Below are positions 1-64,000 of a stretch of DNA of 64,000 nt, piece by piece. Position 1 is the stretch's first letter. Every line of letters begins with the position of its first letter. This DNA is from Leptospiraceae bacterium (lineage in GTDB: Bacteria; Spirochaetota; Leptospiria; Leptospirales; Leptospiraceae). The stretch covers positions 1-64,000 of the forward strand of contig JAKRSH010000031.1 of the NCBI GenBank assembly GCA_022402465.1, read 5' to 3'. The notes beneath the pieces are model-generated. The model had not been told where the DNA came from, did no database searches, and saw only the letters and a program-made list of their open reading frames with translations. The translations under genes and the position numbers were made by a program.

Positions 1-3000
1 ATGGGAGTACGGAATAAAATTTACTTGGGTTTACACAATTTTTAGATAAAGTCCCATCCTGTTTGTACAGATCCTAGTCCTGCAAGCCCTATATCTCTGA
101 CACATTCTCAGGTATTATTAGTTATATCTTGCCTGCCAAGCTATTCAAAATCAACACCAGCAGGTGGTTTCTATGAAATTATTGGCACAACCGCTTCTCC
201 TAATTTATCTTTACCATCTGGAACTTACTTCAATGATCAGACTTTAACACTAAGCACTTTAACTGCTGGCGCATCCATTTACTACACCCTAAGCATTGGA
301 TCGGATCCACCAGTTCCAAGCTGTAGTTCCACTTTGTATACAACAGGGATTCCTATAAGTACGAACGATACTAGAATACGTGCAATTGCTTGTTTTCCAA
401 CTTGGGTGGATTCTCCTTCTACTCCTGTATACACTTATGGACTTCGAGTTGCCACACCAAGCATACTTCCCATTGCAGGAGTCTACAAGACAGATATAAC
501 TCCGACTGCATCCACCTCAACAATAGGAGCAAGTATCCGTTATAGTACAGGAGCAGATCCGAATTGTGTGACCTCTTCAACAGCAGCTATCCCATTAATT
601 GCAGGAAACGAGACTAGTACAAGTTATAGAGCGATAGCTTGTAAGCCAGGCTACCTCAATTCTCTGGTTGCCAATGCAACTTATACTTTAACAGGAACAC
701 TTACTGCTCCTAGTGTTTCTCTATCAAGTGGTTCCTATCCTGTAAGTCAAGTTGTTACAATCAGTCCACCTTCCATCCCTTCTTCAGGCTCAAATATTCA
801 TTATACAACTAACGGAACTGCCCCGACTTGCTCAAGTCCCTCTACTCCGAATCCTCTGAATGTGAGTGCTACTTCAACCTTAAGAGCTATCGCTTGCAAA
901 ACTTCACCTGAATGGAATCCTTCTTCAGAAATTGTAGAAACTTATACAATCAATGGACAAGTCTCAGCACCTACTTTTTCAGCTAGCCCTGGATTGGAAG
1001 CTGGGATTTATGCGAATGACCAAACCATTACAATGAGCTCTGCAACTCCAGGAGCTACGATTCGTTATACGATTGGAGATGGCTCACAATCAGCTCCAAC
1101 CTGCGTCTCAGGAATCCTATCGTCCTCAGTGCTTATAACGAATAATGCGAACAATAAAATTAAAGCCATAGCCTGTAAACCGTCTTTCTTGGATTCGAAT
1201 TTAGTTGTTTCTGATTCATATACTTTGAAGGCAGCAATTCCAAGCCCAAGTATTCTGCCTGGAATATATACTTCTAACCAATCCATACATTTTTCTTCCA
1301 TAACTTCAAGTTCCGATATCCGGTGGGCTATAGGATCGACACCTAATTGTAGTTCATCCTCGGGCTCAGTCAATTTAATGCAAGCAACAGGTTCTCAAAA
1401 TGTGCAGGCAATTTCTTGTAAAGCAGGCTATGAGAATTCTATCATTTCAATTGGCGTCTACCAAATGAATGGAGTGGTAACTCCAGTTACGATCCTTGGA
1501 CCTAGTGGATTGCAAAATCAAATTACTGTCCTCAAAAATCCAAGCCCAGCCATAGGTTTACAAACTGCTTGCTATAAATTGGATGGAGTTCCGCAATGTT
1601 CCCTTGTCTCTGATGGAACAGTTAATTCCCAAGGCGGTTTCTGTGCATTAGGCTCTATTCCATATTCAACTTCTGTTCCTATCTCGGTAAGTTCTACTTT
1701 CCAAGTGAGATCCTGCTCTTCTGGTTGGGAGAATTCTTCAGTGGAAACTCTTCCCGTTTCAATTGCAAATACTTTGGGAACTATTGTATTCACTCCAGAT
1801 CCTTCTATAGAGGCTAATAACGATTACAGCATGACTCTCAGTTCTACGGGCTCTACCAAGATTTTTTATCGAACAGATGGAACGAACCCTGATTGTTCGG
1901 GTCTAGGTTCTACAGAATATACGGCACCACTTTTGGTAAACCAAGATTCTATAACTTACCGAGTGATAGCATGCGCAGCTTTAAATGTGCCAACGACGGT
2001 TGCCATCAAGACTTCTGTATTAAAGGTAGCTCTTCCAGTTCTTACAACATCTGCAATAGATGGAGTCAATAGCAATACGGTTTTGATTACCGCCTCCCAA
2101 GCTACAACTGGGGCAAATAATTACTACAGAGTTGATGGAGTGAATCCGAATTGTGCAAGTTTATCTGCGCCAGGCACAAATCTTTTTCCTGGGCTAGGTG
2201 TAACTTTTCCAGATGGAAGTGCTACTAATTACAACCTTAGAATCCTGGGTTGTAGAGCTAATTTCCAAAGTTCCAATTCTTCTTCCAAAAATTATACTTT
2301 TTCTGCTTCCGAACCTTATCTTACAACTCCAATTGGAACCATTGTTCCGAATATGAGCTCACTCAATAAGACCAGCTTTTTTCCAAAATCCACAACTCTT
2401 AACTCCTGGATTTGTACAAGAACAGGAGGTCTAGATCCAAGTTGTGGACTGTCCTTGAATACTTGTGCTACGGGGTCTACTTTAAGCCAAAATACAAGTG
2501 GTACCTTGTCTTACCATTTGGAATCAACAATATCTAATCTTAAGGCGGTCACCTGTAGGACACATTTTACTAGCTCTCCTGTGGTTACTTGGAATTATAC
2601 TTTGGATACTACTAAGTTAAGAATATTCAAGACCACACAAAACTATTCTGGTAATCTAAACCTAGCAGGAATGGATGCTGCTTGTGCTAGTGATTCAGCA
2701 AGACCATTTTATGGTTCCGGAGGATTACCCTTTGTTGGACTGCGAATTGGCTTAGGTGGCCTGGGAGATACCAGAACTCTAACAAATGATTTCCCACTAA
2801 AAGCAAATACACAATACTACCGAGAAGATGGTGTAACCTTGATCGGAAGTACCAACTCAGGCAATAATGGATTTGTTTATCCAATGACTCATTCCATCTC
2901 AGCACCTCCTTCTATAGTGAGCGATTTCGCATGGACTGGTTTAGACGTAAGTGGTTCTGTATGGAATCTGGCAGCAAATACTTGTAGCGGATGGTCCAGT

Positions 3001-3807
3001 ACGGCAAGCACTGGAGCTAGTGGCTCTCCTTGGTTGACATCGACGAATGCAACATCAGGGAATAACAATTCTTGCTCACTGAATGGATCGTTCTATTGTG
3101 TAGAGAGAGTTCCTCTATTAGAACCTTTTTACCAATGGAGATTTGAGAACAATTACCTGAGTTCAACTGTGAATACCAAGACTGGAACTCAGAATAAATT
3201 TGGTGGTGGCGCTTCCAATTTTCCTAACTTCGATTCTAATCAGAAAGAAGGAAGTCGTTCTATTCGATTTACTGGTCCCTTTTCCCAAGCTTACAATTTA
3301 GGTTCCTCTGTAGATTTCGGAGCTACCAATTTGGGATCTCAATTCTCATTTACCTTATGGGTTCGTGTGGACAATGTATCTGCTAGTTATGATGAAAAAT
3401 TATATACCATCCTTTCCAATCAAGTCAACACAAATGGTGAGGCACTGGGATTTTCTTTAACAGTAAATAAATGGAACTTGGAAAATCGGGTTCTTCATGC
3501 ACAATTTGGATCGGGATTGGTAAAAAGAACTATTGAATCCAATCCAAATACAATTGATTATGATACATGGATACATATTGCTTTAACAGTCGATTATACA
3601 ACGGGGATAGCAAAATTATATAAAAATGGTCTTCCTTTGCCTTTAGCCACTTCGGAGTCTCTTCCAGCCACCGTTCCAGGATCTCAAAATTTTAGACTGG
3701 GAACCCTTGCGAATTTTTTCAACTACAGAGGCTTTATGGATGATGTGCACTATTATAATAAGACATTGACGGACGCAGAAGTTCTTAGTATTTACAATTC
3801 TTACTAA
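1..3807 (+). CDS. Large repeat surface protein (chitobiase-like repeats, DUF1554, LamG-like), 5' truncated or frameshifted
   Basis: The frame is open from base 46 to the stop at 3807. About nine repeats of 80-100 residues run from base ~200 to ~2610, each with a Y-x-T block, a G-x-x-P-x-C block and an I-A-C block, resembling the chitobiase/hexosaminidase C-terminal repeat (PF13290) with an added Cys pair. A DUF1554-type domain follows (about 2610-3110; it starts KLRIFKTT and ends FYCVERVP). The C-terminal ~220 residues look like a LamG/concanavalin-type sandwich (start FYQWRFE, end GFMDDVHYYNKTLTDAE). The earliest start codon in the open frame, TTG at 334, lies inside a repeat, so the true N-terminus is upstream. 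Bases 2-43 continue the repeat pattern in another frame, so a frameshift near 41-47 is likely. DUF1554 is known from leptospiral lipoproteins; exposure at the cell surface and an adhesin role are inferred. Confidence 0.75.
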
Positions 3808-3967
3808 GAAGCAATTCCAAGATTATAGTTAATAAATAAATATTTAATGAATAAGTGGGATTGCAAAATTCCTAGCATTTGAATGAATTTGGATTAGGAA
3901 AACAGTTTTTGAGTTTTTTTCTTGTCAATAAATGAAAAGAATAGGATGATTCTCTTTGTCCATATTT

Positions 3968-3994
3968 CATTGCTTTGAAGTGTATTAAGCAATG
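3968..3994 (+). terminator. Hairpin with 8-bp arms upstream of 4021 gene
   Basis: CATTGCTT at 3968-3975 and AAGCAATG at 3987-3994 are perfect inverted arms with an 11-nt loop, followed by a T-rich run (TATTTTATTT). It could terminate the upstream transcript or attenuate the next gene, whose start is 26 nt downstream. The rest of the 213-bp gap is AT-rich and otherwise featureless apart from a weaker inverted repeat TTCCTA/TAGGAA (3869-3900). Confidence 0.45.
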
Positions 3995-4020
3995 TATTTT
4001 ATTTATCAAGAGAAGCTTAA

Positions 4021-6138
4021 ATGAATGAATCAAAACTGCTTATAGCAAGAACTTTCCAATTAATCAAAAAAAAATGGTTGGATATAGCATTAGGAAGTTT
4101 TTTATTTCTATCGCTCATAAGCATTTTATCCCATGATATGAAATATACTTGGGATGGTCCTGGACACTTTGTTCAGTTGAAAATATTTTCTAACTTAGGC
4201 AAATATTTTCTTGCGGAAGGTTATTCGAATGATTGGTTTGGTGGGTATCCAGCATTCCGATATTATGCTGGATATTTTTATTTCTTAGGTTCAATTCCTA
4301 TCTGGATGGGATTGGATATATCACAAGCTCTACAAATTATAGTAATATTTTCTGTTATCTTATGGATATGCGGATATATGTTTTTTATTTCTCATTTTTT
4401 AAAAAATAAATTCCTTTGGATAGCTCTATTTTTTTACCTTGGTTTCCAAGGTCCTTCTCCTATGGGTGTATCCCTAGTCGGAATTCTCGGCGGAAACTTA
4501 ACTCATACCTTAGGAATGGCTTGGGGTTTCTTAAGTCTTGGATTTTTAATTCGCAAAAGATTTTTCGAAGCCTTCGTTTTTTTAACAATACTAAGCTTTA
4601 CTCATTATTTAAATTTTGTTTTTTTTTCAATACTGACTATCTTCTTTTTTATTGAAAATTATTTATCTTATAAAATGTTAAGAAGCCTTCCATGGAATTA
4701 TCTTATAGTTTTAATTTTAGTTCCCATATCTTTTTGGGGAATTCTTTTGAATCCAGGGGAATCCTTAGCTGAACCGCAGTTTGCCTACTATCCCTTCTTG
4801 GAGACAATACTCGGAGGTCTATCCAATCAATCACTAGGTCATATATTTATTGCTTCGCCTATGTCCATTTTTCCAATATTTATGCTTTGGGGATACTTAC
4901 AAACATTCAAGGCTAACAATACTTTGGGGATAAGCATTCTGCCCTGGGTGAGTCTATTGTTTTTGTTTATGACTCAAGATATATCCTTTTCAAGAATGTT
5001 TCCTAATATTGGAATTCATTGGTATAGATCCTGGGATATTTTTTATTCCTTATTTGCAGCTTTGAGCGCTTATGGATTTTCAAAGGTATCTTATTCAAAG
5101 AACATATCTTATGTTTTATTGGGACTTTCTTTATTTTTTTTCCTCATTCAGACTAAAAACATAAATAAAGAAATGCAAGAAATTGATCAATCTTCACAAC
5201 TTCTACAAAAGTCATTTTCTCTAGATAAGATAAATAGTTTAATAGATAAAAATTATAGAATTTTGCTAGAGACAACAACTCATGATCAGAATCATAAATT
5301 GCCTCATTTTAGTATAATAGAATATATGAATTTAAATCTTCCCATTGACAATGGATTAATGGTTGAATCTAGTCTTACACCATTTTTGCAGAGAATATAT
5401 TTACCAATAAGTAATAGTATGGATTTTCAATGGGGATTTACTGATCCAAGATTAAAATTAAATCTTCCATTGCCATCAAAATCTGTAAGCGAGAGATTCC
5501 TATGGGAAAGGAATATTGGTTATGTAGATTTTAAAACTCCAGAATTGAAAAAAAATTTCACTGATATAATCGTGCATAATCCTAATACTAGTAAATTTAT
5601 TCCACAAAAAATCATAGGTCTGCTATCAGAGAATTCATACTATGAGATAAAGAAAGATCTAAAACCAAAAGAATATTTACTGGAAGGATTTTTATTAACT
5701 GAATCTTTTCCTGAATATTATTTTTTGGATTTATCTGCTCACTGGAATTTAAAATCACAGATTGAAGATTTTCCTATTCTAGATGAAATTTGGATTATTA
5801 ATTTGGATAGGCATGAAGTAGTCCATCATTTAAAGGATGTAAGAAGATGCACTGCCCAAATTGAAAGATCTAGTTTTTATCCATCTATCGAAATAAAAGG
5901 AATTCATTCTACTCTATTTCGAACTCAATTTAATACAATCGCTTATTGCTCTGATGAAAAGAATACAAGAATAGTAGAAAAGATCCATCAATCCGATAGA
6001 GAAGGAAGCAAACTTAGCATACCACCATTTCTTGGTTATTTAAAATTTTTGATTTATTGTTCAATAACTTTTTTCTTGTTTTTGTATACCTGCAGCATTT
6101 TGAAAAAGAAGATAATTTTCATTAGAATAAAGAAGTAA
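4021..6138 (+). CDS. Polytopic membrane protein, GT-C / PTPS-related-like
   Basis: The 705-residue protein has roughly 11-12 hydrophobic segments in its first ~375 residues, a soluble region (~375-675), and a last membrane segment near the C-terminus (FLIYCSITFFLFLYTCSI). The first loop carries acidic and aromatic motifs (TWDGPGH near residue 45; GYPAFRYY near 73), as in GT-C-fold membrane glycosyltransferases and the so-called 6-pyruvoyl-tetrahydropterin-synthase-related membrane family. Such proteins use polyprenyl-linked sugars at the membrane; that role is inferred here. The start is ATG with a weak AGAGAAG upstream. The last 78 bases overlap the end of the convergent gene at 6061-7632, which encodes a similar kind of protein. 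Confidence 0.6.
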   Translation: MNESKLLIARTFQLIKKKWLDIALGSFLFLSLISILSHDMKYTWDGPGHFVQLKIFSNLGKYFLAEGYSNDWFGGYPAFRYYAGYFYFLGSIPIWMGLDISQALQIIVIFSVILWICGYMFFISHFLKNKFLWIALFFYLGFQGPSPMGVSLVGILGGNLTHTLGMAWGFLSLGFLIRKRFFEAFVFLTILSFTHYLNFVFFSILTIFFFIENYLSYKMLRSLPWNYLIVLILVPISFWGILLNPGESLAEPQFAYYPFLETILGGLSNQSLGHIFIASPMSIFPIFMLWGYLQTFKANNTLGISILPWVSLLFLFMTQDISFSRMFPNIGIHWYRSWDIFYSLFAALSAYGFSKVSYSKNISYVLLGLSLFFFLIQTKNINKEMQEIDQSSQLLQKSFSLDKINSLIDKNYRILLETTTHDQNHKLPHFSIIEYMNLNLPIDNGLMVESSLTPFLQRIYLPISNSMDFQWGFTDPRLKLNLPLPSKSVSERFLWERNIGYVDFKTPELKKNFTDIIVHNPNTSKFIPQKIIGLLSENSYYEIKKDLKPKEYLLEGFLLTESFPEYYFLDLSAHWNLKSQIEDFPILDEIWIINLDRHEVVHHLKDVRRCTAQIERSSFYPSIEIKGIHSTLFRTQFNTIAYCSDEKNTRIVEKIHQSDREGSKLSIPPFLGYLKFLIYCSITFFLFLYTCSILKKKIIFIRIKK

Positions 6139-7632
6139 CCATTCAGGAGAAGACTGGAAGTTCCTTAAAACAAAATCTGATTCTCTTTTCTGATTGAGAA
6201 CTACTATTCCATAATTTAAATATTCCAGTATTCGATTTTGTTCTACCTTGCTGTCCATCCAAAACCTTCGAATCATTTTGTATCTATCTGAATTCTTTGA
6301 GTATGCATACAGTGGATTTAATCCAAAAGGATATTCCTTATTGGGGCAATAGTAAGAGAATTCTGGAAAATCATCCCAACGGATCCAAATTTTTTTTACA
6401 TTATTGAATTGTTGGTTGCAAACCTGCAATGCTGTAAGGTGAAGATTTTTCTTTGCAAATATTTTACTATGTAGCTTTATTGATTGACTTAATGTTTGAA
6501 TTTGGAACAGCAAGAACAATAATCCCAAAGTGATACCAAAAGGCTTTTTCCAGTTTGTTAGAAAAAAATTCTGATGGTAGGTTAAAGAATTCATTAAGAA
6601 AAGTATAAAAATTGGAAGGCTCCATTCAATAGCCTTAGTATTTCCCCAAGATAAAAAGAATCCGCATGCCATTAGGAAAAGCAAAGAGAGATTCTTATTT
6701 AATATGGTTTTTAATTCAGATCTACTATGATAAAAATAAAAAACTAGTATCATCATAATATAAATATATGTATTAATGAATAATTCTGAACCAGGTGGAT
6801 TCCATTCGCTAATTCTTTCCAATTCTGGATTACTGAGCAATTGATCCCACCACTCAATTCTATATGCCTTCCATTGAAAGGGGAAGGAAGGATGGATTAC
6901 CAAGCCCATGATAAATCCTAGAATGGTCATATAGAACATGGGCAAATAAATTCTTAACTGATCTCTCTGATTTATTAGGATATCAATAAATTTAACGAAA
7001 GATAGTACTAAGAGCAATGGTGCGAGTGGATACGTCCATACAGCAATCCAAGTTAGTAAAAACACAAATTTCTTAGATGATACATTGAGAAAGTACCAAT
7101 ACCAAAAAAGGATAGGTAAAAAGATCAGTAAACCTTTTCCTAATAAAAGTCTTCCTGTAAATGGTATAGATATAAATAGAAAAATGAACTGAATGAGAAT
7201 ACTATTTAAAAGTATGTGATTTTTATTTTGAATAAAAATACTTGAGCTTATAGCATTTCTTGGCCTTGAATCCTTTCTATTCCTGATTGCATGTAGATTC
7301 AGTAGAAAATATATACAGGCTAAGGAAAATAGATTAATAAAAAATCCAAATACAAGATAAAGCTTCCATGTGCTCAAGTTAAAAAATTTTAGGATTTGGT
7401 GGTAGAAATAATGTGTATCTCCAAATCCATCTATCCAAATAGATTCTACGGACCAAGGAATTTTAGAAACAAATCCATGTAAAGAGTACTGCTCTGCTAC
7501 TGCGAGATGAAAATATATATCTGAATCTAGTGGAAATAGTATTTCATCTAAAAAGAAATAAATAAGATATGATAGAAAAAAGGAACTGATGAAACTTACG
7601 CAGTAAGGTGGGTAGCGAAATTTCCTGTTCAA
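6061..7632 (-). CDS. Polytopic membrane protein, putative GT-C-type glycosyltransferase
   Basis: The 523-residue protein has many membrane segments. The first is directly followed by an LDSDIYFH motif (about residues 34-42), which fits the acidic D-x-D first-loop motif of GT-C enzymes. The final ~110 residues are soluble. The best start I can find is TTG at 7632, 14 nt after the stop of the lipoprotein gene 7646-9223, so the two are probably one transcript; no good ribosome-binding site is visible and the start could lie slightly upstream. The 3' end overlaps the convergent gene at 4021-6138 by 78 bp. The GT-C assignment rests on topology and one motif, and the sugar substrate is unknown. Confidence 0.55.
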   Translation of the reverse strand: MNRKFRYPPYCVSFISSFFLSYLIYFFLDEILFPLDSDIYFHLAVAEQYSLHGFVSKIPWSVESIWIDGFGDTHYFYHQILKFFNLSTWKLYLVFGFFINLFSLACIYFLLNLHAIRNRKDSRPRNAISSSIFIQNKNHILLNSILIQFIFLFISIPFTGRLLLGKGLLIFLPILFWYWYFLNVSSKKFVFLLTWIAVWTYPLAPLLLVLSFVKFIDILINQRDQLRIYLPMFYMTILGFIMGLVIHPSFPFQWKAYRIEWWDQLLSNPELERISEWNPPGSELFINTYIYIMMILVFYFYHSRSELKTILNKNLSLLFLMACGFFLSWGNTKAIEWSLPIFILFLMNSLTYHQNFFLTNWKKPFGITLGLLFLLFQIQTLSQSIKLHSKIFAKKNLHLTALQVCNQQFNNVKKIWIRWDDFPEFSYYCPNKEYPFGLNPLYAYSKNSDRYKMIRRFWMDSKVEQNRILEYLNYGIVVLNQKRESDFVLRNFQSSPEWLLLYSNENYLLFQNAAGIQKQEKSY

Positions 7633-7645
7633 AATTTTAATTGTT

Positions 7646-9223
7646 CTAGTTGTAAGGACTCATCCAATGCACTTCACCAAGCTCTAAGTTAGCCGCATAA
7701 TTGAAAACCTCAACAGGCACCCCATTTGGACCAAGCTCATAAATGAATATAGTTCTCTCACAGGTAGGACAGGCACTGGAGTTTTTCGTATATCTTACAG
7801 CAAGATATTTACCGTCAGGGCTAATGGAACCAAAAGCTGGTCCCACACTATCTAATTTGGTAAAATTATTTGCTACAGAAATTTCTCCAGAATTTAAATC
7901 ATGATTTAATAAAACGACCGCGGGATTTGTTCCATTTAAGCCGAGTGCATAAATCCATCGATCATTGGGGTGCACAAGAATATTGGCACTGATGGTAGGA
8001 AATTGAAAACCCAAGCCTCCTAAACTATACTCTGCTATAACATCCGATAGAAGACCAGTTGCAGTTGGTAATTCCCTCTTTAGGATGGAGTTAACTTTGA
8101 AATTATTACCACCTGGTACATTGGTGTGGGGGATAGAATAGAAAAATGTGTTGGACTTACTTTTCCAATGTTTAGACAATCGATTGGCTGTATCAGCGTC
8201 TGTGTAATCATTTGTTGTAATTGTAAGAGATCCATCTGTATTCACTCTACTGATTCTAAGTCTTCCTGGATTTGCTAAAGAAATAGCATGAGGTTGAATG
8301 ATAAAATCTCCCTTAGGGGAAGCAAATAAATCTGAGGATGAACAAAGTGTACCAAATGGACCAGCAAAACTAGTAACATCTCCATTGCTCGCATTGTAGG
8401 AAATTGTTCTCATCTCATTCCCTGAACCTGAAGCCAATATTCTGTTTGCATTAGGTATGCTTGTTATGAAGTTGATGGACCCTACACCTACTAAAAGACT
8501 TGAGACATTTTCAACCGCAAGAGAGGAATTCAAACGATATCCTAAGAGACTACCAGAATCACCATGGTAAAGAAATTTATTTTGGTTAGCACTTGTTACA
8601 TTTAGAGTAATGCCAGAAAAATGGCTCAAATTATTATCTAAGATCTTAGTTGTTTCATTCCATCTAAGAGAATACAATCCCCTATTTCCGATAGGATTCA
8701 TTACTGAATAAAATAGTCGAGCAGGCTTTGCCACATTTACAAGCATTTTAAAATCTAAAGTTTGTGTAGTCACTTCTGGTTCGATTATGGGAACAGTGAT
8801 CTTCCATGTTACTTCAGGCTGACCACCAGGAATAATAATAGCATTCATGGTCACTTCTACTCCTGGTTCCCAAGGATCAGGAATCTGACCATCTTGTGGT
8901 TGTAATTCTAAACTACCATTGGAGTTGGTTTCTATTTTAGCTCTTTCGGTTTTACTAATTCGAAATTTGGAAGTACCTGTGTTTTTTAAAATAAAGCTTC
9001 TATTAATAAGTTGAAAAGAATCCGCCATTCCAAGGTCAATTGTTTCGCCAGGATTGTAAGTTGTGTTTTGGTAGATTAAAGATAGCCTAAGGGGAGGGGC
9101 TTCTTGGGAGGTACTCAATCTAGCTAGGAGATTTAGCAAAGCATACTCGGATGGATCGGTCAATCCGGGCAAATTGCACGTTCCTAGGAGTAAAATAGCA
9201 ATAATTCCAAACCTTTTAAACAT
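7646..9223 (-). CDS. Lipoprotein with Ig-like N-region and beta-propeller-like C-region
   Basis: The 525-residue protein starts with a short signal peptide and a lipobox LLGTC, with Cys16 as the likely lipidated residue. Residues ~50-170 look like an all-beta domain that sits in front of secreted repeats (a 'choice-of-anchor'-type fold; motif LKNTGTSKFRI). Residues ~175-520 show repeated blocks of the form L-x-V-x-P-x-x-R-W-I-Y-A-L and I-S-P-D-G-K-Y-L-A-V, typical of lactonase-like (YVTN/Lgl) propellers. The function is not recognised; a cell-envelope binding or scaffold role is inferred. It is the first gene of a probable two-gene transcript with 6061-7632. The ATG has no Shine-Dalgarno sequence, and a candidate promoter places the transcript start almost at the ATG. 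Confidence 0.7.
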   Translation of the reverse strand: MFKRFGIIAILLLGTCNLPGLTDPSEYALLNLLARLSTSQEAPPLRLSLIYQNTTYNPGETIDLGMADSFQLINRSFILKNTGTSKFRISKTERAKIETNSNGSLELQPQDGQIPDPWEPGVEVTMNAIIIPGGQPEVTWKITVPIIEPEVTTQTLDFKMLVNVAKPARLFYSVMNPIGNRGLYSLRWNETTKILDNNLSHFSGITLNVTSANQNKFLYHGDSGSLLGYRLNSSLAVENVSSLLVGVGSINFITSIPNANRILASGSGNEMRTISYNASNGDVTSFAGPFGTLCSSSDLFASPKGDFIIQPHAISLANPGRLRISRVNTDGSLTITTNDYTDADTANRLSKHWKSKSNTFFYSIPHTNVPGGNNFKVNSILKRELPTATGLLSDVIAEYSLGGLGFQFPTISANILVHPNDRWIYALGLNGTNPAVVLLNHDLNSGEISVANNFTKLDSVGPAFGSISPDGKYLAVRYTKNSSACPTCERTIFIYELGPNGVPVEVFNYAANLELGEVHWMSPYN

Positions 9224-9229
9224 AGTATG

Positions 9230-9257
9230 ATATTAATTATTAAAAGCAATTTGTCAA
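9230..9257 (-). promoter_or_regulatory. Candidate promoter for the 9223 lipoprotein gene
   Basis: On the minus strand there is TTGACA (9257-9252), a 16-nt spacer, then TAATAT (9235-9230), which matches the -10 consensus at 4 of 6 positions. Only six bases separate this -10 from the ATG at 9223, which would give a leaderless or nearly leaderless mRNA. The remainder of the gap to 9354 is AT-rich with nothing else recognised. Confidence 0.35.
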
Positions 9258-9354
9258 AAATAATTTATGTATCAAAATCACCAATTTTTGAGTCTGAACA
9301 ATGTTTCTAAGTGAGAATAATTTAGTTTCAGATTAAGAGTATCTATAATTTAAA

Positions 9355-12300
9355 TCATGATTCCAATTTAACCAACCATTTATACAGAATAGATTCTAAA
9401 TTTTTGCGGTCTATAGGTTTACTTAAATAATCATTCATTCCATAATCCAAGCATCTTTGCTTTTCGCCAATTACTGTGCCTGCAGTTAGTGCCACGATTG
9501 GAACATTTGTATTTGTGACTCTTTCAAGCTCTTTGATTTTTGCAGTTGCCTCATAACCGCTCATGACTGGCATCTGAATATCCATCAAAATCAAAGCTGG
9601 GCCTTCTTGTTTATAAATATCTATAGCTATTTCACCATTCTCAGCTTCCAAAATATTTGCCTCAGGTAGTATACTGAGCACCATGCTTTTAGCTAATAAA
9701 CGATTCATTTGGTTATCGTCTACAACCAATATTTTTGGATTCCCTTTGAGATGAATTACTGGTTTTTTTTCTAGAGTTCTAGCATCATTAAACGAAGCTT
9801 GTGTAGTTTCTTCAACTTGAAGAAAGATTTTAAAGAAAAAACGACTTCCTATATTCAGTTTACTTTCCAACTCCATGCGACTGTCCATCAAAGCTAAAAG
9901 TTTATTGCTGATAGTTAGTCCAAGACCGGTTCCTCCATACTTACGAGTTATGGAAACATCTTCTTGTGAAAATGCTTCAAAAATATTCTTTTGTTTAGAA
10001 TCGGAAATTCCAATCCCAGTGTCAGTAACACTAAACTGAAACATTTGATAGCCTTTATCATTTAACTCATCTAGTTTTTCTATTTGAATTATAATTTGTC
10101 CTTGTTCAGTAAACTTAAATGAATTAGCTAATAAGTTAATTAAAACTTGTCTTATACGAATTGGATCAATATAAACAAAATCCGGAACATTAGATGAAAT
10201 AATGATACGCAATTCGATTTGCTTTTGACTAATATTTATTCTAAATATTTCAGTTACCTGTTCAATTAAATAACGAATATTTGTTTTCTCTAACGAAAGT
10301 TCCATCTTCCCTGCTTCGATTTTAGAGAAGTCAAGAATATCATTTACAATATCTAGTAGGTTATTCCCAGAATGATGAATTGCTTGCATATATTGCATTT
10401 GGTTTTCACTAATTTGCGTTTGCATGAGTAACTCTGAAAATCCAATCACGCTATTGAGAGGAGTTCTGATTTCATGACTCATATTTGCTAAGAATTCGGA
10501 TTTGAATCGACTTGCTTCTTCGGCTTGGTCTTTGGCTAGTTTCAAATTCATTTCTAATTCACTTCTCTCAATAGCCGTTGCTAAACTGTCAGCGAAGCTA
10601 TGAAGTAAAGCAACTTCTTGGTCAGACCATACTCTTTCATTTTGAAGATCATCAAAACCTATAAGACCTCTTAATGAATTATGGAGTAAAATTGGTACGA
10701 GTACTAAAGATTTTATCTTTTGTTCCTCGAGAAATTTTTTAATAGCTTCATGCTGTGGAATAGACACAACTATGTTTTGGTAGCATTTACCTTTAATGAG
10801 TGCCTTTAAGGGCTCTTGGAAAATTTCAAGTGGCAGATTTTGTAAGTTGGGAATATTGAAAGCATCAGGTCTTTCATCAGCATAGCATTCAAATTCAAGA
10901 GAACAAGTAGGTTCATTGCCAGAGTAATCAAAAGAAAAATAATATGATTGGTCTGCTTCTAGACTTTTTCCTATCCTTGCTAAAGAATTTTGGAGTGAAA
11001 TTTTAGTATTGGGGTTTGCAAGTAGCTCGGCTGTCGATTGCGAAATTGCCTTAAGCATCTTTTCACTTCGATTCAGTTGATCTAGAATAGTTTTCTGATC
11101 ATTGATGTCTTGAAAAGTACCGAACAATCTAACACAGATTCCATTCTGCATTTCAACGTTTCCTTTTCCTCTGACCCAAAGTAACTTCCCTTTTCCAGTG
11201 ATGATTTGCAATTCTAAATCATATGGTTTACCTTGGGATAGTGCAATTTGTATTGTGTTATGTAATCTTTCCCTGCTTTTTGGCTCATAAAATGATAGCA
11301 TTTGTTCATAAGTAGGAACGAAATCTGAATCGACTTCATGGATTTGACGAATTGTATCTGTCCAGATAATTTCTCCTGTGATAACGTTGTGTTCCCAGCC
11401 GCCAACCCTTGCTACCTGGTTGGTTTGAGCCAAAAAGTTTTTGGTTTTTTCCAATTCTCTTTGAACTAAGGCTTCCGAAGTTATATCTCTAGCGATATAA
11501 AGCACTTCATCCTCATTTGCTTTAACCATACGTCCTTCCCAATGGCGTACGGAAGAATTATGTTCTAGAGAATATTCGAATTTTACTAACTGATTGCTTC
11601 TTAAGGTTTCTTTTATTTTTGCGAGAGCTAATTTAGCCAAGTCACTTGGTATTACTTCACTGATAGATTTACCAAGGAAGGCTTCAGGTGGCATAGCTAA
11701 CAAACTTATATCATTGCTATTATAATCTAAAAATATTCCTTCTGAATTAAAACGAAAAATAAGATCAGGCAAAGCCTTAATTATGGATGCATAACGACTC
11801 CTGTTCTCTTGTAATTCTATTTGAACTTGCTTACGTTCAGTAACATCTGTCAATGTGCCAAACCATTGCCATGTATTATTTTGAAGAAACGGATATGATA
11901 CTAAATGCAACCAACGTACTTCACCATTAATTATATGACGAATCTCTTGGTCAAAGTGTGATTTACCTTCTATAGCCTTTTGATTTGCATCTAATAATTT
12001 TTCTAAATCATCAGGATGTATTAAACGAAGGACTAAACTTGCGTCAGCTAAAACTTCTTCTTGTTGGAGGTTTAGTATTTTGCACCAAACGGGACTTACA
12101 TATTTGAATTCAAAATTCTCAGTGACCTTATAAATACCAATAGGTATATGCGATACTAACTGTTCATAATTATTCTTACTTTCTATGATTGCTAATTCTG
12201 CTTTTCTACTTTCAGTAATATCATGAAACATTCCAATCAACCGAGTGACTTCACCATTCGAAAGAACGGGATAACCAGAGGATCGAACCCAGCGTAAATT

Positions 12301-13161
12301 CCCCTTTGCAGTAATTAATCTGCATATAACATCAAATGGAATTTGTTTGATTACTGTATCTTCAATTGCTTTTGAAATTATTGATCGATCTTCAGGATGA
12401 TAAAATTCAATACCAATTAACTTATTATGATCAAAGTCTTTTTCTACTTCATGAATCGAGTAGACTTCATCCGTCCAGAAAGTTTTGCCTGTTATAGTAT
12501 CAAGTTCCCATGCACCAAGTTTGGCTATATGCTGAGAATGATTGAAAAGAGTCGTTGTTTTTTCTAATTCTTCATTTTTAAATTCAAGTTGTTTTTTTGA
12601 TTCTTCGATTTGTTTTCTATTCTGGCTTAAAGTTTCTTTTGCTTCTAATAATTCTTTCTGCTCTTTTCTTGTTACAATATTGTGTACAACTTCTTCTGCG
12701 AGCATTAACAAAGATTCTTTTTGATTTTGGGTTAATTTTCTTGGTATTCGATCAATTACACAAAGAGTTCCTAGGATATGACCCTCTGGCATTACAAGAG
12801 GACTTCCTGCATAGAAGCGCATATTTGGTTCATTAACAACCAATGGATTATCCATAAAACGATGATCTAGTTTAGAATCTTCTATTTCAAAAATTGTATG
12901 CTCCATAATCGCATATTGGCAAAAGGAAATATCTCGAGGTGTTTCTTGGCTTTCAAGTCCGACTTTCGATTTAAACCATTGACGGTCTTTATCAATTAAG
13001 CTTACTAATGCTATGGGTACCCCGCATATAGAAGCTGCTAGTTTAGTAAGCCTATCAAATTGATCCTCTGGAAGTGTATCCAGTAAATTGTAGCTTTTTA
13101 AAGAATGTAGCCTGGAGTCTTCGTTGGAGGGGGTGGGATGCTTAGGAATAGGTTCTTTCAT
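9355..13161 (-). CDS. Hybrid sensor histidine kinase: GAF, four PAS, GAF, HisKA, HATPase, receiver
   Basis: The 1268-residue cytoplasmic kinase has no membrane segment. The order is GAF (~25-165), four PAS/PAC units (~205-330, 331-447, 450-570, 572-690, each ending in a D-I-T/D-V-T/D-I-N type motif), a second GAF (~700-865), HisKA with the phosphoacceptor in SHEIRTPLN (His ~896), HATPase with GTGLGLTI (~1077), and a C-terminal receiver with LILMDIQMP (Asp ~1194). It should autophosphorylate on His and pass the phosphate to its own receiver, with further transfer through an unlinked Hpt protein; none is encoded next to it. The PAS units can bind haem, flavin or small ligands, and no ligand can be assigned. 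PAS 1 and 4 are closely similar (both contain ...WTD...IHEV), suggesting internal duplication. The gene appears monocistronic. Confidence 0.9.
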   Translation of the reverse strand: MKEPIPKHPTPSNEDSRLHSLKSYNLLDTLPEDQFDRLTKLAASICGVPIALVSLIDKDRQWFKSKVGLESQETPRDISFCQYAIMEHTIFEIEDSKLDHRFMDNPLVVNEPNMRFYAGSPLVMPEGHILGTLCVIDRIPRKLTQNQKESLLMLAEEVVHNIVTRKEQKELLEAKETLSQNRKQIEESKKQLEFKNEELEKTTTLFNHSQHIAKLGAWELDTITGKTFWTDEVYSIHEVEKDFDHNKLIGIEFYHPEDRSIISKAIEDTVIKQIPFDVICRLITAKGNLRWVRSSGYPVLSNGEVTRLIGMFHDITESRKAELAIIESKNNYEQLVSHIPIGIYKVTENFEFKYVSPVWCKILNLQQEEVLADASLVLRLIHPDDLEKLLDANQKAIEGKSHFDQEIRHIINGEVRWLHLVSYPFLQNNTWQWFGTLTDVTERKQVQIELQENRSRYASIIKALPDLIFRFNSEGIFLDYNSNDISLLAMPPEAFLGKSISEVIPSDLAKLALAKIKETLRSNQLVKFEYSLEHNSSVRHWEGRMVKANEDEVLYIARDITSEALVQRELEKTKNFLAQTNQVARVGGWEHNVITGEIIWTDTIRQIHEVDSDFVPTYEQMLSFYEPKSRERLHNTIQIALSQGKPYDLELQIITGKGKLLWVRGKGNVEMQNGICVRLFGTFQDINDQKTILDQLNRSEKMLKAISQSTAELLANPNTKISLQNSLARIGKSLEADQSYYFSFDYSGNEPTCSLEFECYADERPDAFNIPNLQNLPLEIFQEPLKALIKGKCYQNIVVSIPQHEAIKKFLEEQKIKSLVLVPILLHNSLRGLIGFDDLQNERVWSDQEVALLHSFADSLATAIERSELEMNLKLAKDQAEEASRFKSEFLANMSHEIRTPLNSVIGFSELLMQTQISENQMQYMQAIHHSGNNLLDIVNDILDFSKIEAGKMELSLEKTNIRYLIEQVTEIFRINISQKQIELRIIISSNVPDFVYIDPIRIRQVLINLLANSFKFTEQGQIIIQIEKLDELNDKGYQMFQFSVTDTGIGISDSKQKNIFEAFSQEDVSITRKYGGTGLGLTISNKLLALMDSRMELESKLNIGSRFFFKIFLQVEETTQASFNDARTLEKKPVIHLKGNPKILVVDDNQMNRLLAKSMVLSILPEANILEAENGEIAIDIYKQEGPALILMDIQMPVMSGYEATAKIKELERVTNTNVPIVALTAGTVIGEKQRCLDYGMNDYLSKPIDRKNLESILYKWLVKLES

Positions 13162-13426
13162 TTATCGAAAAATTACTTAAAAATAAATTTACTAAATATA
13201 TTATTGACACTCTTTGAAAAATGCCAACTTGAACATAAAAATATTAAAAAGGTATTTAATTGTAAACAAGATATTCTAATTTTTATCGATCTCGTCTGTA
13301 TTAATTTAGGATATCTGCATCAAAAAGCATTCATTTTCAATTTAAAATAATTTAAAATTTGAATGATATTGGAATAGCTGTAAATAAAATCTGAAGGAAG
13401 CGTGCTACAATCAAACCAACAGACAA

Positions 13427-13855
13427 TCAAGATCCGTGGATGTACTGGCGAAGCATATTTGCTTCTTCAATAGCTTTATTCATTTTATCTTTAACTGCAT
13501 CACCAATCGAAATGAGTCCAACAATCTTTTCACCATCCATAACAGGCATATGACGAAATTTCTTAGAAATCATCATACCTAAGACATCATCTACGCTGTC
13601 CTCTGAGTTAGCGACTATGAGATTTTTGGACATAACGTCCTTTATCAGTATGGAATCTAATTTTGTAAAATCTTTAGCACAGACCTTGAGCAGGTCTCGT
13701 TCTGTGAAAATACCAGACAATTCCTCTCCGTCTAAGACAATTATGGAGCCGACACCTTCCGCTGCCATTTTCTTAACAGCTGAAAGGACTGTTTCATTCT
13801 CACTCAGAGATAAAATTCGGGAAGGCTTTTGTTCTAGAATCGTTTTTATAGACAT
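13427..13855 (-). CDS. Two-CBS-domain protein
   Basis: This small cytoplasmic protein (142 residues from the chosen start) is almost entirely a CBS pair: first CBS ~1-60 (ending GIFTERDLLKVC), second ~70-130 (ending GLISIGDAVKD). CBS pairs bind adenosine nucleotides such as AMP, ATP or NAD and usually act as regulatory modules; as a stand-alone protein its target is unknown. I chose the ATG at 13855 because AAGAGG lies eight bases upstream. The in-frame TTG at 13873 would place that ribosome-binding site inside the gene. It is divergent from oxyR with about 135 bp between them, so the two may share control elements. Confidence 0.8.
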   Translation of the reverse strand: MSIKTILEQKPSRILSLSENETVLSAVKKMAAEGVGSIIVLDGEELSGIFTERDLLKVCAKDFTKLDSILIKDVMSKNLIVANSEDSVDDVLGMMISKKFRHMPVMDGEKIVGLISIGDAVKDKMNKAIEEANMLRQYIHGS

Positions 13856-13942
13856 AATAAAGAACCTCTTCAAATGCAGTTTAGGAATGTTATGAGTATG
13901 AAATATAAATCAAAATCGGCAAGTACAAAAATCTCCCATACT

Positions 13943-13962
13943 AGAAATGATTTCTCTTGACT
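13943..13962 (+). promoter_or_regulatory. Perfect 13-bp palindrome next to a -35-like hexamer, oxyR upstream region
   Basis: AGAAAT-G-ATTTCT (13943-13955) is a perfect palindrome, followed at 13957-13962 by TTGACT. It lies between the divergent CBS gene and the LysR-type regulator, the usual place for an autoregulatory LysR site. No convincing -10 or Shine-Dalgarno is visible before the ATG at 13991. Binding by OxyR is inferred from position only. Confidence 0.35.
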
Positions 13963-13990
13963 GAGCGTAAAAATTCTCAAATCTAGAAAT

Positions 13991-14899
13991 ATGACCTTAA
14001 CTCAATTAAGATATCTAGTGGCCTTGGACAAATTTAAAAATTTCGCTAGAGCTGCAGAATCTTGTTTGGTTGCTCAACCAACTCTTAGTTTACAAATTCA
14101 AAAATTGGAGCAAGAAATTGGTGCAGAAATTTTTGATCGCTCGAAAAATCCTGTGGCAACCACACAATTTGGAAATGAAATAATCAATCAGGCTCGTAAG
14201 GTTTTGCATGAGTCTGAAGTGTTAGAGGAAATGTTTAGAGAGGGAAGGGAAGAGGCAAGTGGAGAAATCACAGTAGGAATCATACCTACAATTTCTGCTT
14301 ATTTATTACCAAGAATATTTCAAATTTTGAATACACAATATCCTTTGATTTCCTTTCGATTTTATGAACTACCTACTAGCCAAATTATTCAAAAGTTAGA
14401 AGCAGAAGAATTGGAAGTTGGCATTCTTGCAACTCCTTTGAATAATAAGAATATCATTGAACAGCCTTTGTACTACGAACCATTTGTAACTTATTATCCT
14501 AAAAGTTATGAAGGTAAGCTAATTGATCTTGAGTTAGACGATTTGAATTCTAAAGAAATTATTTTACTCGGAGAAGAACATTGTCTACGCCACCAATCCT
14601 TAAAGATCTGTGGGCAGAAGACTTTAGGTAAGATAGAATGTGGAAGTCTTGAGACAATCCGTAATATGGTTGATTTAGGAGTAGGTATGACTCTTCTTCC
14701 CTTGCTTTCTATGAATCCAGACAAGGATAAATTTGGAAGATTTAAGGTTCCAGAACCTGTAAGAGAGGTAAGTCTCGTGTATAAGAATGGATTCTATAAG
14801 AAGAAAATCTTACAGACCATCTCTAGGACAATACTATCAGTAACTCCTGAAGAATTGAAAGAGATAGGCAATCGTAAATTGATAGGTATTTTAACTTGA
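13991..14899 (+). CDS. oxyR: LysR-family peroxide regulator, OxyR-like
   Basis: The 302-residue protein has the LysR winged HTH (~1-60, MTLTQLRYLVALDKFKNFARAAE) and a substrate-binding-type domain (~90-295). The decisive evidence is Cys198 and Cys207 in HCLRHQSLKIC. The C-x8-C spacing and the H-C-L-R context match Cys199 and Cys208 of E. coli OxyR, which form the H2O2-induced disulfide. It should therefore sense peroxide and activate antioxidant genes; its targets are not in the window beyond its neighbours. The stop overlaps the TTG start of the downstream HIT gene (TTGA), so the two are translationally coupled. The C-terminal extension past ~290 is unremarkable. Confidence 0.85.
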   Translation: MTLTQLRYLVALDKFKNFARAAESCLVAQPTLSLQIQKLEQEIGAEIFDRSKNPVATTQFGNEIINQARKVLHESEVLEEMFREGREEASGEITVGIIPTISAYLLPRIFQILNTQYPLISFRFYELPTSQIIQKLEAEELEVGILATPLNNKNIIEQPLYYEPFVTYYPKSYEGKLIDLELDDLNSKEIILLGEEHCLRHQSLKICGQKTLGKIECGSLETIRNMVDLGVGMTLLPLLSMNPDKDKFGRFKVPEPVREVSLVYKNGFYKKKILQTISRTILSVTPEELKEIGNRKLIGILT

Positions 14900-15348
14900 T
14901 TCCTAATATTCATAATCCTCTTTCTTGCAAAATTTGCGATATACATAAATCATTATTCGATGGGAATATTTTAATTCAAAATCAAGTACGTAAAGATTTA
15001 GGCAATCTTGAGAAGGAAGAAATTCAATTCTTCCATGCAACAGACCATTGGGTGCTAAGAGAGGCAGAACCAGAAAAATCATGCAAGGGCTATTTGTACT
15101 TGGAACCAAGAAAACACTCTGAATCCTTTACGGATATATCATCTGAGGCATATAAGGAAATGGGGGTTTTGATAGAACAAGGCATGCACTGGATAGAACA
15201 GAATTTTCATCCTAAGAAAATATACACTCTTACCATTTCCGAAGCAGTCCCTCATATCCACTTTCATCTAGTTCCTAGATACAAGCAGGATGTCAAGGGT
15301 CTTGATTATCTTAAATTGGCCTTAGGAAGTTTATTGGGCAAATCTTGA
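14896..15348 (+). CDS. HIT-family (histidine triad) protein
   Basis: The 150-residue protein carries the histidine triad HIHFHLVPR (His120, His122, His124) near its C-terminus and a Cys11-x2-Cys14 pair at the N-terminus, as in zinc-containing HIT hydrolases. HIT proteins hydrolyse or transfer nucleoside phosphoramidates, dinucleoside polyphosphates or related nucleotide conjugates; the exact substrate is unknown. The TTG start at 14896 overlaps the oxyR stop by four bases, so expression is coupled to the peroxide regulator. That linkage suggests, without proving, a role in nucleotide signalling or damage clearance under oxidative stress. The 49-bp gap to the convergent kinase gene holds no obvious terminator. 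Confidence 0.75.
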   Translation: MIPNIHNPLSCKICDIHKSLFDGNILIQNQVRKDLGNLEKEEIQFFHATDHWVLREAEPEKSCKGYLYLEPRKHSESFTDISSEAYKEMGVLIEQGMHWIEQNFHPKKIYTLTISEAVPHIHFHLVPRYKQDVKGLDYLKLALGSLLGKS

Positions 15349-15397
15349 ATCTTAGATTATTAAAAATAAAGTGTAGCCCAGCGATTTAAAATTACCT

Positions 15398-17179
15398 TCA
15401 CACACTAGTATTGCTGAGTTCATGAAATATAGGAAGGCTAACTGTAAATATACTTCCTTCCCCTTCTTTACTTTCCACGAATAGTTCACCATTATGCTTT
15501 TCAATAAATTCTTTGATAATAATGAGACCTATTCCTGTACTCGGTTCTCCTTCCGTACCTAACTGATTAGTCTTAACATGAATTTGAAAGAGATTCTTTC
15601 TATAATTTTCGGGAATTCCAATACCGAAATCTTGAATAGAAATCTGGATAGTCTGCTTGTAGGTAATTGCTTTTAAGATAATCTTATTATTTCTTTGAGA
15701 AAACTTCACTGCATTTGAAAGCAGATTTCGTAGAACAGATGCTATCATTTTATTATCCGCAAATATTTCTATATTCTGCTCGAGTTCGTATTGAACTTTT
15801 ATAGATTTATTTGATATCATAAGTCCAAGGCTATGAACTACTTCTTCTATGAGATCAATCACAAGAATCTTCTCTGGTCTAAAAATAATATTATTATTCT
15901 GGAGATTCCCCCATTCGAGTAGATTCTCCAAGAGTTCATAAAGGTGTAAGGAAGCCTTCCTCATCCCTCCCACCATATCTTTAATTTGATCTGGTTCCAA
16001 TTCTTCAATTTCATTGGAAATAATTTGAGTTAAGCCTAATATGCCATTTAAGGGACTGCGAAGATCATGTGCCAGTATAGAGAAGAATTTATCTTTTTCA
16101 TTATTGACTTTCAGAAGTTCAAGGTTCTGCTCCTTAATTTTCTCTTCTACTTTCATAAGATCACTAATATCTTTAAAAGTTATAATCTTTCCTTGGTAAA
16201 GACTTTGGTTATCATTCTTGAATGACTTGCAACTTACGCTTAACCATAGTGTTTCATTAGATTTGTTGATTTTAAATTCAAAGGATTCATCTTCTCTTGC
16301 ATGTAGTATTTTTTGTAGAAGTTCATCTCTGGGACTTAGGATGGATTCAAGATTTTTCCCTATTGAGTTTGCAATTTCAGGAATGATCTCTAGGATAGAA
16401 TGGTTAAAATCTATAATTCGATTTTGTCTATCAATCACTATGATCCCTTCCTTCATCTGGTCTAAGAGCAAAGCTCGTGCTTGGGGAACCAAATCGAAAA
16501 GATCTAGATAGTTTAAGGCAAGATAGGAGATCAACATATTGAGTCCGAGTGCGTAAGGGACTGCATCAATTCCATATGGAATAAAACCCAATGGTGTAAG
16601 TATAAAAGATACAAATGTTATGAATAAGCCCGAAAGAAAAATGCTCGCTTGTGTTCGAAAAATTCCTTTAGAGTCAAGCCACATTTTACAGAAAATGGCA
16701 AAGGAGGCAAGCATTAGTACAATTTCATAAGCCTGTTGAACGAAGTACCATTTCCTTGGTTCTATGGCAAAGAAGGGATACCATCCTGATGTATCAATAC
16801 GTTCGTTTGTGTAATAGTATCCATGGTAATCATTGCTCAGATTTAAGATGAGTGAGATTGCAGGAGTAATAAGCAATACGAAGAAGAGAATGGGAGGGAC
16901 TCTTCGGATTCTCCCAGAATAGACTAAACAAAATAAAAAGAAGAATACAGCAAGAAACGGTACAGTTAGGAACTCAAGTTTATAAAAGAAACTTGCCTGG
17001 CTGAGTATCTTAGTCGAGATTTCCAAGGCATAAAAGAAACTGTAAGAAGAAATTATCAGTAAGGCTATAAAGTAATATATATAGCCATTGAAATTCTTCC
17101 TCTTATATACTAAGCCAGCTAAAACAAAAGTGGATAAACTGGTAGCAAAGAGAGGTAGACTGAAGTAATTAAAATACAT
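15398..17179 (-). CDS. Membrane sensor histidine kinase, 7TM-PAS-HisKA-HATPase
   Basis: The 593-residue protein has seven hydrophobic segments in residues ~1-225, matching the histidine-kinase N-terminal 7TM region (PF16927-like). A PAS domain (~235-340, MKEGIIVIDRQNRIIDFN) and a short coiled region follow, then HisKA with LAHDLRSPLNG (His ~370) and an HATPase with DFGIGIP and GIGLIII motifs (~480-590). It should autophosphorylate in response to a membrane or lipid-phase signal. No response regulator is adjacent. The gene follows purL on the same strand with 42 nt between them, and that gap is occupied by a strong hairpin. The start codon has no Shine-Dalgarno immediately upstream; a GGAGG lies further up inside the hairpin. 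Confidence 0.85.
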   Translation of the reverse strand: MYFNYFSLPLFATSLSTFVLAGLVYKRKNFNGYIYYFIALLIISSYSFFYALEISTKILSQASFFYKLEFLTVPFLAVFFFLFCLVYSGRIRRVPPILFFVLLITPAISLILNLSNDYHGYYYTNERIDTSGWYPFFAIEPRKWYFVQQAYEIVLMLASFAIFCKMWLDSKGIFRTQASIFLSGLFITFVSFILTPLGFIPYGIDAVPYALGLNMLISYLALNYLDLFDLVPQARALLLDQMKEGIIVIDRQNRIIDFNHSILEIIPEIANSIGKNLESILSPRDELLQKILHAREDESFEFKINKSNETLWLSVSCKSFKNDNQSLYQGKIITFKDISDLMKVEEKIKEQNLELLKVNNEKDKFFSILAHDLRSPLNGILGLTQIISNEIEELEPDQIKDMVGGMRKASLHLYELLENLLEWGNLQNNNIIFRPEKILVIDLIEEVVHSLGLMISNKSIKVQYELEQNIEIFADNKMIASVLRNLLSNAVKFSQRNNKIILKAITYKQTIQISIQDFGIGIPENYRKNLFQIHVKTNQLGTEGEPSTGIGLIIIKEFIEKHNGELFVESKEGEGSIFTVSLPIFHELSNTSV

Positions 17180-17182
17180 TTT

Positions 17183-17219
17183 GGAGGGACTTAAGGTGTC
17201 AATTAAGTCGCATACCTCC
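17183..17219 (-). promoter_or_regulatory. Intercistronic hairpin between purL and the kinase gene
   Basis: Read on the minus strand after the purL stop: GGAGG, a 5-nt bulge TATGC, GACTTAA, an 8-nt loop TTGACACC, TTAAGTC, CCTCC, AAA, ATG. The arms give 12 base pairs with one bulge, and the GGAGG (the only good ribosome-binding-like sequence) is paired with CCTCC just before the kinase start. There is no U-run, so it is a better candidate for translation control or RNA processing than for a simple terminator. Confidence 0.5.
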
Positions 17220-17221
17220 CA

Positions 17222-19450
17222 TTAGTTGAATACTTCGACTAAACCTTTCTTCCATTCTATTTCTGCATGATTTAAATTAATTTCTAGGGAAGGCTGCACT
17301 AAATTGATTTTGAATTCTTGTATGGTCTCACCAATTTCAATAAAGTCAAGATTGCTATCTGCTAAGGATTGTTTTAATTTTTCTTCATTTGCTACTTTAT
17401 AGCCTATCAATATAGAAGAAGAAGTTTCACCAAATAGCAACTCATCTAATCTCTCTGACTTAGGAAGATTTCGGACATGGATTCCAAGTTTAGCTTGAAA
17501 TGCAATTTTGACCAAGGCTACCATAAGACCACCCAAGGATAAATCTTTTGCTGATTCCAGATTTCCCTCTTGGTTGTTTTGTAGAATCCAATCAATCAGT
17601 TTCTTCTCTTCATCTAAATGGATTTCAGGGATGATCCCTTGAGTCAATTTATGAAAGACTGATAAATATTCTGAGCCGCCCAAGGTCGGTCTAAATTTAC
17701 CAACTAATGCTAATTTGGTTCCGGATGCTTTCGGCGCTGATTGCAATGCTTTTTCTACATTGGCAATATAACCAACCATTCCTATTGTTGGTGTTGGAAA
17801 TACTGGTCCTTCTGGAGATTCGTTGTAAAAAGAAACATTTCCACCTGTGACAGGTAATCCCAGAAATCTACAAGCATCGCCAAGCCCGCGCACACACTCG
17901 GAAAATACGTAGTAATTTTCAGGAATATATGGATTTCCAAAGTTTAAATTATTCGTTACTCCATAAGGACTAGCACCCGTTACTGCAACATTCCGCGCAG
18001 ATTCACAAACTGCCCACATAGCACCTTTGTAGGGGTCTAAATACGTATAACGTGAGTTACAGTCTGTTGCTATGCCTAATCCCTTTTTAGTTCCAGGAAT
18101 ACGTATCAATCCACCATCTTGGCCTGGTGCTATTACTTTTACCAAACCAACTTCTTGGTCGTATTGTTGATACAGGGGCAATCTACTGGAAATATTCCAT
18201 GAGTTTAAAAATTTCTGAAGCGTAGATTCAATTTCTTTAGATTCTAAGTCTTTTACTTTTGAAAGATCGAGTTTCTGAACTTCATCTAAATACTTAGGCC
18301 TTGTAGCTTCTCTCTCATATCTTGGTGCTCCTCCTCCTAGAACTAAGGATTCAGCAGGAATCTCAGCTTTTAATTCGCCGTCTTTTCTAATTCTAAGCAT
18401 TCCATCATCAGTTACCTTACCAATTTGGACAATATGTAACTCCCACTTTTCAAATATGGAAATAAGTTCTTTTTCTTTGCCTGGAATGGCAACTATAAGC
18501 ATTCTTTCCTGGCTCTCTGAGAGCATTGCCTCATAAGCATTCATGTCGGTTTCGCGAAAGGGTACCAGGTCGAGATCTACTTCCATACCAGAATTGCCTT
18601 TAGCACTCATCTCAGAGGTAGCACAAGATATGCCAGCTGCACCCATATCTTGGATGCCAATTAACACATTCGCATTGATAGCTTCTAGACTTGCTTCCAT
18701 GAGTAATTTTTCCATGAAAGGATCACCAACTTGAACTGCTGATCTCTTGGATTCTGTTTCCTTGGTCAGATCTTGGGAAGCAAAAGAGGCTCCATGGATT
18801 CCATCTCTACCTGTTGTAGCACCTACTATAAAAACATTTGCACCCTTAACTCCACCTGTTGTTGCTGAGGCGGTCTTTCCTATTTCAGCTATACCAACTG
18901 TCATTGCATTAACCAACGGATTCTTGTTAAATGATGGATCAATAAATAACTCTCCACCACCAACTGCTATTCCAAGAGAATTTCCATAATCACCTATTCC
19001 CTTCACGGCTCTTGATAAAAGATATTTATTTCTATCTTCATCAGGGAAACCAAAACGTAAAGAGTTCAGAGATACAATTGGTCTTGCTCCCATAGTAAAG
19101 ATGTCTCGCATGATACCACCCACTCCTGTAGCTGCACCTTGGTAGGGTTCAACGGCTGTTGGATGGTTGTGGCTTTCAATTTTGAAGACAACTGCAAGTC
19201 CATCACCTATGTCCATAGCTCCTGCATTCTCTTCACCAGCCTTGGCAATTAACTTGTCAGATTGCGTTGGTAGGGTTTTGAGTTTTAGGATGGAATTTTT
19301 ATAAGAGCAATGCTCCGACCACATAGCAGAGAATATACCAAGCTCGGTTGAATTAGGAACTCTTCCTAAAATTTTCTGTATATTATTAAATTCATCTTCT
19401 GTTAAGCCATGTTCTTTGGCATCTTGGAGTGTAACTAATTGCTTTTCCAT
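17222..19450 (-). CDS. purL: Phosphoribosylformylglycinamidine synthase subunit PurL
   Basis: The 742-residue protein is the small bacterial form of FGAM synthase, which converts FGAR, ATP and glutamine-derived ammonia to FGAM in purine synthesis, working with separate PurQ and PurS subunits (not in this window). Recognisable blocks are WSEHCSYKNS near residue 45, ESHNHPTAVEPYQGAATGVGG near 95-115, GGGELFIDPSFN, the AIR-synthase-like second half starting near residue 430, and LGGLMVALVKIAF near 640. The length is normal. It lies 8 bp downstream of the flavin reductase gene on the same strand and ahead of a sensor kinase. purM is 27 kb away on the other strand, so purine genes are scattered. 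Confidence 0.96.
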   Translation of the reverse strand: MEKQLVTLQDAKEHGLTEDEFNNIQKILGRVPNSTELGIFSAMWSEHCSYKNSILKLKTLPTQSDKLIAKAGEENAGAMDIGDGLAVVFKIESHNHPTAVEPYQGAATGVGGIMRDIFTMGARPIVSLNSLRFGFPDEDRNKYLLSRAVKGIGDYGNSLGIAVGGGELFIDPSFNKNPLVNAMTVGIAEIGKTASATTGGVKGANVFIVGATTGRDGIHGASFASQDLTKETESKRSAVQVGDPFMEKLLMEASLEAINANVLIGIQDMGAAGISCATSEMSAKGNSGMEVDLDLVPFRETDMNAYEAMLSESQERMLIVAIPGKEKELISIFEKWELHIVQIGKVTDDGMLRIRKDGELKAEIPAESLVLGGGAPRYEREATRPKYLDEVQKLDLSKVKDLESKEIESTLQKFLNSWNISSRLPLYQQYDQEVGLVKVIAPGQDGGLIRIPGTKKGLGIATDCNSRYTYLDPYKGAMWAVCESARNVAVTGASPYGVTNNLNFGNPYIPENYYVFSECVRGLGDACRFLGLPVTGGNVSFYNESPEGPVFPTPTIGMVGYIANVEKALQSAPKASGTKLALVGKFRPTLGGSEYLSVFHKLTQGIIPEIHLDEEKKLIDWILQNNQEGNLESAKDLSLGGLMVALVKIAFQAKLGIHVRNLPKSERLDELLFGETSSSILIGYKVANEEKLKQSLADSNLDFIEIGETIQEFKINLVQPSLEINLNHAEIEWKKGLVEVFN

Positions 19451-19458
19451 GAAATAAA

Positions 19459-19950
19459 TTATAAATCCTTTATAGTTCGATAATTTCTATTGTAGTAGAG
19501 TAAGGGTAAAATTTCGGAGTTCTCATTCAAATGCGAATGCTTAACTTCACCAATCACCAAGCTATGATCTCCTGCTGGATGAATTGCAGAAAGTTCACAA
19601 TCTAAGATACAGAGTGAACCAATTATATGTTTAGCACCCGTTAAGCCTTTTGATTCTGAATTTTTTAAGAAATCTATTCTTGATGAATCATTCTTAGAGA
19701 AGATCCCGGATATCTCTTTCTGATCGGAGTTTAAGAAATGAATGGAAAATGCTTTGGTTTCGGCAATTGCTTCCAATGCATTGCTAGTTTGGTTGAGACA
19801 AACCATAACTAAAGCAGGATTTAAAGATACCGAACTAAATGCACTTACTGTAATACCAGAAGCAATCCCATCTTTTTCATAGGTAACTACGGTGACACCT
19901 GAACCATACAGTGAAAGAGCTTTTTTAAAATCATCCTGTGAGAAACTCAT
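19459..19950 (-). CDS. Flavin reductase-like domain protein
   Basis: The 163-residue protein has the flavin reductase-like split-barrel pattern: GSGVTVVTY near residue 16, ASGITVSAFSSVSLNPALVMVCLN (~30-55), and GDHSLVIGEVKH near residue 127. Members bind FMN and reduce it with NAD(P)H, often feeding reduced flavin to a monooxygenase; no partner oxygenase is adjacent. The start has AGAGG four bases upstream of the ATG. It is the first gene of a likely purL transcript and is divergent from the perR-like gene, which could place it under redox control; that is inferred from position. Confidence 0.8.
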   Translation of the reverse strand: MSFSQDDFKKALSLYGSGVTVVTYEKDGIASGITVSAFSSVSLNPALVMVCLNQTSNALEAIAETKAFSIHFLNSDQKEISGIFSKNDSSRIDFLKNSESKGLTGAKHIIGSLCILDCELSAIHPAGDHSLVIGEVKHSHLNENSEILPLLYYNRNYRTIKDL

Positions 19951-20082
19951 ACAACCTCTAGTAACATCATTTTAGAATGATTTCTGAGTAGAAAGTAGAA
20001 AAATCAGGATAAGAGAATCTAAAATTTGAAAATCCAAGCATTTTCTGCTCAAGATGTGCCCAAAATCCTAAGGCAAGACTAG

Positions 20083-20111
20083 AATTAGAATAATAATTGA
20101 CAAATATCAAT
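20083..20111 (+). promoter_or_regulatory. Two overlapping inverted repeats upstream of the perR-like gene
   Basis: AATTA-N6-TAATT (20083-20098) is followed, with shared bases, by ATTGA-N6-TCAAT (20096-20111). The second contains TTGACA (20097-20102), a good -35 hexamer. The first half (TTAGAAT) resembles half of the Bacillus PerR box. This is a candidate autoregulatory operator in the 237-bp region between the flavin reductase and perR-like genes. A matching -10 is not clear. Confidence 0.4.
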
Positions 20112-20187
20112 CTTCTTAAACCCGATTTGAGGCATTTCTCAATTGACGAGGTCTAGAAAAAATGTGTCCCTAGTTCTAGGAGATTGA

Positions 20188-20616
20188 TTGGATATGAAAA
20201 CATTGACAAAACATAGAGAACTAATTTTGAAAAATTTGCAAGAGAGAAGGGATCATCCAACTGCTAAGATGGTCTTTGATGGTACAAAGGACTCAGTAAA
20301 GAAAATCAGTTTTGCTACCGTTTACAACTCCCTAGAATATTTAGTGGGAAGTGGTCTTGTGAAGAAATTGAATATTGATTCCGAGTCTGCAAGATATGAT
20401 GCGATCTTAGAGGCACATTCACATTTGATTTGTTCTGACTGTGGAAAGATACTTGATATTCCTGCCCTAAAACTAGAAGGCAATGGTGATTTTTCTGAAT
20501 ACAATTTCCAAGCTCAAGAAATTTCTATTAACATTGTTGGAAAATGTATGGATCATTCTGCAAATCTAGACAGATCTTCTGTAGCAAGACTTGAAGAAGA
20601 GCAAGTTCTGTCTTAA
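20188..20616 (+). CDS. perR: Fur-family peroxide-type repressor, PerR-like
   Basis: The 142-residue protein has a Fur-type winged HTH (FATVYNSLEYLVGSGLVKKL, ~42-61) and the dimer/metal domain. Residues aligning with the regulatory metal site of Bacillus PerR are His23 (HPTA), Asp71 (RYD), His77, His79 (AHSH) and Asp90 (GKILD). Asp rather than Glu at the last site is the PerR signature for metal-catalysed H2O2 sensing. The structural zinc site has Cys82-x2-Cys85, but the second pair is Cys120-x2-His123 instead of C-x2-C. TTG at 20188 is chosen because AGGAG (20178-20182) is five bases upstream; ATG at 20194 is the alternative. As a PerR-type protein it would repress peroxide-defence genes and itself. 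Confidence 0.82.
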   Translation: MDMKTLTKHRELILKNLQERRDHPTAKMVFDGTKDSVKKISFATVYNSLEYLVGSGLVKKLNIDSESARYDAILEAHSHLICSDCGKILDIPALKLEGNGDFSEYNFQAQEISINIVGKCMDHSANLDRSSVARLEEEQVLS

Positions 20617-20639
20617 AGATTCCATTATTTTGAAGAATA

Positions 20640-23600
20640 TTACTGCGATTGGTACCTAAGGACAAGGGCAGTAATATCATCTTCGAATTTCTCCCCACCT
20701 AAAAAGCCTTTCAATTCTTCCTTGAGAGCATCGATTATATCTTGCGGTTCCAAATGCTTGGATTTCTTTAGATAGTTTTCCAATCGTTCTTCCCCATAGA
20801 ATTCTTTCTCGCGATTTCCTGATTCAACTATACCATCTGTATAAAGAAAGAGTAAATCTCCTTCTTTGGGGTGAACCTTCTTTGATTTGAATTCAGCATC
20901 TGGGAAAACTCCAAGCGGCTTTCCTTGGGTACTTAATTCAAAAATATCATCCTTAGTCACATGGTAAAAAGGAGGGTGACCAGCAGTTGTGTATTGGATA
21001 GTCTTATCTTTCACATTGAGTTCAGCAATCATTGCAGTCACAAAATTATTTCCAATTATGGAAAATAATGATTTATTTATGCCTTGCATGATTTTGGTAA
21101 TGGATTTTTCTCTTTGGATTTCGCTTTGAAATGCCATCTTTACCATGGATGCTATAAGACAGGCAGGTACACCATGTCCAGAAACATCACATAAGAAGAA
21201 GTAGATTTTCCCGTCCTTTTCATAGATATCATAGAAGTCTCCGCCTACCTCATCTAAGGGAATGTAAAGAGAAGCAAAAGAATATCCAGGTATAGCCGGT
21301 AGTTCTGTTGGAAGTAATTTACTTTGTATATCTCTTGCTAGGATTAGCTCTTTTTGCAATTGAGACAGTCTATGATTTCTTTCCTTTTGCAATTCTGATT
21401 TTGTTAATAAATTACGAAGTCTTGCTTGTAGCTCTAAGGGTTGGAATGGCTTGGAAATGTAGTCGTCTGCACCTTGGGTGAAGCCCTCAAGCTTACCATC
21501 AAGATCATTCATAGCAGTAAGCAGGACGACAGGAGTATTTTTTAGAATGCGGTGTGACTTAAGAGCCTTAGTCATTTGGAAGCCATTCATTATTGGCATC
21601 ATTACATCAGAAAGTATTAGTGAAGGTCGAATGTTTTCTGCTTTTTGAATTCCTTCTTGTCCATTGCTTGCTGATATTAAATTGTATTCTTTGTTCAGCA
21701 AATTCTTTAGAAGGTAAAGCATATCCGAATTATCCTCCACAAGAAGTATAGTTTTCTTATTAGGATCTTCAATATAGATCTCTTCAGAATGTGGATGGGA
21801 GGCAAGACTTCTCAGTACTTGATCAGAAAAGGAAGTATCCTGCATTTTCCTGGATGAATCTGCCTCGTTCATTCCTGATGAGCTTTCACCAACTTTTTCA
21901 TGAAGGAAGGGTAGATAGATACTAAATTCTGAACCATGCCCCAATTCGCTTTTTACTTCCACGAATCCATTTTGTAATTCTGTAAGCTCTTTGACCAAAG
22001 AAAGACCAATTCCCGTTCCCTCAAAGATTCTTTCCTTACTCATATCTAGTTGCTGGAATCTTTCGAAAATTAAATTGAGCTTATCTTCAGGAATACCAAC
22101 CCCAGTATCAATTACTTGGATTCTAACATAAAATTGATTATGGTAGTTTAATTCTTTGAGGGTAACTTTAATATTTCCATTGTTAGGAGTAAATTTGAAA
22201 GCATTAGAAAGTAGGTTGGAAATAATTTTCTCAGTTTTCTCAGGATCTAATATAGTTTCTATAGATTCTTCGATATCAATTTCCACTTGTATTTTTTTGG
22301 ATTCAGCCGAGATCTTAAAAGTTGAAACAAGCCCTCTAAGCAATGAAGAAAGATTAGTCGGTGCTAATCTAAGATCCATCAAGCCTGCTTCAATTTTAGC
22401 AAAGTCTAACAAATCATTGATGAGGCGAAGCAAACGTATATTATTTCTTTGCGATGTTTCAAGTAGAGAGAGTGTTCCTGGATCCGAGGTTTTTTCTATC
22501 GCCTTCTCAAGGGGAAGCAGACTTAAAGTGAGTGGAGTTCTAAGCTCATGGGTGACATTGGCAAAGAAGGAAGTTTTTAATTTGTCAATTTCTAGCAATC
22601 TTGCATTCGTTGCAGAGAGTTCTTTAGTTCGGATTCCTACTTCTTCAGAAAGATTCTTTGTTAGATATTCTAATTGGTTATGAACCTGAGCGAATTTAAC
22701 TGCAAGTGCAAAAGAAATTGAAATTATAAATGCAAGAAACCCTGTCTCCACAAATTTGATCGTATCAAGCACACGCAAATAATTCAAGATATCATTTGTA
22801 GTAGATAAGGCAAAAACTATATAGCCTATGAGTATAACTAAGGAACCACTTCTTCTTGCTTTCAATCCTCTATAAAGAAGGAACAATGGATAGGTTATAG
22901 AAACACCAACTAAAGATAGTAAGGTTGGAAGTATGAGTGAATTGTAACGACCAAATTGAGAAGGGCCCCAGAGATTCATCCCAAGGGTAATAAAAATCAT
23001 GAAAATACAACAACCGATAATGAATTTTGCGAAAAAACCTTTGGGCAACTCTAGAAATTTATGGAAGAATTGAATTAGCCAAATAGGAAAGATAGTAACA
23101 GATAAGCAGACACCAAAATAATAAAACCAAAAACTGTCCAAGAGCCAATAGGATAAGGTGCTGAAACTAAGATTATAAATGGATAAAGAAAAACAAAGTA
23201 AGGAGTAATAAAGATATTCCTTATCTTTTTTGCGTGAAACATACATCATCATGTGGTAGATACCCACAAAGACAAAGATCGCAACAAGGATGGTATTCCA
23301 CATTAAATTCCTAAGGTATTTTTCTTGAACAACTTCCTTGGAACCTAAATAGATATCATCTAAATTAAAACCGCCCACTCCTCCATAACTTCCAACTCTT
23401 ATGAGTAGAATATTTTTTCCTTTAGGAAGAATCATTTCCTTAGGTAAGGTGTGAAGTTTCATTTGAGTGGATCTTGATTCAATATCTCCCTTAGCATTAA
23501 AGCTTCCCGAACCATCAATGAATCTACCATTCAAATACACTGAATTTGCAATTGCTATATTAGGAGTCATGAGCCCCAAATCCTTACCGGCAAGTTCTCT

Positions 23601-23903
23601 ATAAATTCGAAATTCTAATTTGTACCAAATATTGCCATAGTGCTCTATTCCAATTTGGTGCCAGATACCTGGTACTTGAATGGGTTTCCAGGAATTTGAG
23701 TTGATGTTTGGATAGCTTATGGGTGAGGTTTCACGAAAGGACAACCAATCACCAATAATGTGATAGGCTGTTTCTTGGTTTTCAAGAAGAAAGAACCCAT
23801 CCTTAACCCTTTCTTGTGAAGAGAGAGGGCTAAGGAAGACTAGATAAGCGAAGGTCGCTAGATGTAGAAATCTACGCTTTAGGATTTTCCAAGACAAGAG
23901 CAA
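20640..23903 (-). CDS. 7TM-DISM sensor kinase fused to receiver and SpoIIE phosphatase
   Basis: This protein of about 1087 residues fuses signal input and two outputs. The order is signal peptide (ending PLSSQE), an extracytoplasmic jelly-roll (7TMR-DISM-type, ~40-190), seven membrane helices (~200-400), a coiled coil, HisKA with THELRTPL (His ~453), HATPase with GTGIGLSLV, a receiver with LILSDVMMP (Asp ~766), a linker coil, and a PP2C/SpoIIE phosphatase with GGDFYDI, CDVSGHG, YTDGI and EDDITAL metal-binding motifs. The jelly-roll could bind a carbohydrate. Kinase activity would control the phosphatase through the receiver, and the phosphatase would act on an anti-sigma antagonist, for which the STAS protein at 30291 is one candidate. 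TTG 23903 follows a GGAGG by eight bases; the frame stays open to TTG 23936. Either way it overlaps the thiolase gene. Confidence 0.88.
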
Positions 23904-25053
23904 TCCCTTGTCCTCCACCAATGCAAAGAGAAGCAACTCCGTAGCGAACTTTTCTTCTTCTCATTTCATAAGCTAGGGTTAGAGATACTCTGTTCCCTGA
24001 TGCTCCCAGAGGATGACCAATGGCAATTGCTCCTCCATTAACATTCGTTATTGCTGGATCCAAAGAAAGTTCTTTTTGTACAGCTAGGTATTGAGCTGCA
24101 AATGCTTCGTTTACTTCAACAAGACCCATGTCCTTTAGACTGAGGCCAGCCATTTTGAGAGCTTTGGGAATAGCATGAGCTGGACCTATGCCCATCTTTG
24201 CTGGGTCACATCCACTGATTCCAAAGCCTTTTATAATTGCAATAGGCTCCTTGCCCGCCTTCTTAGCAAAAGACTCAGAGGCAACAATTACAGCACTGGC
24301 ACCATCGTTGATACCCGATGCATTCCCAGCAGTCACACTTCCATCTTTCTTAAAAGCAGGCTTAAGCCCTGGAAGTTTATCCTTACTCTCAGCACCTCTA
24401 ATGAATTCATCTTGTTCAAAGACAACTGGCTTCTTCCCTGGAATAGTAATTGAGACAATTTCTTCTTTCAACAAACCAGATTTAGTTGCTGCTTCTGCAC
24501 GAGATTGAGAAATTAGGGCCCAGTCATCTTGTTCTTCTCGTGAAATTTTGTACTGGTCAGCAAGATTTTCCGCAGTATTACCCATAGGTAAGTTCACATA
24601 TAGATCAGTTAAACCTTGAGCAAGGGAATCTTCAAATTCAGTGTTTCCGTATTTGGCACCAAAGCGTGCATTTCGTACTACATATGGTGCTTGGCTCATG
24701 GATTCAGCACCACCTGCAAGAATACAGGCTGCCTCATTTAGTATGATTCTTCTATAAGCTTGGATGATGGCTTCCATACCTGAACCGCATAAACGGTTTA
24801 AAGTTAGAGCTGGTGAACTGATTGGTGCTCCCACTTTTAATCCAATGTGCCTTGCAAGATAGATTGCATCCTTACTGGATGGCACTACATTTCCCCAAAT
24901 CGATTCTTCTATGTCAGTTGCCTGAACACCAGATCGAGAAAGGGCTTCATTTGCAGCCAAAACCCCAAGGTCTATCGCTGAAAGATCTTTGATTGTTCCG
25001 CCAAAACTTCCGAAAGCAGTTCTAGCTCCGTCGAGAATGAAAATTTTTTCCAT
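23872..25053 (-). CDS. Acetyl-CoA acyltransferase (thiolase)
   Basis: The 393-residue enzyme has the full thiolase signature: nucleophile Cys89 in [16 protein letters not shown] near residue 316, His347 in GHPLGASG and Cys377 in CIGGGQG. It either cleaves 3-ketoacyl-CoA with CoA (beta-oxidation) or condenses two acetyl-CoA; sequence alone does not separate the two. Length and motifs are intact. It is followed on the same strand by the kinase/phosphatase fusion, whose start lies inside its last codons, and it is divergent from a glycosyltransferase gene. An enoyl-CoA hydratase (49431) and an acyl-CoA dehydrogenase (63474) elsewhere in the window fit fatty-acid oxidation as a carbon source, as expected for Leptospira. 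Confidence 0.94.
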
Positions 25054-25177
25054 AAAACCTAGTTTTCTGGTTGGTGGAAAAAAGAAACTAAAGATTCAAA
25101 GGAACTATAGCATTATTTTTCTAAAAAATAAAGAAAAATCAATTGCCATTTTCCGCTCATTATTCCTACAATTTGCC

Positions 25178-26584
25178 ATGAATTATAGTAAAGAACCGTT
25201 TTTTGGATGGAAACCGCCCTTACTTTCCTCTCAAATATCTAAATTAGTTTCTCTTGGAATTTCCAAGATGTATAAGATAGACAAAAATGAAGAAATTCCC
25301 CTAACTTCAGTTGATTCCAGTATCCATAAAGGTCTTAAGCTGATTCATAGAGGGGATGGCCCTAAGATAGGAAAGGGTTTGGTAGTTGGATCGGTTCGTA
25401 TGGGTTATGGTCATCATAGAATGGCACTTTCCGTTTATTCCCACTCTATCGCTAAGAAAATTCCTTCCTATCTGCACGATCTACTTTCCATCGATTCACC
25501 TGAGGCCAATGCTATAGGTGATGTGGACGGCGCCTATAGCTACTTTAGTCGACTTTCAGCAGATATGGGCGGACCTATAGAATGGCTTTGGGGAAATATT
25601 ACCAATTCTGGAAATGAGTCCTCTTTGTATTTTTCCACCCTGCTTGCAAGCCAATACAAGCGCTTAATGCAAGACATACCCAAAGACAATCCTATTGTAA
25701 CAACGTATCCACTCAATGGACAGATTGCAGTAGAGTCCGGTTTCAAAAGAGTCGTACACCTAATCTGTGATAATCATCCCCAGCACTATCTACTTGTTCC
25801 TGGAGCCTTAAATCTAGTTCAAACAGAACACAATCTCAAAGGATTTCTAAAGATGGGCGTTCCCAGAGAAAACTTAGAGCTTGCTGGACACTGGATTACG
25901 GAAGATATCTTAAGGAATGTTTCCGAAGACTCTGACGAAAGAATGAAACGAACTAAGAACCGTTCTGCGAAGAGATTCCTGATTCCTATTGGTGGCGCTG
26001 GGGCGCAAAAGTCTTATCTCACCAGTCTCATTGAACTCTCCAAGGATCAATTGAATGCTGGTGAATTTAAATTTTTCTTGAATGCTGGTGATCATGAACA
26101 TGTTTACAAGCATTTGCTGGAAGCAGTGGAAAAACTAGGGATAGAGTATGAGGTGATTCGATCTTGGAATGATCTCAAGGAATTTACAGCTAGAAACAAA
26201 CTCTCCGACAAGCAAGATTCCAAGCTTAAGCCCATTACACTTTTCTATTTCATGACTCATTCGGAAGGATTTTCGGCAACTGATAGCCTCATTCGAATTT
26301 CAGATGTTTTGGTTACCAAACCCTCCGAGCTTGCTTTCTATCCTGTGCCTAAAGTTTTTATCAGAAGGGTAGGTGACCATGAAGAAAAGTCTGCCTTATA
26401 CTCATTAGAGTTAGGTGAAGGGTCTGTTGAATGCAGAGAACCAAGCCATGCATTTGATATCATGCTTCTTTTCTTAAAAAGCCCAGAAGTATCCATGCGT
26501 ATGAATGAGTGTGTGATTGCAAATGCCCAAAAGCAGGTGTACAGCGGAAGCAAGAAGGCTGTTGAAATTGCAATGAATGCTTGA
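25178..26584 (+). CDS. Glycosyltransferase of the MGDG synthase / GT28-like type
   Basis: The 468-residue protein resembles GT-B enzymes related to MurG and diacylglycerol glycosyltransferases. It has an N-terminal glycine/histidine loop (GSVRMGYGHHRMA ~53-65), an LPIGGAG-like loop at the start of the C-terminal half (FLIPIGGAGAQKSYL), and a late nucleotide-sugar site region (DVLVTKPSELAFYPVP). It may transfer a sugar to a lipid acceptor at the inner membrane; donor and acceptor are unknown. ATG 25178 is chosen because the upstream in-frame extension is antisense to the thiolase start and low-complexity. No Shine-Dalgarno is seen. The Nramp-like gene follows after 31 bp. Confidence 0.6.
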   Translation: MNYSKEPFFGWKPPLLSSQISKLVSLGISKMYKIDKNEEIPLTSVDSSIHKGLKLIHRGDGPKIGKGLVVGSVRMGYGHHRMALSVYSHSIAKKIPSYLHDLLSIDSPEANAIGDVDGAYSYFSRLSADMGGPIEWLWGNITNSGNESSLYFSTLLASQYKRLMQDIPKDNPIVTTYPLNGQIAVESGFKRVVHLICDNHPQHYLLVPGALNLVQTEHNLKGFLKMGVPRENLELAGHWITEDILRNVSEDSDERMKRTKNRSAKRFLIPIGGAGAQKSYLTSLIELSKDQLNAGEFKFFLNAGDHEHVYKHLLEAVEKLGIEYEVIRSWNDLKEFTARNKLSDKQDSKLKPITLFYFMTHSEGFSATDSLIRISDVLVTKPSELAFYPVPKVFIRRVGDHEEKSALYSLELGEGSVECREPSHAFDIMLLFLKSPEVSMRMNECVIANAQKQVYSGSKKAVEIAMNA

Positions 26585-26615
26585 AGAAGTTTAATATTTA
26601 AAAAGTCTTGGTCTA

Positions 26616-27866
26616 ATGAAGCTACGAACTATTCTTAAGAATCTAGGACCAGGACTATTGTATGCAGGAGCAGCTGTTGGGGTCAGCCATTTGGTTCAAT
26701 CCACTAGGGCTGGTGCCATGTTTGGTTTTGATTTGGTACTTGCAGTCTTAATCGTAAATCTTCTCAAATATCCCTTCTTTGAAATTGGAACTAAATATAC
26801 AGTAGCTACAGGAAATGTTTTGCTAGAAGGCTACGATAACTTGGGGCGCTGGTCATTATGGGTCTTTCTTGGGATATCTGTTGGGACTATGTTTATTATC
26901 ATTGCCGTTGTTACTATGGTAACCGCTGGATTGGTTCATAACCTAACGGGCATTGAATTCAAGCTATGGCAATGGAGTGCCATTATTTTAGGTTTTTGTA
27001 TTGTGGTCTTGGTGGCAGGGAAGTATAAATTTCTAGATTCCGTCATTCGCCTTGTAATCTTGCTTCTAACTATCTCTACTTTTATTTCTCTATGCTTAGC
27101 AATTTATGCATCCCCTGAGCAAGTGGTAGCAAGGACACACTTTGATGTCTTTTCTTCTGTGGATGTCCTATTTCTAGTCGCCTTACTTGGTTGGATGCCC
27201 ATACCTATAGAGGCGGCCGTCTGGCAATCGGATTGGACTCTCGCTGCCAAGGAGGAGAGAGGTTCCATGCCAAGTATGCAGATGGCTTTGATTGATTTTA
27301 AAGTCGGTTATTGGGGAACAACAGTTCTTGCTCTCGCCTTTCTTTCCTTAGGTGCTATAATGATGCATGGATCTGGTACTGAATTTTCAGCGAATGCTGT
27401 AACTTTTTCGGATCAATTGGTTCAACTGATTAGTAAGAACTTAGGACTTTGGGCTTACCCCTTCATTGCAACAGCTGCCTTTCTTACCATGTTTAGTACA
27501 TCCATTACTTGCATAGACGCCTATCCTAGAGTGGTAGCAAGAACTTGGAAGATTTTATATCCAAATCAAATCAAGGATCTCGACAAGGCTTATTGGGTAT
27601 TGATAGTTCTGGTTGCACTTGGTGCTGTAGCCATTTTAATTTTCTTCCAAGAGAGTATGAAGACTATGGTGGATTTTGCAACTACAATATCTTTTGTTAC
27701 AGCACCCATCATTGCATTTATACATTTTAAAATCTCTAAGTCTAAAGAAATCCAAGAAAAGTATCCAAGTTCTAATCTATCTAAAGTGGTATCTTGGCTT
27801 GGACTTGTTTTTTTAACAGTCTTTGCCTTGTACTATTGCTATATCCAAATTTCCAAAAGTCTTTGA
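26616..27866 (+). CDS. Nramp-family-like metal ion transporter, divergent binding site
   Basis: The 416-residue protein has about 11 membrane helices and an overall Nramp (SLC11) pattern, beginning LGPGLLYAGAAVGVSHLVQSTRAG. In canonical Nramp proteins helix 1 carries D-P-G-N, which binds Mn or Fe. Here that position reads AAVGVSHLV, with no Asp-Pro-Gly-Asn, and the helix 6 Met-Pro-His motif reads WMPIPIEA. The substrate may therefore differ from Mn2+/Fe2+, or the ion may be bound differently. The stop is one base before the ATG of the NhaC-like gene, so the two transporters are co-translated. Confidence 0.75.
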   Translation: MKLRTILKNLGPGLLYAGAAVGVSHLVQSTRAGAMFGFDLVLAVLIVNLLKYPFFEIGTKYTVATGNVLLEGYDNLGRWSLWVFLGISVGTMFIIIAVVTMVTAGLVHNLTGIEFKLWQWSAIILGFCIVVLVAGKYKFLDSVIRLVILLLTISTFISLCLAIYASPEQVVARTHFDVFSSVDVLFLVALLGWMPIPIEAAVWQSDWTLAAKEERGSMPSMQMALIDFKVGYWGTTVLALAFLSLGAIMMHGSGTEFSANAVTFSDQLVQLISKNLGLWAYPFIATAAFLTMFSTSITCIDAYPRVVARTWKILYPNQIKDLDKAYWVLIVLVALGAVAILIFFQESMKTMVDFATTISFVTAPIIAFIHFKISKSKEIQEKYPSSNLSKVVSWLGLVFLTVFALYYCYIQISKSL

Positions 27867-27867
27867 A

Positions 27868-29253
27868 ATGAGTCTTGGAAGTGCAATCTTTCCAGTATTT
27901 GTTCTCATCATAGGACTTATTGTAAGCATTCATTTATGGGGTAAGGATTCTATCCAAGGTCCTAGTCAATTTTTTTTGTTGTTCGCAGGATTTATAGCAA
28001 TCTTCTATCAGCTTGCATCTGCTATACGGAATAGGACCTTTAGAATTTTTGGCAGAAAGCTATATTCTGCCATCATAGAAAATATTAAAAACGTAAGCAT
28101 CGCAATATGGATTTTGTTTTTAGTGGGCGCATTGATAGGCTCTTGGTCCGTTTCTGGGATTCTACCTGGAATGATCTTGCTTGGGCTTAAGACCATACGT
28201 CCAGATTTATTTTTAGTGGGTGCCTGCTTGGCTTGTTCTTTGGTGTCTCTTGCTTCTGGGAGTTCCTGGTCAACGGTTGGAACCATAGGGCTTGCACTTA
28301 TGGGGCTTGGCAAAGTTTGGGATTTTCCACCGGGGCTAGTAGCTGGTGCAATTCTATCTGGTGCTTACTTCGGGGACAAAATGTCCGCACTCTCCGACAC
28401 AACTAATCTGGCTTCTGGGATTTGTAGGATCCCGCTTTCCGCTCATATTCGCTTTATGTTGCCGACTACTTCTCTTTCAATTCTACTAAGCCTTCTGATT
28501 TATGCAATCTTAGGCTTTCAATTTGAGCCATCTAGTCTAGAAAACTTAGAATTAGAATCAACTCTAGAATCAGCCTTTCCACTTTATTATCCCAGTTTTC
28601 TTGTTCCTATCTTTGTAATTCTATTCGTTTCTTTGGGATTACCTGCTATCCCTTGCTTATCGATAGGAGTTCTTGGCGGTGTCCTGATTTCTATTGGAAT
28701 TCGAGCCCAGGATTCTACTAAGGTTTTAGATTCCTTAGTTTTTGGATACAAATCAACATTAGGTGATAGTTCCCTTGATGAATTGCTATCGGGTGGAGGA
28801 GTTCTCGCAATGTTACCGACTGTTGTCTTGATTCTTTCAGCTATGGTCTTTGGTGCTTGTATGGAATTCTCAGGGAAGATGGATCGTATCATATCTGAAA
28901 TTCTAAAAATTGCAACTAGCCCAAGGAAATTACTCTATTCTACTATGGGATTCTGTATTTTTGCAAATTTAAGCACTTCAGACCAATATCTATCTGTAGT
29001 AATTCCGGGCAAAACTCTCAAACCAAGTTATGAAAAAATGAGTATGGATCTTCGTTATCTTTCTCGTACCTTGGAGGATTCTGGAACTATAACTTCTGTT
29101 CTAATACCATGGAATTCATGTGGGGTTTTTATGAGCACTAGCTTAGGAATTTTAACCTTGGCATATTTACCTTTTTGTTTTTTTCATTGGATTCATCTTA
29201 GCATTACCATATTCAACATAGGAAAAAAAGATAATTTTTCTGTGATAGAATGA
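27868..29253 (+). CDS. Na+/H+ antiporter, NhaC-like
   Basis: The 461-residue membrane protein has about 11-12 helices and NhaC/YqkI-type motifs: SWSTVGTIGLALMGLG (~131-146), GAYFGDKMSALSDTTNLASG (~162-181) and a second repeat half with PWNSCG near residue 413. The GDK.SPLSDTT-like motif is the family hallmark (Na+/H+ or malate/lactate antiport). The ATG at 27868 begins one base after the Nramp-like stop. An upstream in-frame start at 27823 would run into that gene and is less likely. It may provide sodium or proton exchange alongside the neighbouring metal transporter. Confidence 0.82.
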   Translation: MSLGSAIFPVFVLIIGLIVSIHLWGKDSIQGPSQFFLLFAGFIAIFYQLASAIRNRTFRIFGRKLYSAIIENIKNVSIAIWILFLVGALIGSWSVSGILPGMILLGLKTIRPDLFLVGACLACSLVSLASGSSWSTVGTIGLALMGLGKVWDFPPGLVAGAILSGAYFGDKMSALSDTTNLASGICRIPLSAHIRFMLPTTSLSILLSLLIYAILGFQFEPSSLENLELESTLESAFPLYYPSFLVPIFVILFVSLGLPAIPCLSIGVLGGVLISIGIRAQDSTKVLDSLVFGYKSTLGDSSLDELLSGGGVLAMLPTVVLILSAMVFGACMEFSGKMDRIISEILKIATSPRKLLYSTMGFCIFANLSTSDQYLSVVIPGKTLKPSYEKMSMDLRYLSRTLEDSGTITSVLIPWNSCGVFMSTSLGILTLAYLPFCFFHWIHLSITIFNIGKKDNFSVIE

Positions 29254-29269
29254 AGTAAATCTCAACTAC

Positions 29270-29327
29270 ATAGGCAGATAAGAAAATTTATCATTTGACA
29301 AAAAAATGTTAAATTCAATCTGCCTAT
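29270..29327 (+). repeat. Perfect 10-bp inverted repeat flanking the start region of the 29328 gene
   Basis: ATAGGCAGAT (29270-29279) and ATCTGCCTAT (29318-29327) are perfect inverted copies separated by 38 bases, and the ATG at 29328 follows the second arm directly. The right arm occupies the place where a ribosome-binding site would be, and no Shine-Dalgarno is present. TTGACA (29295-29300) lies in the loop. It could be an RNA hairpin that hides the start or a pair of protein-binding half-sites. Confidence 0.55.
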
Positions 29328-30200
29328 ATGAACAATGATTATACTAAACTTAAAACTATGTCCGAACAAGTTGTCCATGCCTACTCGACGTATCTTCATC
29401 TTGGAGATAATCGTCGTTTCAAAGAAATTGCACCCTATTTTATGAGGCAATATGTTCAGAGTTTATATAAAGATGAAGACCGCTCCTCTGAAGCATATAT
29501 CCGCTGTTATGAGAGAATAGAGCACTTCTTGCAGAAGTACGAACACAGCTTTAAAACAGAAACAAATCATCTTCTTCCCTACCTGAAGCGTTGTGCTATC
29601 AATCAGTATCTGAATGTTCGTAAGGCTGAACTTAAGCTAGTTCGAGAGCTTCCCACGGTGGTCTTTGACGATGAATATTCACAGCCCAATCCAGGGTATA
29701 GTCTTGTGCCGAAAGAAAGTAGAAAGTTACTTTTAGAATCCCTGAAAAAGGATGATCCGAAATTTGCAGTAGCTTTTAGTCTGAAATTTGATTTGCCCAT
29801 GCCTGCTGAATCTTTGGAATTTTTATACCAGGAACTTGCTCGGAGAGGGATTTCCCAAAGAGACTTTTGGGAGAGTCACAGACTGAAGCGAATGAAATGG
29901 AAATCCACAAAGCAACAACATCTTTCTCGCATCAACCATCTCAACCAAAAAATCATGGACCAACCTTTCTCTACGAATAAAATCAAATGGAAGCATTATA
30001 AGCAAAACCGACTGAGGTCTCTGGATTATCATATGGTCGTGGGCCTTTATAGTTACTCAGAACTAGGGGACTTATTAAAAATGACGCCTGAATCCTTGGC
30101 AAGGTGTCTAAGGTATCGAACTATAAAATGGAAAAGGACTTGGGAGAATTCAAAAGAAGCTGTTTTTGGAAAAAAATCGCATAAAATCTTCTCTAAATAA
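29328..30200 (+). CDS. Unrecognised protein, possible distant sigma-factor-like
   Basis: This basic 290-residue protein has no signal peptide or membrane segment. Residues ~52-100 (SSEAYIRCYERIEHFLQKY ... LLPYLKRCAINQYLNVRKAE) have the rhythm of sigma-70 region 2: a helical block, then L-x-x-Y-L-x-R-x-A-x-N-x-x-L. Residues ~245-273 (YSELGDLLKMTPESLARCLRYR) could be a helix-turn-helix. The middle is rich in Lys, Trp and His (MKWKSTKQQHLSRINHLNQK), suggesting nucleic-acid binding. This is a weak, pattern-only assignment. The STAS protein 90 bp downstream belongs to the class that controls sigma factors through partner switching, which supports it. Start could be ATG 29328 or ATG 29358. Confidence 0.5.
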   Translation: MNNDYTKLKTMSEQVVHAYSTYLHLGDNRRFKEIAPYFMRQYVQSLYKDEDRSSEAYIRCYERIEHFLQKYEHSFKTETNHLLPYLKRCAINQYLNVRKAELKLVRELPTVVFDDEYSQPNPGYSLVPKESRKLLLESLKKDDPKFAVAFSLKFDLPMPAESLEFLYQELARRGISQRDFWESHRLKRMKWKSTKQQHLSRINHLNQKIMDQPFSTNKIKWKHYKQNRLRSLDYHMVVGLYSYSELGDLLKMTPESLARCLRYRTIKWKRTWENSKEAVFGKKSHKIFSK

Positions 30201-30290
30201 TAAAAGAGTTTTTTTTTAATGAGGTTAAAAAATAGTTTACAGAGTCGTCGTTTGGAATAAATTAATCTCGCAAAACACAAAAATAGGGTT

Positions 30291-30632
30291 ATGAAAATAA
30301 AAGTTACTAGTAAAAATGATGTTCATATTATAAAAATTGAAGGCGCTATCAAGGCTGGAAATGAATTTGAATTGGGTGAGAAAATCGAATTGTACATCAA
30401 GAAGGGAGAGGTGCCTAAATTTATTGTTGATTTAAAGAAGGTTCCTTTTATCAATTCAGCTGGACTTGGAACTTTTTTAAACATTTTCAAGCATATCGAT
30501 GGTTTGAATGGAAGAATTGTTTTTGCAAATTTGAACTCAGATATCGAAAATCTTATGGAAATCACCAAACTCGCTAGTATTTTTGAAATTTATAAGACTC
30601 TTGAGGAAGCTATAGAATCCTTCGAATACTAA
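30291..30632 (+). CDS. STAS-domain anti-sigma factor antagonist
   Basis: The 113-residue single-domain STAS protein has the phosphorylation motif FINSAGLGTFLN, with Ser56 as the expected target. In partner switching, the unphosphorylated antagonist binds an anti-sigma kinase and frees a sigma factor, and a SpoIIE-type phosphatase removes the phosphate. Two SpoIIE phosphatases are in this window (20640-23903 and 48040-49434), but no RsbW-like anti-sigma kinase is. A start ATG at 30291 follows AGGGTT. The gene sits between the possible sigma-like gene and the AsmA-like gene, all on one strand. Confidence 0.9.
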   Translation: MKIKVTSKNDVHIIKIEGAIKAGNEFELGEKIELYIKKGEVPKFIVDLKKVPFINSAGLGTFLNIFKHIDGLNGRIVFANLNSDIENLMEITKLASIFEIYKTLEEAIESFEY

Positions 30633-30676
30633 AATTCGATTTTTCTTTCTGAGTCCTGAATCGTCTTGGTAACAAT

Positions 30677-33600
30677 ATGGTATCGAAGATCCTATTTTGG
30701 ATAAGAAAGAAAAGAATCTATATCCCCTTTCTATTCATATTCTTTTATAAACTTATATTCAATAGTATTACAGGACAAATTCTTCTAGACAAGGGATTTC
30801 AAATTTTTGCAGAGCAAGGACGTCTCCACGCAAATGTTCGAACATTTTCTCTTTTCTATGGAATTGAAATAGAAGACATTATCCTGAATGCAGGGCCTAG
30901 GTTTCAATCCCAAGAAATCTTCTCTGCGCAAGCTCTGCGCCTGCGCTATAATCTTCCCTATTTATTTTTTCTTAGAGCAAAAGTCTCCGAGATTGCCTTA
31001 GTAAATGCAAAAGTACAGCTAACAAAAGCAGGTGAAATTTGGAATTTTGAAGAAGTTTTTCCTCCATCCACTGAAGCTACAATAGAACCTATTCCAGAAT
31101 TCGTAGAAGAATCTGAGCCATCAGAATCTCTTTTCCTGGGTCTACCTGTCAGTGCTTATGCGCAAATCAATTTGGAAAATGTTTCTTTTCAGATGAAGGA
31201 TCTTTCCTATGCTTCGCCTTTGGATTTGGGCTTTCGAGATTTGAATTTGCATTTCGAATTGGATACAAATCGTTTTATCCAAATTCCTTATAACCTAGAT
31301 GCCTTAGATCTTATTGATCAGATTCATTTGGAATTAAATCCTAAGGCTGCACTTTTAACTTGGTACAAAGATTCAAAGATTCAATTTGAAGCTCCCCTAG
31401 ATATGAGTCTAGTTCTACATTCAAGTAAGACTGATCCGTTTAGCCTAGAATCTAAATTAAAGTTAGGTGGAGATAATCTTATCATTCAGAGAAATAATAG
31501 ACTTCCTCTGCTTGTGAAGATGATCTTAGCTTATGATCTGAAATTTATTCCTGAAGAGGATAGAATTTTACTCAAAGATTTAAGTTGTGTGTTTCAAAAT
31601 GATACATGGTTTCACATTAAAGGAGACCTTAACCAAATCTCTTCCAAGCAAAGGTCAATGAATCTTACTTTGAGTGACTCTGACATCTATCTCGAACCAC
31701 TTTCTAGAGTTCTAGAGGAATTGCCCATTCCTCCCATGAAGTTAGGTGGTAGAATACAATTGAGCCCTTTAATTGCTAAGGGACGCTTAGAAGATTTACA
31801 ATTAGAATGGAAGCTTAAAGCCAGAGATGTGTATTTCCAGAAGAATGGAAAGCAACATAAGTCTCAGTTTTTAGATTTAGAAACTAGGGCTAATTTAGAT
31901 CTAGTCTCCCAAGAGAAACCTAGTGCAGAAAGACCCTTGCCACTTCTTAAATCGATTTACATAGATACTCTCAAGGCGGAGTACAACGGAATCCTTGCTA
32001 ATCTATCAGGCAGTTTGGGTTCGAATATTCCTATAGATTTAGAATTGAATTTAGATAAACTTGAACTAGGACTTTTTGTTTCGAATCTATCAGGACTATT
32101 AAAAGCGAATCTAAATGTTCGAGCAGAGAATTTTGCAAATATCAATGCGGACTTGAATGCAGCCCTTAGTTTTTTTCGATTTACTATGGATAGAAGTCGA
32201 TCGGGCAATTCTTTTTCAAAAATATCTGCTAAGGCTGATCTTCAATTCAATGAGCCTTTTCAAGTCTCCAAGATTGCTATTCAAGGCTTGGATCTAGGAA
32301 CGAAGAATGCCCAAAGTGCAGAAGCACTCTCCCTTAAATCCTCTGCAATTGTGTCTTTGGGAGAGGCAATTGTTATTGATTTAAAACAAACAAATATTAA
32401 TACAAACCTTGCTAATCTAAGTTTGATACTGCCGCTTACCTTAAAGGAGAAAGTTGCTCCCATAGAATCTTCCTTAGGCGCTGTGATTAAGCTTGGGATC
32501 AATGGTTTTTTTGATATAGGAAATGGAAACTATAAGGGCAATTTAACATCCATTATACCTGGAATTGAACTCAGGGATTTGGTTGGAAATTTTGCTCTTC
32601 GTATGCCAGCGGGTGAGGGTTCCAAAATTTTCTTGGATAATCTACAGTTTCGTGCTTATCAAAACGCACTTGGATTCAATGCAAGTGGCAAATTGGAAAA
32701 GCGAAATACTAAAGATAAACCTCCTTTAGGTGATTATTTCGGAGATTTGAAACTAAAGCTATTTCTGAACTCCAGCTTAGAAAGTTACATAGCAAAGGGA
32801 TTGAGCTACCGCGGGAATATGTACATGGATCTTAATATAAAAGACTATGATATAACGGGTGACTTTATCTCTAATAATTCTAAGATAATTTTTAATAATG
32901 GATCTTGTCCAGGAAGTTCTTGTAAGATTTTTCTAGTAGATACCTTAAATGCAGAAGTACCTGTCCATCACGATCTTTCCATAGGTTCCACTCGGGAATT
33001 AATAGAGGGAGATAAATCTCGGTTTATTAAAACGTATGGACGTGTCCCTAAAGATAATTTTACCATACAACAAGTGCTAGGCTCTCATCCCTCTATAGAA
33101 GGTGCTCCCTTTGCTTATGTAAAATCATCTGGTTCCTATCCTGGGCTAACATCTAGAATCCAATATAAGGAAAATTATCTTTTCATAGATGGAATTCGTT
33201 TATCGCTCTTGGATGGTATGGTTTATGGGAAAGATTTCATAGTCAATGTTGGTTCTGGTGATTTAGAAAAGATGGAATATATGGGTAGTCTGCAGGTTCG
33301 TGATATTGATTTGAGGCAGCTTCTTTCCAAAGATGCCCAAGGAAAGATTGATGATGGAAAGATAAAAGCAGATCTAAATCTTTCTGGGGTTAATTTAGAT
33401 GATCCCATTCCCAATATTAATTTGTACTTTAGTATTTTTCAAATAGGTAGAGATTTTGGTAAGAGTGCAATGAATGTAATTTCTACAAAAGGTGCCATTA
33501 TGGATTTTATTATTGATAGTTATGCGGTAGATAAGGTAGAAGTTGAACTTTCTAAGGGCTTGGTTTATGCTGATGTTCTCTTTAAGAAGTCGATTCTTTC

Positions 33601-33700
33601 CTATGTAGTAAGTTTGGAGGACAGTAAGATTTCTCAACAAAGAATGCCTTTGGCGAATTTTCTCAAACGTGCCGGTTCAGAGATCTCAACATATAAGTAA
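30677..33700 (+). CDS. AsmA-like / YdbH-like envelope protein
   Basis: The 1007-residue protein has one N-terminal membrane anchor (~13-35, IYIPFLFIFFYKLIFNSI). The long remainder has alternating beta-strand patterns (L-x-L-x-x-D-x-L-x-L), as in AsmA, TamB and YdbH bridge proteins that form lipid-carrying grooves between the inner and outer membranes. The C-terminal part (~850-1000, MGSLQVRDIDLRQLLS ... GVNLDDPIPNINLYF) fits the AsmA/YdbH C-terminal region. The next gene, starting at the base after its stop, encodes a DUF1318 protein, the family of E. coli YdbL, which is co-operonic with ydbH. A role in phospholipid transport to the outer membrane is inferred from this. Confidence 0.75.
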   Translation: MVSKILFWIRKKRIYIPFLFIFFYKLIFNSITGQILLDKGFQIFAEQGRLHANVRTFSLFYGIEIEDIILNAGPRFQSQEIFSAQALRLRYNLPYLFFLRAKVSEIALVNAKVQLTKAGEIWNFEEVFPPSTEATIEPIPEFVEESEPSESLFLGLPVSAYAQINLENVSFQMKDLSYASPLDLGFRDLNLHFELDTNRFIQIPYNLDALDLIDQIHLELNPKAALLTWYKDSKIQFEAPLDMSLVLHSSKTDPFSLESKLKLGGDNLIIQRNNRLPLLVKMILAYDLKFIPEEDRILLKDLSCVFQNDTWFHIKGDLNQISSKQRSMNLTLSDSDIYLEPLSRVLEELPIPPMKLGGRIQLSPLIAKGRLEDLQLEWKLKARDVYFQKNGKQHKSQFLDLETRANLDLVSQEKPSAERPLPLLKSIYIDTLKAEYNGILANLSGSLGSNIPIDLELNLDKLELGLFVSNLSGLLKANLNVRAENFANINADLNAALSFFRFTMDRSRSGNSFSKISAKADLQFNEPFQVSKIAIQGLDLGTKNAQSAEALSLKSSAIVSLGEAIVIDLKQTNINTNLANLSLILPLTLKEKVAPIESSLGAVIKLGINGFFDIGNGNYKGNLTSIIPGIELRDLVGNFALRMPAGEGSKIFLDNLQFRAYQNALGFNASGKLEKRNTKDKPPLGDYFGDLKLKLFLNSSLESYIAKGLSYRGNMYMDLNIKDYDITGDFISNNSKIIFNNGSCPGSSCKIFLVDTLNAEVPVHHDLSIGSTRELIEGDKSRFIKTYGRVPKDNFTIQQVLGSHPSIEGAPFAYVKSSGSYPGLTSRIQYKENYLFIDGIRLSLLDGMVYGKDFIVNVGSGDLEKMEYMGSLQVRDIDLRQLLSKDAQGKIDDGKIKADLNLSGVNLDDPIPNINLYFSIFQIGRDFGKSAMNVISTKGAIMDFIIDSYAVDKVEVELSKGLVYADVLFKKSILSYVVSLEDSKISQQRMPLANFLKRAGSEISTYK

Positions 33701-34327
33701 ATGAATCTTAAAAAATTGAATACTAAAAGTAACATCACTCGCTTTATGAAAATTGCTCTTCCAAAACCAATTGTTCTTATCATTCTTTTGTATGTTCTTA
33801 ACCAATGCAGTCTTAAGGCTCCAGCCATTACTTTTACTCAGACTCAAACAGCTTCCGAGAAGCAGATGATAGGCGAAGATAAAGAAATCGAAAAAGATGG
33901 TTGGTTGATATCTTCAATTAAATCATCATCTTCGGGATCTGATCTTTGGCAGAAGGACGATAGCACAGATTCTATTTCTGATAAAGATCTGATCATTCAA
34001 TTGAAGAAGCTTGCATACTTAATTCCAGAGATTTCTGAATGGAAGGATAAGGGCATGATAGGTGAGTCTTATGACGGAACCCTTAAGAAAAATCCCAAAG
34101 TTCCCATTTCTCCTGCAAGTAATATCAGCCGAGTAGAGCAGCTTATCGATTTGGTGAATCAGACCCGAGCGAGAGTTATAGAATCCAAGTTACTTAAAGA
34201 GAAGTTAGCAGATCCAAATGTAGATTTAGTTGATCTCAAGAAATCCTTAACACTAGTTCATTACCAGAATGTAGAACCTGGACAGTATTTCGAATCTAGT
34301 AAATCTGTTTGGGAGAAAAAGGATTAA
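33701..34327 (+). CDS. DUF1318 (YdbL-like) lipoprotein
   Basis: The 208-residue protein has a hydrophobic stretch ending in VLNQC, a relaxed spirochaetal lipobox (Cys ~36, or ~21 if ATG 33746 is the start). After a polar linker, residues ~125-208 match DUF1318: NPKVPISPASNISRVEQL, then NQTRARVIESKLL. E. coli YdbL is a small periplasmic protein encoded with YdbH and the lipoprotein YnbE; here a lipid anchor and a YdbL domain occur in one chain, so the protein could combine YnbE and YdbL roles. The start ATG touches the previous stop (TAA-ATG), and the stop is two bases before the next gene. Confidence 0.75.
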   Translation: MNLKKLNTKSNITRFMKIALPKPIVLIILLYVLNQCSLKAPAITFTQTQTASEKQMIGEDKEIEKDGWLISSIKSSSSGSDLWQKDDSTDSISDKDLIIQLKKLAYLIPEISEWKDKGMIGESYDGTLKKNPKVPISPASNISRVEQLIDLVNQTRARVIESKLLKEKLADPNVDLVDLKKSLTLVHYQNVEPGQYFESSKSVWEKKD

Positions 34328-34329
34328 GA

Positions 34330-37300
34330 ATGCTTAGACTTGTTTTCTTTGTTCTGATCTTTAGCAATTGTGTTTTATTTCAGAAGTCTCTTAAGATCAA
34401 ACCTATACCATTTCACTACCAAGAAATAAGTAAAAATTTCTTTAATCCTAAGAATGATAAACCTTTTCCATTAACAATACAAAGAGGAAATAATTTATAC
34501 AATACTACCACAGCCGATGGGAGATTTTTGTTTTATGCAACCAATAAAGAAGGGAACTTTGATATTTGGTTTAGAGACTTGAATAGCTCGATTGTAGTTC
34601 CTGTAACAGAGCACCCATCCCAAGAGTTGAAACCAGCTATTAGTCCAGATGGAAGCAAACTAGTGTTTGTATCTGAGCAATACGACTCTGAGGGAGATAT
34701 TCTTCTTCTTGAGATGGATCCTAATGAATGGGTAGAATCAATTCTCAAGGGTAAGAGATTTGTAGACCAAGATTTTAAAGTGCTTACCAATCCTGATTGG
34801 AAGAATTCCAATAGGCAGCAAAAGGTAATAGATACTGATCCAGCTTGGTTTCCTAATGGTGAACAGATTGTATTTTCTTCAGATCGATTCTCACCAGGAA
34901 CCCAGAATTTAATTCTCTTAGATCTAAGTCAAAAGAATGAAATGACTCAACTAACGATTAACGGAGGGACTTCTCCTTTTGTATCAAGAGATGGAAGGCA
35001 GATTTATTTTCTTTCATACATGGATAGCACTAATGGAGAGATCTACCGACTTGATATAAATTCAGGTAAGATCTTTCCTATCACAAAGAATGGATTTTTG
35101 AATTTTTCTCCATCCATTTCTAGCGATAATCGTTTTTTGTACTATACATCAATTCGTAAGGATACAAATGGAAACGGAGTCTTAGATGAAAGAGATAATT
35201 CTTATATTGTTCGAAGAGATTTAAATTCTGGAAATGAAAAATTCCTGAGTTCTGGAGATAATTCTATCTTTGATACCCGCTATTCAGATTTCAATGGTGG
35301 ATCTATTCTTTTCTCAGCTGCTTTTTATAATTCTATCAACATCTACTTTATCCCATACACAGGTTCTATTCCTAAGCAATCCAATATCATCGACCAATAC
35401 AACTACGCATTAGAATATGCTAATTCCAAATCAGAAGCAAGATACTTTCTTGCTTTGGATAGTGTAGAATTATTCTTCGAGTCAGATCCCTTATATTCAA
35501 TTTATCGAGCTAGAATCGATCATAAAAGGATGGAATTCTATCAAAATAATAGAAGTTTTGCTAAGCTAGAGAAGCTAAGAACTGCTATGCGAGATAGGCC
35601 TTTAGTTTCTGATTCTCTTTCTATTGCTTATGCCTTAGCCCAAGAATCTAAGTCATCACTTATAAGTCAAATCCAAGGGATAGATGGTCTTATCAAAAGG
35701 TTAGATTCCCTTGGTAGCAGTAAAGATTACTCTCAAGAAAAAGCATCCTTACTTCATCTAAGAGTTGAGCTCCAAGAAAAGAATAAAGATTTCCAATCTG
35801 CAAGACAGACTCTACTTATCATCCAAAACCTTTATCCAAATTATCATCTAATTCGTGATATCCGAAATAAATCAGGACAATACGAATTTCTCCCTGATTC
35901 TGTGGCACTTCCAAAATACTATAAAGAATCTATCCTAGCTTATGAGTCAGCTATTCAAAATGATACATCTATCAATTCCCTGATGAAATTAGAAATGAAG
36001 GATTTACTTTCTGATTGGGAGAAAAAAGTTTTCCAAGATAAAAGTTACAAAGAAGCAATCACCTTAGTTACTAAGATGGAAGAAAATCCTGAAAATCCTT
36101 TGCAGTCTACTATTTTCAAATCATACGTAAGCTTTCTGAAAGCAAAAGCATTTAGGTCTATGAGAAATCTCAATGAGAGTTCTTCCATTCTAGATACCTT
36201 GATTCCAATTCCACAGAATCTTGAGTTGGATCCTCCAGGGCAGAAGTCTGTATTTGAATATCCTGAGTTTATTAAAATCTACAAAAATCCAGCCTTAAGC
36301 TATATCCACCTAATACGATACAGCAATGCCCAAGACCAAGGAAATGGAACCTTGGCTCTTCGAAATCTGCGTATATTTATGGAATTTTACGATCCTCTGG
36401 TAAGCCCAGAGTTAAAAGAAGAAGAGTTTTCTCGATTATTTTTATATTGGGAAAACAAGGCAATCGAATATGAAAGAATTGGTGATCTCCGCCAAGCAGC
36501 TGTTCACTATTATTTCAATAATTTAGGTATGTCCTTAGCGAAATCTAAGAATATCTCTGTTGAAAAATTCTATGGTAACTATGCGGTTTATTACCAAAGA
36601 AAAATGCTTGAGACGATTTTCACCTATGGAAGAGAGCTAAGACAGAAAGAAGAAGCAGCTTTTTTAAACCAATTGAATATTCTCGGTGAAGGAAAGCTTA
36701 ATATTATAGGCAATCTTTCTGATACAGTATCCTTAATTGATAAGGTTCCCATCCCATTTCTGGACAAATTGAAACTTCTAGGTGATTTTAGAGATCTTCA
36801 GAACAAGGATGTGCTTCATGAAAATGCAACCTCACTTGCTGATTTATATTTTAACTTTCATTTAGAGAAAAATAGACCCTACCTTAATCTAGCAGTTGTT
36901 TATGGTTATGCTTATTATTTGATCAATAGAGCGGTAATAAATGAGACTGCCTTATATAAAAACAATGCAATGTCTCCCGGCAAGAAACAACAAATCTTAG
37001 AGAACTTCAAAAAGGCAGAGTATGAGCTAAGATGGATATTATTTTCAGATCCAACTTTCCCTGATGCCTACCAGCTTTTAGGTTGGCTCTACCAATACAT
37101 AGATATCATTAAGACCAAACGTTTAGATCAAGAAGGAATCACTGAAGAAGAAAGATATGATAGTTTGTATGCTAAACATTTTCCAGAGAAAAACTTTGAA
37201 GAAAATGTGGAGCTTTATTCTCAAATTTTAGAATTTCTTGGAAAGGAATATAAAAATAAGAAAGTTTTATCTGATTTGAATTTGAATCTTGGAAATAATT

Positions 37301-40300
37301 ATTTTTTATTAAGCATTTATCCAAAGTCCAATGAAGCTTCTGCAAAGGTAGAAGACTTTGGTAAATTTATTCTGTCTAGGTCTCAATTTGAAAACTACCA
37401 ACAGGAAGCTATCTTTCATTTTAATTATGGTAGATCATCACTTTATAGAGCAAATTATAAAAAAGCGATTCAACAATTTACACTCGCATTAAACATTTAC
37501 GAGAAGAAAGAATACTACCAATCACTGACTGCTTATTCTGATTCAAATTCAAAAAATGGCAGTACATCATTCGGAGAAGTAAAACGAAAGCTCGCAATTC
37601 TTAATGCCATGATAGGACTTTGTAAGATGGAATTGGGAGATCACGAAGGTTCTATTGCTCATTTCCAATCTGCAATTTCCCAAAATAGAATAAACAAAGA
37701 AATCGATGAATTGAATCTTTGGAATTCTCTTGCTATAGCTTATCAGAAAACGGGAAGATACAAGGAATCAAGAAATATTTTAGATATAGCGGACAAGGAG
37801 TATGTGGAGAAAAAGTCTCTCTTATCTATATTTGATATTTCAATAACTAAAATATTTTGGAACTTCTTTCTGCCAGATAGCGTTAGGGTTTCAGGAGAAG
37901 GCAGATTTCCTGGAGAATTTCCATTAGATTACAAACGTTTGTTAACAAAAAGTATACGAATCAATAATTTAATTCAAGAAAGAGACTTTATTAAAGCAAT
38001 ATACTTAATTAAAGATCGAGACGATTTCATTCGTTCAGCGGATTTAAAGAAATGGGAAATGGGTGTTTTGGTTACCCAACAATCTTATGCCTTACTTGGC
38101 GAGATTTATTATGAATCAAGAAATTATATGGAAGCATATAATTCATTTGAGAAAATGCAGATTGGTTATCAAAAATCTCAAGCTGCACAGGGGGAAAGGG
38201 TGGCAGTGATTCGAAAGAATTATTCTGCATTTGCGCTCGTTGAAACAGAGGAAAATCCTTCTCTTGCCGCCGAACTTTTACTTAAGAATATCAAGCAACT
38301 TTTAGATCAAAGAAATAATCAGACGAAGTTTTGTCGTGAAAGTTTTGACACTCAAATATGTAATTTACGTTACGTGAAAGGATTTAAGAATTATGAAATA
38401 TTAATGGGTTTAAATTATTATTATCTAGGTGAAATTTCTAATTTTCAAAAAGATAAAATTAAAGCTGTTGAGTATTGGTCCGCTTCCTATCAATATCTTA
38501 AAAATCCAGGCGGTATTGATTCAAGATTTTATATGCTGCCTCAGGATATATTGACTCGAAGAGAAAGGATCCGAAACTTTATTAACCTAGCGAGATTGCA
38601 TCTTCGTCTAGATAATTCAGAAGAGGCTATCAATTCTTTAAAGCTAGCTCGTGAATACTCTTATGAATTTAATTTGGAAAGAGAATCCTTCCTGACGGAG
38701 TTAGTTGAACTCGAATCACAAATTCGATCCAATTCTTTTACAAAAAAATCTATTCCAAGTTTGACAAGACAACTGAATTTAGTAGAAAATAAATGGAAAT
38801 CTTCTAAATTACTTCCATACCAAATTAAAGAGGCAAGCCTCAATAGTTTTTATGATATGAGAATGGGGCTTAGCTATCTTTTGAATCGTGATGGCGAAGT
38901 TCCCTTGCTTAGAGATGAATACCGTTTCCAAAGATTACACCAAGAAGTAATTCAATCCTCATTAGAATTTACTGATTTGAATTTGGACAAATTGTACAAA
39001 GATCATCAGGCAACCTTAAAAAATCTTATCAAATCTCAGTCAACCTGGGAGAGACAATCTCTTGCAAGGAGTAAAACAAATAAAACCCAAGCTAGATATT
39101 CAAGTTTATTGAGAAATTTAAAGCAAATTGAAAATTCTTTATTAAAAGAATTTCCCAAAGAATCTTATTTTCTCCAGTCTTCAATTAAGTCTCGTTATGA
39201 GAATCTCCCTTTGGGAACAATTTCTCTACGTTGTCATAAATTCCATAACTCAATTCATTTATGGATCAGAAAGAACAATAAAACCGAACATTCTGTTCTC
39301 CCAAGTTCAGAAGTTGATTTTTCATTGAATCAAATTTTAAATCCATATAAAGAATTTTCAAGAGCATTTGTTAATCCAGATAATTGTACCGAATTGTACT
39401 CTTCTAAATCAGATTTTCAAAATACTTATCTTATTTCATCAGAAAGAATGGTTCAGGATATTCCCCAGAAAGAAGGACAAGAATGGCGTTATAGAACTTC
39501 TTTTGGCGAAGCTAAGCATAAGTCTGCAGATCGTTTGCAATATTCATCCGAAGAAAATTTAGGACCTAAGCTATTGAATACGGATCTTTACTTCAGCCAA
39601 AACTCTGAAATCAATAATTTGTATCCTATCTTTAGTTATTCAGAGAAGAATGGTTTGAATCTTAGAGAAATTTTCACAAATAAAAATGAACTCTCTGCTT
39701 TAGCAATTCAATCTAATAAAACCAATAAGCAATTTATAGAAAGGCTTAATGATATCCATGATTTATTTTATAGCCTTAGACCTATTAATGTAATTTTCTC
39801 CGAACCATTGGAACTCGATCAGATGAAGAATTTCAAACGAGAAGAATTCCAAGCAAAAGGTTTTATTCTAGGGCTTCTTCCCGACTTGGTGGACAGTAAG
39901 ATTTCCTTAGATAAATACCAAAAGAAGAGAATCCTTGCTATTCAAGAAGAAAGAGCAAAAAACTATGAATCAGCCTACGATAAATATTATTTAGCAAGTA
40001 ATTTTCTAACAGAGGCACAAAAGCAGGCAATCCTTGAAAGTAAATTGGATTTGGCTCGAATTAAAAGGCGTTTGTACTCTGATTATGACCCTGATTATTT
40101 TTATAAAAATATTTTGGAAGAATATAAATCTGACAAAGAGTCTCTTGATAAAATATACAATGTTTTCTTAAGAGATTGCTTTTCGGATAGAACAATTCGT
40201 ATCCGAAGAAATATTTGCGATGCATACTATGTTGAATGGAAGAAAAAGAACTCCTTAGCAAGCAGTGTAGATTTTTATTATAAGATGTACAAAGGCGAGA

Positions 40301-42333
40301 TTAAGAACCTGGACACAGCCCTGGAACTTGCCTTAGGCGATACAGATGACGATGACTATATCCGATATATGCGAATTTCCGATTTATACTTGGAGAATTT
40401 TCTTTTTGATGAATCTAAAAATTTTGCAGAAAAAGCGGGCAAGGTTTCTTCTTCTTCCAGAGAAAGAGCATTCGTAGATTCTCGTTTTCTAGAAATTCAA
40501 TACCATCGTGCTTTCTTAGAGGGTCGAACGGAATTTACCTATGAAACCATTCCGAGCCAAACTAGTTATGCTCTAGGACTCGGACGAAATTGGGACAAAT
40601 TTACAGAAAAAGTAAATTCGGAAACCTTTAAAAAGTTAGGTGATTCTGACAGTATATACGATGAATACCGAAAGAGAATGTACAATAGGTGGAGAGATTG
40701 GGAGTATGGGAAGGAATTTGAATCTGTAGCCTTAATTCCGGATGAGTTGTATGAGGGCGGTTCAGTGCTTTCCAAAATGACTCATTTGAATAGAACCTTA
40801 TACTTTTATTTACTTCAACAATCTTCTAAGCACCAACTTAATTCAGAATCAGATGCACTGATGGACCAACTACTAAAACAAGAGGAAGAAGAGGGTTTCA
40901 ACAATAGATCTTTCGCATACCAACTCTATTACGCTGATCAATTGATACGCAATGGTGAATTAAACTCTGCACTTAAATACATTCGTAACTTTGAGACAAA
41001 ATACGATGCCAACAAAAGTTTTCATCCTTTTTTAGAAAGAAAATACAATTATCTTATCTTTAAATTATCGAGATTCAAAGATGAGATAGTCTTTTTAAAG
41101 AATACTGAGAAATTTATTGAACCAGATGTGAAAACTCTCCTTGGTGCATTTCGTAAAAGTAAGAAAGATGGGCCAGAAAGTTTTGATATTATTTTGAATT
41201 CTTATGTTCAAAGTATTTCTAAGAGAACTAAGGCATTTACTCTTTATGAACGAAATAAATTAGAAGACCTTATGCAATACATGTCTCAGGTAGCATTAGA
41301 ATTTGATAGTTCCGAAGGATTTCTGGATCTTGTTCATTTTCAAGATACATTGAATGCATACAATGAACGATCACTTGGAAATAAATTATTAGTTAAAGAC
41401 CTACCAAAATTCAAATCAATATCTACTCAATTGATGAAAGGTATTCCACCAGGACAAAACCTTCATGTGGTTTCTGATTTTCTAGATAAAACTTATTTAG
41501 TGACAGTTTCTCAAGGTAAGAACAACGGAAGAGTCCTATTCCCAAATAAAAATGAAATACGAAAGGCACTCCGTAAATATAATATTTCTTCTTTGGAAGG
41601 AGGTGAGGAAGCTAGACTACGTGATATAATTGATGATAAATATCGTAATACAATTCGACTCCAGAAAGAAAGTATCAATTATCTCTATCTATCTTCTCAT
41701 CATTTGAAAGCCCCACTTTTACAAAAGGTTGATAACCAAAATTATCTTGTGCAGAATCTATCTTCTTTAGTTGATAATCCTCCTGTAAAGAAATCCTCTT
41801 TATCTTTTCAAAGAGCCAAGATAAAGAAATTTACTCAGACAAATCTATCCGATAAGTCTTACAATGATTTGAAGTCGATTGAAAACTGGGAACTCGCATC
41901 TCTAGACTCAGCCTTGGGCAATGAAATTTCTCTATCCCAAGAAGAATTATTGATGAATACCAAACATGAATTAATTTTTGGTGGAACATCCCTTGTCAAT
42001 TTAGCTAAACAAAAATCAGACCGTAAATCGATTTGGCTAACAAGTTCTAATTATTTAGGACGAGAATACTATCTATCCAATTCTCTAAATCATTCTCTAT
42101 ACTTCCTAGACTCCATACATAAAGGGCCGGGCATTATTTCGATTGAAGATCAATCTGATTTTCCAAATTCATTTTTCTTAAAGAATTTACTTTCCGGTAA
42201 ATCAGAAAAGATGGAACTAAGGTTTCGACTTATGGAAGCAAGAGAAAATCAAAGAATACGATATCCATTTGATAAATATTGGCATGGTTACAGATTGTAC
42301 ACATCTAGTTTTGTCCTAGATGATACGAAATAG
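34330..42333 (+). CDS. Giant lipoprotein: beta-propeller, TPR repeats, CHAT-like modules
   Basis: The 2667-residue protein starts with a signal peptide and lipobox IFSNC (Cys ~15). Residues ~45-330 form a TolB/WD40-like propeller (repeated SPDGSKLVFVS, FPNGEQIVFSSDR, SRDGRQIYFLS, SSDNRFLYYTS), including a calcium-loop-like DTNGNGVLDERD. TPR-type helical repeats run from ~360 to ~1500 (for example FNYGRSSLYRANYKKAIQQF, NSLAIAYQKTGRYKESRNIL). Two later blocks (~1600-1860 and ~2370-2667) have a CHAT-protease layout: a strand pair, a TYLISS or INYLYLSS block, and for the second a terminal PFDKYWHGYRLY, but I cannot find the catalytic His and Cys. ATG 34330 is preceded by AAGGA; the in-frame TTG 34309 is weaker. 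Coupling to the DUF1318 and AsmA-like genes suggests a shared envelope role. Confidence 0.75.
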   Translation: MLRLVFFVLIFSNCVLFQKSLKIKPIPFHYQEISKNFFNPKNDKPFPLTIQRGNNLYNTTTADGRFLFYATNKEGNFDIWFRDLNSSIVVPVTEHPSQELKPAISPDGSKLVFVSEQYDSEGDILLLEMDPNEWVESILKGKRFVDQDFKVLTNPDWKNSNRQQKVIDTDPAWFPNGEQIVFSSDRFSPGTQNLILLDLSQKNEMTQLTINGGTSPFVSRDGRQIYFLSYMDSTNGEIYRLDINSGKIFPITKNGFLNFSPSISSDNRFLYYTSIRKDTNGNGVLDERDNSYIVRRDLNSGNEKFLSSGDNSIFDTRYSDFNGGSILFSAAFYNSINIYFIPYTGSIPKQSNIIDQYNYALEYANSKSEARYFLALDSVELFFESDPLYSIYRARIDHKRMEFYQNNRSFAKLEKLRTAMRDRPLVSDSLSIAYALAQESKSSLISQIQGIDGLIKRLDSLGSSKDYSQEKASLLHLRVELQEKNKDFQSARQTLLIIQNLYPNYHLIRDIRNKSGQYEFLPDSVALPKYYKESILAYESAIQNDTSINSLMKLEMKDLLSDWEKKVFQDKSYKEAITLVTKMEENPENPLQSTIFKSYVSFLKAKAFRSMRNLNESSSILDTLIPIPQNLELDPPGQKSVFEYPEFIKIYKNPALSYIHLIRYSNAQDQGNGTLALRNLRIFMEFYDPLVSPELKEEEFSRLFLYWENKAIEYERIGDLRQAAVHYYFNNLGMSLAKSKNISVEKFYGNYAVYYQRKMLETIFTYGRELRQKEEAAFLNQLNILGEGKLNIIGNLSDTVSLIDKVPIPFLDKLKLLGDFRDLQNKDVLHENATSLADLYFNFHLEKNRPYLNLAVVYGYAYYLINRAVINETALYKNNAMSPGKKQQILENFKKAEYELRWILFSDPTFPDAYQLLGWLYQYIDIIKTKRLDQEGITEEERYDSLYAKHFPEKNFEENVELYSQILEFLGKEYKNKKVLSDLNLNLGNNYFLLSIYPKSNEASAKVEDFGKFILSRSQFENYQQEAIFHFNYGRSSLYRANYKKAIQQFTLALNIYEKKEYYQSLTAYSDSNSKNGSTSFGEVKRKLAILNAMIGLCKMELGDHEGSIAHFQSAISQNRINKEIDELNLWNSLAIAYQKTGRYKESRNILDIADKEYVEKKSLLSIFDISITKIFWNFFLPDSVRVSGEGRFPGEFPLDYKRLLTKSIRINNLIQERDFIKAIYLIKDRDDFIRSADLKKWEMGVLVTQQSYALLGEIYYESRNYMEAYNSFEKMQIGYQKSQAAQGERVAVIRKNYSAFALVETEENPSLAAELLLKNIKQLLDQRNNQTKFCRESFDTQICNLRYVKGFKNYEILMGLNYYYLGEISNFQKDKIKAVEYWSASYQYLKNPGGIDSRFYMLPQDILTRRERIRNFINLARLHLRLDNSEEAINSLKLAREYSYEFNLERESFLTELVELESQIRSNSFTKKSIPSLTRQLNLVENKWKSSKLLPYQIKEASLNSFYDMRMGLSYLLNRDGEVPLLRDEYRFQRLHQEVIQSSLEFTDLNLDKLYKDHQATLKNLIKSQSTWERQSLARSKTNKTQARYSSLLRNLKQIENSLLKEFPKESYFLQSSIKSRYENLPLGTISLRCHKFHNSIHLWIRKNNKTEHSVLPSSEVDFSLNQILNPYKEFSRAFVNPDNCTELYSSKSDFQNTYLISSERMVQDIPQKEGQEWRYRTSFGEAKHKSADRLQYSSEENLGPKLLNTDLYFSQNSEINNLYPIFSYSEKNGLNLREIFTNKNELSALAIQSNKTNKQFIERLNDIHDLFYSLRPINVIFSEPLELDQMKNFKREEFQAKGFILGLLPDLVDSKISLDKYQKKRILAIQEERAKNYESAYDKYYLASNFLTEAQKQAILESKLDLARIKRRLYSDYDPDYFYKNILEEYKSDKESLDKIYNVFLRDCFSDRTIRIRRNICDAYYVEWKKKNSLASSVDFYYKMYKGEIKNLDTALELALGDTDDDDYIRYMRISDLYLENFLFDESKNFAEKAGKVSSSSRERAFVDSRFLEIQYHRAFLEGRTEFTYETIPSQTSYALGLGRNWDKFTEKVNSETFKKLGDSDSIYDEYRKRMYNRWRDWEYGKEFESVALIPDELYEGGSVLSKMTHLNRTLYFYLLQQSSKHQLNSESDALMDQLLKQEEEEGFNNRSFAYQLYYADQLIRNGELNSALKYIRNFETKYDANKSFHPFLERKYNYLIFKLSRFKDEIVFLKNTEKFIEPDVKTLLGAFRKSKKDGPESFDIILNSYVQSISKRTKAFTLYERNKLEDLMQYMSQVALEFDSSEGFLDLVHFQDTLNAYNERSLGNKLLVKDLPKFKSISTQLMKGIPPGQNLHVVSDFLDKTYLVTVSQGKNNGRVLFPNKNEIRKALRKYNISSLEGGEEARLRDIIDDKYRNTIRLQKESINYLYLSSHHLKAPLLQKVDNQNYLVQNLSSLVDNPPVKKSSLSFQRAKIKKFTQTNLSDKSYNDLKSIENWELASLDSALGNEISLSQEELLMNTKHELIFGGTSLVNLAKQKSDRKSIWLTSSNYLGREYYLSNSLNHSLYFLDSIHKGPGIISIEDQSDFPNSFFLKNLLSGKSEKMELRFRLMEARENQRIRYPFDKYWHGYRLYTSSFVLDDTK

Positions 42334-42346
42334 ATTTTATTAAAGA

Positions 42347-43357
42347 TTAATCTTCTGCAAGAATTTTCTCTTTTTCTTCTTTAGATAGAGACTCATAGGA
42401 TTTAACCAAGTTATGAAAGATTGAGAAATTCCCATTTGCTTTTTGGAATTGAGCTTCAAAAAATTTTCCGCCCGATTTGTATCTTAGGGCTCCTATAAAA
42501 TCCTCATTGTTCCAATCTTTTTCCATAAATTTTTGTTGAACTTTCTTAGGAATGTAGTTATCACGGATCGCTTTAGCTTTGAAGGATGATATGATTTCAA
42601 ATTTTTGTTTCAACTTTACTTCATCAGTATGACTTGATTCATATATGGATTTCAATTGATTTGCAGTATCGATTATGAGTGCAAAAGATTTCAATCTCTT
42701 TGATTTTTTATCATACCAATCTAAATAATCAGGATCAGATTTATTTTTATAATAAAGCTCCACTGCTTTTCTTTCTACAAATTCAGCATAGGATTCATTA
42801 AAGGTTGAATCACCAGGCAAATAATAAGTAGCGTGTGCCATTTCATGGAAGACTAGACCTGCGAGATCGGGTTTACTCCATTCCAGTTGTGGAGAAAACA
42901 CTGGGTCGGATAACCAACCAAGTGTGGAATATCCTCCTGTAACTCTAAGCCGTGTATCGAGTCCTAGTTGTTTTAGATTCTTTTCCTCTTCCATGGCTAG
43001 GCTCATATCAAAGTATCCTTTGTAAGGAACTTCACCTGCAATGGGGAACCACCATGTATATGATTTGAATTCAAGAGGGTAGCTTGCACTCACATTCCAG
43101 CCAACTTCTTTTCGATTGAGTTTAACAAAATATTCAAAACCTGAATCGCTGGAAAGAGCAACATGTTCCACACCAAAACTCTTAATTTCTTGGATGAATT
43201 CCAGTGATTGAATTGTAGGATCATCCTCTGTTCGATTCTGGATAATATCTAAGATTTTCTGGCGAGACCAGATTTGGTGGATTTGTTCCTTTCCTAAATG
43301 ACTTAGGTAACCAATACAATTCGTAAGAAAAAATAAGATAAAAATAAAAATCTTCAT
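42347..43357 (-). CDS. Putative aminopeptidase lipoprotein (zinc, HExxH-like)
   Basis: The 336-residue protein starts with a signal peptide ending in the lipobox FFLTNC (Cys ~14). It matches the 'putative aminopeptidase' family (PF10023-like) by GYFDMSLAMEEEKNLKQLGLDTRLRVTGGYSTLGWLSDP followed by the zinc motif HEMAH and a downstream NESYAEFVE carrying the third ligand Glu. In the family the HExxH Glu is the catalytic base; here it is the E of H-E-M-A-H. The frame stays open 104 codons further upstream, but that part overlaps the htrA gene and has no signal features, so ATG 43357 is chosen. It ends 13 bp from the convergent giant-lipoprotein gene. Confidence 0.75.
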   Translation of the reverse strand: MKIFIFILFFLTNCIGYLSHLGKEQIHQIWSRQKILDIIQNRTEDDPTIQSLEFIQEIKSFGVEHVALSSDSGFEYFVKLNRKEVGWNVSASYPLEFKSYTWWFPIAGEVPYKGYFDMSLAMEEEKNLKQLGLDTRLRVTGGYSTLGWLSDPVFSPQLEWSKPDLAGLVFHEMAHATYYLPGDSTFNESYAEFVERKAVELYYKNKSDPDYLDWYDKKSKRLKSFALIIDTANQLKSIYESSHTDEVKLKQKFEIISSFKAKAIRDNYIPKKVQQKFMEKDWNNEDFIGALRYKSGGKFFEAQFQKANGNFSIFHNLVKSYESLSKEEKEKILAED

Positions 43358-43411
43358 AATTGAATTTAAAAAATTTACACCGATATACCTTTCCCTAATC
43401 TGGAACAGTAG

Positions 43412-44533
43412 ATGGTCCAAAATAGTAAAATACCTCGGATAGTCTATATAAATCTCATCCTTATCTTTACGGTTTTGGGAGCAATTTTTTTTCCTGAACT
43501 TAGAGATGCGATCAGTCATTTTACTGCCTCTTCCCGTCCGATTCCACCTCGCAAGCAAATGCAAGCTGTATATTTGCAGAACTCTTTTCGGAATGTCTAC
43601 CAAATCGCTCAGAAGTCCGTTGTTTCCATTCGTACGAAAAAAACGGAAATGATCCACAATCCCTACCATTATTTTGACAACAAAGAAGAAACAATATCAT
43701 CGGTGGGTAGTGGTTTTCTTATAGATCCGAGGGGATTTATTGTTACGAATTATCATGTTATACGATCTGCCGAAATAATAGAAGTAATCCTTCACAATGG
43801 AAGAGTCGCTCCAGCAAGATTTGTTGGAAGTCATGAAAGAGCTGACATTGCTCTCTTAAAAATCCAAGAAGCTGATGACTATGAATATGCGTCTCTAGGT
43901 GACTCTGATGAAGTAGAAGTGGGTGACTGGGCTATTGCGGTAGGATCTCCCTATGGTCTTGAGAAAACTTTTACAGTGGGAGTTGTCTCCGCCAGATCCA
44001 GAGAAGACCTAGACGAGACTGGACAGACTCATATCCAAACTGACACAGCAATCAATCCAGGGTCTAGCGGTGGTCCACTTCTCAACATATATGGCGAGGT
44101 CATTGGTATCAATCGTATGATTCGATCGGCATCAGGTGAATCAGCTGGAATTGGTTTTGCTATTCCTATCAACTATGCCAAAAAAGTTCTGAAGACCATA
44201 GAAGCAAATGTAGGAGTGAATATTCGCCCTGCTATGTTAGGTGTTGTTGCAACCATTCCAATTCCACATCACAGAGAAGCGCTTAGTATTCCTGCCCAAG
44301 AACTTGGAGTATTGATTTATGATATAGAGCCTAAGTCTTCTGCTGACTTTGGAGGCTTGGAGAAATTTGATTTTATTCGTATGGCCAACGGTTCTATCAT
44401 TCGAAACACCAATGATTTGAGAGAACAAGTAAGTCTCGCTGGTCTAGGCGGGAAGCTTCGTTTAAATATAATTAGGCGTTCTAAGATTCAAGAAATAGAT
44501 ATAAAATTAATAGATAAGCAGTATTACGAATGA
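43412..44533 (+). CDS. HtrA/DegP-type serine protease
   Basis: The 373-residue protease has an N-terminal membrane anchor (~10-29), a trypsin-like domain with His115 (NYHV), Asp145 (RADIALLK) and Ser219 (PGSSGGPL), and one C-terminal PDZ domain (~265-365). HtrA proteases degrade or refold damaged envelope proteins in the periplasm. It has a single PDZ, as in DegS, rather than two as in DegP, and it remains anchored, so a regulatory protease role is possible. The last four bases overlap the aminotransferase start (ATGA). It is divergent from the aminopeptidase lipoprotein with only about 54 bp between the start codons. Confidence 0.93.
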   Translation: MVQNSKIPRIVYINLILIFTVLGAIFFPELRDAISHFTASSRPIPPRKQMQAVYLQNSFRNVYQIAQKSVVSIRTKKTEMIHNPYHYFDNKEETISSVGSGFLIDPRGFIVTNYHVIRSAEIIEVILHNGRVAPARFVGSHERADIALLKIQEADDYEYASLGDSDEVEVGDWAIAVGSPYGLEKTFTVGVVSARSREDLDETGQTHIQTDTAINPGSSGGPLLNIYGEVIGINRMIRSASGESAGIGFAIPINYAKKVLKTIEANVGVNIRPAMLGVVATIPIPHHREALSIPAQELGVLIYDIEPKSSADFGGLEKFDFIRMANGSIIRNTNDLREQVSLAGLGGKLRLNIIRRSKIQEIDIKLIDKQYYE

Positions 44534-45834
44534 GAAGAAATATAGTTCACTCCGGTGCCGATGCATTAATCTATGAGATTAGGCAGATTGTTGGTTTAGC
44601 AAAGTCGATAGAATCCTTGGGAGTCACTATCACTTGGGAAAATATTGGTGATCCTGTTCAGAAAGGAGAAGCTATTGTTCCTTGGATGAAAGAAATCATC
44701 AAGGATCTGGTTGATGTTGATAGATCTTGGGGTTACACAGCAACTCAGGGAGACATAGATACTAGGAAATTTCTTGCAGATCGAGTCAACGAACGAGGCG
44801 GTGCTAAAATCACGGGGGATGATATTTTCTTTTTCAATGGTCTTGGTGATGCTGTTGCAAAAATCTTTGGATTCATGAGAAGAGAAGCTAGAATCATAGG
44901 ACCAAGCCCTGCTTATTCAACTCTTTCTTCAGCAGAAGCTGCGCACAGTGGTTACGAGCACCTAACCTATGATTTGTTGCCAGAGCAGGGATGGATGCCA
45001 GATCTACAAGATATAGAAAATAAAATTCGTTACAATGATTCTATAGCAGGGATTTTACTAATCAATCCCGATAATCCAACAGGAGCAGTTTATCCGAAGG
45101 AAGTAATTCATGAGATTGTAAAAATCTGTGAAAAGTATGACTGCGTCTTAATCTGTGATGAGACCTATGCACATGTAAATTATTCTGACACAGGCTCTAT
45201 TCATTTGTCCGAAGTAATAGGTGACAAAGTCTGCGGTATGGCACTTAGATCTATCTCTAAAGAATTTCCTTGGCCAGGAGCGAGGTGCGGTTGGTTGGAA
45301 GTGTTCAATCGCAAGAATGATCCAATTTTTGATCGATATATTAAATCCTTGTTAGATGCCAAAATGCTGGAAGTTTGCTCAACTACTCTTCCACAACTTT
45401 CTATTCCTAAGGTTTATTCACATCCAAATTTCATTTCACATTTAAAGACTCGAAATGAGAAATTCAAGAAACGTGCTCATACTGCCACTTCGTATTTCGA
45501 TGGCATGGAAGGAGTGCAAGTAGTTGAACCCAAGGGTGCATTCTACTTAACGGTATACTTCCCTGATGGAAGTTTAAATAATAAAATGAGCTTGCCAATT
45601 GCAAATAAAAAGGTACAAGATTTTGTCGAGCCTCTCTTAGCATCTGCAAAGGTCGATAGAAGATTGGTTCTTTATCTTCTTGCAGCTACTGGTATTTGTG
45701 TCGTTCCCTTATCTTCTTTCTGCTGTGATAAGTCTGGTTTTCGAGTTACCTTATTAGAAGAAGACGAGGAAAAATTCAATTGGATATTTAAAACCCTTAG
45801 AGATTCAATTAAACAATATTTGGAGTCTACTTAA
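44530..45834 (+). CDS. Pyridoxal-phosphate aminotransferase, class I/II
   Basis: The 434-residue protein has class I/II aminotransferase motifs: NPDNPTGAVYP near residue 178, the cofactor-contact CDETYAHVNYS near 215, and the PLP lysine in RSISKEFPWPGARCGW near 239-254. It would transfer an amino group between an amino acid and a 2-oxo acid; the substrate is not readable from the sequence. It is longer than typical AspC/AlaT-type enzymes, with an insertion before the C-terminal domain. Its start overlaps the htrA stop and its stop is directly followed by the murI TTG, so translation is coupled through the set. Confidence 0.88.
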   Translation: MRRNIVHSGADALIYEIRQIVGLAKSIESLGVTITWENIGDPVQKGEAIVPWMKEIIKDLVDVDRSWGYTATQGDIDTRKFLADRVNERGGAKITGDDIFFFNGLGDAVAKIFGFMRREARIIGPSPAYSTLSSAEAAHSGYEHLTYDLLPEQGWMPDLQDIENKIRYNDSIAGILLINPDNPTGAVYPKEVIHEIVKICEKYDCVLICDETYAHVNYSDTGSIHLSEVIGDKVCGMALRSISKEFPWPGARCGWLEVFNRKNDPIFDRYIKSLLDAKMLEVCSTTLPQLSIPKVYSHPNFISHLKTRNEKFKKRAHTATSYFDGMEGVQVVEPKGAFYLTVYFPDGSLNNKMSLPIANKKVQDFVEPLLASAKVDRRLVLYLLAATGICVVPLSSFCCDKSGFRVTLLEEDEEKFNWIFKTLRDSIKQYLEST

Positions 45835-46638
45835 TTGGGCGAAAATCCAAGATTCAAAATTGGAATCACAGATTCTGGTTTCGGTGGACTCAGTATGGTT
45901 GCTGAGTTCCAAAGGTTTTATCCTGATGTGGAAATAATTTATTTCGCAGACTTGAAGAATGCTCCTTATGGTGAGAAGCATAAGTCTCAAGTGCAAAAAT
46001 TAGTTCAGGAATGTGCTGATCTATTATTGATTCAGGGTGTAGCTGCTATCTTGCTCGCTTGTAATACGGCAACTTCTGTAGCTGTGGAAAGCCTCAGAAC
46101 TTATTTATCCATACCAGTCTTTGGAATGGAACCAGCTATTAAACCTGCTTTAGCGTCCTCTGAACAAGAAAAAGTTTTAGTTTTAGCCACTCCACTTACA
46201 CTTAAAGAAGATCGGTTTCTTTCCTTAAAGAATAAAGTTGATCCTATGAATCGAGTTATTGCTGTATCATGTCCTGGTTTATCTAAATTGATTGATCAAC
46301 AGAGAATCCAAGAAGCAATTCAATATGTTCAAGATATTATTTCAGAGCAAGATCTAGAAAATGTTCATTCTGTTGTTCTAGGTTGCACTCATTATATTTT
46401 TTTAAAAAATAAATTGCAAGAATTGAATCCACAGCTACATTTTTATGATGGAAATTCTGGAACCCTAAACCACATAGCAAAGACATTTCATCTTTCTCAA
46501 GATAATAAAGTAAAGAGTGATCTCGCTCAGATACCAAGATGGAAATTTATTACAAATATTGATCAATCTAAAAATGAAGAGATAGCAGTTTCATGGATGA
46601 ATCAATTTCAGAACCAAAACTATACAAGGGCAATATGA
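45835..46638 (+). CDS. murI: Glutamate racemase MurI
   Basis: The 267-residue enzyme supplies D-glutamate for peptidoglycan. It has the two catalytic cysteines, Cys76 in LLACNTAT and Cys184 in LGCTHYIF, with TDSGFGG (~12-18) forming part of the substrate site. The length is normal. The start is TTG at 45835, immediately after the TAA of the aminotransferase gene, and the stop overlaps the ATG of purM (ATGA). No independent ribosome-binding site is needed if translation is coupled. Confidence 0.95.
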   Translation: MGENPRFKIGITDSGFGGLSMVAEFQRFYPDVEIIYFADLKNAPYGEKHKSQVQKLVQECADLLLIQGVAAILLACNTATSVAVESLRTYLSIPVFGMEPAIKPALASSEQEKVLVLATPLTLKEDRFLSLKNKVDPMNRVIAVSCPGLSKLIDQQRIQEAIQYVQDIISEQDLENVHSVVLGCTHYIFLKNKLQELNPQLHFYDGNSGTLNHIAKTFHLSQDNKVKSDLAQIPRWKFITNIDQSKNEEIAVSWMNQFQNQNYTRAI

Positions 46639-47666
46639 ACACAAAACCTTTAACCTATAAAGATGCTGGGGTTGACACAGAAAAAGGCCAAGTCTTTATC
46701 CAAAACATCAAAGAAAAAGTACAATCCACCTTTGATAAGAACGTATTAGGTGGATTAGGTGGATTTGCTGCAAGCTATGATGTCAGTTTTCTTAAAGAAT
46801 ACAGAAATCCTATTTTACTTTCTGGTACTGATGGTGTGGGAACCAAATTAGAAATCGCCAGACTTCTTGATTTTCATTCCACTGTAGGAATAGATTTAGT
46901 GGCTATGTGCGTTAACGATCTTTTGGTGGTGGGTGGGAAATCTTTATTTTTTCAAGATTATATTTCATGTGGTTCGCTTAATCTTAAACGAATGGAAGCA
47001 ATTGTTTCTGGTATAGTCGAAGGCTGCACACTTGCAGGAGCGAGTCTAGTAGGTGGTGAGACAGCAGAACATCCTGGTCTGATGGAGGAAGATGAATACG
47101 ATCTCGCTGGCTTTGCAGTTGGTGTTGTTGAAAGAGATGAGATGATTACAGGTGAAGAAATAAAACCAGGGGATCTTGTGATTGGTATTGAATCGAGTGG
47201 ACCTCATAGCAATGGATTTTCCCTACTTCGTAGATTATTATTGAAAGACGGGAATTTACCAAGTACGGAATTAGAAATAGAATTTATCAAGAACTCTGCA
47301 ATGAAGCCAACAATTATTTATGTTCCTTATATTATGGAACTACTAAAAACATTTCGCCCTAAAGGAATGGTTCATATTACTGGTGGTGGTTTCCCTGAAA
47401 ATATCCCAAGAGTCTTAAGAAAAGGACAGGGCATTGAACTTAATAAGAAATTATTTCCTCAAAATGAATTTTTTACTAAATTACAAAAAGACCATAAATT
47501 ATCGGATGAAACCATGTATTCAACCTTCAATATGGGTGTAGGTTTTGTTTTAATTGTCGATAAGAAAGATAGTGATGCAGCATTGAATTCTATTACAAAG
47601 CAAGGCTTAAGGTCTTCTATCATAGGATCAGTTAGCTCGAATGAAGGATTTAACCTTCTGGATTGA
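46635..47666 (+). CDS. purM: Phosphoribosylformylglycinamidine cyclo-ligase PurM
   Basis: The 343-residue AIR synthase converts FGAM and ATP to AIR, the step after PurL. Visible motifs are GTDGVGTKLEIA (~64-75), DLVAMCVNDLLVVGGKSLFFQDY (~86-108), GGETAEHPGLMEEDEYDLAGFAVG (~137-160) and HITGGGFPENIPR near residue 248. An in-frame earlier start at 46593 lies inside murI; ATG 46635 gives the family-typical N-terminus (MNTKPLTYKDAGVD). The four-base overlap with murI indicates coupled translation. A short secreted protein follows after 18 bp. Confidence 0.96.
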   Translation: MNTKPLTYKDAGVDTEKGQVFIQNIKEKVQSTFDKNVLGGLGGFAASYDVSFLKEYRNPILLSGTDGVGTKLEIARLLDFHSTVGIDLVAMCVNDLLVVGGKSLFFQDYISCGSLNLKRMEAIVSGIVEGCTLAGASLVGGETAEHPGLMEEDEYDLAGFAVGVVERDEMITGEEIKPGDLVIGIESSGPHSNGFSLLRRLLLKDGNLPSTELEIEFIKNSAMKPTIIYVPYIMELLKTFRPKGMVHITGGGFPENIPRVLRKGQGIELNKKLFPQNEFFTKLQKDHKLSDETMYSTFNMGVGFVLIVDKKDSDAALNSITKQGLRSSIIGSVSSNEGFNLLD

Positions 47667-47684
47667 ATTCTAACTCTATACTAT

Positions 47685-48065
47685 ATGAAATTTCTGAAAA
47701 CAATCTTTCTCATCTATCTCTATCAATTTGCCTTTTTCTCAAATCATCTTTCTGCAATTGAGTTTAACCCTTGGGATTTAGATATTAACCAAAGAGTTTT
47801 AGATAGAAAGACAATAAGCCAGATTATCATAGACCCGCGTGTAAATGAATACCGTTTGGTGTTGATTGCCTCCGAAAGATATCCTTATAATTTCAAGACT
47901 AGTTCATTTGCTTTTTTCTTTAGATTAAAAACCGTAGAAGAAGCAAATAATCTCATGCATAAAATTGATCGTTATTTGGAGACTGGTCAACAAATAACAG
48001 TTAAATTATACGGATCCGAAATAAAAGGAGTAATATTTCATGAGCCTTATGAAAAGCTTCCTTGA
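47685..48065 (+). CDS. Small secreted protein of unknown function
   Basis: The 126-residue protein has a signal peptide (~1-24, ending HLSA). The mature part has alternating charged and hydrophobic residues and no motif I recognise. The last 26 bases overlap the start of the following phosphatase gene (48040), whose AAGGAG ribosome-binding site lies within this gene. Co-expression with purM upstream and the phosphatase downstream is likely from spacing alone. Confidence 0.65.
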   Translation: MKFLKTIFLIYLYQFAFFSNHLSAIEFNPWDLDINQRVLDRKTISQIIIDPRVNEYRLVLIASERYPYNFKTSSFAFFFRLKTVEEANNLMHKIDRYLETGQQITVKLYGSEIKGVIFHEPYEKLP

Positions 48066-49434
48066 GTTTAAGGATTATTTTATAAATAGCAATAAATTAT
48101 TTTTCTCATCAGAATCACAGGTTGATGAATTAGAAAATTATTTTGAAGATAAAATAGACTTATTATTTGTATATTTTCTCTTCATTGCACAATTTGTTCA
48201 ATACTTAATACTTTCCCTTCTTTCTGCAAACATTACCAATCTTATTCTAAAAGAATCACTCTTAATAACTTTTATTTCTTTTGTGCTTCTTTTTTTTGCT
48301 AAGAATAAAAAAGTTTTTTCGATTGCCATTTATCTTTCATCTTTAGTGATCAACTTCTTAATTTTTTATTCTGTCGCCAAAATCGCTATCTATTACTCGG
48401 ATTCATTAGATGTTTCAGGAATTAATAATTTATATATTTCTTTGTCTTTCTTATTATTAGTCCATGCATTTCGCCTAAGAAAGTTTAGTTGCATAATTCC
48501 AGGGATTGAATTCGTAGCTCTTCACTTATTGAGCCTTTATTGCTTTACGATTACTTCTCATTGGGAATTGGATGCGTTTTTATTTATTCCTGATATATTA
48601 TTCATTATAACTACTATAATTGGAACTGGAGTTGTCATCAATCGCAGAGAAGACTTTAGAGAGATCCACAATCTCAATAAGGAAAAATCTGTAATGTCCA
48701 GGGAACTCGAACTTGCTAAGAAAGTCCAAGATTCACTTTTTCCCAAAGATATAAAGATAGATGGATTAAGGTATGAAGTTTTTAGGCAGAGTCATAATTA
48801 CATCGGTGGAGATTTTTATGATTTTGTTATGCTGCGGGAAGGCAATGCGGGAATTTTTATTACTGATATAGCCGGACATGGAATTTCATCGGCTATGGTA
48901 GCAACAATTATGAAAGTTATAGTTGCGACCATTCCTTACCAATTTAAACTAAAGCCAGATAAGTTCTTGGGTCATTTGGATACAAGACTTGCCGTAGATT
49001 TGGATCACTACCATGCATCTGCAATTTATATGTTCTTGAATTTTCAAACCAAAAAGATGCTATTAGGCAATGCAGGTCATCCTTACCTTTTGTATTCTTC
49101 AAGGGATGGTCAATTTACTGAAATCAAGACGGAAGGCTCTATATTGGGATTTCAAATTAAAGATCCAATAGTCACTGAAGTTGAATTAAGCTTTGATGAA
49201 GGTGATAGGTTCATGATGTATACTGATGGATTGATAGAGTCTCCTACAATTGATGGCAAATATATTTCTGAAAAAGTTTTAATCGATATTTTAAATAACA
49301 ATAAAGACGTGGTTGATATCAAAGATTTAAAGAATATTATGTTGAACGAATTGTCCAATAAATATGGATTGAAGAAATTTACAGATGATACTATGTTTTT
49401 ATTATTCGAAATTACATCTAGGAGAAAGAAATGA
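48040..49434 (+). CDS. Membrane SpoIIE-type serine phosphatase
   Basis: The 464-residue protein has about six hydrophobic helices in residues ~40-205, a short coiled linker, and a PP2C/SpoIIE phosphatase domain (~225-460). The metal motifs are present: GGDFYDF, TDIAGHG, YTDGLIES and DDTMFL. It should dephosphorylate a STAS-type anti-sigma antagonist, like RsbU. There is no such partner next to it; the STAS protein at 30291 is the only candidate in the window. The start ATG has AAGGAG nine bases upstream, inside the preceding gene. Its stop overlaps the next ATG (ATGA). Confidence 0.85.
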   Translation: MSLMKSFLEFKDYFINSNKLFFSSESQVDELENYFEDKIDLLFVYFLFIAQFVQYLILSLLSANITNLILKESLLITFISFVLLFFAKNKKVFSIAIYLSSLVINFLIFYSVAKIAIYYSDSLDVSGINNLYISLSFLLLVHAFRLRKFSCIIPGIEFVALHLLSLYCFTITSHWELDAFLFIPDILFIITTIIGTGVVINRREDFREIHNLNKEKSVMSRELELAKKVQDSLFPKDIKIDGLRYEVFRQSHNYIGGDFYDFVMLREGNAGIFITDIAGHGISSAMVATIMKVIVATIPYQFKLKPDKFLGHLDTRLAVDLDHYHASAIYMFLNFQTKKMLLGNAGHPYLLYSSRDGQFTEIKTEGSILGFQIKDPIVTEVELSFDEGDRFMMYTDGLIESPTIDGKYISEKVLIDILNNNKDVVDIKDLKNIMLNELSNKYGLKKFTDDTMFLLFEITSRRKK

Positions 49435-50195
49435 AATATATCAAACAAGAGCTAAGAGATGGCATACTGGCTATAACTATTCAAAAACCTGAAACTTTGA
49501 ATGCATTGAGTGGCGAAGTCCTAAGCGAATTAGAGGAAGTGGTTGATTCTATTTCTGCATCTGATGAACATAAAGTTGTAATCCTCACTGGAGATGGAAA
49601 GGCGTTTGTTGCTGGAGCTGATATTGCATGCATGTCAAAATATGACGAAGCTTCTGCTTTAGAGTTTTCTAAACTTGCTCATAGAATTTTTGAAAAAATT
49701 GAAAATGCAAATTTCATTTCTATTGCCTTGATCAATGGATTCGCCTTAGGTGGAGGACTTGAACTCGCACTTTCATGTGATATTCGTTATGCTTCCACTA
49801 AAGCAAAGTTAGGTTTCCCTGAAGTTAGCCTAGGCCTCATCCCTGGTTTTGGAGGAACTCAAAGACTTGCTCGTTTGGTAGGAGTTGGAATTGCAAGTGA
49901 ATGGGTTTATTCAGGTGAAATGTTTAGCGCGGAACAATCAAAATCTTTCGGAGTTGTAAATAATATATATGAGCCAGACGATTTGTTTAAGGAAGGTCAT
50001 AGACTCGCTGCTTCTATACATTCAAGAGGTAAGCAAGCTCTTATCAATGCAAAAAAGACAATGCGAGCTGGATTGAATTTAACTCTTCCCCAAGGTTTGA
50101 GGTTGGAAGAAGAAAAATTTTCTTCCTTATTTGGTAAGCCGGAGTCCAAAGAAGGTATGGGTGCTTTTCTAGAAAAAAGGAAGCCTAATTTCTAA
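49431..50195 (+). CDS. Enoyl-CoA hydratase/isomerase family protein
   Basis: The 254-residue crotonase-fold enzyme has the oxyanion region AGADI (~61-65), GGGLE with Glu111, and PEVSLGLIPGFGGTQRL with Glu131; both glutamates match the acid/base pair of true hydratases. It probably hydrates trans-2-enoyl-CoA in beta-oxidation. The start overlaps the phosphatase stop by four bases, so it is coupled to a signalling gene rather than to other fatty-acid genes. It is complete and of normal length. Confidence 0.92.
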   Translation: MKYIKQELRDGILAITIQKPETLNALSGEVLSELEEVVDSISASDEHKVVILTGDGKAFVAGADIACMSKYDEASALEFSKLAHRIFEKIENANFISIALINGFALGGGLELALSCDIRYASTKAKLGFPEVSLGLIPGFGGTQRLARLVGVGIASEWVYSGEMFSAEQSKSFGVVNNIYEPDDLFKEGHRLAASIHSRGKQALINAKKTMRAGLNLTLPQGLRLEEEKFSSLFGKPESKEGMGAFLEKRKPNF

Positions 50196-50196
50196 A

Positions 50197-50682
50197 TTGA
50201 ATTACAAACCAATGAACCAAAGATTTTTACAGCATTTTTCATTCTTTGTTCTCTTTCTATTGGAACTAGTTTTTATTCAGAATGTATATTCCAATCCTAG
50301 TTTCAATAATGACAAAATGTCAGTTACTCTAGGTAAGGCTAGTTTAATTGTTGAAATTGCAGATACATCTTCTAAGCGATCTATAGGTTTAATGCATAGA
50401 AAGAGTCTAGGAAAAAATGAAGGAATGCTTTTTGCTTTCCCAAGCAGCGATCTGCAATCTTTCTGGATGAAAAATACTTTGATTCCGCTTAGCATTGGTT
50501 ATTTTGATGAAAATGGAATTCTTTTGGAGATCTATGATATGAAACCCAACCAAACGGATGAAATTTATAATTCGAAAAAGAAAGCAATCTATGCTTTAGA
50601 AGTCAATCAAGGTTGGTTTAAGAAAAATGGTATTCTTCCAGGAGCTGTTCTTATCATGGAGAAGTCTATTTACGGGAGATAG
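50197..50682 (+). CDS. DUF192-domain secreted protein
   Basis: The 161-residue protein has an N-terminal signal segment (~12-32, FSFFVLFLLELVFIQN) and a DUF192 domain (~48-158), recognised by IGLMHRKSLGKNEGMLFAF, SFWMKNTLIPLSIGYF and YALEVNQGWFKKNGI. DUF192 proteins are small conserved periplasmic or secreted proteins without an assigned activity. The TTG start at 50197 follows the previous stop by one base; ATG 50212 is an alternative. The last 17 bases overlap the convergent J-domain-like gene. Confidence 0.85.
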   Translation: MNYKPMNQRFLQHFSFFVLFLLELVFIQNVYSNPSFNNDKMSVTLGKASLIVEIADTSSKRSIGLMHRKSLGKNEGMLFAFPSSDLQSFWMKNTLIPLSIGYFDENGILLEIYDMKPNQTDEIYNSKKKAIYALEVNQGWFKKNGILPGAVLIMEKSIYGR

Positions 50683-51628
50683 ACTTGCGGTATTGTTTCC
50701 ATGATTGCAGAAGGTATTCAATCTTCTCGGTTTCATAATAAATTCTTACATAATCAGATTCTAATTCTTCTTTGAATTCTTGCTTCAAGATTCTTCTTTC
50801 CATTTTGGAGACTTTCGTAAAGTCCCAATCTGGATAGGATTTGAGCTTTCGAATTTGCTTTTGAGCGTCTTTCAAATCATTTTTATGTTTCTTTTGTAAG
50901 GAAAGAAGTTCTCCGATTGAAACTTCATCTGAAAGCTCTTCTTTAGAGATACGTATCCAAGTTAGAACATCTTTAAGTGCCGTTAAATTATTGTCAGTAT
51001 AATTCTTGAGTGCGACTAACCAATTTTCTTTTTCTTCTTTCGTCTGTTCTTTGTTTTTATCAGGGTGAAGGTATTTTGCTATAGTTCGAAAGATTCTGGT
51101 CTTTTCTATTTCCTTAGCTTGCTTCTGCATCTCAGAAGGTTTTTCAGAATCTTCACCCATACTGGATTTGAAATCATTGAATAAATCTTCCCAATTGTCT
51201 TCTTCTGAATCAGAAGAATTTCTGCCTTTGCGAGATGACTGTTCTTGCTTATCCTCTTCTTCCCAATAACCAGGTTCTTCTTCATCGAAGAAAGGATCAA
51301 ATTCTCTATCTTCAGGAGCTGTGTTCTCTCTTTCTTTGATGTAATGGTAGGCAAGTGCAGGATTGATGTTGTGAAATTCTGCATAGGCAAAGATTTCTCT
51401 AACCATAGTGCTCAGTTCAAAAAATTTTTCTTCAGCCTTTTCGACTTTTTTGTTTATAGCACTTAATTCGGAGGTATACCAGTTTTGGAATTCTGGTTTG
51501 GATACTTCATAGTATTCATTGATTTCTAATTTCGCCTTATCCACCTTCTTAATTGTGGATTTCAAATCTTTCACCGCTTTCTTTCGTATCGGTGTGGAAT
51601 CTATAGGAACTAAATCTCTTCTTTTCAA
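50666..51628 (-). CDS. J-domain-like co-chaperone protein
   Basis: This acidic, coiled protein (about 320 residues) has a J-domain-like segment (~190-255) containing the diagnostic HPD tripeptide in KYLHPDKNKEQTKEEK. It is preceded by a Glu/Asp/Ser-rich linker and followed by long charged helices. J-domains stimulate DnaK ATPase; the client specificity here is unknown. I chose TTG 51628, which has GAGG seven bases upstream and an earlier GGAGG. The frame stays open to an ATG at 51721 (2 bp overlap with the glgP start), which would leave no room for divergent promoters. It is divergent from glycogen phosphorylase. Confidence 0.65.
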   Translation of the reverse strand: MKRRDLVPIDSTPIRKKAVKDLKSTIKKVDKAKLEINEYYEVSKPEFQNWYTSELSAINKKVEKAEEKFFELSTMVREIFAYAEFHNINPALAYHYIKERENTAPEDREFDPFFDEEEPGYWEEEDKQEQSSRKGRNSSDSEEDNWEDLFNDFKSSMGEDSEKPSEMQKQAKEIEKTRIFRTIAKYLHPDKNKEQTKEEKENWLVALKNYTDNNLTALKDVLTWIRISKEELSDEVSIGELLSLQKKHKNDLKDAQKQIRKLKSYPDWDFTKVSKMERRILKQEFKEELESDYVRIYYETEKIEYLLQSWKQYRKSISRK

Positions 51629-51719
51629 TAAATCCTCAACTCTCCTCCAATTTACAGTCGCTTTTATAAGTGACAAGGTTTTTTCATTTTTGTATTCTGG
51701 AAAACCAGAGAGAACTACC

Positions 51720-54227
51720 ATGACACCTAAGAATTCTAGACTCATACAATTATTAGCCAGAGAACAAAGTGCAGATCCAGCAGCCATTGAAAGCCAATTC
51801 TGCCATCATTTAGAATATACCATCGGTAAGAATAAATTTGATATTAAAAATGAAGATATTTACAAAGCCTTAGGATTTACGATCCGAGATTTTTTAATCG
51901 ACCGATTGAATGAGACTCATGAGTTATATGAAAATGAAAAGCCTAAGAAGATCTATTATTTTTCCTTAGAATTTTTAATAGGTAGAACCCTTCACAACGC
52001 TTTGATCAACTTAGGTATGTTTGATGTTGTTGATAAGGTCATCAAGGGTTTTGGATATGATTTAACAGAGATACTAGAATTTGAAATGGACGCAGGTCTT
52101 GGCAATGGTGGTTTGGGAAGGCTAGCAGCATGCTTTTTAGATTCCTTGGCGACTTTAAATATTCCAGGATTTGGTTATGGAATTAGGTATGATTATGGAA
52201 TTTTTAATCAAATCATCGCAGACGGTAATCAAGTTGAGATGCCTGACCATTGGGATGCTGATGGGATTCCTTATGAAATCGTAAGACCAGATAAGGTATA
52301 TACTGTAAATTTTTATGGGCATGTTGAATCCAGAGTAAATGCTGTGGGCAATTTACAATTCGAATGGATTCCTACTGAAACGGTTCTTGCAGCCGCTCAT
52401 GATTATCCAATTCCCGGATACAATACATCTACAGTGAACTATTTACGCCTTTGGACTGCTAGGTCCTCAGAAGAGTTTAACTTTGATTACTTCAACCATG
52501 GGAATTACATGAAAGCCGTTGAAGACAAACAAATTTCAGAAAATATTTCAAAAGTATTATATCCGAATGATACTACAGAACAAGGAAAGATTTTGCGATT
52601 GAAGCAACAGTATTTTATGGTAGCGGCTTCCTTGCAAGATATCCTAAGTGATTTTAAAAAGGAGCAGGGTCAGCTTGATCTTTTTTATGAGAAGGTAGCT
52701 ATTCAATTGAATGATACACATCCAAGTATTGCAATTTCAGAACTTATGAGAATTCTATTGGATCAAGAAAGTTGGACTTGGGAAAGAGCCTGGACTTTAT
52801 GTACTAAAGTTTTTTCTTACACTAATCACACCGTATTACCTGAAGCCTTAGAGACTTGGTCAGTTGCACTGATGGAATTTCTACTTCCAAGACATGTTCA
52901 AATCATCAATGAAATTAATTTCAGATTTATAAATATGCTTAAGGAAACAAAACTTTATTCGGATGAGGAAATAGCTGAGGTTTCTGTTTTTGAAGAATCC
53001 TCTAACAAAAGAGTTCGTATGGCAAATCTTGCCATTATTGGATCTCATAAGGTAAATGGTGTTGCAGCCCTTCATACGGAACTCATAAAGACTACAATAT
53101 TCAAGACTTTTTATAAAATTTGGCCAGAGAAATTTACAAACAAGACCAATGGTATAACGCCTCGTAGATGGTTACTGCAATGCAATAAAGATCTTTCTCA
53201 CTTGATTGCAAGTAAAGTTGGAAATAACTTTCCTGCTAGATTGGACGAACTGAGAGAATTAGAAAAATTTGCAGATGATGCTGCCTTCCAAGAAGATTGG
53301 ATGAAAGTAAAGCACAAGAATAAAGAATTCTTATCGAAAATTATTCACTCAGAAGCGGGTATCTTAGTAAATCCACATTCTATTTTTGATGTTCAAATCA
53401 AAAGGTTCCATGAATACAAGAGACAATTATTGAATATCTTAAATGTAATTGGTCAGTACAGAAGAATCAAAGAGTCACCTAAGTCTAGTTTTACACCAAG
53501 AGTAGTTATCTTTGGCGGTAAGGCTGCTCCTGGGTATTTCATTGCAAAATTAATTATTAAATTGATCAATTCTGTTGCGGAAGTGGTCAATAAAGACCCA
53601 GAAGTTGCTGATCTATTGAAAGTAGTATTCATGCCCAACTATAGAGTGTCTCTTGCAGAGAAAATTATTCCAGCTACCGAGTTATCTCAGCAAATTTCGA
53701 CTGCAGGAATGGAAGCAAGTGGAACGGGCAACATGAAATTTGCCTTAAACGGTGCCTTGACAATAGGAACACTAGATGGTGCAAATGTTGAAATCCAAGA
53801 AGAAGTAGGTGAGGAAAATATTTACATCTTTGGATTAACTGCTCATGAAGTTATGGATCTTAAGTCAAAAGGATATAATCCGAATGATTTTATTCACAAA
53901 AATTCCGAATTACAAAAGATTCTTCGTATGGTAGGGGATGGATTTTTCAGCCATGGCGATTCTTCCACCTTCCAGGCAATCTACCAAAATCTGACTACCA
54001 TCGATCATTATCTACTAATGGCTGATTATGCGAGTTATGATGCTATGCAGATGAAAGTTTCTAAAGATTACCTTGATAAGAAGCAATGGTTGAGGAAATC
54101 AATCCTGAACACAGCTAGAATGGGTAAATTTTCCTCCGATAGAACTATCCAAGAATATGCGGATGAGATTTGGAAAGTAAAGTCACAAAACCCTGTCAAA
54201 CCTAGGACAATTACTAAAATTTTATGA
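51720..54227 (+). CDS. glgP: Glycogen/starch phosphorylase
   Basis: The 835-residue enzyme releases glucose-1-phosphate from glycogen or other alpha-1,4-glucans. Recognisable parts are FSLEFLIGRTLHNALINLG near residue 80-100, NGGLGRLAACFLDSLA near 130, KRFHEYKRQLLN near 560, and the PLP-binding Lys (~673) in SGTGNMKFALNGALTIGTLDGANVE. The frame is open upstream, but ATG 51720 gives the family-normal length; a weak AGAGAG precedes it. It is a storage-carbon enzyme with no glycogen synthesis genes in the window. Confidence 0.95.
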   Translation: MTPKNSRLIQLLAREQSADPAAIESQFCHHLEYTIGKNKFDIKNEDIYKALGFTIRDFLIDRLNETHELYENEKPKKIYYFSLEFLIGRTLHNALINLGMFDVVDKVIKGFGYDLTEILEFEMDAGLGNGGLGRLAACFLDSLATLNIPGFGYGIRYDYGIFNQIIADGNQVEMPDHWDADGIPYEIVRPDKVYTVNFYGHVESRVNAVGNLQFEWIPTETVLAAAHDYPIPGYNTSTVNYLRLWTARSSEEFNFDYFNHGNYMKAVEDKQISENISKVLYPNDTTEQGKILRLKQQYFMVAASLQDILSDFKKEQGQLDLFYEKVAIQLNDTHPSIAISELMRILLDQESWTWERAWTLCTKVFSYTNHTVLPEALETWSVALMEFLLPRHVQIINEINFRFINMLKETKLYSDEEIAEVSVFEESSNKRVRMANLAIIGSHKVNGVAALHTELIKTTIFKTFYKIWPEKFTNKTNGITPRRWLLQCNKDLSHLIASKVGNNFPARLDELRELEKFADDAAFQEDWMKVKHKNKEFLSKIIHSEAGILVNPHSIFDVQIKRFHEYKRQLLNILNVIGQYRRIKESPKSSFTPRVVIFGGKAAPGYFIAKLIIKLINSVAEVVNKDPEVADLLKVVFMPNYRVSLAEKIIPATELSQQISTAGMEASGTGNMKFALNGALTIGTLDGANVEIQEEVGEENIYIFGLTAHEVMDLKSKGYNPNDFIHKNSELQKILRMVGDGFFSHGDSSTFQAIYQNLTTIDHYLLMADYASYDAMQMKVSKDYLDKKQWLRKSILNTARMGKFSSDRTIQEYADEIWKVKSQNPVKPRTITKIL

Positions 54228-54238
54228 AAAATATGGCA

Positions 54239-54276
54239 ACCTTTCCTTGACAAAAAGGTAGAATTCCAAAGATGAT
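54239..54276 (+). promoter_or_regulatory. Candidate promoter with inverted repeat before the receiver gene
   Basis: TTGACA (54247-54252) and GATGAT (54271-54276) are 18 bases apart. The -35 hexamer lies between the arms ACCTTT (54239-54244) and AAAGGT (54254-54259), a 6-bp inverted repeat. AAGGA precedes the ATG at 54308. The repeat is a possible operator, inferred by position. Confidence 0.4.
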
Positions 54277-54307
54277 AAGTTACAGTTTGGTAGGTTAAGG
54301 ATAACGA

Positions 54308-54778
54308 ATGGGTAAAGGTTTTATTATTTGTGTCGATGATGAAGTATCAGTTCTTGAAACACTTACAGAGCAGCTTCGTTCACGGTTTGGTAGCAGTCAT
54401 GAGATTGAAGCTGCTTCCAGTGCAGAAGATGCCTTGGCTTTGATTGATGAAATCCATGGAAGCCAAGAAGTAGTAGAGCTTATCATCTCAGACCAAGTGA
54501 TGCCTGGGATGAAAGGAGATGAATTTCTACAAGAGGTTCATAAGAAAATTCCAGATGCAATTAAAATTATGCTCACAGGACAGGCAGGATTGGATTCCGC
54601 AATCAATGCAATCAATACAGCAGGACTCAGTCGTTATGTTGAGAAGCCTTGGAATATTGAAGAATTTGCAAATGATATTAAGATCCTCTTGGATAAATTC
54701 CATGCTAATTTGGAGAACCAAAGACTTATTGCAAGCCTCAACCAGAGGATCGCAGACCTCGAAAAGGGCAATTCTTAA
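54308..54778 (+). CDS. Single-domain response regulator with C-terminal coil
   Basis: The 156-residue protein is a CheY-like receiver: Asp10/Asp11, phosphoacceptor Asp62 (ISDQVMPG), Thr90 (LTGQAG) and Lys113 (EKPW). A short coiled tail (~128-156) has no DNA-binding domain. The EKPW and LTGQ motifs are typical of receivers linked to phosphatase or HD-GYP output. It may act by protein-protein contacts with a kinase whose gene is elsewhere. The following HEAT gene starts inside its last 50 bases. Confidence 0.9.
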
Positions 54779-55856
54779 CTCCCATTTCTCCCAACTAACA
54801 ATTGCAATTCTATTCCTATTTGCGGGAGGACTTTGCCTATCCTCTCTGCATGCAAAAGAAAAAAAAGCCAAACCTCTTACAGAAGAAGCAATCCAAAGAA
54901 AAACAGATGTATTGCTCAAAGTTCTCAAGTATGGAACCAGCCTAGAGAGAAAGGCGGCTCTCTTCGAGATAGAGAAACTACCTGAAGATAAGAGAGATCC
55001 ATTTAAACCAATACTTTTGGAGTCTCTGAAGAAAGAGAAAGATCCCTCCATGAAACTTTCCTTTATTCGAAGTGCAGGGGAACTCGAATTAAAAGAAGCC
55101 AAGGAAAACATAGAAAAGGCTGTAGAAGATGAAAATGAGGATGTTGCCCGTGCAGCAGTAACTGCTTTAAAAAAAGTAGGAGATGCCAATTCATGGAAGC
55201 CTGTTTTAGAAAAGTTAAAATCCCAAGATCTTACCAAGAATTCCAATCTAACGGTATCTCTTATCAATTCGCTAGCTGAGATAGAGGGCGGAGAGAATGC
55301 ACATGATTTTTTGGAAGCAAAAATTAAAGAAAAATTCAACAGTCCAGAGATAAGATCCTATTCAGCTTTGTACTTTGGTAAGAAGAAAATTACAAGTGCC
55401 GAGGTAATTTTACAAGAAATAGCATTTAATGAAACAGAGACTATAACTTTAAGAACCTATTCCATCAATAGTCTAGGTAAAATTAAATCCTCATCTTCCA
55501 TTCCCAAATTAAAAGAATTAATCGAAGAAATCCGAAAGGATCCATCCAAGGATAATAAGAAAAACCAACTTCTCAAAATCTATACATTAGGCGCCTTAAT
55601 TGAATTAGGCGATGAAACGGCATTTGATGAAATTGTGGAATTCTCCAAAGATGATGATTCTGTGGTTCGTTTAAGATCCATACAATTTTTATTAGAAAGT
55701 AAGCGCCCAGAAGTTCGTGAGATTCTAGAATACAAATCTAAGCGTGATCCAAGTCCCAAGGTTCAGAAAGCAGCCTCAGATGCTTTAAAAAAATTAGATG
55801 GAGAGGATTCTGATTCGAATTCGGAGGAAAATGATAGCTCAGATTCTAAGAATTAA
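54729..55856 (+). CDS. Secreted HEAT-repeat protein
   Basis: The chosen reading gives about 375 residues: a signal peptide ([20 protein letters not shown]), then a helical array of HEAT-like repeats (for example [20 protein letters not shown] and [18 protein letters not shown]), and an acidic Ser/Asp-rich tail. HEAT arrays usually bind other proteins; location is predicted periplasmic. TTG 54729 has GGAGA upstream and gives a complete signal peptide. The frame is open to 54519, but that part is antisense-like shadow over the receiver gene. The start is uncertain because no ATG is available. Confidence 0.65.
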
Positions 55857-55863
55857 GACTTAT

Positions 55864-56382
55864 ATGCAACTAAGACGAGCATTGATTTTAGGATTTTCTT
55901 TGTTGAGTCTAATTTTGTATCCAGGAAATGCTCTTTTTTCTGAAAAATTCCAAGGTCCTATATCACCCAAAGAAAAACGAATTAAAGATTTCAAAGGAGA
56001 GTTGAATGAGAATAAGCAGGATCTTCCTGAAGAATACCATCTTTTCTTCCAAGAACTAAAAGGGAATTATGCAATCTTCTATGATTTAGATGGACAGACT
56101 GTTCATTTTCAATATAGAAGGAATAAATGGGATAGGGATGCTATTGAATCAGTGCATAATTTATTGTCAGGTAGATCTTATAAAGTGAGTGGTGATTTTT
56201 TAGGAGTCTATTATTATCCCAGTGTAAAAGAATCTAGAAGCTCAATACTTCCACTTTTTATTGCAAAAAAAGATGTCGATCTTAGAACGAAAAAAGATTT
56301 AAATACTATACCTATCTATAAATTGAAAGTTTATAATGAATCATATTCGGATGCAATCTTAATGCAAACTCCAGAGGAATAA
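55864..56382 (+). CDS. Secreted protein of unknown function
   Basis: The 172-residue protein has a signal peptide (MQLRRALILGFSLLSLILYP, cleavage after NALF) and a soluble region with no domain I recognise. ATG 55864 is chosen because it starts a canonical signal peptide. ATG 55831, four bases after a GGAGG, is the alternative and adds eleven residues. It follows the HEAT-repeat gene within eight bases and is tail-to-tail with the Ser-rich lipoprotein gene at 56384. A joint role with the HEAT-repeat protein is possible but not shown. Confidence 0.6.
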   Translation: MQLRRALILGFSLLSLILYPGNALFSEKFQGPISPKEKRIKDFKGELNENKQDLPEEYHLFFQELKGNYAIFYDLDGQTVHFQYRRNKWDRDAIESVHNLLSGRSYKVSGDFLGVYYYPSVKESRSSILPLFIAKKDVDLRTKKDLNTIPIYKLKVYNESYSDAILMQTPEE

Positions 56383-56383
56383 A

Positions 56384-56767
56384 TTAATTACTTCCACTCG
56401 AACTTGAAGAAGATCCAGAGCCTGAGTTACTAGAACTAGAACTGGATGAGCTTCTTCTCGTACTAGAAGAGCTAGATCTTGTGGTAGTATTGGATGTGGT
56501 TCTTTGGATACAATTTGATTCGCAGATAGAAGAAATTACATAACAAGTTGAGAAGATATTAAAAGCATTTGCCGATTGATTCTGTCCTAAAACAAAACAT
56601 AAGTTTCTGTTTAGATTGCATTCATTCAAGCATGTGGTTCTCGTATTTTCAACCTTACAATTGAGAAAAAGTGTACAAATACTAAGCAATAAGAACAATA
56701 CGAACCTATTCCATGAAAAACTAGTTAGAAAAATTTGCTTGCAGTATGCCTTCAACTTTTGCTCCAT
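56384..56767 (-). CDS. Small Cys- and Ser-rich lipoprotein
   Basis: The 127-residue protein has a signal segment (~20-36) and lipobox TLFLNC (Cys ~37). Seven further cysteines lie in residues ~46-86, suggesting disulfides. The C-terminal ~35 residues are almost only Ser, with Arg, Gly, Asn and Thr. The family is unrecognised. The low-complexity tail could be an extended linker or attachment segment. It is divergent from the LuxR-type regulator gene, and the shared 97-bp region holds two dyads. Confidence 0.6.
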   Translation of the reverse strand: MEQKLKAYCKQIFLTSFSWNRFVLFLLLSICTLFLNCKVENTRTTCLNECNLNRNLCFVLGQNQSANAFNIFSTCYVISSICESNCIQRTTSNTTTRSSSSSTRRSSSSSSSSNSGSGSSSSSSGSN

Positions 56768-56779
56768 TCTTATATTCTA

Positions 56780-56828
56780 TCATAGTTTTAAATCTATGAA
56801 AATAGGGGATTCCCACAGTTACGGGAAT
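56780..56828 (+). promoter_or_regulatory. Two 20-bp dyads between the divergent lipoprotein and regulator genes
   Basis: TCATAG-N8-CTATGA (56780-56799) and ATTCCC-N8-GGGAAT (56809-56828) are each perfect 6-bp inverted repeats with 8-base spacers, 29 bp centre to centre. The 20-bp geometry is the one used by LuxR-family regulators, and the downstream gene encodes a membrane LuxR-type protein. The arms differ in sequence, so they might bind different proteins. Confidence 0.45.
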
Positions 56829-56864
56829 TACTCAAATTACTAAAAAGATAAAAGGAAGGTAAGA

Positions 56865-57389
56865 ATGAATTTTGGAAAAGAAAAAGATCAGATTTTTTTT
56901 CTAATATTTTATTCAATCAGTTTAGTTATTTGGATAATCGAAGAAGTTTACATGCTTCTTCAACCAGCCGATGCCTTTGATCGCTATAGACTTTGGATAG
57001 CATCTATTGAAACCTTAATTGTTGTCTCATCTTTTATATTATTATTCCAATTGTTTCATAAATTAAGATTGGCAAGTTTGGAAATGGAACAAGCACAAGA
57101 CCTTATCCAAAAATACAAGGTAAGAAATCAATTTCTAAATAATCCAGAAAAAGGATATTCTCTATTGATAAATGCGGAGTTTGATAAATGGAAATTTACA
57201 AATTCAGAGGTTGAAATTGCAATATTAATTCTTAGAGGATTCAGCAATCAACAAATTGCAAGTGTCAGAGATAAGAGTCTACGAACTGTAGAAAATCAGA
57301 CTTTCGCAATCTATCAAAAATCAGGAATGAGAGGTAAGCTAGAATTTATTTCTTATTTTATAAGTCCCTTACTTCCCGAAGAAGATTAA
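56865..57389 (+). CDS. Membrane-anchored LuxR-type regulator
   Basis: The 174-residue protein has two membrane helices (~10-31 and ~48-64), a short coil (~68-90), and a GerE/LuxR helix-turn-helix at the C-terminus (~105-168, with FTNSEVEIAILILRGFSNQQIA and RTVENQTFAIYQKSGMRGK). It carries no receiver or autoinducer domain, so activation may come through the membrane part. The start is ATG 56865 with AAGGAAGG upstream. Its stop directly abuts the end of the convergent gene at 57390. Confidence 0.82.
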   Translation: MNFGKEKDQIFFLIFYSISLVIWIIEEVYMLLQPADAFDRYRLWIASIETLIVVSSFILLFQLFHKLRLASLEMEQAQDLIQKYKVRNQFLNNPEKGYSLLINAEFDKWKFTNSEVEIAILILRGFSNQQIASVRDKSLRTVENQTFAIYQKSGMRGKLEFISYFISPLLPEED

Positions 57390-58697
57390 CTAGAATTCTA
57401 AGAGAAATTGAATATTCATATATACTAAGGTTCCTCTTCTCTCAAATCTTTCTGAAGTAGAGACATTAATATCAACAAAATTAGTTTTAAATCTAAATCG
57501 CATAACATTTGCTCTATCAGTTAATGTTGGTTGCAATTTGTCATCACCATAGTATCTGAGGAAGGGAGTACGAAATTGATTCCCTTCTTTTTGGAATAAT
57601 ATACTTGTCTCTAAATTCCAGTCATTGCCTCTCCAAGAAAGATTCATCTCCGTAGTTCTATCTTGGTTGCTTCTGAATTCTCTACCTAATGACCAAAATA
57701 ACCTCTTGTAGTGACCCTGCAGCAAGGCAGTACTGGATCTTGTGAAATGCTGCAATCTGGAGTCTTCTAAACTTTCTGTTACCAAATATTCTCTATATCT
57801 ATAAACTGGAGCTAGATTGGAAAATTGCCATAAGGGAATTTGAGCTCCTGTAATCGTTTCTCTTAAAGATCCATCTATAGAATCAATAATCTCCAAACGA
57901 CTGTATTTTTCGAAACCTATTGCTCCACTGCTGACCAATGGATTGGAGCTGAGAATTGAATCTTGGAAGCTATCGCGTCCTTGGTTTAATTTTCCAAATG
58001 CATTCTTATATGTGCTTGCTTCTATGAAAATATCAACTGGGTACAAATCGAATCTTAGAAACTCTGTTCCATAATAATTGGACCTTGTTCCAATAGCCTC
58101 ACTAACCCAAGTCCAATAGATTCTAGTTCCATTTCCTAATGAAATTTTTTCACGAAAAAAATTGGTGTACAATGAGTTTACCTTTGTTTGGGGAGAGTGG
58201 CTTGCTGCCAGTTTCTTCTGCCAGGAGAGAAAGGAAAAACCCATACTATCTCCCGTTATATCAGGAAGCCAAAAGATTCCAGGTGAATAATGGAAGGGTA
58301 GAAATTGGAGAAATGCAGACCTTTGGATGGGTTGGTCTGCTGTTAGTGCGGAAAAAAAATCCGGATCCTTACCAAAAAAAAATCCTGGTATTGATTTGTA
58401 TCTATGTCCATAGCTTATTTCAACAAGTTCAGATTGGTAGCGGATGGCCCCTAATTCCCTTTCATTTCTTTGTTCTGCTAGTAGGGAGAACTCTTCCCAA
58501 CTTACATCAGCCCAAAGATTGGATGCCTTAGAACCTTTTTCATCGATAAATCGAGTTTGGAAAATCTGCCCCGTGCCACCCAGTCGGGTTTTAGTGGGAG
58601 AAATATCCGAAATTTTGGCCTTATCTTGGGCCTGGATAGCAATAGAGATAAAGAATATTGCGTAAAAACAACAATATTTAGCGAATTCTCTTCCCAT
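57390..58697 (-). CDS. Putative outer-membrane beta-barrel protein
   Basis: The 435-residue protein has a signal peptide (cleavage near IAIQA-QDK). The mature part is rich in aromatic residues with alternating strand-like patterns (RGNDWNLETSILF, RFRFKTNFVDINVS), and the last residue is Phe in MNIQFLLEF, as in many outer-membrane proteins recognised by BAM. No exact family is recognised. The gene is tail-to-tail with the membrane regulator with no gap. Confidence 0.6.
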   Translation of the reverse strand: MGREFAKYCCFYAIFFISIAIQAQDKAKISDISPTKTRLGGTGQIFQTRFIDEKGSKASNLWADVSWEEFSLLAEQRNERELGAIRYQSELVEISYGHRYKSIPGFFFGKDPDFFSALTADQPIQRSAFLQFLPFHYSPGIFWLPDITGDSMGFSFLSWQKKLAASHSPQTKVNSLYTNFFREKISLGNGTRIYWTWVSEAIGTRSNYYGTEFLRFDLYPVDIFIEASTYKNAFGKLNQGRDSFQDSILSSNPLVSSGAIGFEKYSRLEIIDSIDGSLRETITGAQIPLWQFSNLAPVYRYREYLVTESLEDSRLQHFTRSSTALLQGHYKRLFWSLGREFRSNQDRTTEMNLSWRGNDWNLETSILFQKEGNQFRTPFLRYYGDDKLQPTLTDRANVMRFRFKTNFVDINVSTSERFERRGTLVYMNIQFLLEF

Positions 58698-58912
58698 GCT
58701 AGTATATGTCAGCTAAATTCATTTTTTTCTAAAAAATGAGGGCTAAATTATAAAATTTTCATAAAAAATCTTAAAAAAGAGAAATTTTGTCTGGGGTGTA
58801 AAGTATTCTTATCTCATGCTCATAAAAACTACTTGCCTATTTACTAGTAATTTGTATAGTTGTAGTATCAAATGTTTAGTAGTATTTTTTGAAGTACTTT
58901 AGATAAATTATG

Positions 58913-58936
58913 TCGTCTAATATTCAGACGAGGAGG
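58913..58936 (+). promoter_or_regulatory. Hairpin directly before a strong ribosome-binding site
   Basis: TCGTCT (58913-58918) and AGACGA (58926-58931) form a perfect 6-bp stem with a 7-nt loop. GGAGG (58932-58936) follows immediately, and the ATG at 58945 is eight bases on. The stem could expose or stabilise the ribosome-binding site. The rest of the 247-bp gap is AT-rich with no gene seen. Confidence 0.4.
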
Positions 58937-58944
58937 AATACATT

Positions 58945-59166
58945 ATGGTGATTCGATCTCTATATCAACCCGTCTACCATCGCGAAAAGAGGAATGGTCT
59001 TCCTGGGGCAGTTTCTGCAGCTCAGGCTAAGCCGAAGTTCGAAGATGGTAATAAGACTTTTGAAGATTATTTAACTGAGGCTTTCCGTGGTGAAAAGGTC
59101 CAAGAAGGTACCTGGTTTGCCCCTCAAGTCTCTGAATTGAGCCGAAGAAATCTCAAGAAGATTTGA
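58945..59166 (+). CDS. Small protein of unknown function
   Basis: The 73-residue basic protein has no signal or membrane segment. It starts at ATG 58945 with a strong GGAGG eight bases upstream, which is the main support for it being a real gene. The middle (PKFEDGNKTFEDYLTEAFRG) is acidic and amphipathic and may form a helix. The family is not recognised. The radC-like gene starts 19 bases after its stop on the same strand, so it is probably co-transcribed. Confidence 0.65.
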   Translation: MVIRSLYQPVYHREKRNGLPGAVSAAQAKPKFEDGNKTFEDYLTEAFRGEKVQEGTWFAPQVSELSRRNLKKI

Positions 59167-59185
59167 TTGTCTCAAATTCCACTTT

Positions 59186-59914
59186 ATGGACTTAGACCTA
59201 GAATCTGGATTAGATCCTCGGTCTAAGGTTCTGTGGAATCCTGAGTCCTTAGAGGATTGGGAACTTTTGAGCCTAATTCTTGGATCGGGTACCCGTGCGA
59301 GGTCAGTGTATGATCTTTCTAAGGATATTCTGCAGAAGATTGGTGGATTGTCAAATCTAGCCTCACTTTCTGCTCTAGAAATCCAAGCACTGCCTGGATT
59401 GGGTAAGAGCCGCCTCGGGAGTCTTCTCGCCATTTCTCAGATTGCTGTTCGCATCCAAAAGCAAAAACTAAAAAACAAGATTCAATATTTTCCCATCTAC
59501 CATCTCTACCAAAATCTTTGGATGGATTCAAGGCCCCAGATCCGAGAATCCTTTTATTTGGCAAGTTTTGGTGTGGATGGTCGTCTTTTATTTTGGGAGA
59601 GGATAGCCAGGGGTTCCTTAATGGAAGTAGGGGTGCATAAAAGAGATATTATACAAATGCTGCTCCAATATCCAAGCAAATACAGTCTGATTGCTCACAA
59701 TCACCCTGGACAATCCTGCCAAGCCTCTTGGCAGGATGAATCTCTTTTCCAAGAACTTTCTGATATTCTGATCGAGCTTGAAATAATTTGTATAGACCAT
59801 TGGGTTGTTGGAGAAGATGGCTTGTACTCATGTCGTTTGAGAGGATGTTTAGAAACGGATTCCTGGACTGCTGAAAATATTCCAAACGAGTACAAATTTC
59901 TAGCCGATATTTAA
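59186..59914 (+). CDS. radC: RadC-family JAMM/MPN protein
   Basis: The 242-residue protein has an N-terminal helical/HhH-like part (~20-75, SLILGSGTRARSVYDLSKDIL ... LPGLGKSRL) and a RadC (MPN+) domain (~120-235). The JAMM zinc motif is intact: His171, His173, Ser181, Asp184 in HNHPGQSCQASWQD. RadC proteins are predicted zinc peptidase- or hydrolase-fold proteins; the historical link to DNA repair is weak. The usual HNHPSG-x-x-x-PS is changed here, because the codons form a perfect hairpin (see 59713-59737). An ABC-2 permease gene follows. Confidence 0.82.
   Translation: MDLDLESGLDPRSKVLWNPESLEDWELLSLILGSGTRARSVYDLSKDILQKIGGLSNLASLSALEIQALPGLGKSRLGSLLAISQIAVRIQKQKLKNKIQYFPIYHLYQNLWMDSRPQIRESFYLASFGVDGRLLFWERIARGSLMEVGVHKRDIIQMLLQYPSKYSLIAHNHPGQSCQASWQDESLFQELSDILIELEIICIDHWVVGEDGLYSCRLRGCLETDSWTAENIPNEYKFLADI
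59713..59737 (+). repeat. Perfect 11-bp hairpin inside the radC JAMM motif
   Basis: ATCCTGCCAAG (59713-59723), loop CCT (59724-59726), then CTTGGCAGGAT (59727-59737) are perfectly complementary, in frame within the catalytic-loop codons. It is GC-richer than its surroundings and lacks a T-run, so it is not a standard terminator. Confidence 0.6.
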
Positions 59915-59923
59915 ATTAGTTCT

Positions 59924-60694
59924 ATGGATTTTATACAAAAATTTCTATCTCAGTTCCAAATCATTTGGATACTTGTAAGACGCGACTATGCCCTACAATA
60001 TGCAGGCTCAGCTTTTGGAATAGCATGGATGTTCATACAGAACGGTACGCTTATTTTACTCTATGCTTTTGTATTTCTATATCTAAATCTTAAAAATCCT
60101 AACACACAATACGACTACAATGCTTATGTTTTCAGCGGATTGTTATTTTGGATTCCTCTGCAAGAACTTCTGATACGCGGCACATCTATACTCACAGACA
60201 ATAGACAATTGATTAAACGTTCTTCTTTAGGTGTTTCTGTATTTATTTGGATACCATACTTTCAATATTTAATCCACTATACTTTAACATCCTTTATGGT
60301 TGTGATCATTCTAAGTATCTATTCAAATGTGAACTGGATGGGATTTGTAGTATCTTATTTCTGGATGGCATTGGTAGGAATTTATATTTTGTTCCTAATT
60401 CATTATCTGAGTCGAGTGAATATTCTTCTTAAAGATATTTCACCCTTAATTCGTCTGCTCAGTCAGATTTTATTTTGGGGACTACCCATACTTTACTATC
60501 CTTTCGGAATCTTAGAGAAGCTGAATCAAATTCATCCTTTAAATTATCCCTTAGATATTTTTAGATCCTTATTGATGAAAAATTATGAATCTCATTTTCA
60601 TTTTTATGAGTTTCTTCCATTTCTTGCTTTCTCTTTTCTAGTGTTTTATTTTTCTAAAACCAAATTCCAAAAAGTTGTAATGGATCACCTTTGA
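59924..60694 (+). CDS. ABC-2-type polysaccharide export permease (Wzm-like)
   Basis: The 256-residue protein has six hydrophobic helices and the ABC-2 polysaccharide permease pattern: an amphipathic N-terminus (IIWILVRRDYALQYAGSAFGIAWMFIQ) and LSQILFWGLPILYYP around residue 182. It would form the membrane channel of a two-subunit exporter with the ATPase encoded next, moving O-antigen-like polysaccharide or another glycan across the inner membrane. The ATPase gene overlaps its stop by four bases (TTGA), so production of both subunits is coupled. Confidence 0.9.
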   Translation: MDFIQKFLSQFQIIWILVRRDYALQYAGSAFGIAWMFIQNGTLILLYAFVFLYLNLKNPNTQYDYNAYVFSGLLFWIPLQELLIRGTSILTDNRQLIKRSSLGVSVFIWIPYFQYLIHYTLTSFMVVIILSIYSNVNWMGFVVSYFWMALVGIYILFLIHYLSRVNILLKDISPLIRLLSQILFWGLPILYYPFGILEKLNQIHPLNYPLDIFRSLLMKNYESHFHFYEFLPFLAFSFLVFYFSKTKFQKVVMDHL

Positions 60695-61872
60695 TAGAAA
60701 TCAAAAACTTAACTAAGGACTATATAGGATTTTCAGGAGTTTGGGATAGATTGCTCTCAAGCATAAGCTTTGGATTCTTAGGTGGCAAAGTTCGATTTCG
60801 AGCTCTTCAGGATATTAATTTCATTTGTAAGAAAAGTGAAATCGTTGGCATCATTGGGCAAAATGGGGCAGGCAAATCTACTCTGCTTAAAATTTTAACT
60901 GGAGTTAGTAAACCAAGTTCAGGCTCTATCGATATCCAAGGAACTATACGTTCTATACTAGAGTTAGGTGTAGGTTTTAATCCTGAACTTTCCGGAGAGG
61001 AAAATGTCTATTACAATGGTTTGGTTTGGGGATTTCGTTTAGAGGAAATCCAAGAAGTAACTAATAGAGTATTTGAATTCTCTAACCTTGTTGATTTTCG
61101 CAAAGTTCCTATAAAGAATTATTCTTCAGGTATGATCATGAGATTGGGTTTTGCCTTAGCAACTGCTACAGTTCCCGAAGTTCTAATTGTCGATGAAGCC
61201 TTAGCTGTGGGAGATGCTATCTTTCAACAGAAATCCTTAGAAAAATTTAAAGAATTCAAGGCCGCGGGAACAGCTACTTTGATTGTAAGCCATGACTTGA
61301 CCTTACTTGCTCAAATTTGTGATCGGATTATCTTATTGCATAAAGGAAGGCTGATCTATGATGGTTTGCCTCAGCTTGCTATACAAGAATATATGAAGCA
61401 TATAGCTGATACTTCTTGGCAGGATAAAAAGGAAAATGCTGAAAGCACACAAGCTCCTATCCAATTCCATTATTCTCTTAAAAAGAATGAGCAAATCAAT
61501 CCTAGTTTAGTTTTCGTGGGGGACTTGGTAGAATTGGAAATAAATTATGTTCTAAAACAGAATATACCTCAGCTTACTATTGGAATGCATATAGACCATT
61601 CTAATGGAATCCGTGTTTATGGCACCAATACTTACCAAAATGATATACTTTTAAATGATTTAGAACCATTTAAAGAATATAAAATTCGATTCCAATTTCC
61701 TATCAACCTAGCCCCTGGAAAATATTCCATAGGCTTGAGCATGCACCAAGGTGATAATCATACTACCAACTGCTACTTTTGGGGTGAGGGACTGCATTCT
61801 TTTGAAGTAGAAAGAGTGGGTTTAGCTAAATTTACGGGTATCACGTACCTTCCGATTAGAATAATTCCATAA
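60691..61872 (+). CDS. ABC transporter ATPase with C-terminal glycan-binding domain (Wzt-like)
   Basis: The 393-residue protein has an ABC ATPase domain (~1-230): Walker A GQNGAGKST (56-64), signature YSSGMIMRLGFA near 150, Walker B VLIVDEALAVGD near 168. A C-terminal beta domain (~250-390, FVGDLVELEINYVLK, NLAPGKYSIGLSMHQ) matches the Wzt carbohydrate-binding domain, which recognises the end-modified O-polysaccharide and sets export specificity. The start is TTG 60691, overlapping the permease stop. No glycosyltransferases for the glycan are in the immediate neighbourhood. Confidence 0.93.
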   Translation: MIEIKNLTKDYIGFSGVWDRLLSSISFGFLGGKVRFRALQDINFICKKSEIVGIIGQNGAGKSTLLKILTGVSKPSSGSIDIQGTIRSILELGVGFNPELSGEENVYYNGLVWGFRLEEIQEVTNRVFEFSNLVDFRKVPIKNYSSGMIMRLGFALATATVPEVLIVDEALAVGDAIFQQKSLEKFKEFKAAGTATLIVSHDLTLLAQICDRIILLHKGRLIYDGLPQLAIQEYMKHIADTSWQDKKENAESTQAPIQFHYSLKKNEQINPSLVFVGDLVELEINYVLKQNIPQLTIGMHIDHSNGIRVYGTNTYQNDILLNDLEPFKEYKIRFQFPINLAPGKYSIGLSMHQGDNHTTNCYFWGEGLHSFEVERVGLAKFTGITYLPIRIIP

Positions 61873-61893
61873 TAAGATTCCTTTCTATTGATG

Positions 61894-61936
61894 TGTTACA
61901 ATCAGATTAAAAAAGAAATGTGTTCTTGTTGTAACA
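61894..61936 (+). repeat. 8-bp inverted repeat downstream of the exporter genes
   Basis: TGTTACAA (61894-61901) and TTGTAACA (61929-61936) are perfect inverted arms 27 bases apart, in the 283-bp gap between the exporter and the lipoprotein pair. It could be a transcript end structure or a regulator target. Further along the gap, TTGACA at 62101-62106 is a -35 candidate for the lipoprotein pair; its -10 is not clear. The rest is AT-rich. Confidence 0.4.
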
Positions 61937-62155
61937 TTTGCAATTCACTTCCATATTTATTTTTGCAACGCACACTTAATTCTTATTTTGAGTGGAAAGT
62001 ATCCTATAATTCATAGGGGCAATTTAGATATAATCTATGTTAGTAATAATTATTTTTTTATAATTTTTTTGAAAAAAAATATGTTTAGGAAATAAATATA
62101 TTGACAGTTTGAATAATATCTGAAAATGTTTTGATACTATTCAAGGAGATTATTG

Positions 62156-62788
62156 ATGACAAGTAAAGTAAAAGGGCTAGTAATAGCTCTAGTTGTAACT
62201 ACTTTTGTTGTAGGAAATTGTACTTCTATTGGTCACGGTGCAACTATGAAGAATGAATTGGCTGTAAAGTCAGACATTCACACTAATGTTGCAAGACCAG
62301 TAGAATTTACACATGAAATTAGAGAAACCAATGTATCTGGCGAAGCAGAAGCTATGATCATTTGGATTCCTTTCGTTTTCGATGCTGGACTAACTGCGGT
62401 TGGTTTAGTCGGTAAAGTTGGTGGAGCTGTATTAGGCGGAGTCGGTGGAGCTGTAAGTGCAATTCCTGTTGTAGGAAAGAAAGCTGGCGAAAAAGTTGCT
62501 AACGGTGCAAACACTGTAAGTAATCTTGGACCAATCCTAGCGAATGCTTACCTTCTTCCTCTTTCCAACGAAGCAGAAAATAAAGCAATCTATGCTAATA
62601 ATATTGATGGTATACTTAGAACGAATGTTGAAGCTTCTATAAGCATCGAATATTTAATCTTCAAGAACTATAAAGTAAAAGTTACTGGAAAGCCAGTAAT
62701 CGTTAAAAATATCGGACCTATGAGTGATTCTAGACTAGCTAAAATCCAAACTCTTAGAGCTGTAAACAAATATATTGAGGAAAACTAA
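62156..62788 (+). CDS. Lipoprotein, first of a related tandem pair
   Basis: The 210-residue protein has a signal peptide and lipobox VVGNC (Cys ~22), with a glycine-rich hydrophobic stretch (~75-118, LVGKVGGAVLGGVGGAVSAIP) and a C-terminal block (KNYKVKVTGKPVIVKNIGPMSDSRLAKIQ) that resembles one in the next gene. ATG 62156 has AAGGAG eight bases upstream; TTG 62153 is in frame but less likely. The family is not firmly recognised. The glycine-rich stretch may insert in a membrane. Confidence 0.75.
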   Translation: MTSKVKGLVIALVVTTFVVGNCTSIGHGATMKNELAVKSDIHTNVARPVEFTHEIRETNVSGEAEAMIIWIPFVFDAGLTAVGLVGKVGGAVLGGVGGAVSAIPVVGKKAGEKVANGANTVSNLGPILANAYLLPLSNEAENKAIYANNIDGILRTNVEASISIEYLIFKNYKVKVTGKPVIVKNIGPMSDSRLAKIQTLRAVNKYIEEN

Positions 62789-62789
62789 G

Positions 62790-63356
62790 ATGAAAAAATA
62801 TTTAACACTAGTTATTTTATCAACTGTAGTGGGTCTCATTGGATGTGTTTCTTCTGGTAAAGACAACGCTACTTTTCACCCTGAATTGAATACAACTTCT
62901 CAACAAATCGTTGTAAGACCTACCGAATCTACTTTATTAGTTGACACTAATACTTGGGTAGAGGGTGTTTCTTACGAAGGTTCTGAGCTTTTTGGAATTT
63001 CTTTCTTTGAGAATAGATTTGTATCTCCTACTCTTTTGAACAAAGAGGGTTATGATGCTTATACTTTGGATGCTATCAATGATGCTATCCAAAAGTCTAA
63101 GTCTGACTCTTTTCAAGTAGTAAAGACTGAAGTGGAAGCTTTCGTATTCCCTTCTAAATTCTTTGCTATTTATGGAACTTACAAAGTTTCTGTAAAAGGT
63201 CACCCAGTAAAATACAAATTCCTTGGACCAGTTTCTGAAGCGAAAGCTGATGAAGTGTATGCAAGAGGAATTGCAAAGAAAGGTTTGGCTTTGGAAGATG
63301 CGGCAACACCACTTTATCCTGAGCAAAATCTAAGACCAGAGTGCTGTAAGAAATAA
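62790..63356 (+). CDS. Lipoprotein, second of a related tandem pair
   Basis: The 188-residue protein has a signal peptide and lipobox GLIGC (Cys ~19). Its C-terminal block (GTYKVSVKGHPVKYKFLGPVSEAKADEVY) parallels KNYKVKVTGKPVIVKNIGPMSDSRLAKIQ of the previous protein, so the two are probably distant paralogues, but it lacks the glycine-rich stretch. ATG 62790 has GAGG nine bases upstream and begins one base after the previous stop. It ends with two cysteines (ECCKK) and is followed by a terminator. Confidence 0.75.
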   Translation: MKKYLTLVILSTVVGLIGCVSSGKDNATFHPELNTTSQQIVVRPTESTLLVDTNTWVEGVSYEGSELFGISFFENRFVSPTLLNKEGYDAYTLDAINDAIQKSKSDSFQVVKTEVEAFVFPSKFFAIYGTYKVSVKGHPVKYKFLGPVSEAKADEVYARGIAKKGLALEDAATPLYPEQNLRPECCKK

Positions 63357-63378
63357 TCTTTCTAGCAATCTAGTTGAG

Positions 63379-63405
63379 AAAAGGGACTTTAGGGTCCCTT
63401 TTTTT
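63379..63405 (+). terminator. Rho-independent terminator after the lipoprotein pair
   Basis: AAAAGGGAC (63379-63387), loop TTTAGG, then GTCCCTTTT (63394-63402) form a 9-bp stem continuing into a T-run to 63405. It is the clearest intrinsic terminator in the window and separates the lipoprotein pair from the acyl-CoA dehydrogenase gene. Confidence 0.9.
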
Positions 63406-63438
63406 ATGCCTTGTGAATTTCTTGTTTTTGAAACTCTA

Positions 63439-63466
63439 TTGACGGAATTGCTATAAATTGAATAAT
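63439..63466 (+). promoter_or_regulatory. Candidate promoter for the acyl-CoA dehydrogenase gene
   Basis: TTGACG (63439-63444), a 16-base spacer, then AATAAT (63461-63466), each one base from the consensus. The ATG at 63474 is only seven bases after the -10 and has no Shine-Dalgarno, so the mRNA could be leaderless. Confidence 0.45.
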
Positions 63467-63473
63467 TCTCTTT

Positions 63474-64000
63474 ATGATTGCAACAACTCAAAAGCCTAAA
63501 TTTGATCTTTTTAATCCAACAGAATCACATATATCTCTTCGGGAGTCTGTTTCCAATTTTGCTGAAAGAGAAATGGATCTTCAAGCAACAGAACATGACG
63601 AAAAGGAAACATTCAATCTACCTTTATTTAAGAGGCTCGGATCTGAGCTTGGTCTATTTGGTATTACTATTCCAGAAGAAGCGGGAGGTCATGGTTTAGA
63701 TCCTTTGGCAAGTGTTATTGTTCATGAAGAGATGTCTCGCTTTGATCCAGCTTTTACTCTTTCCTATCTAGCTCATGAAGTGCTGTTTGTGAATAATTTT
63801 TATTATAGTTCAAATAAGGAGCAGCAATCAAGATACCTCTCTAAAGTTCTAAGTGCGGAGTGGATAGGTGGTATGGGAATGACAGAACCAGGTGCAGGAA
63901 CTGATGTGCTTGGGATGTCTACTGTTGCAAAGAAAGTTGGCAATAAATACATTTTGAACGGAACGAAGCAATACATAACAAATGGAAACACTTCATCGGT
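63474..64000 (+). CDS. Acyl-CoA dehydrogenase, 3' end cut by the window
   Basis: The first ~175 residues are visible: the N-terminal helical domain (LRESVSNFAEREMDLQATEHD, LGLFGITIPEEAGG) and the start of the middle domain with the signature MTEPGAGTDVLGM and LNGTKQYITNG. The enzyme oxidises acyl-CoA to enoyl-CoA using FAD; chain length or branch specificity cannot be judged without the C-terminal domain with the catalytic base. It follows the terminator at 63379. Confidence 0.92.
   Translation, partial: MIATTQKPKFDLFNPTESHISLRESVSNFAEREMDLQATEHDEKETFNLPLFKRLGSELGLFGITIPEEAGGHGLDPLASVIVHEEMSRFDPAFTLSYLAHEVLFVNNFYYSSNKEQQSRYLSKVLSAEWIGGMGMTEPGAGTDVLGMSTVAKKVGNKYILNGTKQYITNGNTSS

Follow-up and report, generated by a model that had tools for sequence, protein, structure and literature searches.

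Do three tightly packed genes of a Leptospiraceae bacterium encode a trans-envelope lipid-transfer system, and how would such a system relate to the bridges already described? Phospholipid delivery to the outer membrane has been studied mainly in Proteobacteria, through TamB, YhdP and YdbH. These three proteins are collectively essential in E. coli (PMC12977461, PMC11784454, PMC8593681), where a part in phospholipid transport has been reported for YdbH together with the lipoprotein YnbE (PMC12977461, PMC11784454), and the question of which further factors belong to AsmA-type bridges is unsettled in the field (PMC12977461). The locus considered here lies in a contig stretch of 64,000 nucleotides (the window) and comprises genes for an AsmA-superfamily protein, a DUF1318 lipoprotein and a giant lipoprotein (Table 1). 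A literature search, mostly without subscription journals, found no paper describing this triad, and nothing was found on LIC_11026-11028. For Leptospira-like spirochaetes in which TamB is not detectable, the triad offers a hypothesis of how the envelope is built.

The first-pass annotation had described the three genes as packed with gaps of 0 and 2 bases. The open reading frames are real and the spacing is as claimed, with the stop codon of the AsmA-like gene abutting the ATG of the DUF1318 gene and the stop codon of the latter followed after 2 bases by the ATG of the giant. Among relatives, the genes frequently overlap by 4 bases at these junctions (e.g., L072 and L076). An alternative in-frame TTG start at 34309 would lengthen the giant to 2674 aa. 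A scan for promoter and terminator consensus sequences gave counts no higher than in shuffles. On the same strand, 44 bases upstream of the triad, is a gene for a STAS-domain anti-sigma-factor antagonist (window 30291-30632), which was rejected as a fourth member because the ORFs at that position in the listed relatives are not of STAS size. A gene for an HtrA/DegP-type serine protease (window 43412-44533) is found shortly downstream, separated from the triad by a convergent ORF without family on the opposite strand.

Table 1. Features of the triad locus, in window coordinates.
Feature	Position	Strand	Evidence
AsmA-superfamily bridge protein (LIC_11026 family), 1007 aa	30677..33700	+	NF047499; DUF748/AsmA/TamB Pfam matches of orthologues; AF2 model
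N-terminal hydrophobic helices, residues 15-44	30719..30808	+	Model helices 15-27 and 30-44; hydrophobic sequence
Conserved C-terminal strand-helix motif IxQERxPLAxFLxRAxSE, residues 984-1005	33626..33691	+	Invariant residues in alignments
DUF1318 (YdbL-type) lipoprotein, 208 aa	33701..34327	+	PF07027; hhalign to E. coli YdbL
Lipobox cysteine C36 (LNQC) of DUF1318 lipoprotein	33806..33808	+	Sequence
Conserved post-anchor segment PxITxTxxxTAxEKQxIGEDKEIEKDGWLIxS	33821..33925	+	Invariant residues
DUF1318 domain	34028..34321	+	PF07027; hhalign
Giant lipoprotein, 2667 aa from ATG	34330..42333	+	ORF, lipobox, PD40, TPR
Lipobox cysteine of giant, C21 in TTG numbering	34369..34371	+	Alignment of 23 giants
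PD40/TolB-like beta-propeller, approx. residues 47-400	34447..35508	+	PF07676, TIGR02800
Most conserved TPR block, approx. residues 850-1170	36856..37818	+	TPR_12 7.6e-8
C-terminal TPR array and CHAT/separase-like fold, residues 1861-2669	39889..42315	+	Foldseek, VIA-align
CHAT/separase-like region, residues 2251-2669	41059..42315	+	VIA-align; column check

The first protein had been called AsmA/YdbH-like, and only the broader half of this name holds. The window's protein matches NCBIfam NF047499 with 1107 bits, a family without an assigned function, and has no direct match to the AsmA clan in Pfam. Of 19 relatives, 12 match DUF748 (best 5e-10), three match AsmA and one matches TamB, while orthologous ORFs from other classes (families f14, f12 and f31; e.g., G103 and G178) exceed the PF05170 cut-off. 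An AlphaFold2 model built on 16 sequences (pLDDT 80.5) predicts a continuous all-beta groove preceded by an N-terminal helix. Its best Foldseek match is the middle region of ApoB100 (E 6.7e-4), an N-terminal Vps13 fragment is found at probability 0.87, and VIA-align scores it at Z 12 against both ApoB and assorted barrels, which shows the beta architecture of the modeled chain and not a specific relative. AsmA or TamB chains are absent among the top structural matches listed, and a sequence search of solved structures returned nothing for either this protein or the DUF1318 lipoprotein. Profile matches and predicted fold together place the first protein in the AsmA superfamily. Membership in the YdbH family itself is not supported by a survey with PF11739, which has no match in the window genome and none in 197 of 198 genomes, the sole match being a sub-threshold one (E 0.0024) to the orthologous ORF of G040; an hhalign comparison with the single E. 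coli YdbH also found nothing and is uninformative. Residues 15-44 are presumed to be an inner-membrane anchor, and the C-terminal motif, in which Q987, R989, P991 and F995 are invariant (alignments A2 and A5), is presumed to be the distal docking end.

The second protein had been claimed to hold a lipid anchor and a YdbL domain in one chain, and both are found, the anchor as the lipobox LNQC and the domain by homology. The window's copy matches PF07027 at E 6e-5 with 23.9 bits, short of the cut-off of 27, and 16 of 19 orthologues match this family (best 1.8e-8). The profile comparison with E. coli YdbL gave the same picture (hhalign probability 92.7, E 4e-7), with an alignment that extends to a C-terminal GEY/GEW...W motif. 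A lipobox-like cysteine was present in those orthologues that were read. As judged from its sequence, the second protein is a relative of YdbL with its own putative lipid anchor. The segment after the anchor, also written PxITxTxxxTAxERQxIGExxExEKDxW, is strongly conserved, and P41, T46, T50, E53, Q55, G58, G67, W68 and S72 are invariant within the order. In 20 genomes, the triad locus gave no match to the YnbE family PF13617 (Lipoprotein_19) with E-values up to 10, and hhalign of the N-terminus of the DUF1318 lipoprotein against YnbE found nothing. An ungapped comparison of the post-anchor segment with YnbE detects a weak likeness over 24 residues (post hoc p 0.0045), for which p is 0.016 when a broader profile is used (0.035 over 28 residues) and which is unseen at 16 and 20. 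The idea that this segment is a YnbE-like strand is therefore suggestive at best.

The nearest known system is ydbH-ynbE-ydbL of E. coli. In both, an AsmA-superfamily gene comes first and is followed by a lipoprotein and a DUF1318/YdbL domain, and the YdbL parts are homologous. Unlike the E. coli operon, the triad fuses lipoprotein and YdbL domain into one protein, has no PF13617 YnbE and adds the 2667-aa lipoprotein, while its bridge protein, in contrast to YdbH, lacks a PF11739 match. The fused lipoprotein-YdbL protein and the giant partner are what is new here.

The giant had been described as a lipoprotein with a propeller and TPRs, and this description is borne out by a lipobox cysteine in 21 of 23 aligned giants and by PD40 and TPR matches. 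The propeller matches PF07676 at 2.5e-22. Although the E-value against TolB TIGR02800 is 2e-22, the score of 79.7 bits leaves the equivalog cut-off of 343 unmet. A PD40/TolB-like propeller at the N-terminus is shared with TolB of the Tol-Pal system, but the giant is far below the TolB cut-off, is lipid-anchored and has its propeller fused to a TPR and CHAT-like part of over 2000 residues. Invariant residues are most densely packed in the TPR block, at about residues 860-1000 (alignments A3/A4). The C-terminus was modeled over residues 1480-2674 from 10 sequences (overall pLDDT 69.5). Foldseek matched this model to separase (E 8.5e-8), to TPR-CHAT (E 8.8e-7) and also to the transmembrane anti-sigma factor DdvA (E 2.8e-6), and VIA-align superposed it on Csx29 (8eex_B) with Z 19.9 and an rmsd of 4.3 over 307 residues, the aligned part being model residues 772-1190, or 2251-2669 of the giant. 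There is no Pfam CHAT match at E 1, and the fold was found by structure alone. Csx29 and separase thus share the predicted fold of the giant's C-terminus, from which they differ in that the giant has neither a conserved Cys, a near-invariant His nor a Pfam CHAT match, and in that it stands in the context of an extracytoplasmic lipoprotein, with no CRISPR or cell-cycle setting. Across residues 2251-2674 of the 23 aligned giants, a conserved Cys column and a near-invariant His are both absent, and the best His column is occupied in 13 of the 23, with Ser in the window's giant. Because the Cys columns are absent and there is one partial His column, a role as a cysteine protease is unlikely for this family, and its TPR-CHAT/separase fold is, on the evidence of these columns, apparently protease-dead.

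Do these three genes belong together beyond this one locus? Among 198 Spirochaetota genomes, the AsmA profile is found in 99, the DUF1318 lipoprotein in 87 and the giant in 93 (95 when two short propeller-only matches are counted). All 87 genomes with the DUF1318 lipoprotein have the giant, and 86 have the full triad; within the order, profile and protein searches find the three together. That the genes be neighbours in relatives had been set beforehand as the test of the arrangement, and in 47 genomes, from nine families (f1, f2, f12, f23, f31, f35, f39, f41 and f46), the three lie side by side with their order unchanged. The first two genes are linked in 25 genomes, and the remaining triads are complete and unlinked or partly linked. 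Families f3, f5 and f6 retain all three genes at separate loci (the DUF1318 lipoprotein was not detected in two f3 genomes), and in f14 the bridge-DUF1318 pair is linked, with a 2300-aa giant elsewhere. The triad is an ancient unit that co-occurs beyond chance, and the giant, which the first-pass annotation had proposed as an added component, is a genuine and obligate third partner. To that description our analysis adds the CHAT/separase-like C-terminus of the giant, the phylum-wide range of the triad and its near-exclusion of TamB.

The history of the unit is also recorded in its duplication. In genus g5, which belongs to the window's family, genomes carry every component twice (bridge, DUF1318 lipoprotein and giant), and the same two clades, type I and type II, appear in each of the three gene trees. 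Type I comprises contiguous sets such as L064, L065 and L067, and type II takes in the window's set together with G024 and the remaining copies from g5. Support for types I and II is 98/98 and 87/91 in the bridge tree and 100/100 and 97/97 in the giant tree; the type I lipoprotein clade has 84/96, the G024 lipoprotein falls outside both clades, and some joins involve long branches. The whole triad was duplicated once in the window's family. Both co-occurrence and co-duplication show the giant to be obligately paired with its partners. Since the unit was duplicated as a whole and the giant was later unlinked without being lost, one joint function best explains the triad. The g5 type II pair is adjoined by ORFs of about 1760 aa (at the same place in L068:9050-14332 and L070:10631-15925), which have no likeness to the giant.

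The distribution of the triad was compared with that of TamB, which was called by PF04357 at E 1e-5, a threshold at which the window genome has no match. In a comparison of 103 genera, the triad occurs in 41, TamB in 37 and both in two (Fisher 2e-8, a value that overstates the exclusion since genera are not independent). The two genera with both are g35, of which many species were sampled, and g38, and 27 of the 103 have neither at the thresholds used. Triad and TamB are nearly mutually exclusive in Spirochaetota. Family f23 shows both states, with TamB but no triad in genus g57 (G069 and G123) and the triad but no TamB in eight other genera. Such a switch within one family is not easily put down to ancestry alone. 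With TamB, the first protein shares the AsmA superfamily and, as predicted here, an inner-membrane-anchored beta groove, and the near-exclusive distribution suggests overlapping duty; unlike TAM, the triad has two lipoproteins and no Omp85 partner, and it occurs here in a genome without PF04357. The near-exclusion makes the functional equivalence of triad and TamB testable.

Taken together, the triad is probably one trans-envelope lipid-transfer system, which takes the place of TamB in those spirochaetes that have it. The N-terminal helix of the first protein would hold it in the inner membrane, and its long groove of beta structure, as modeled here, would span the periplasm and let lipid tails slide along it, as may be supposed by analogy with the AsmA superfamily. 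At the outer membrane, the DUF1318 lipoprotein would meet the conserved C-terminal end of the bridge and control or complete its docking, as the gene order and domain content of ydbH-ynbE-ydbL suggest. The giant would serve as the obligate scaffold of that end in a complex of all three proteins, and, being strictly co-inherited, it is an immediate candidate for the part of an AsmA-type bridge that lies at the outer membrane. It is conceivable, though we regard it as somewhat doubtful, that a distinct envelope machine displaced TamB in much of Spirochaetota and that its AsmA-type bridge has the giant, a pseudo-separase lipoprotein, as outer-membrane receptor. If true, a giant lipoprotein would fill the role that the Omp85 barrel has in TAM.

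TamB also serves outer-membrane protein assembly, so its replacement alone does not imply lipid as the cargo. The chief rival to a lipid bridge is a role in protein assembly, as TamB works with BamA in Treponema and Borrelia (PMC8407342), where the two would do what the triad would do here, namely assemble outer-membrane or surface proteins (beta-barrels, lipoproteins) and not transport phospholipid in bulk. The near-exclusion of triad and TamB fits this as well, and the AsmA-family protein GspN is reported to serve lipoprotein surface transport in Acinetobacter (PMC12802150). We nevertheless consider protein assembly unlikely, for the triad contains no BamA/TamA-type gene and its YdbL-type partner points to the YdbH branch, whose reported phenotype is in lipid homeostasis.

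It is less probable still that the triad is an envelope sensor or regulator, in which the giant would monitor the envelope and the AsmA-like protein transmit its state, with lipids not being the cargo. The resemblance to DdvA and the upstream STAS gene speak for such a role, but that gene is not matched in size by the ORFs just upstream in the listed relatives, a signalling domain is absent from all three genes, and TPR-CHAT and separase chains outscore DdvA in VIA-align. That the triad is LPS-related, and present since these spirochaetes make LPS, is hardly credible. LpxC is found in 60 of the 86 triad genomes, a weak positive association, yet five families have the triad without LpxC (f12, f23, f31, f35 and f41) and four have LpxC without the triad (f8, f9, f19 and f21), a distribution that largely refutes the link.

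The preferred reading, a lipid-transfer system, does not make the triad protein the sole candidate bridge of the window genome, since three further AsmA-superfamily ORFs are found there at C35:11667-13403, C45:37251-37691 and C9:89076-89522 (728, 732 and 491 aa, respectively). With these ORFs besides the first protein, bridge redundancy as in E. coli is likely. Among the giants of other genomes, one match (G199:C81:32000-33112) lies inside an open frame given as 11060 aa, which is perhaps due to an N run.
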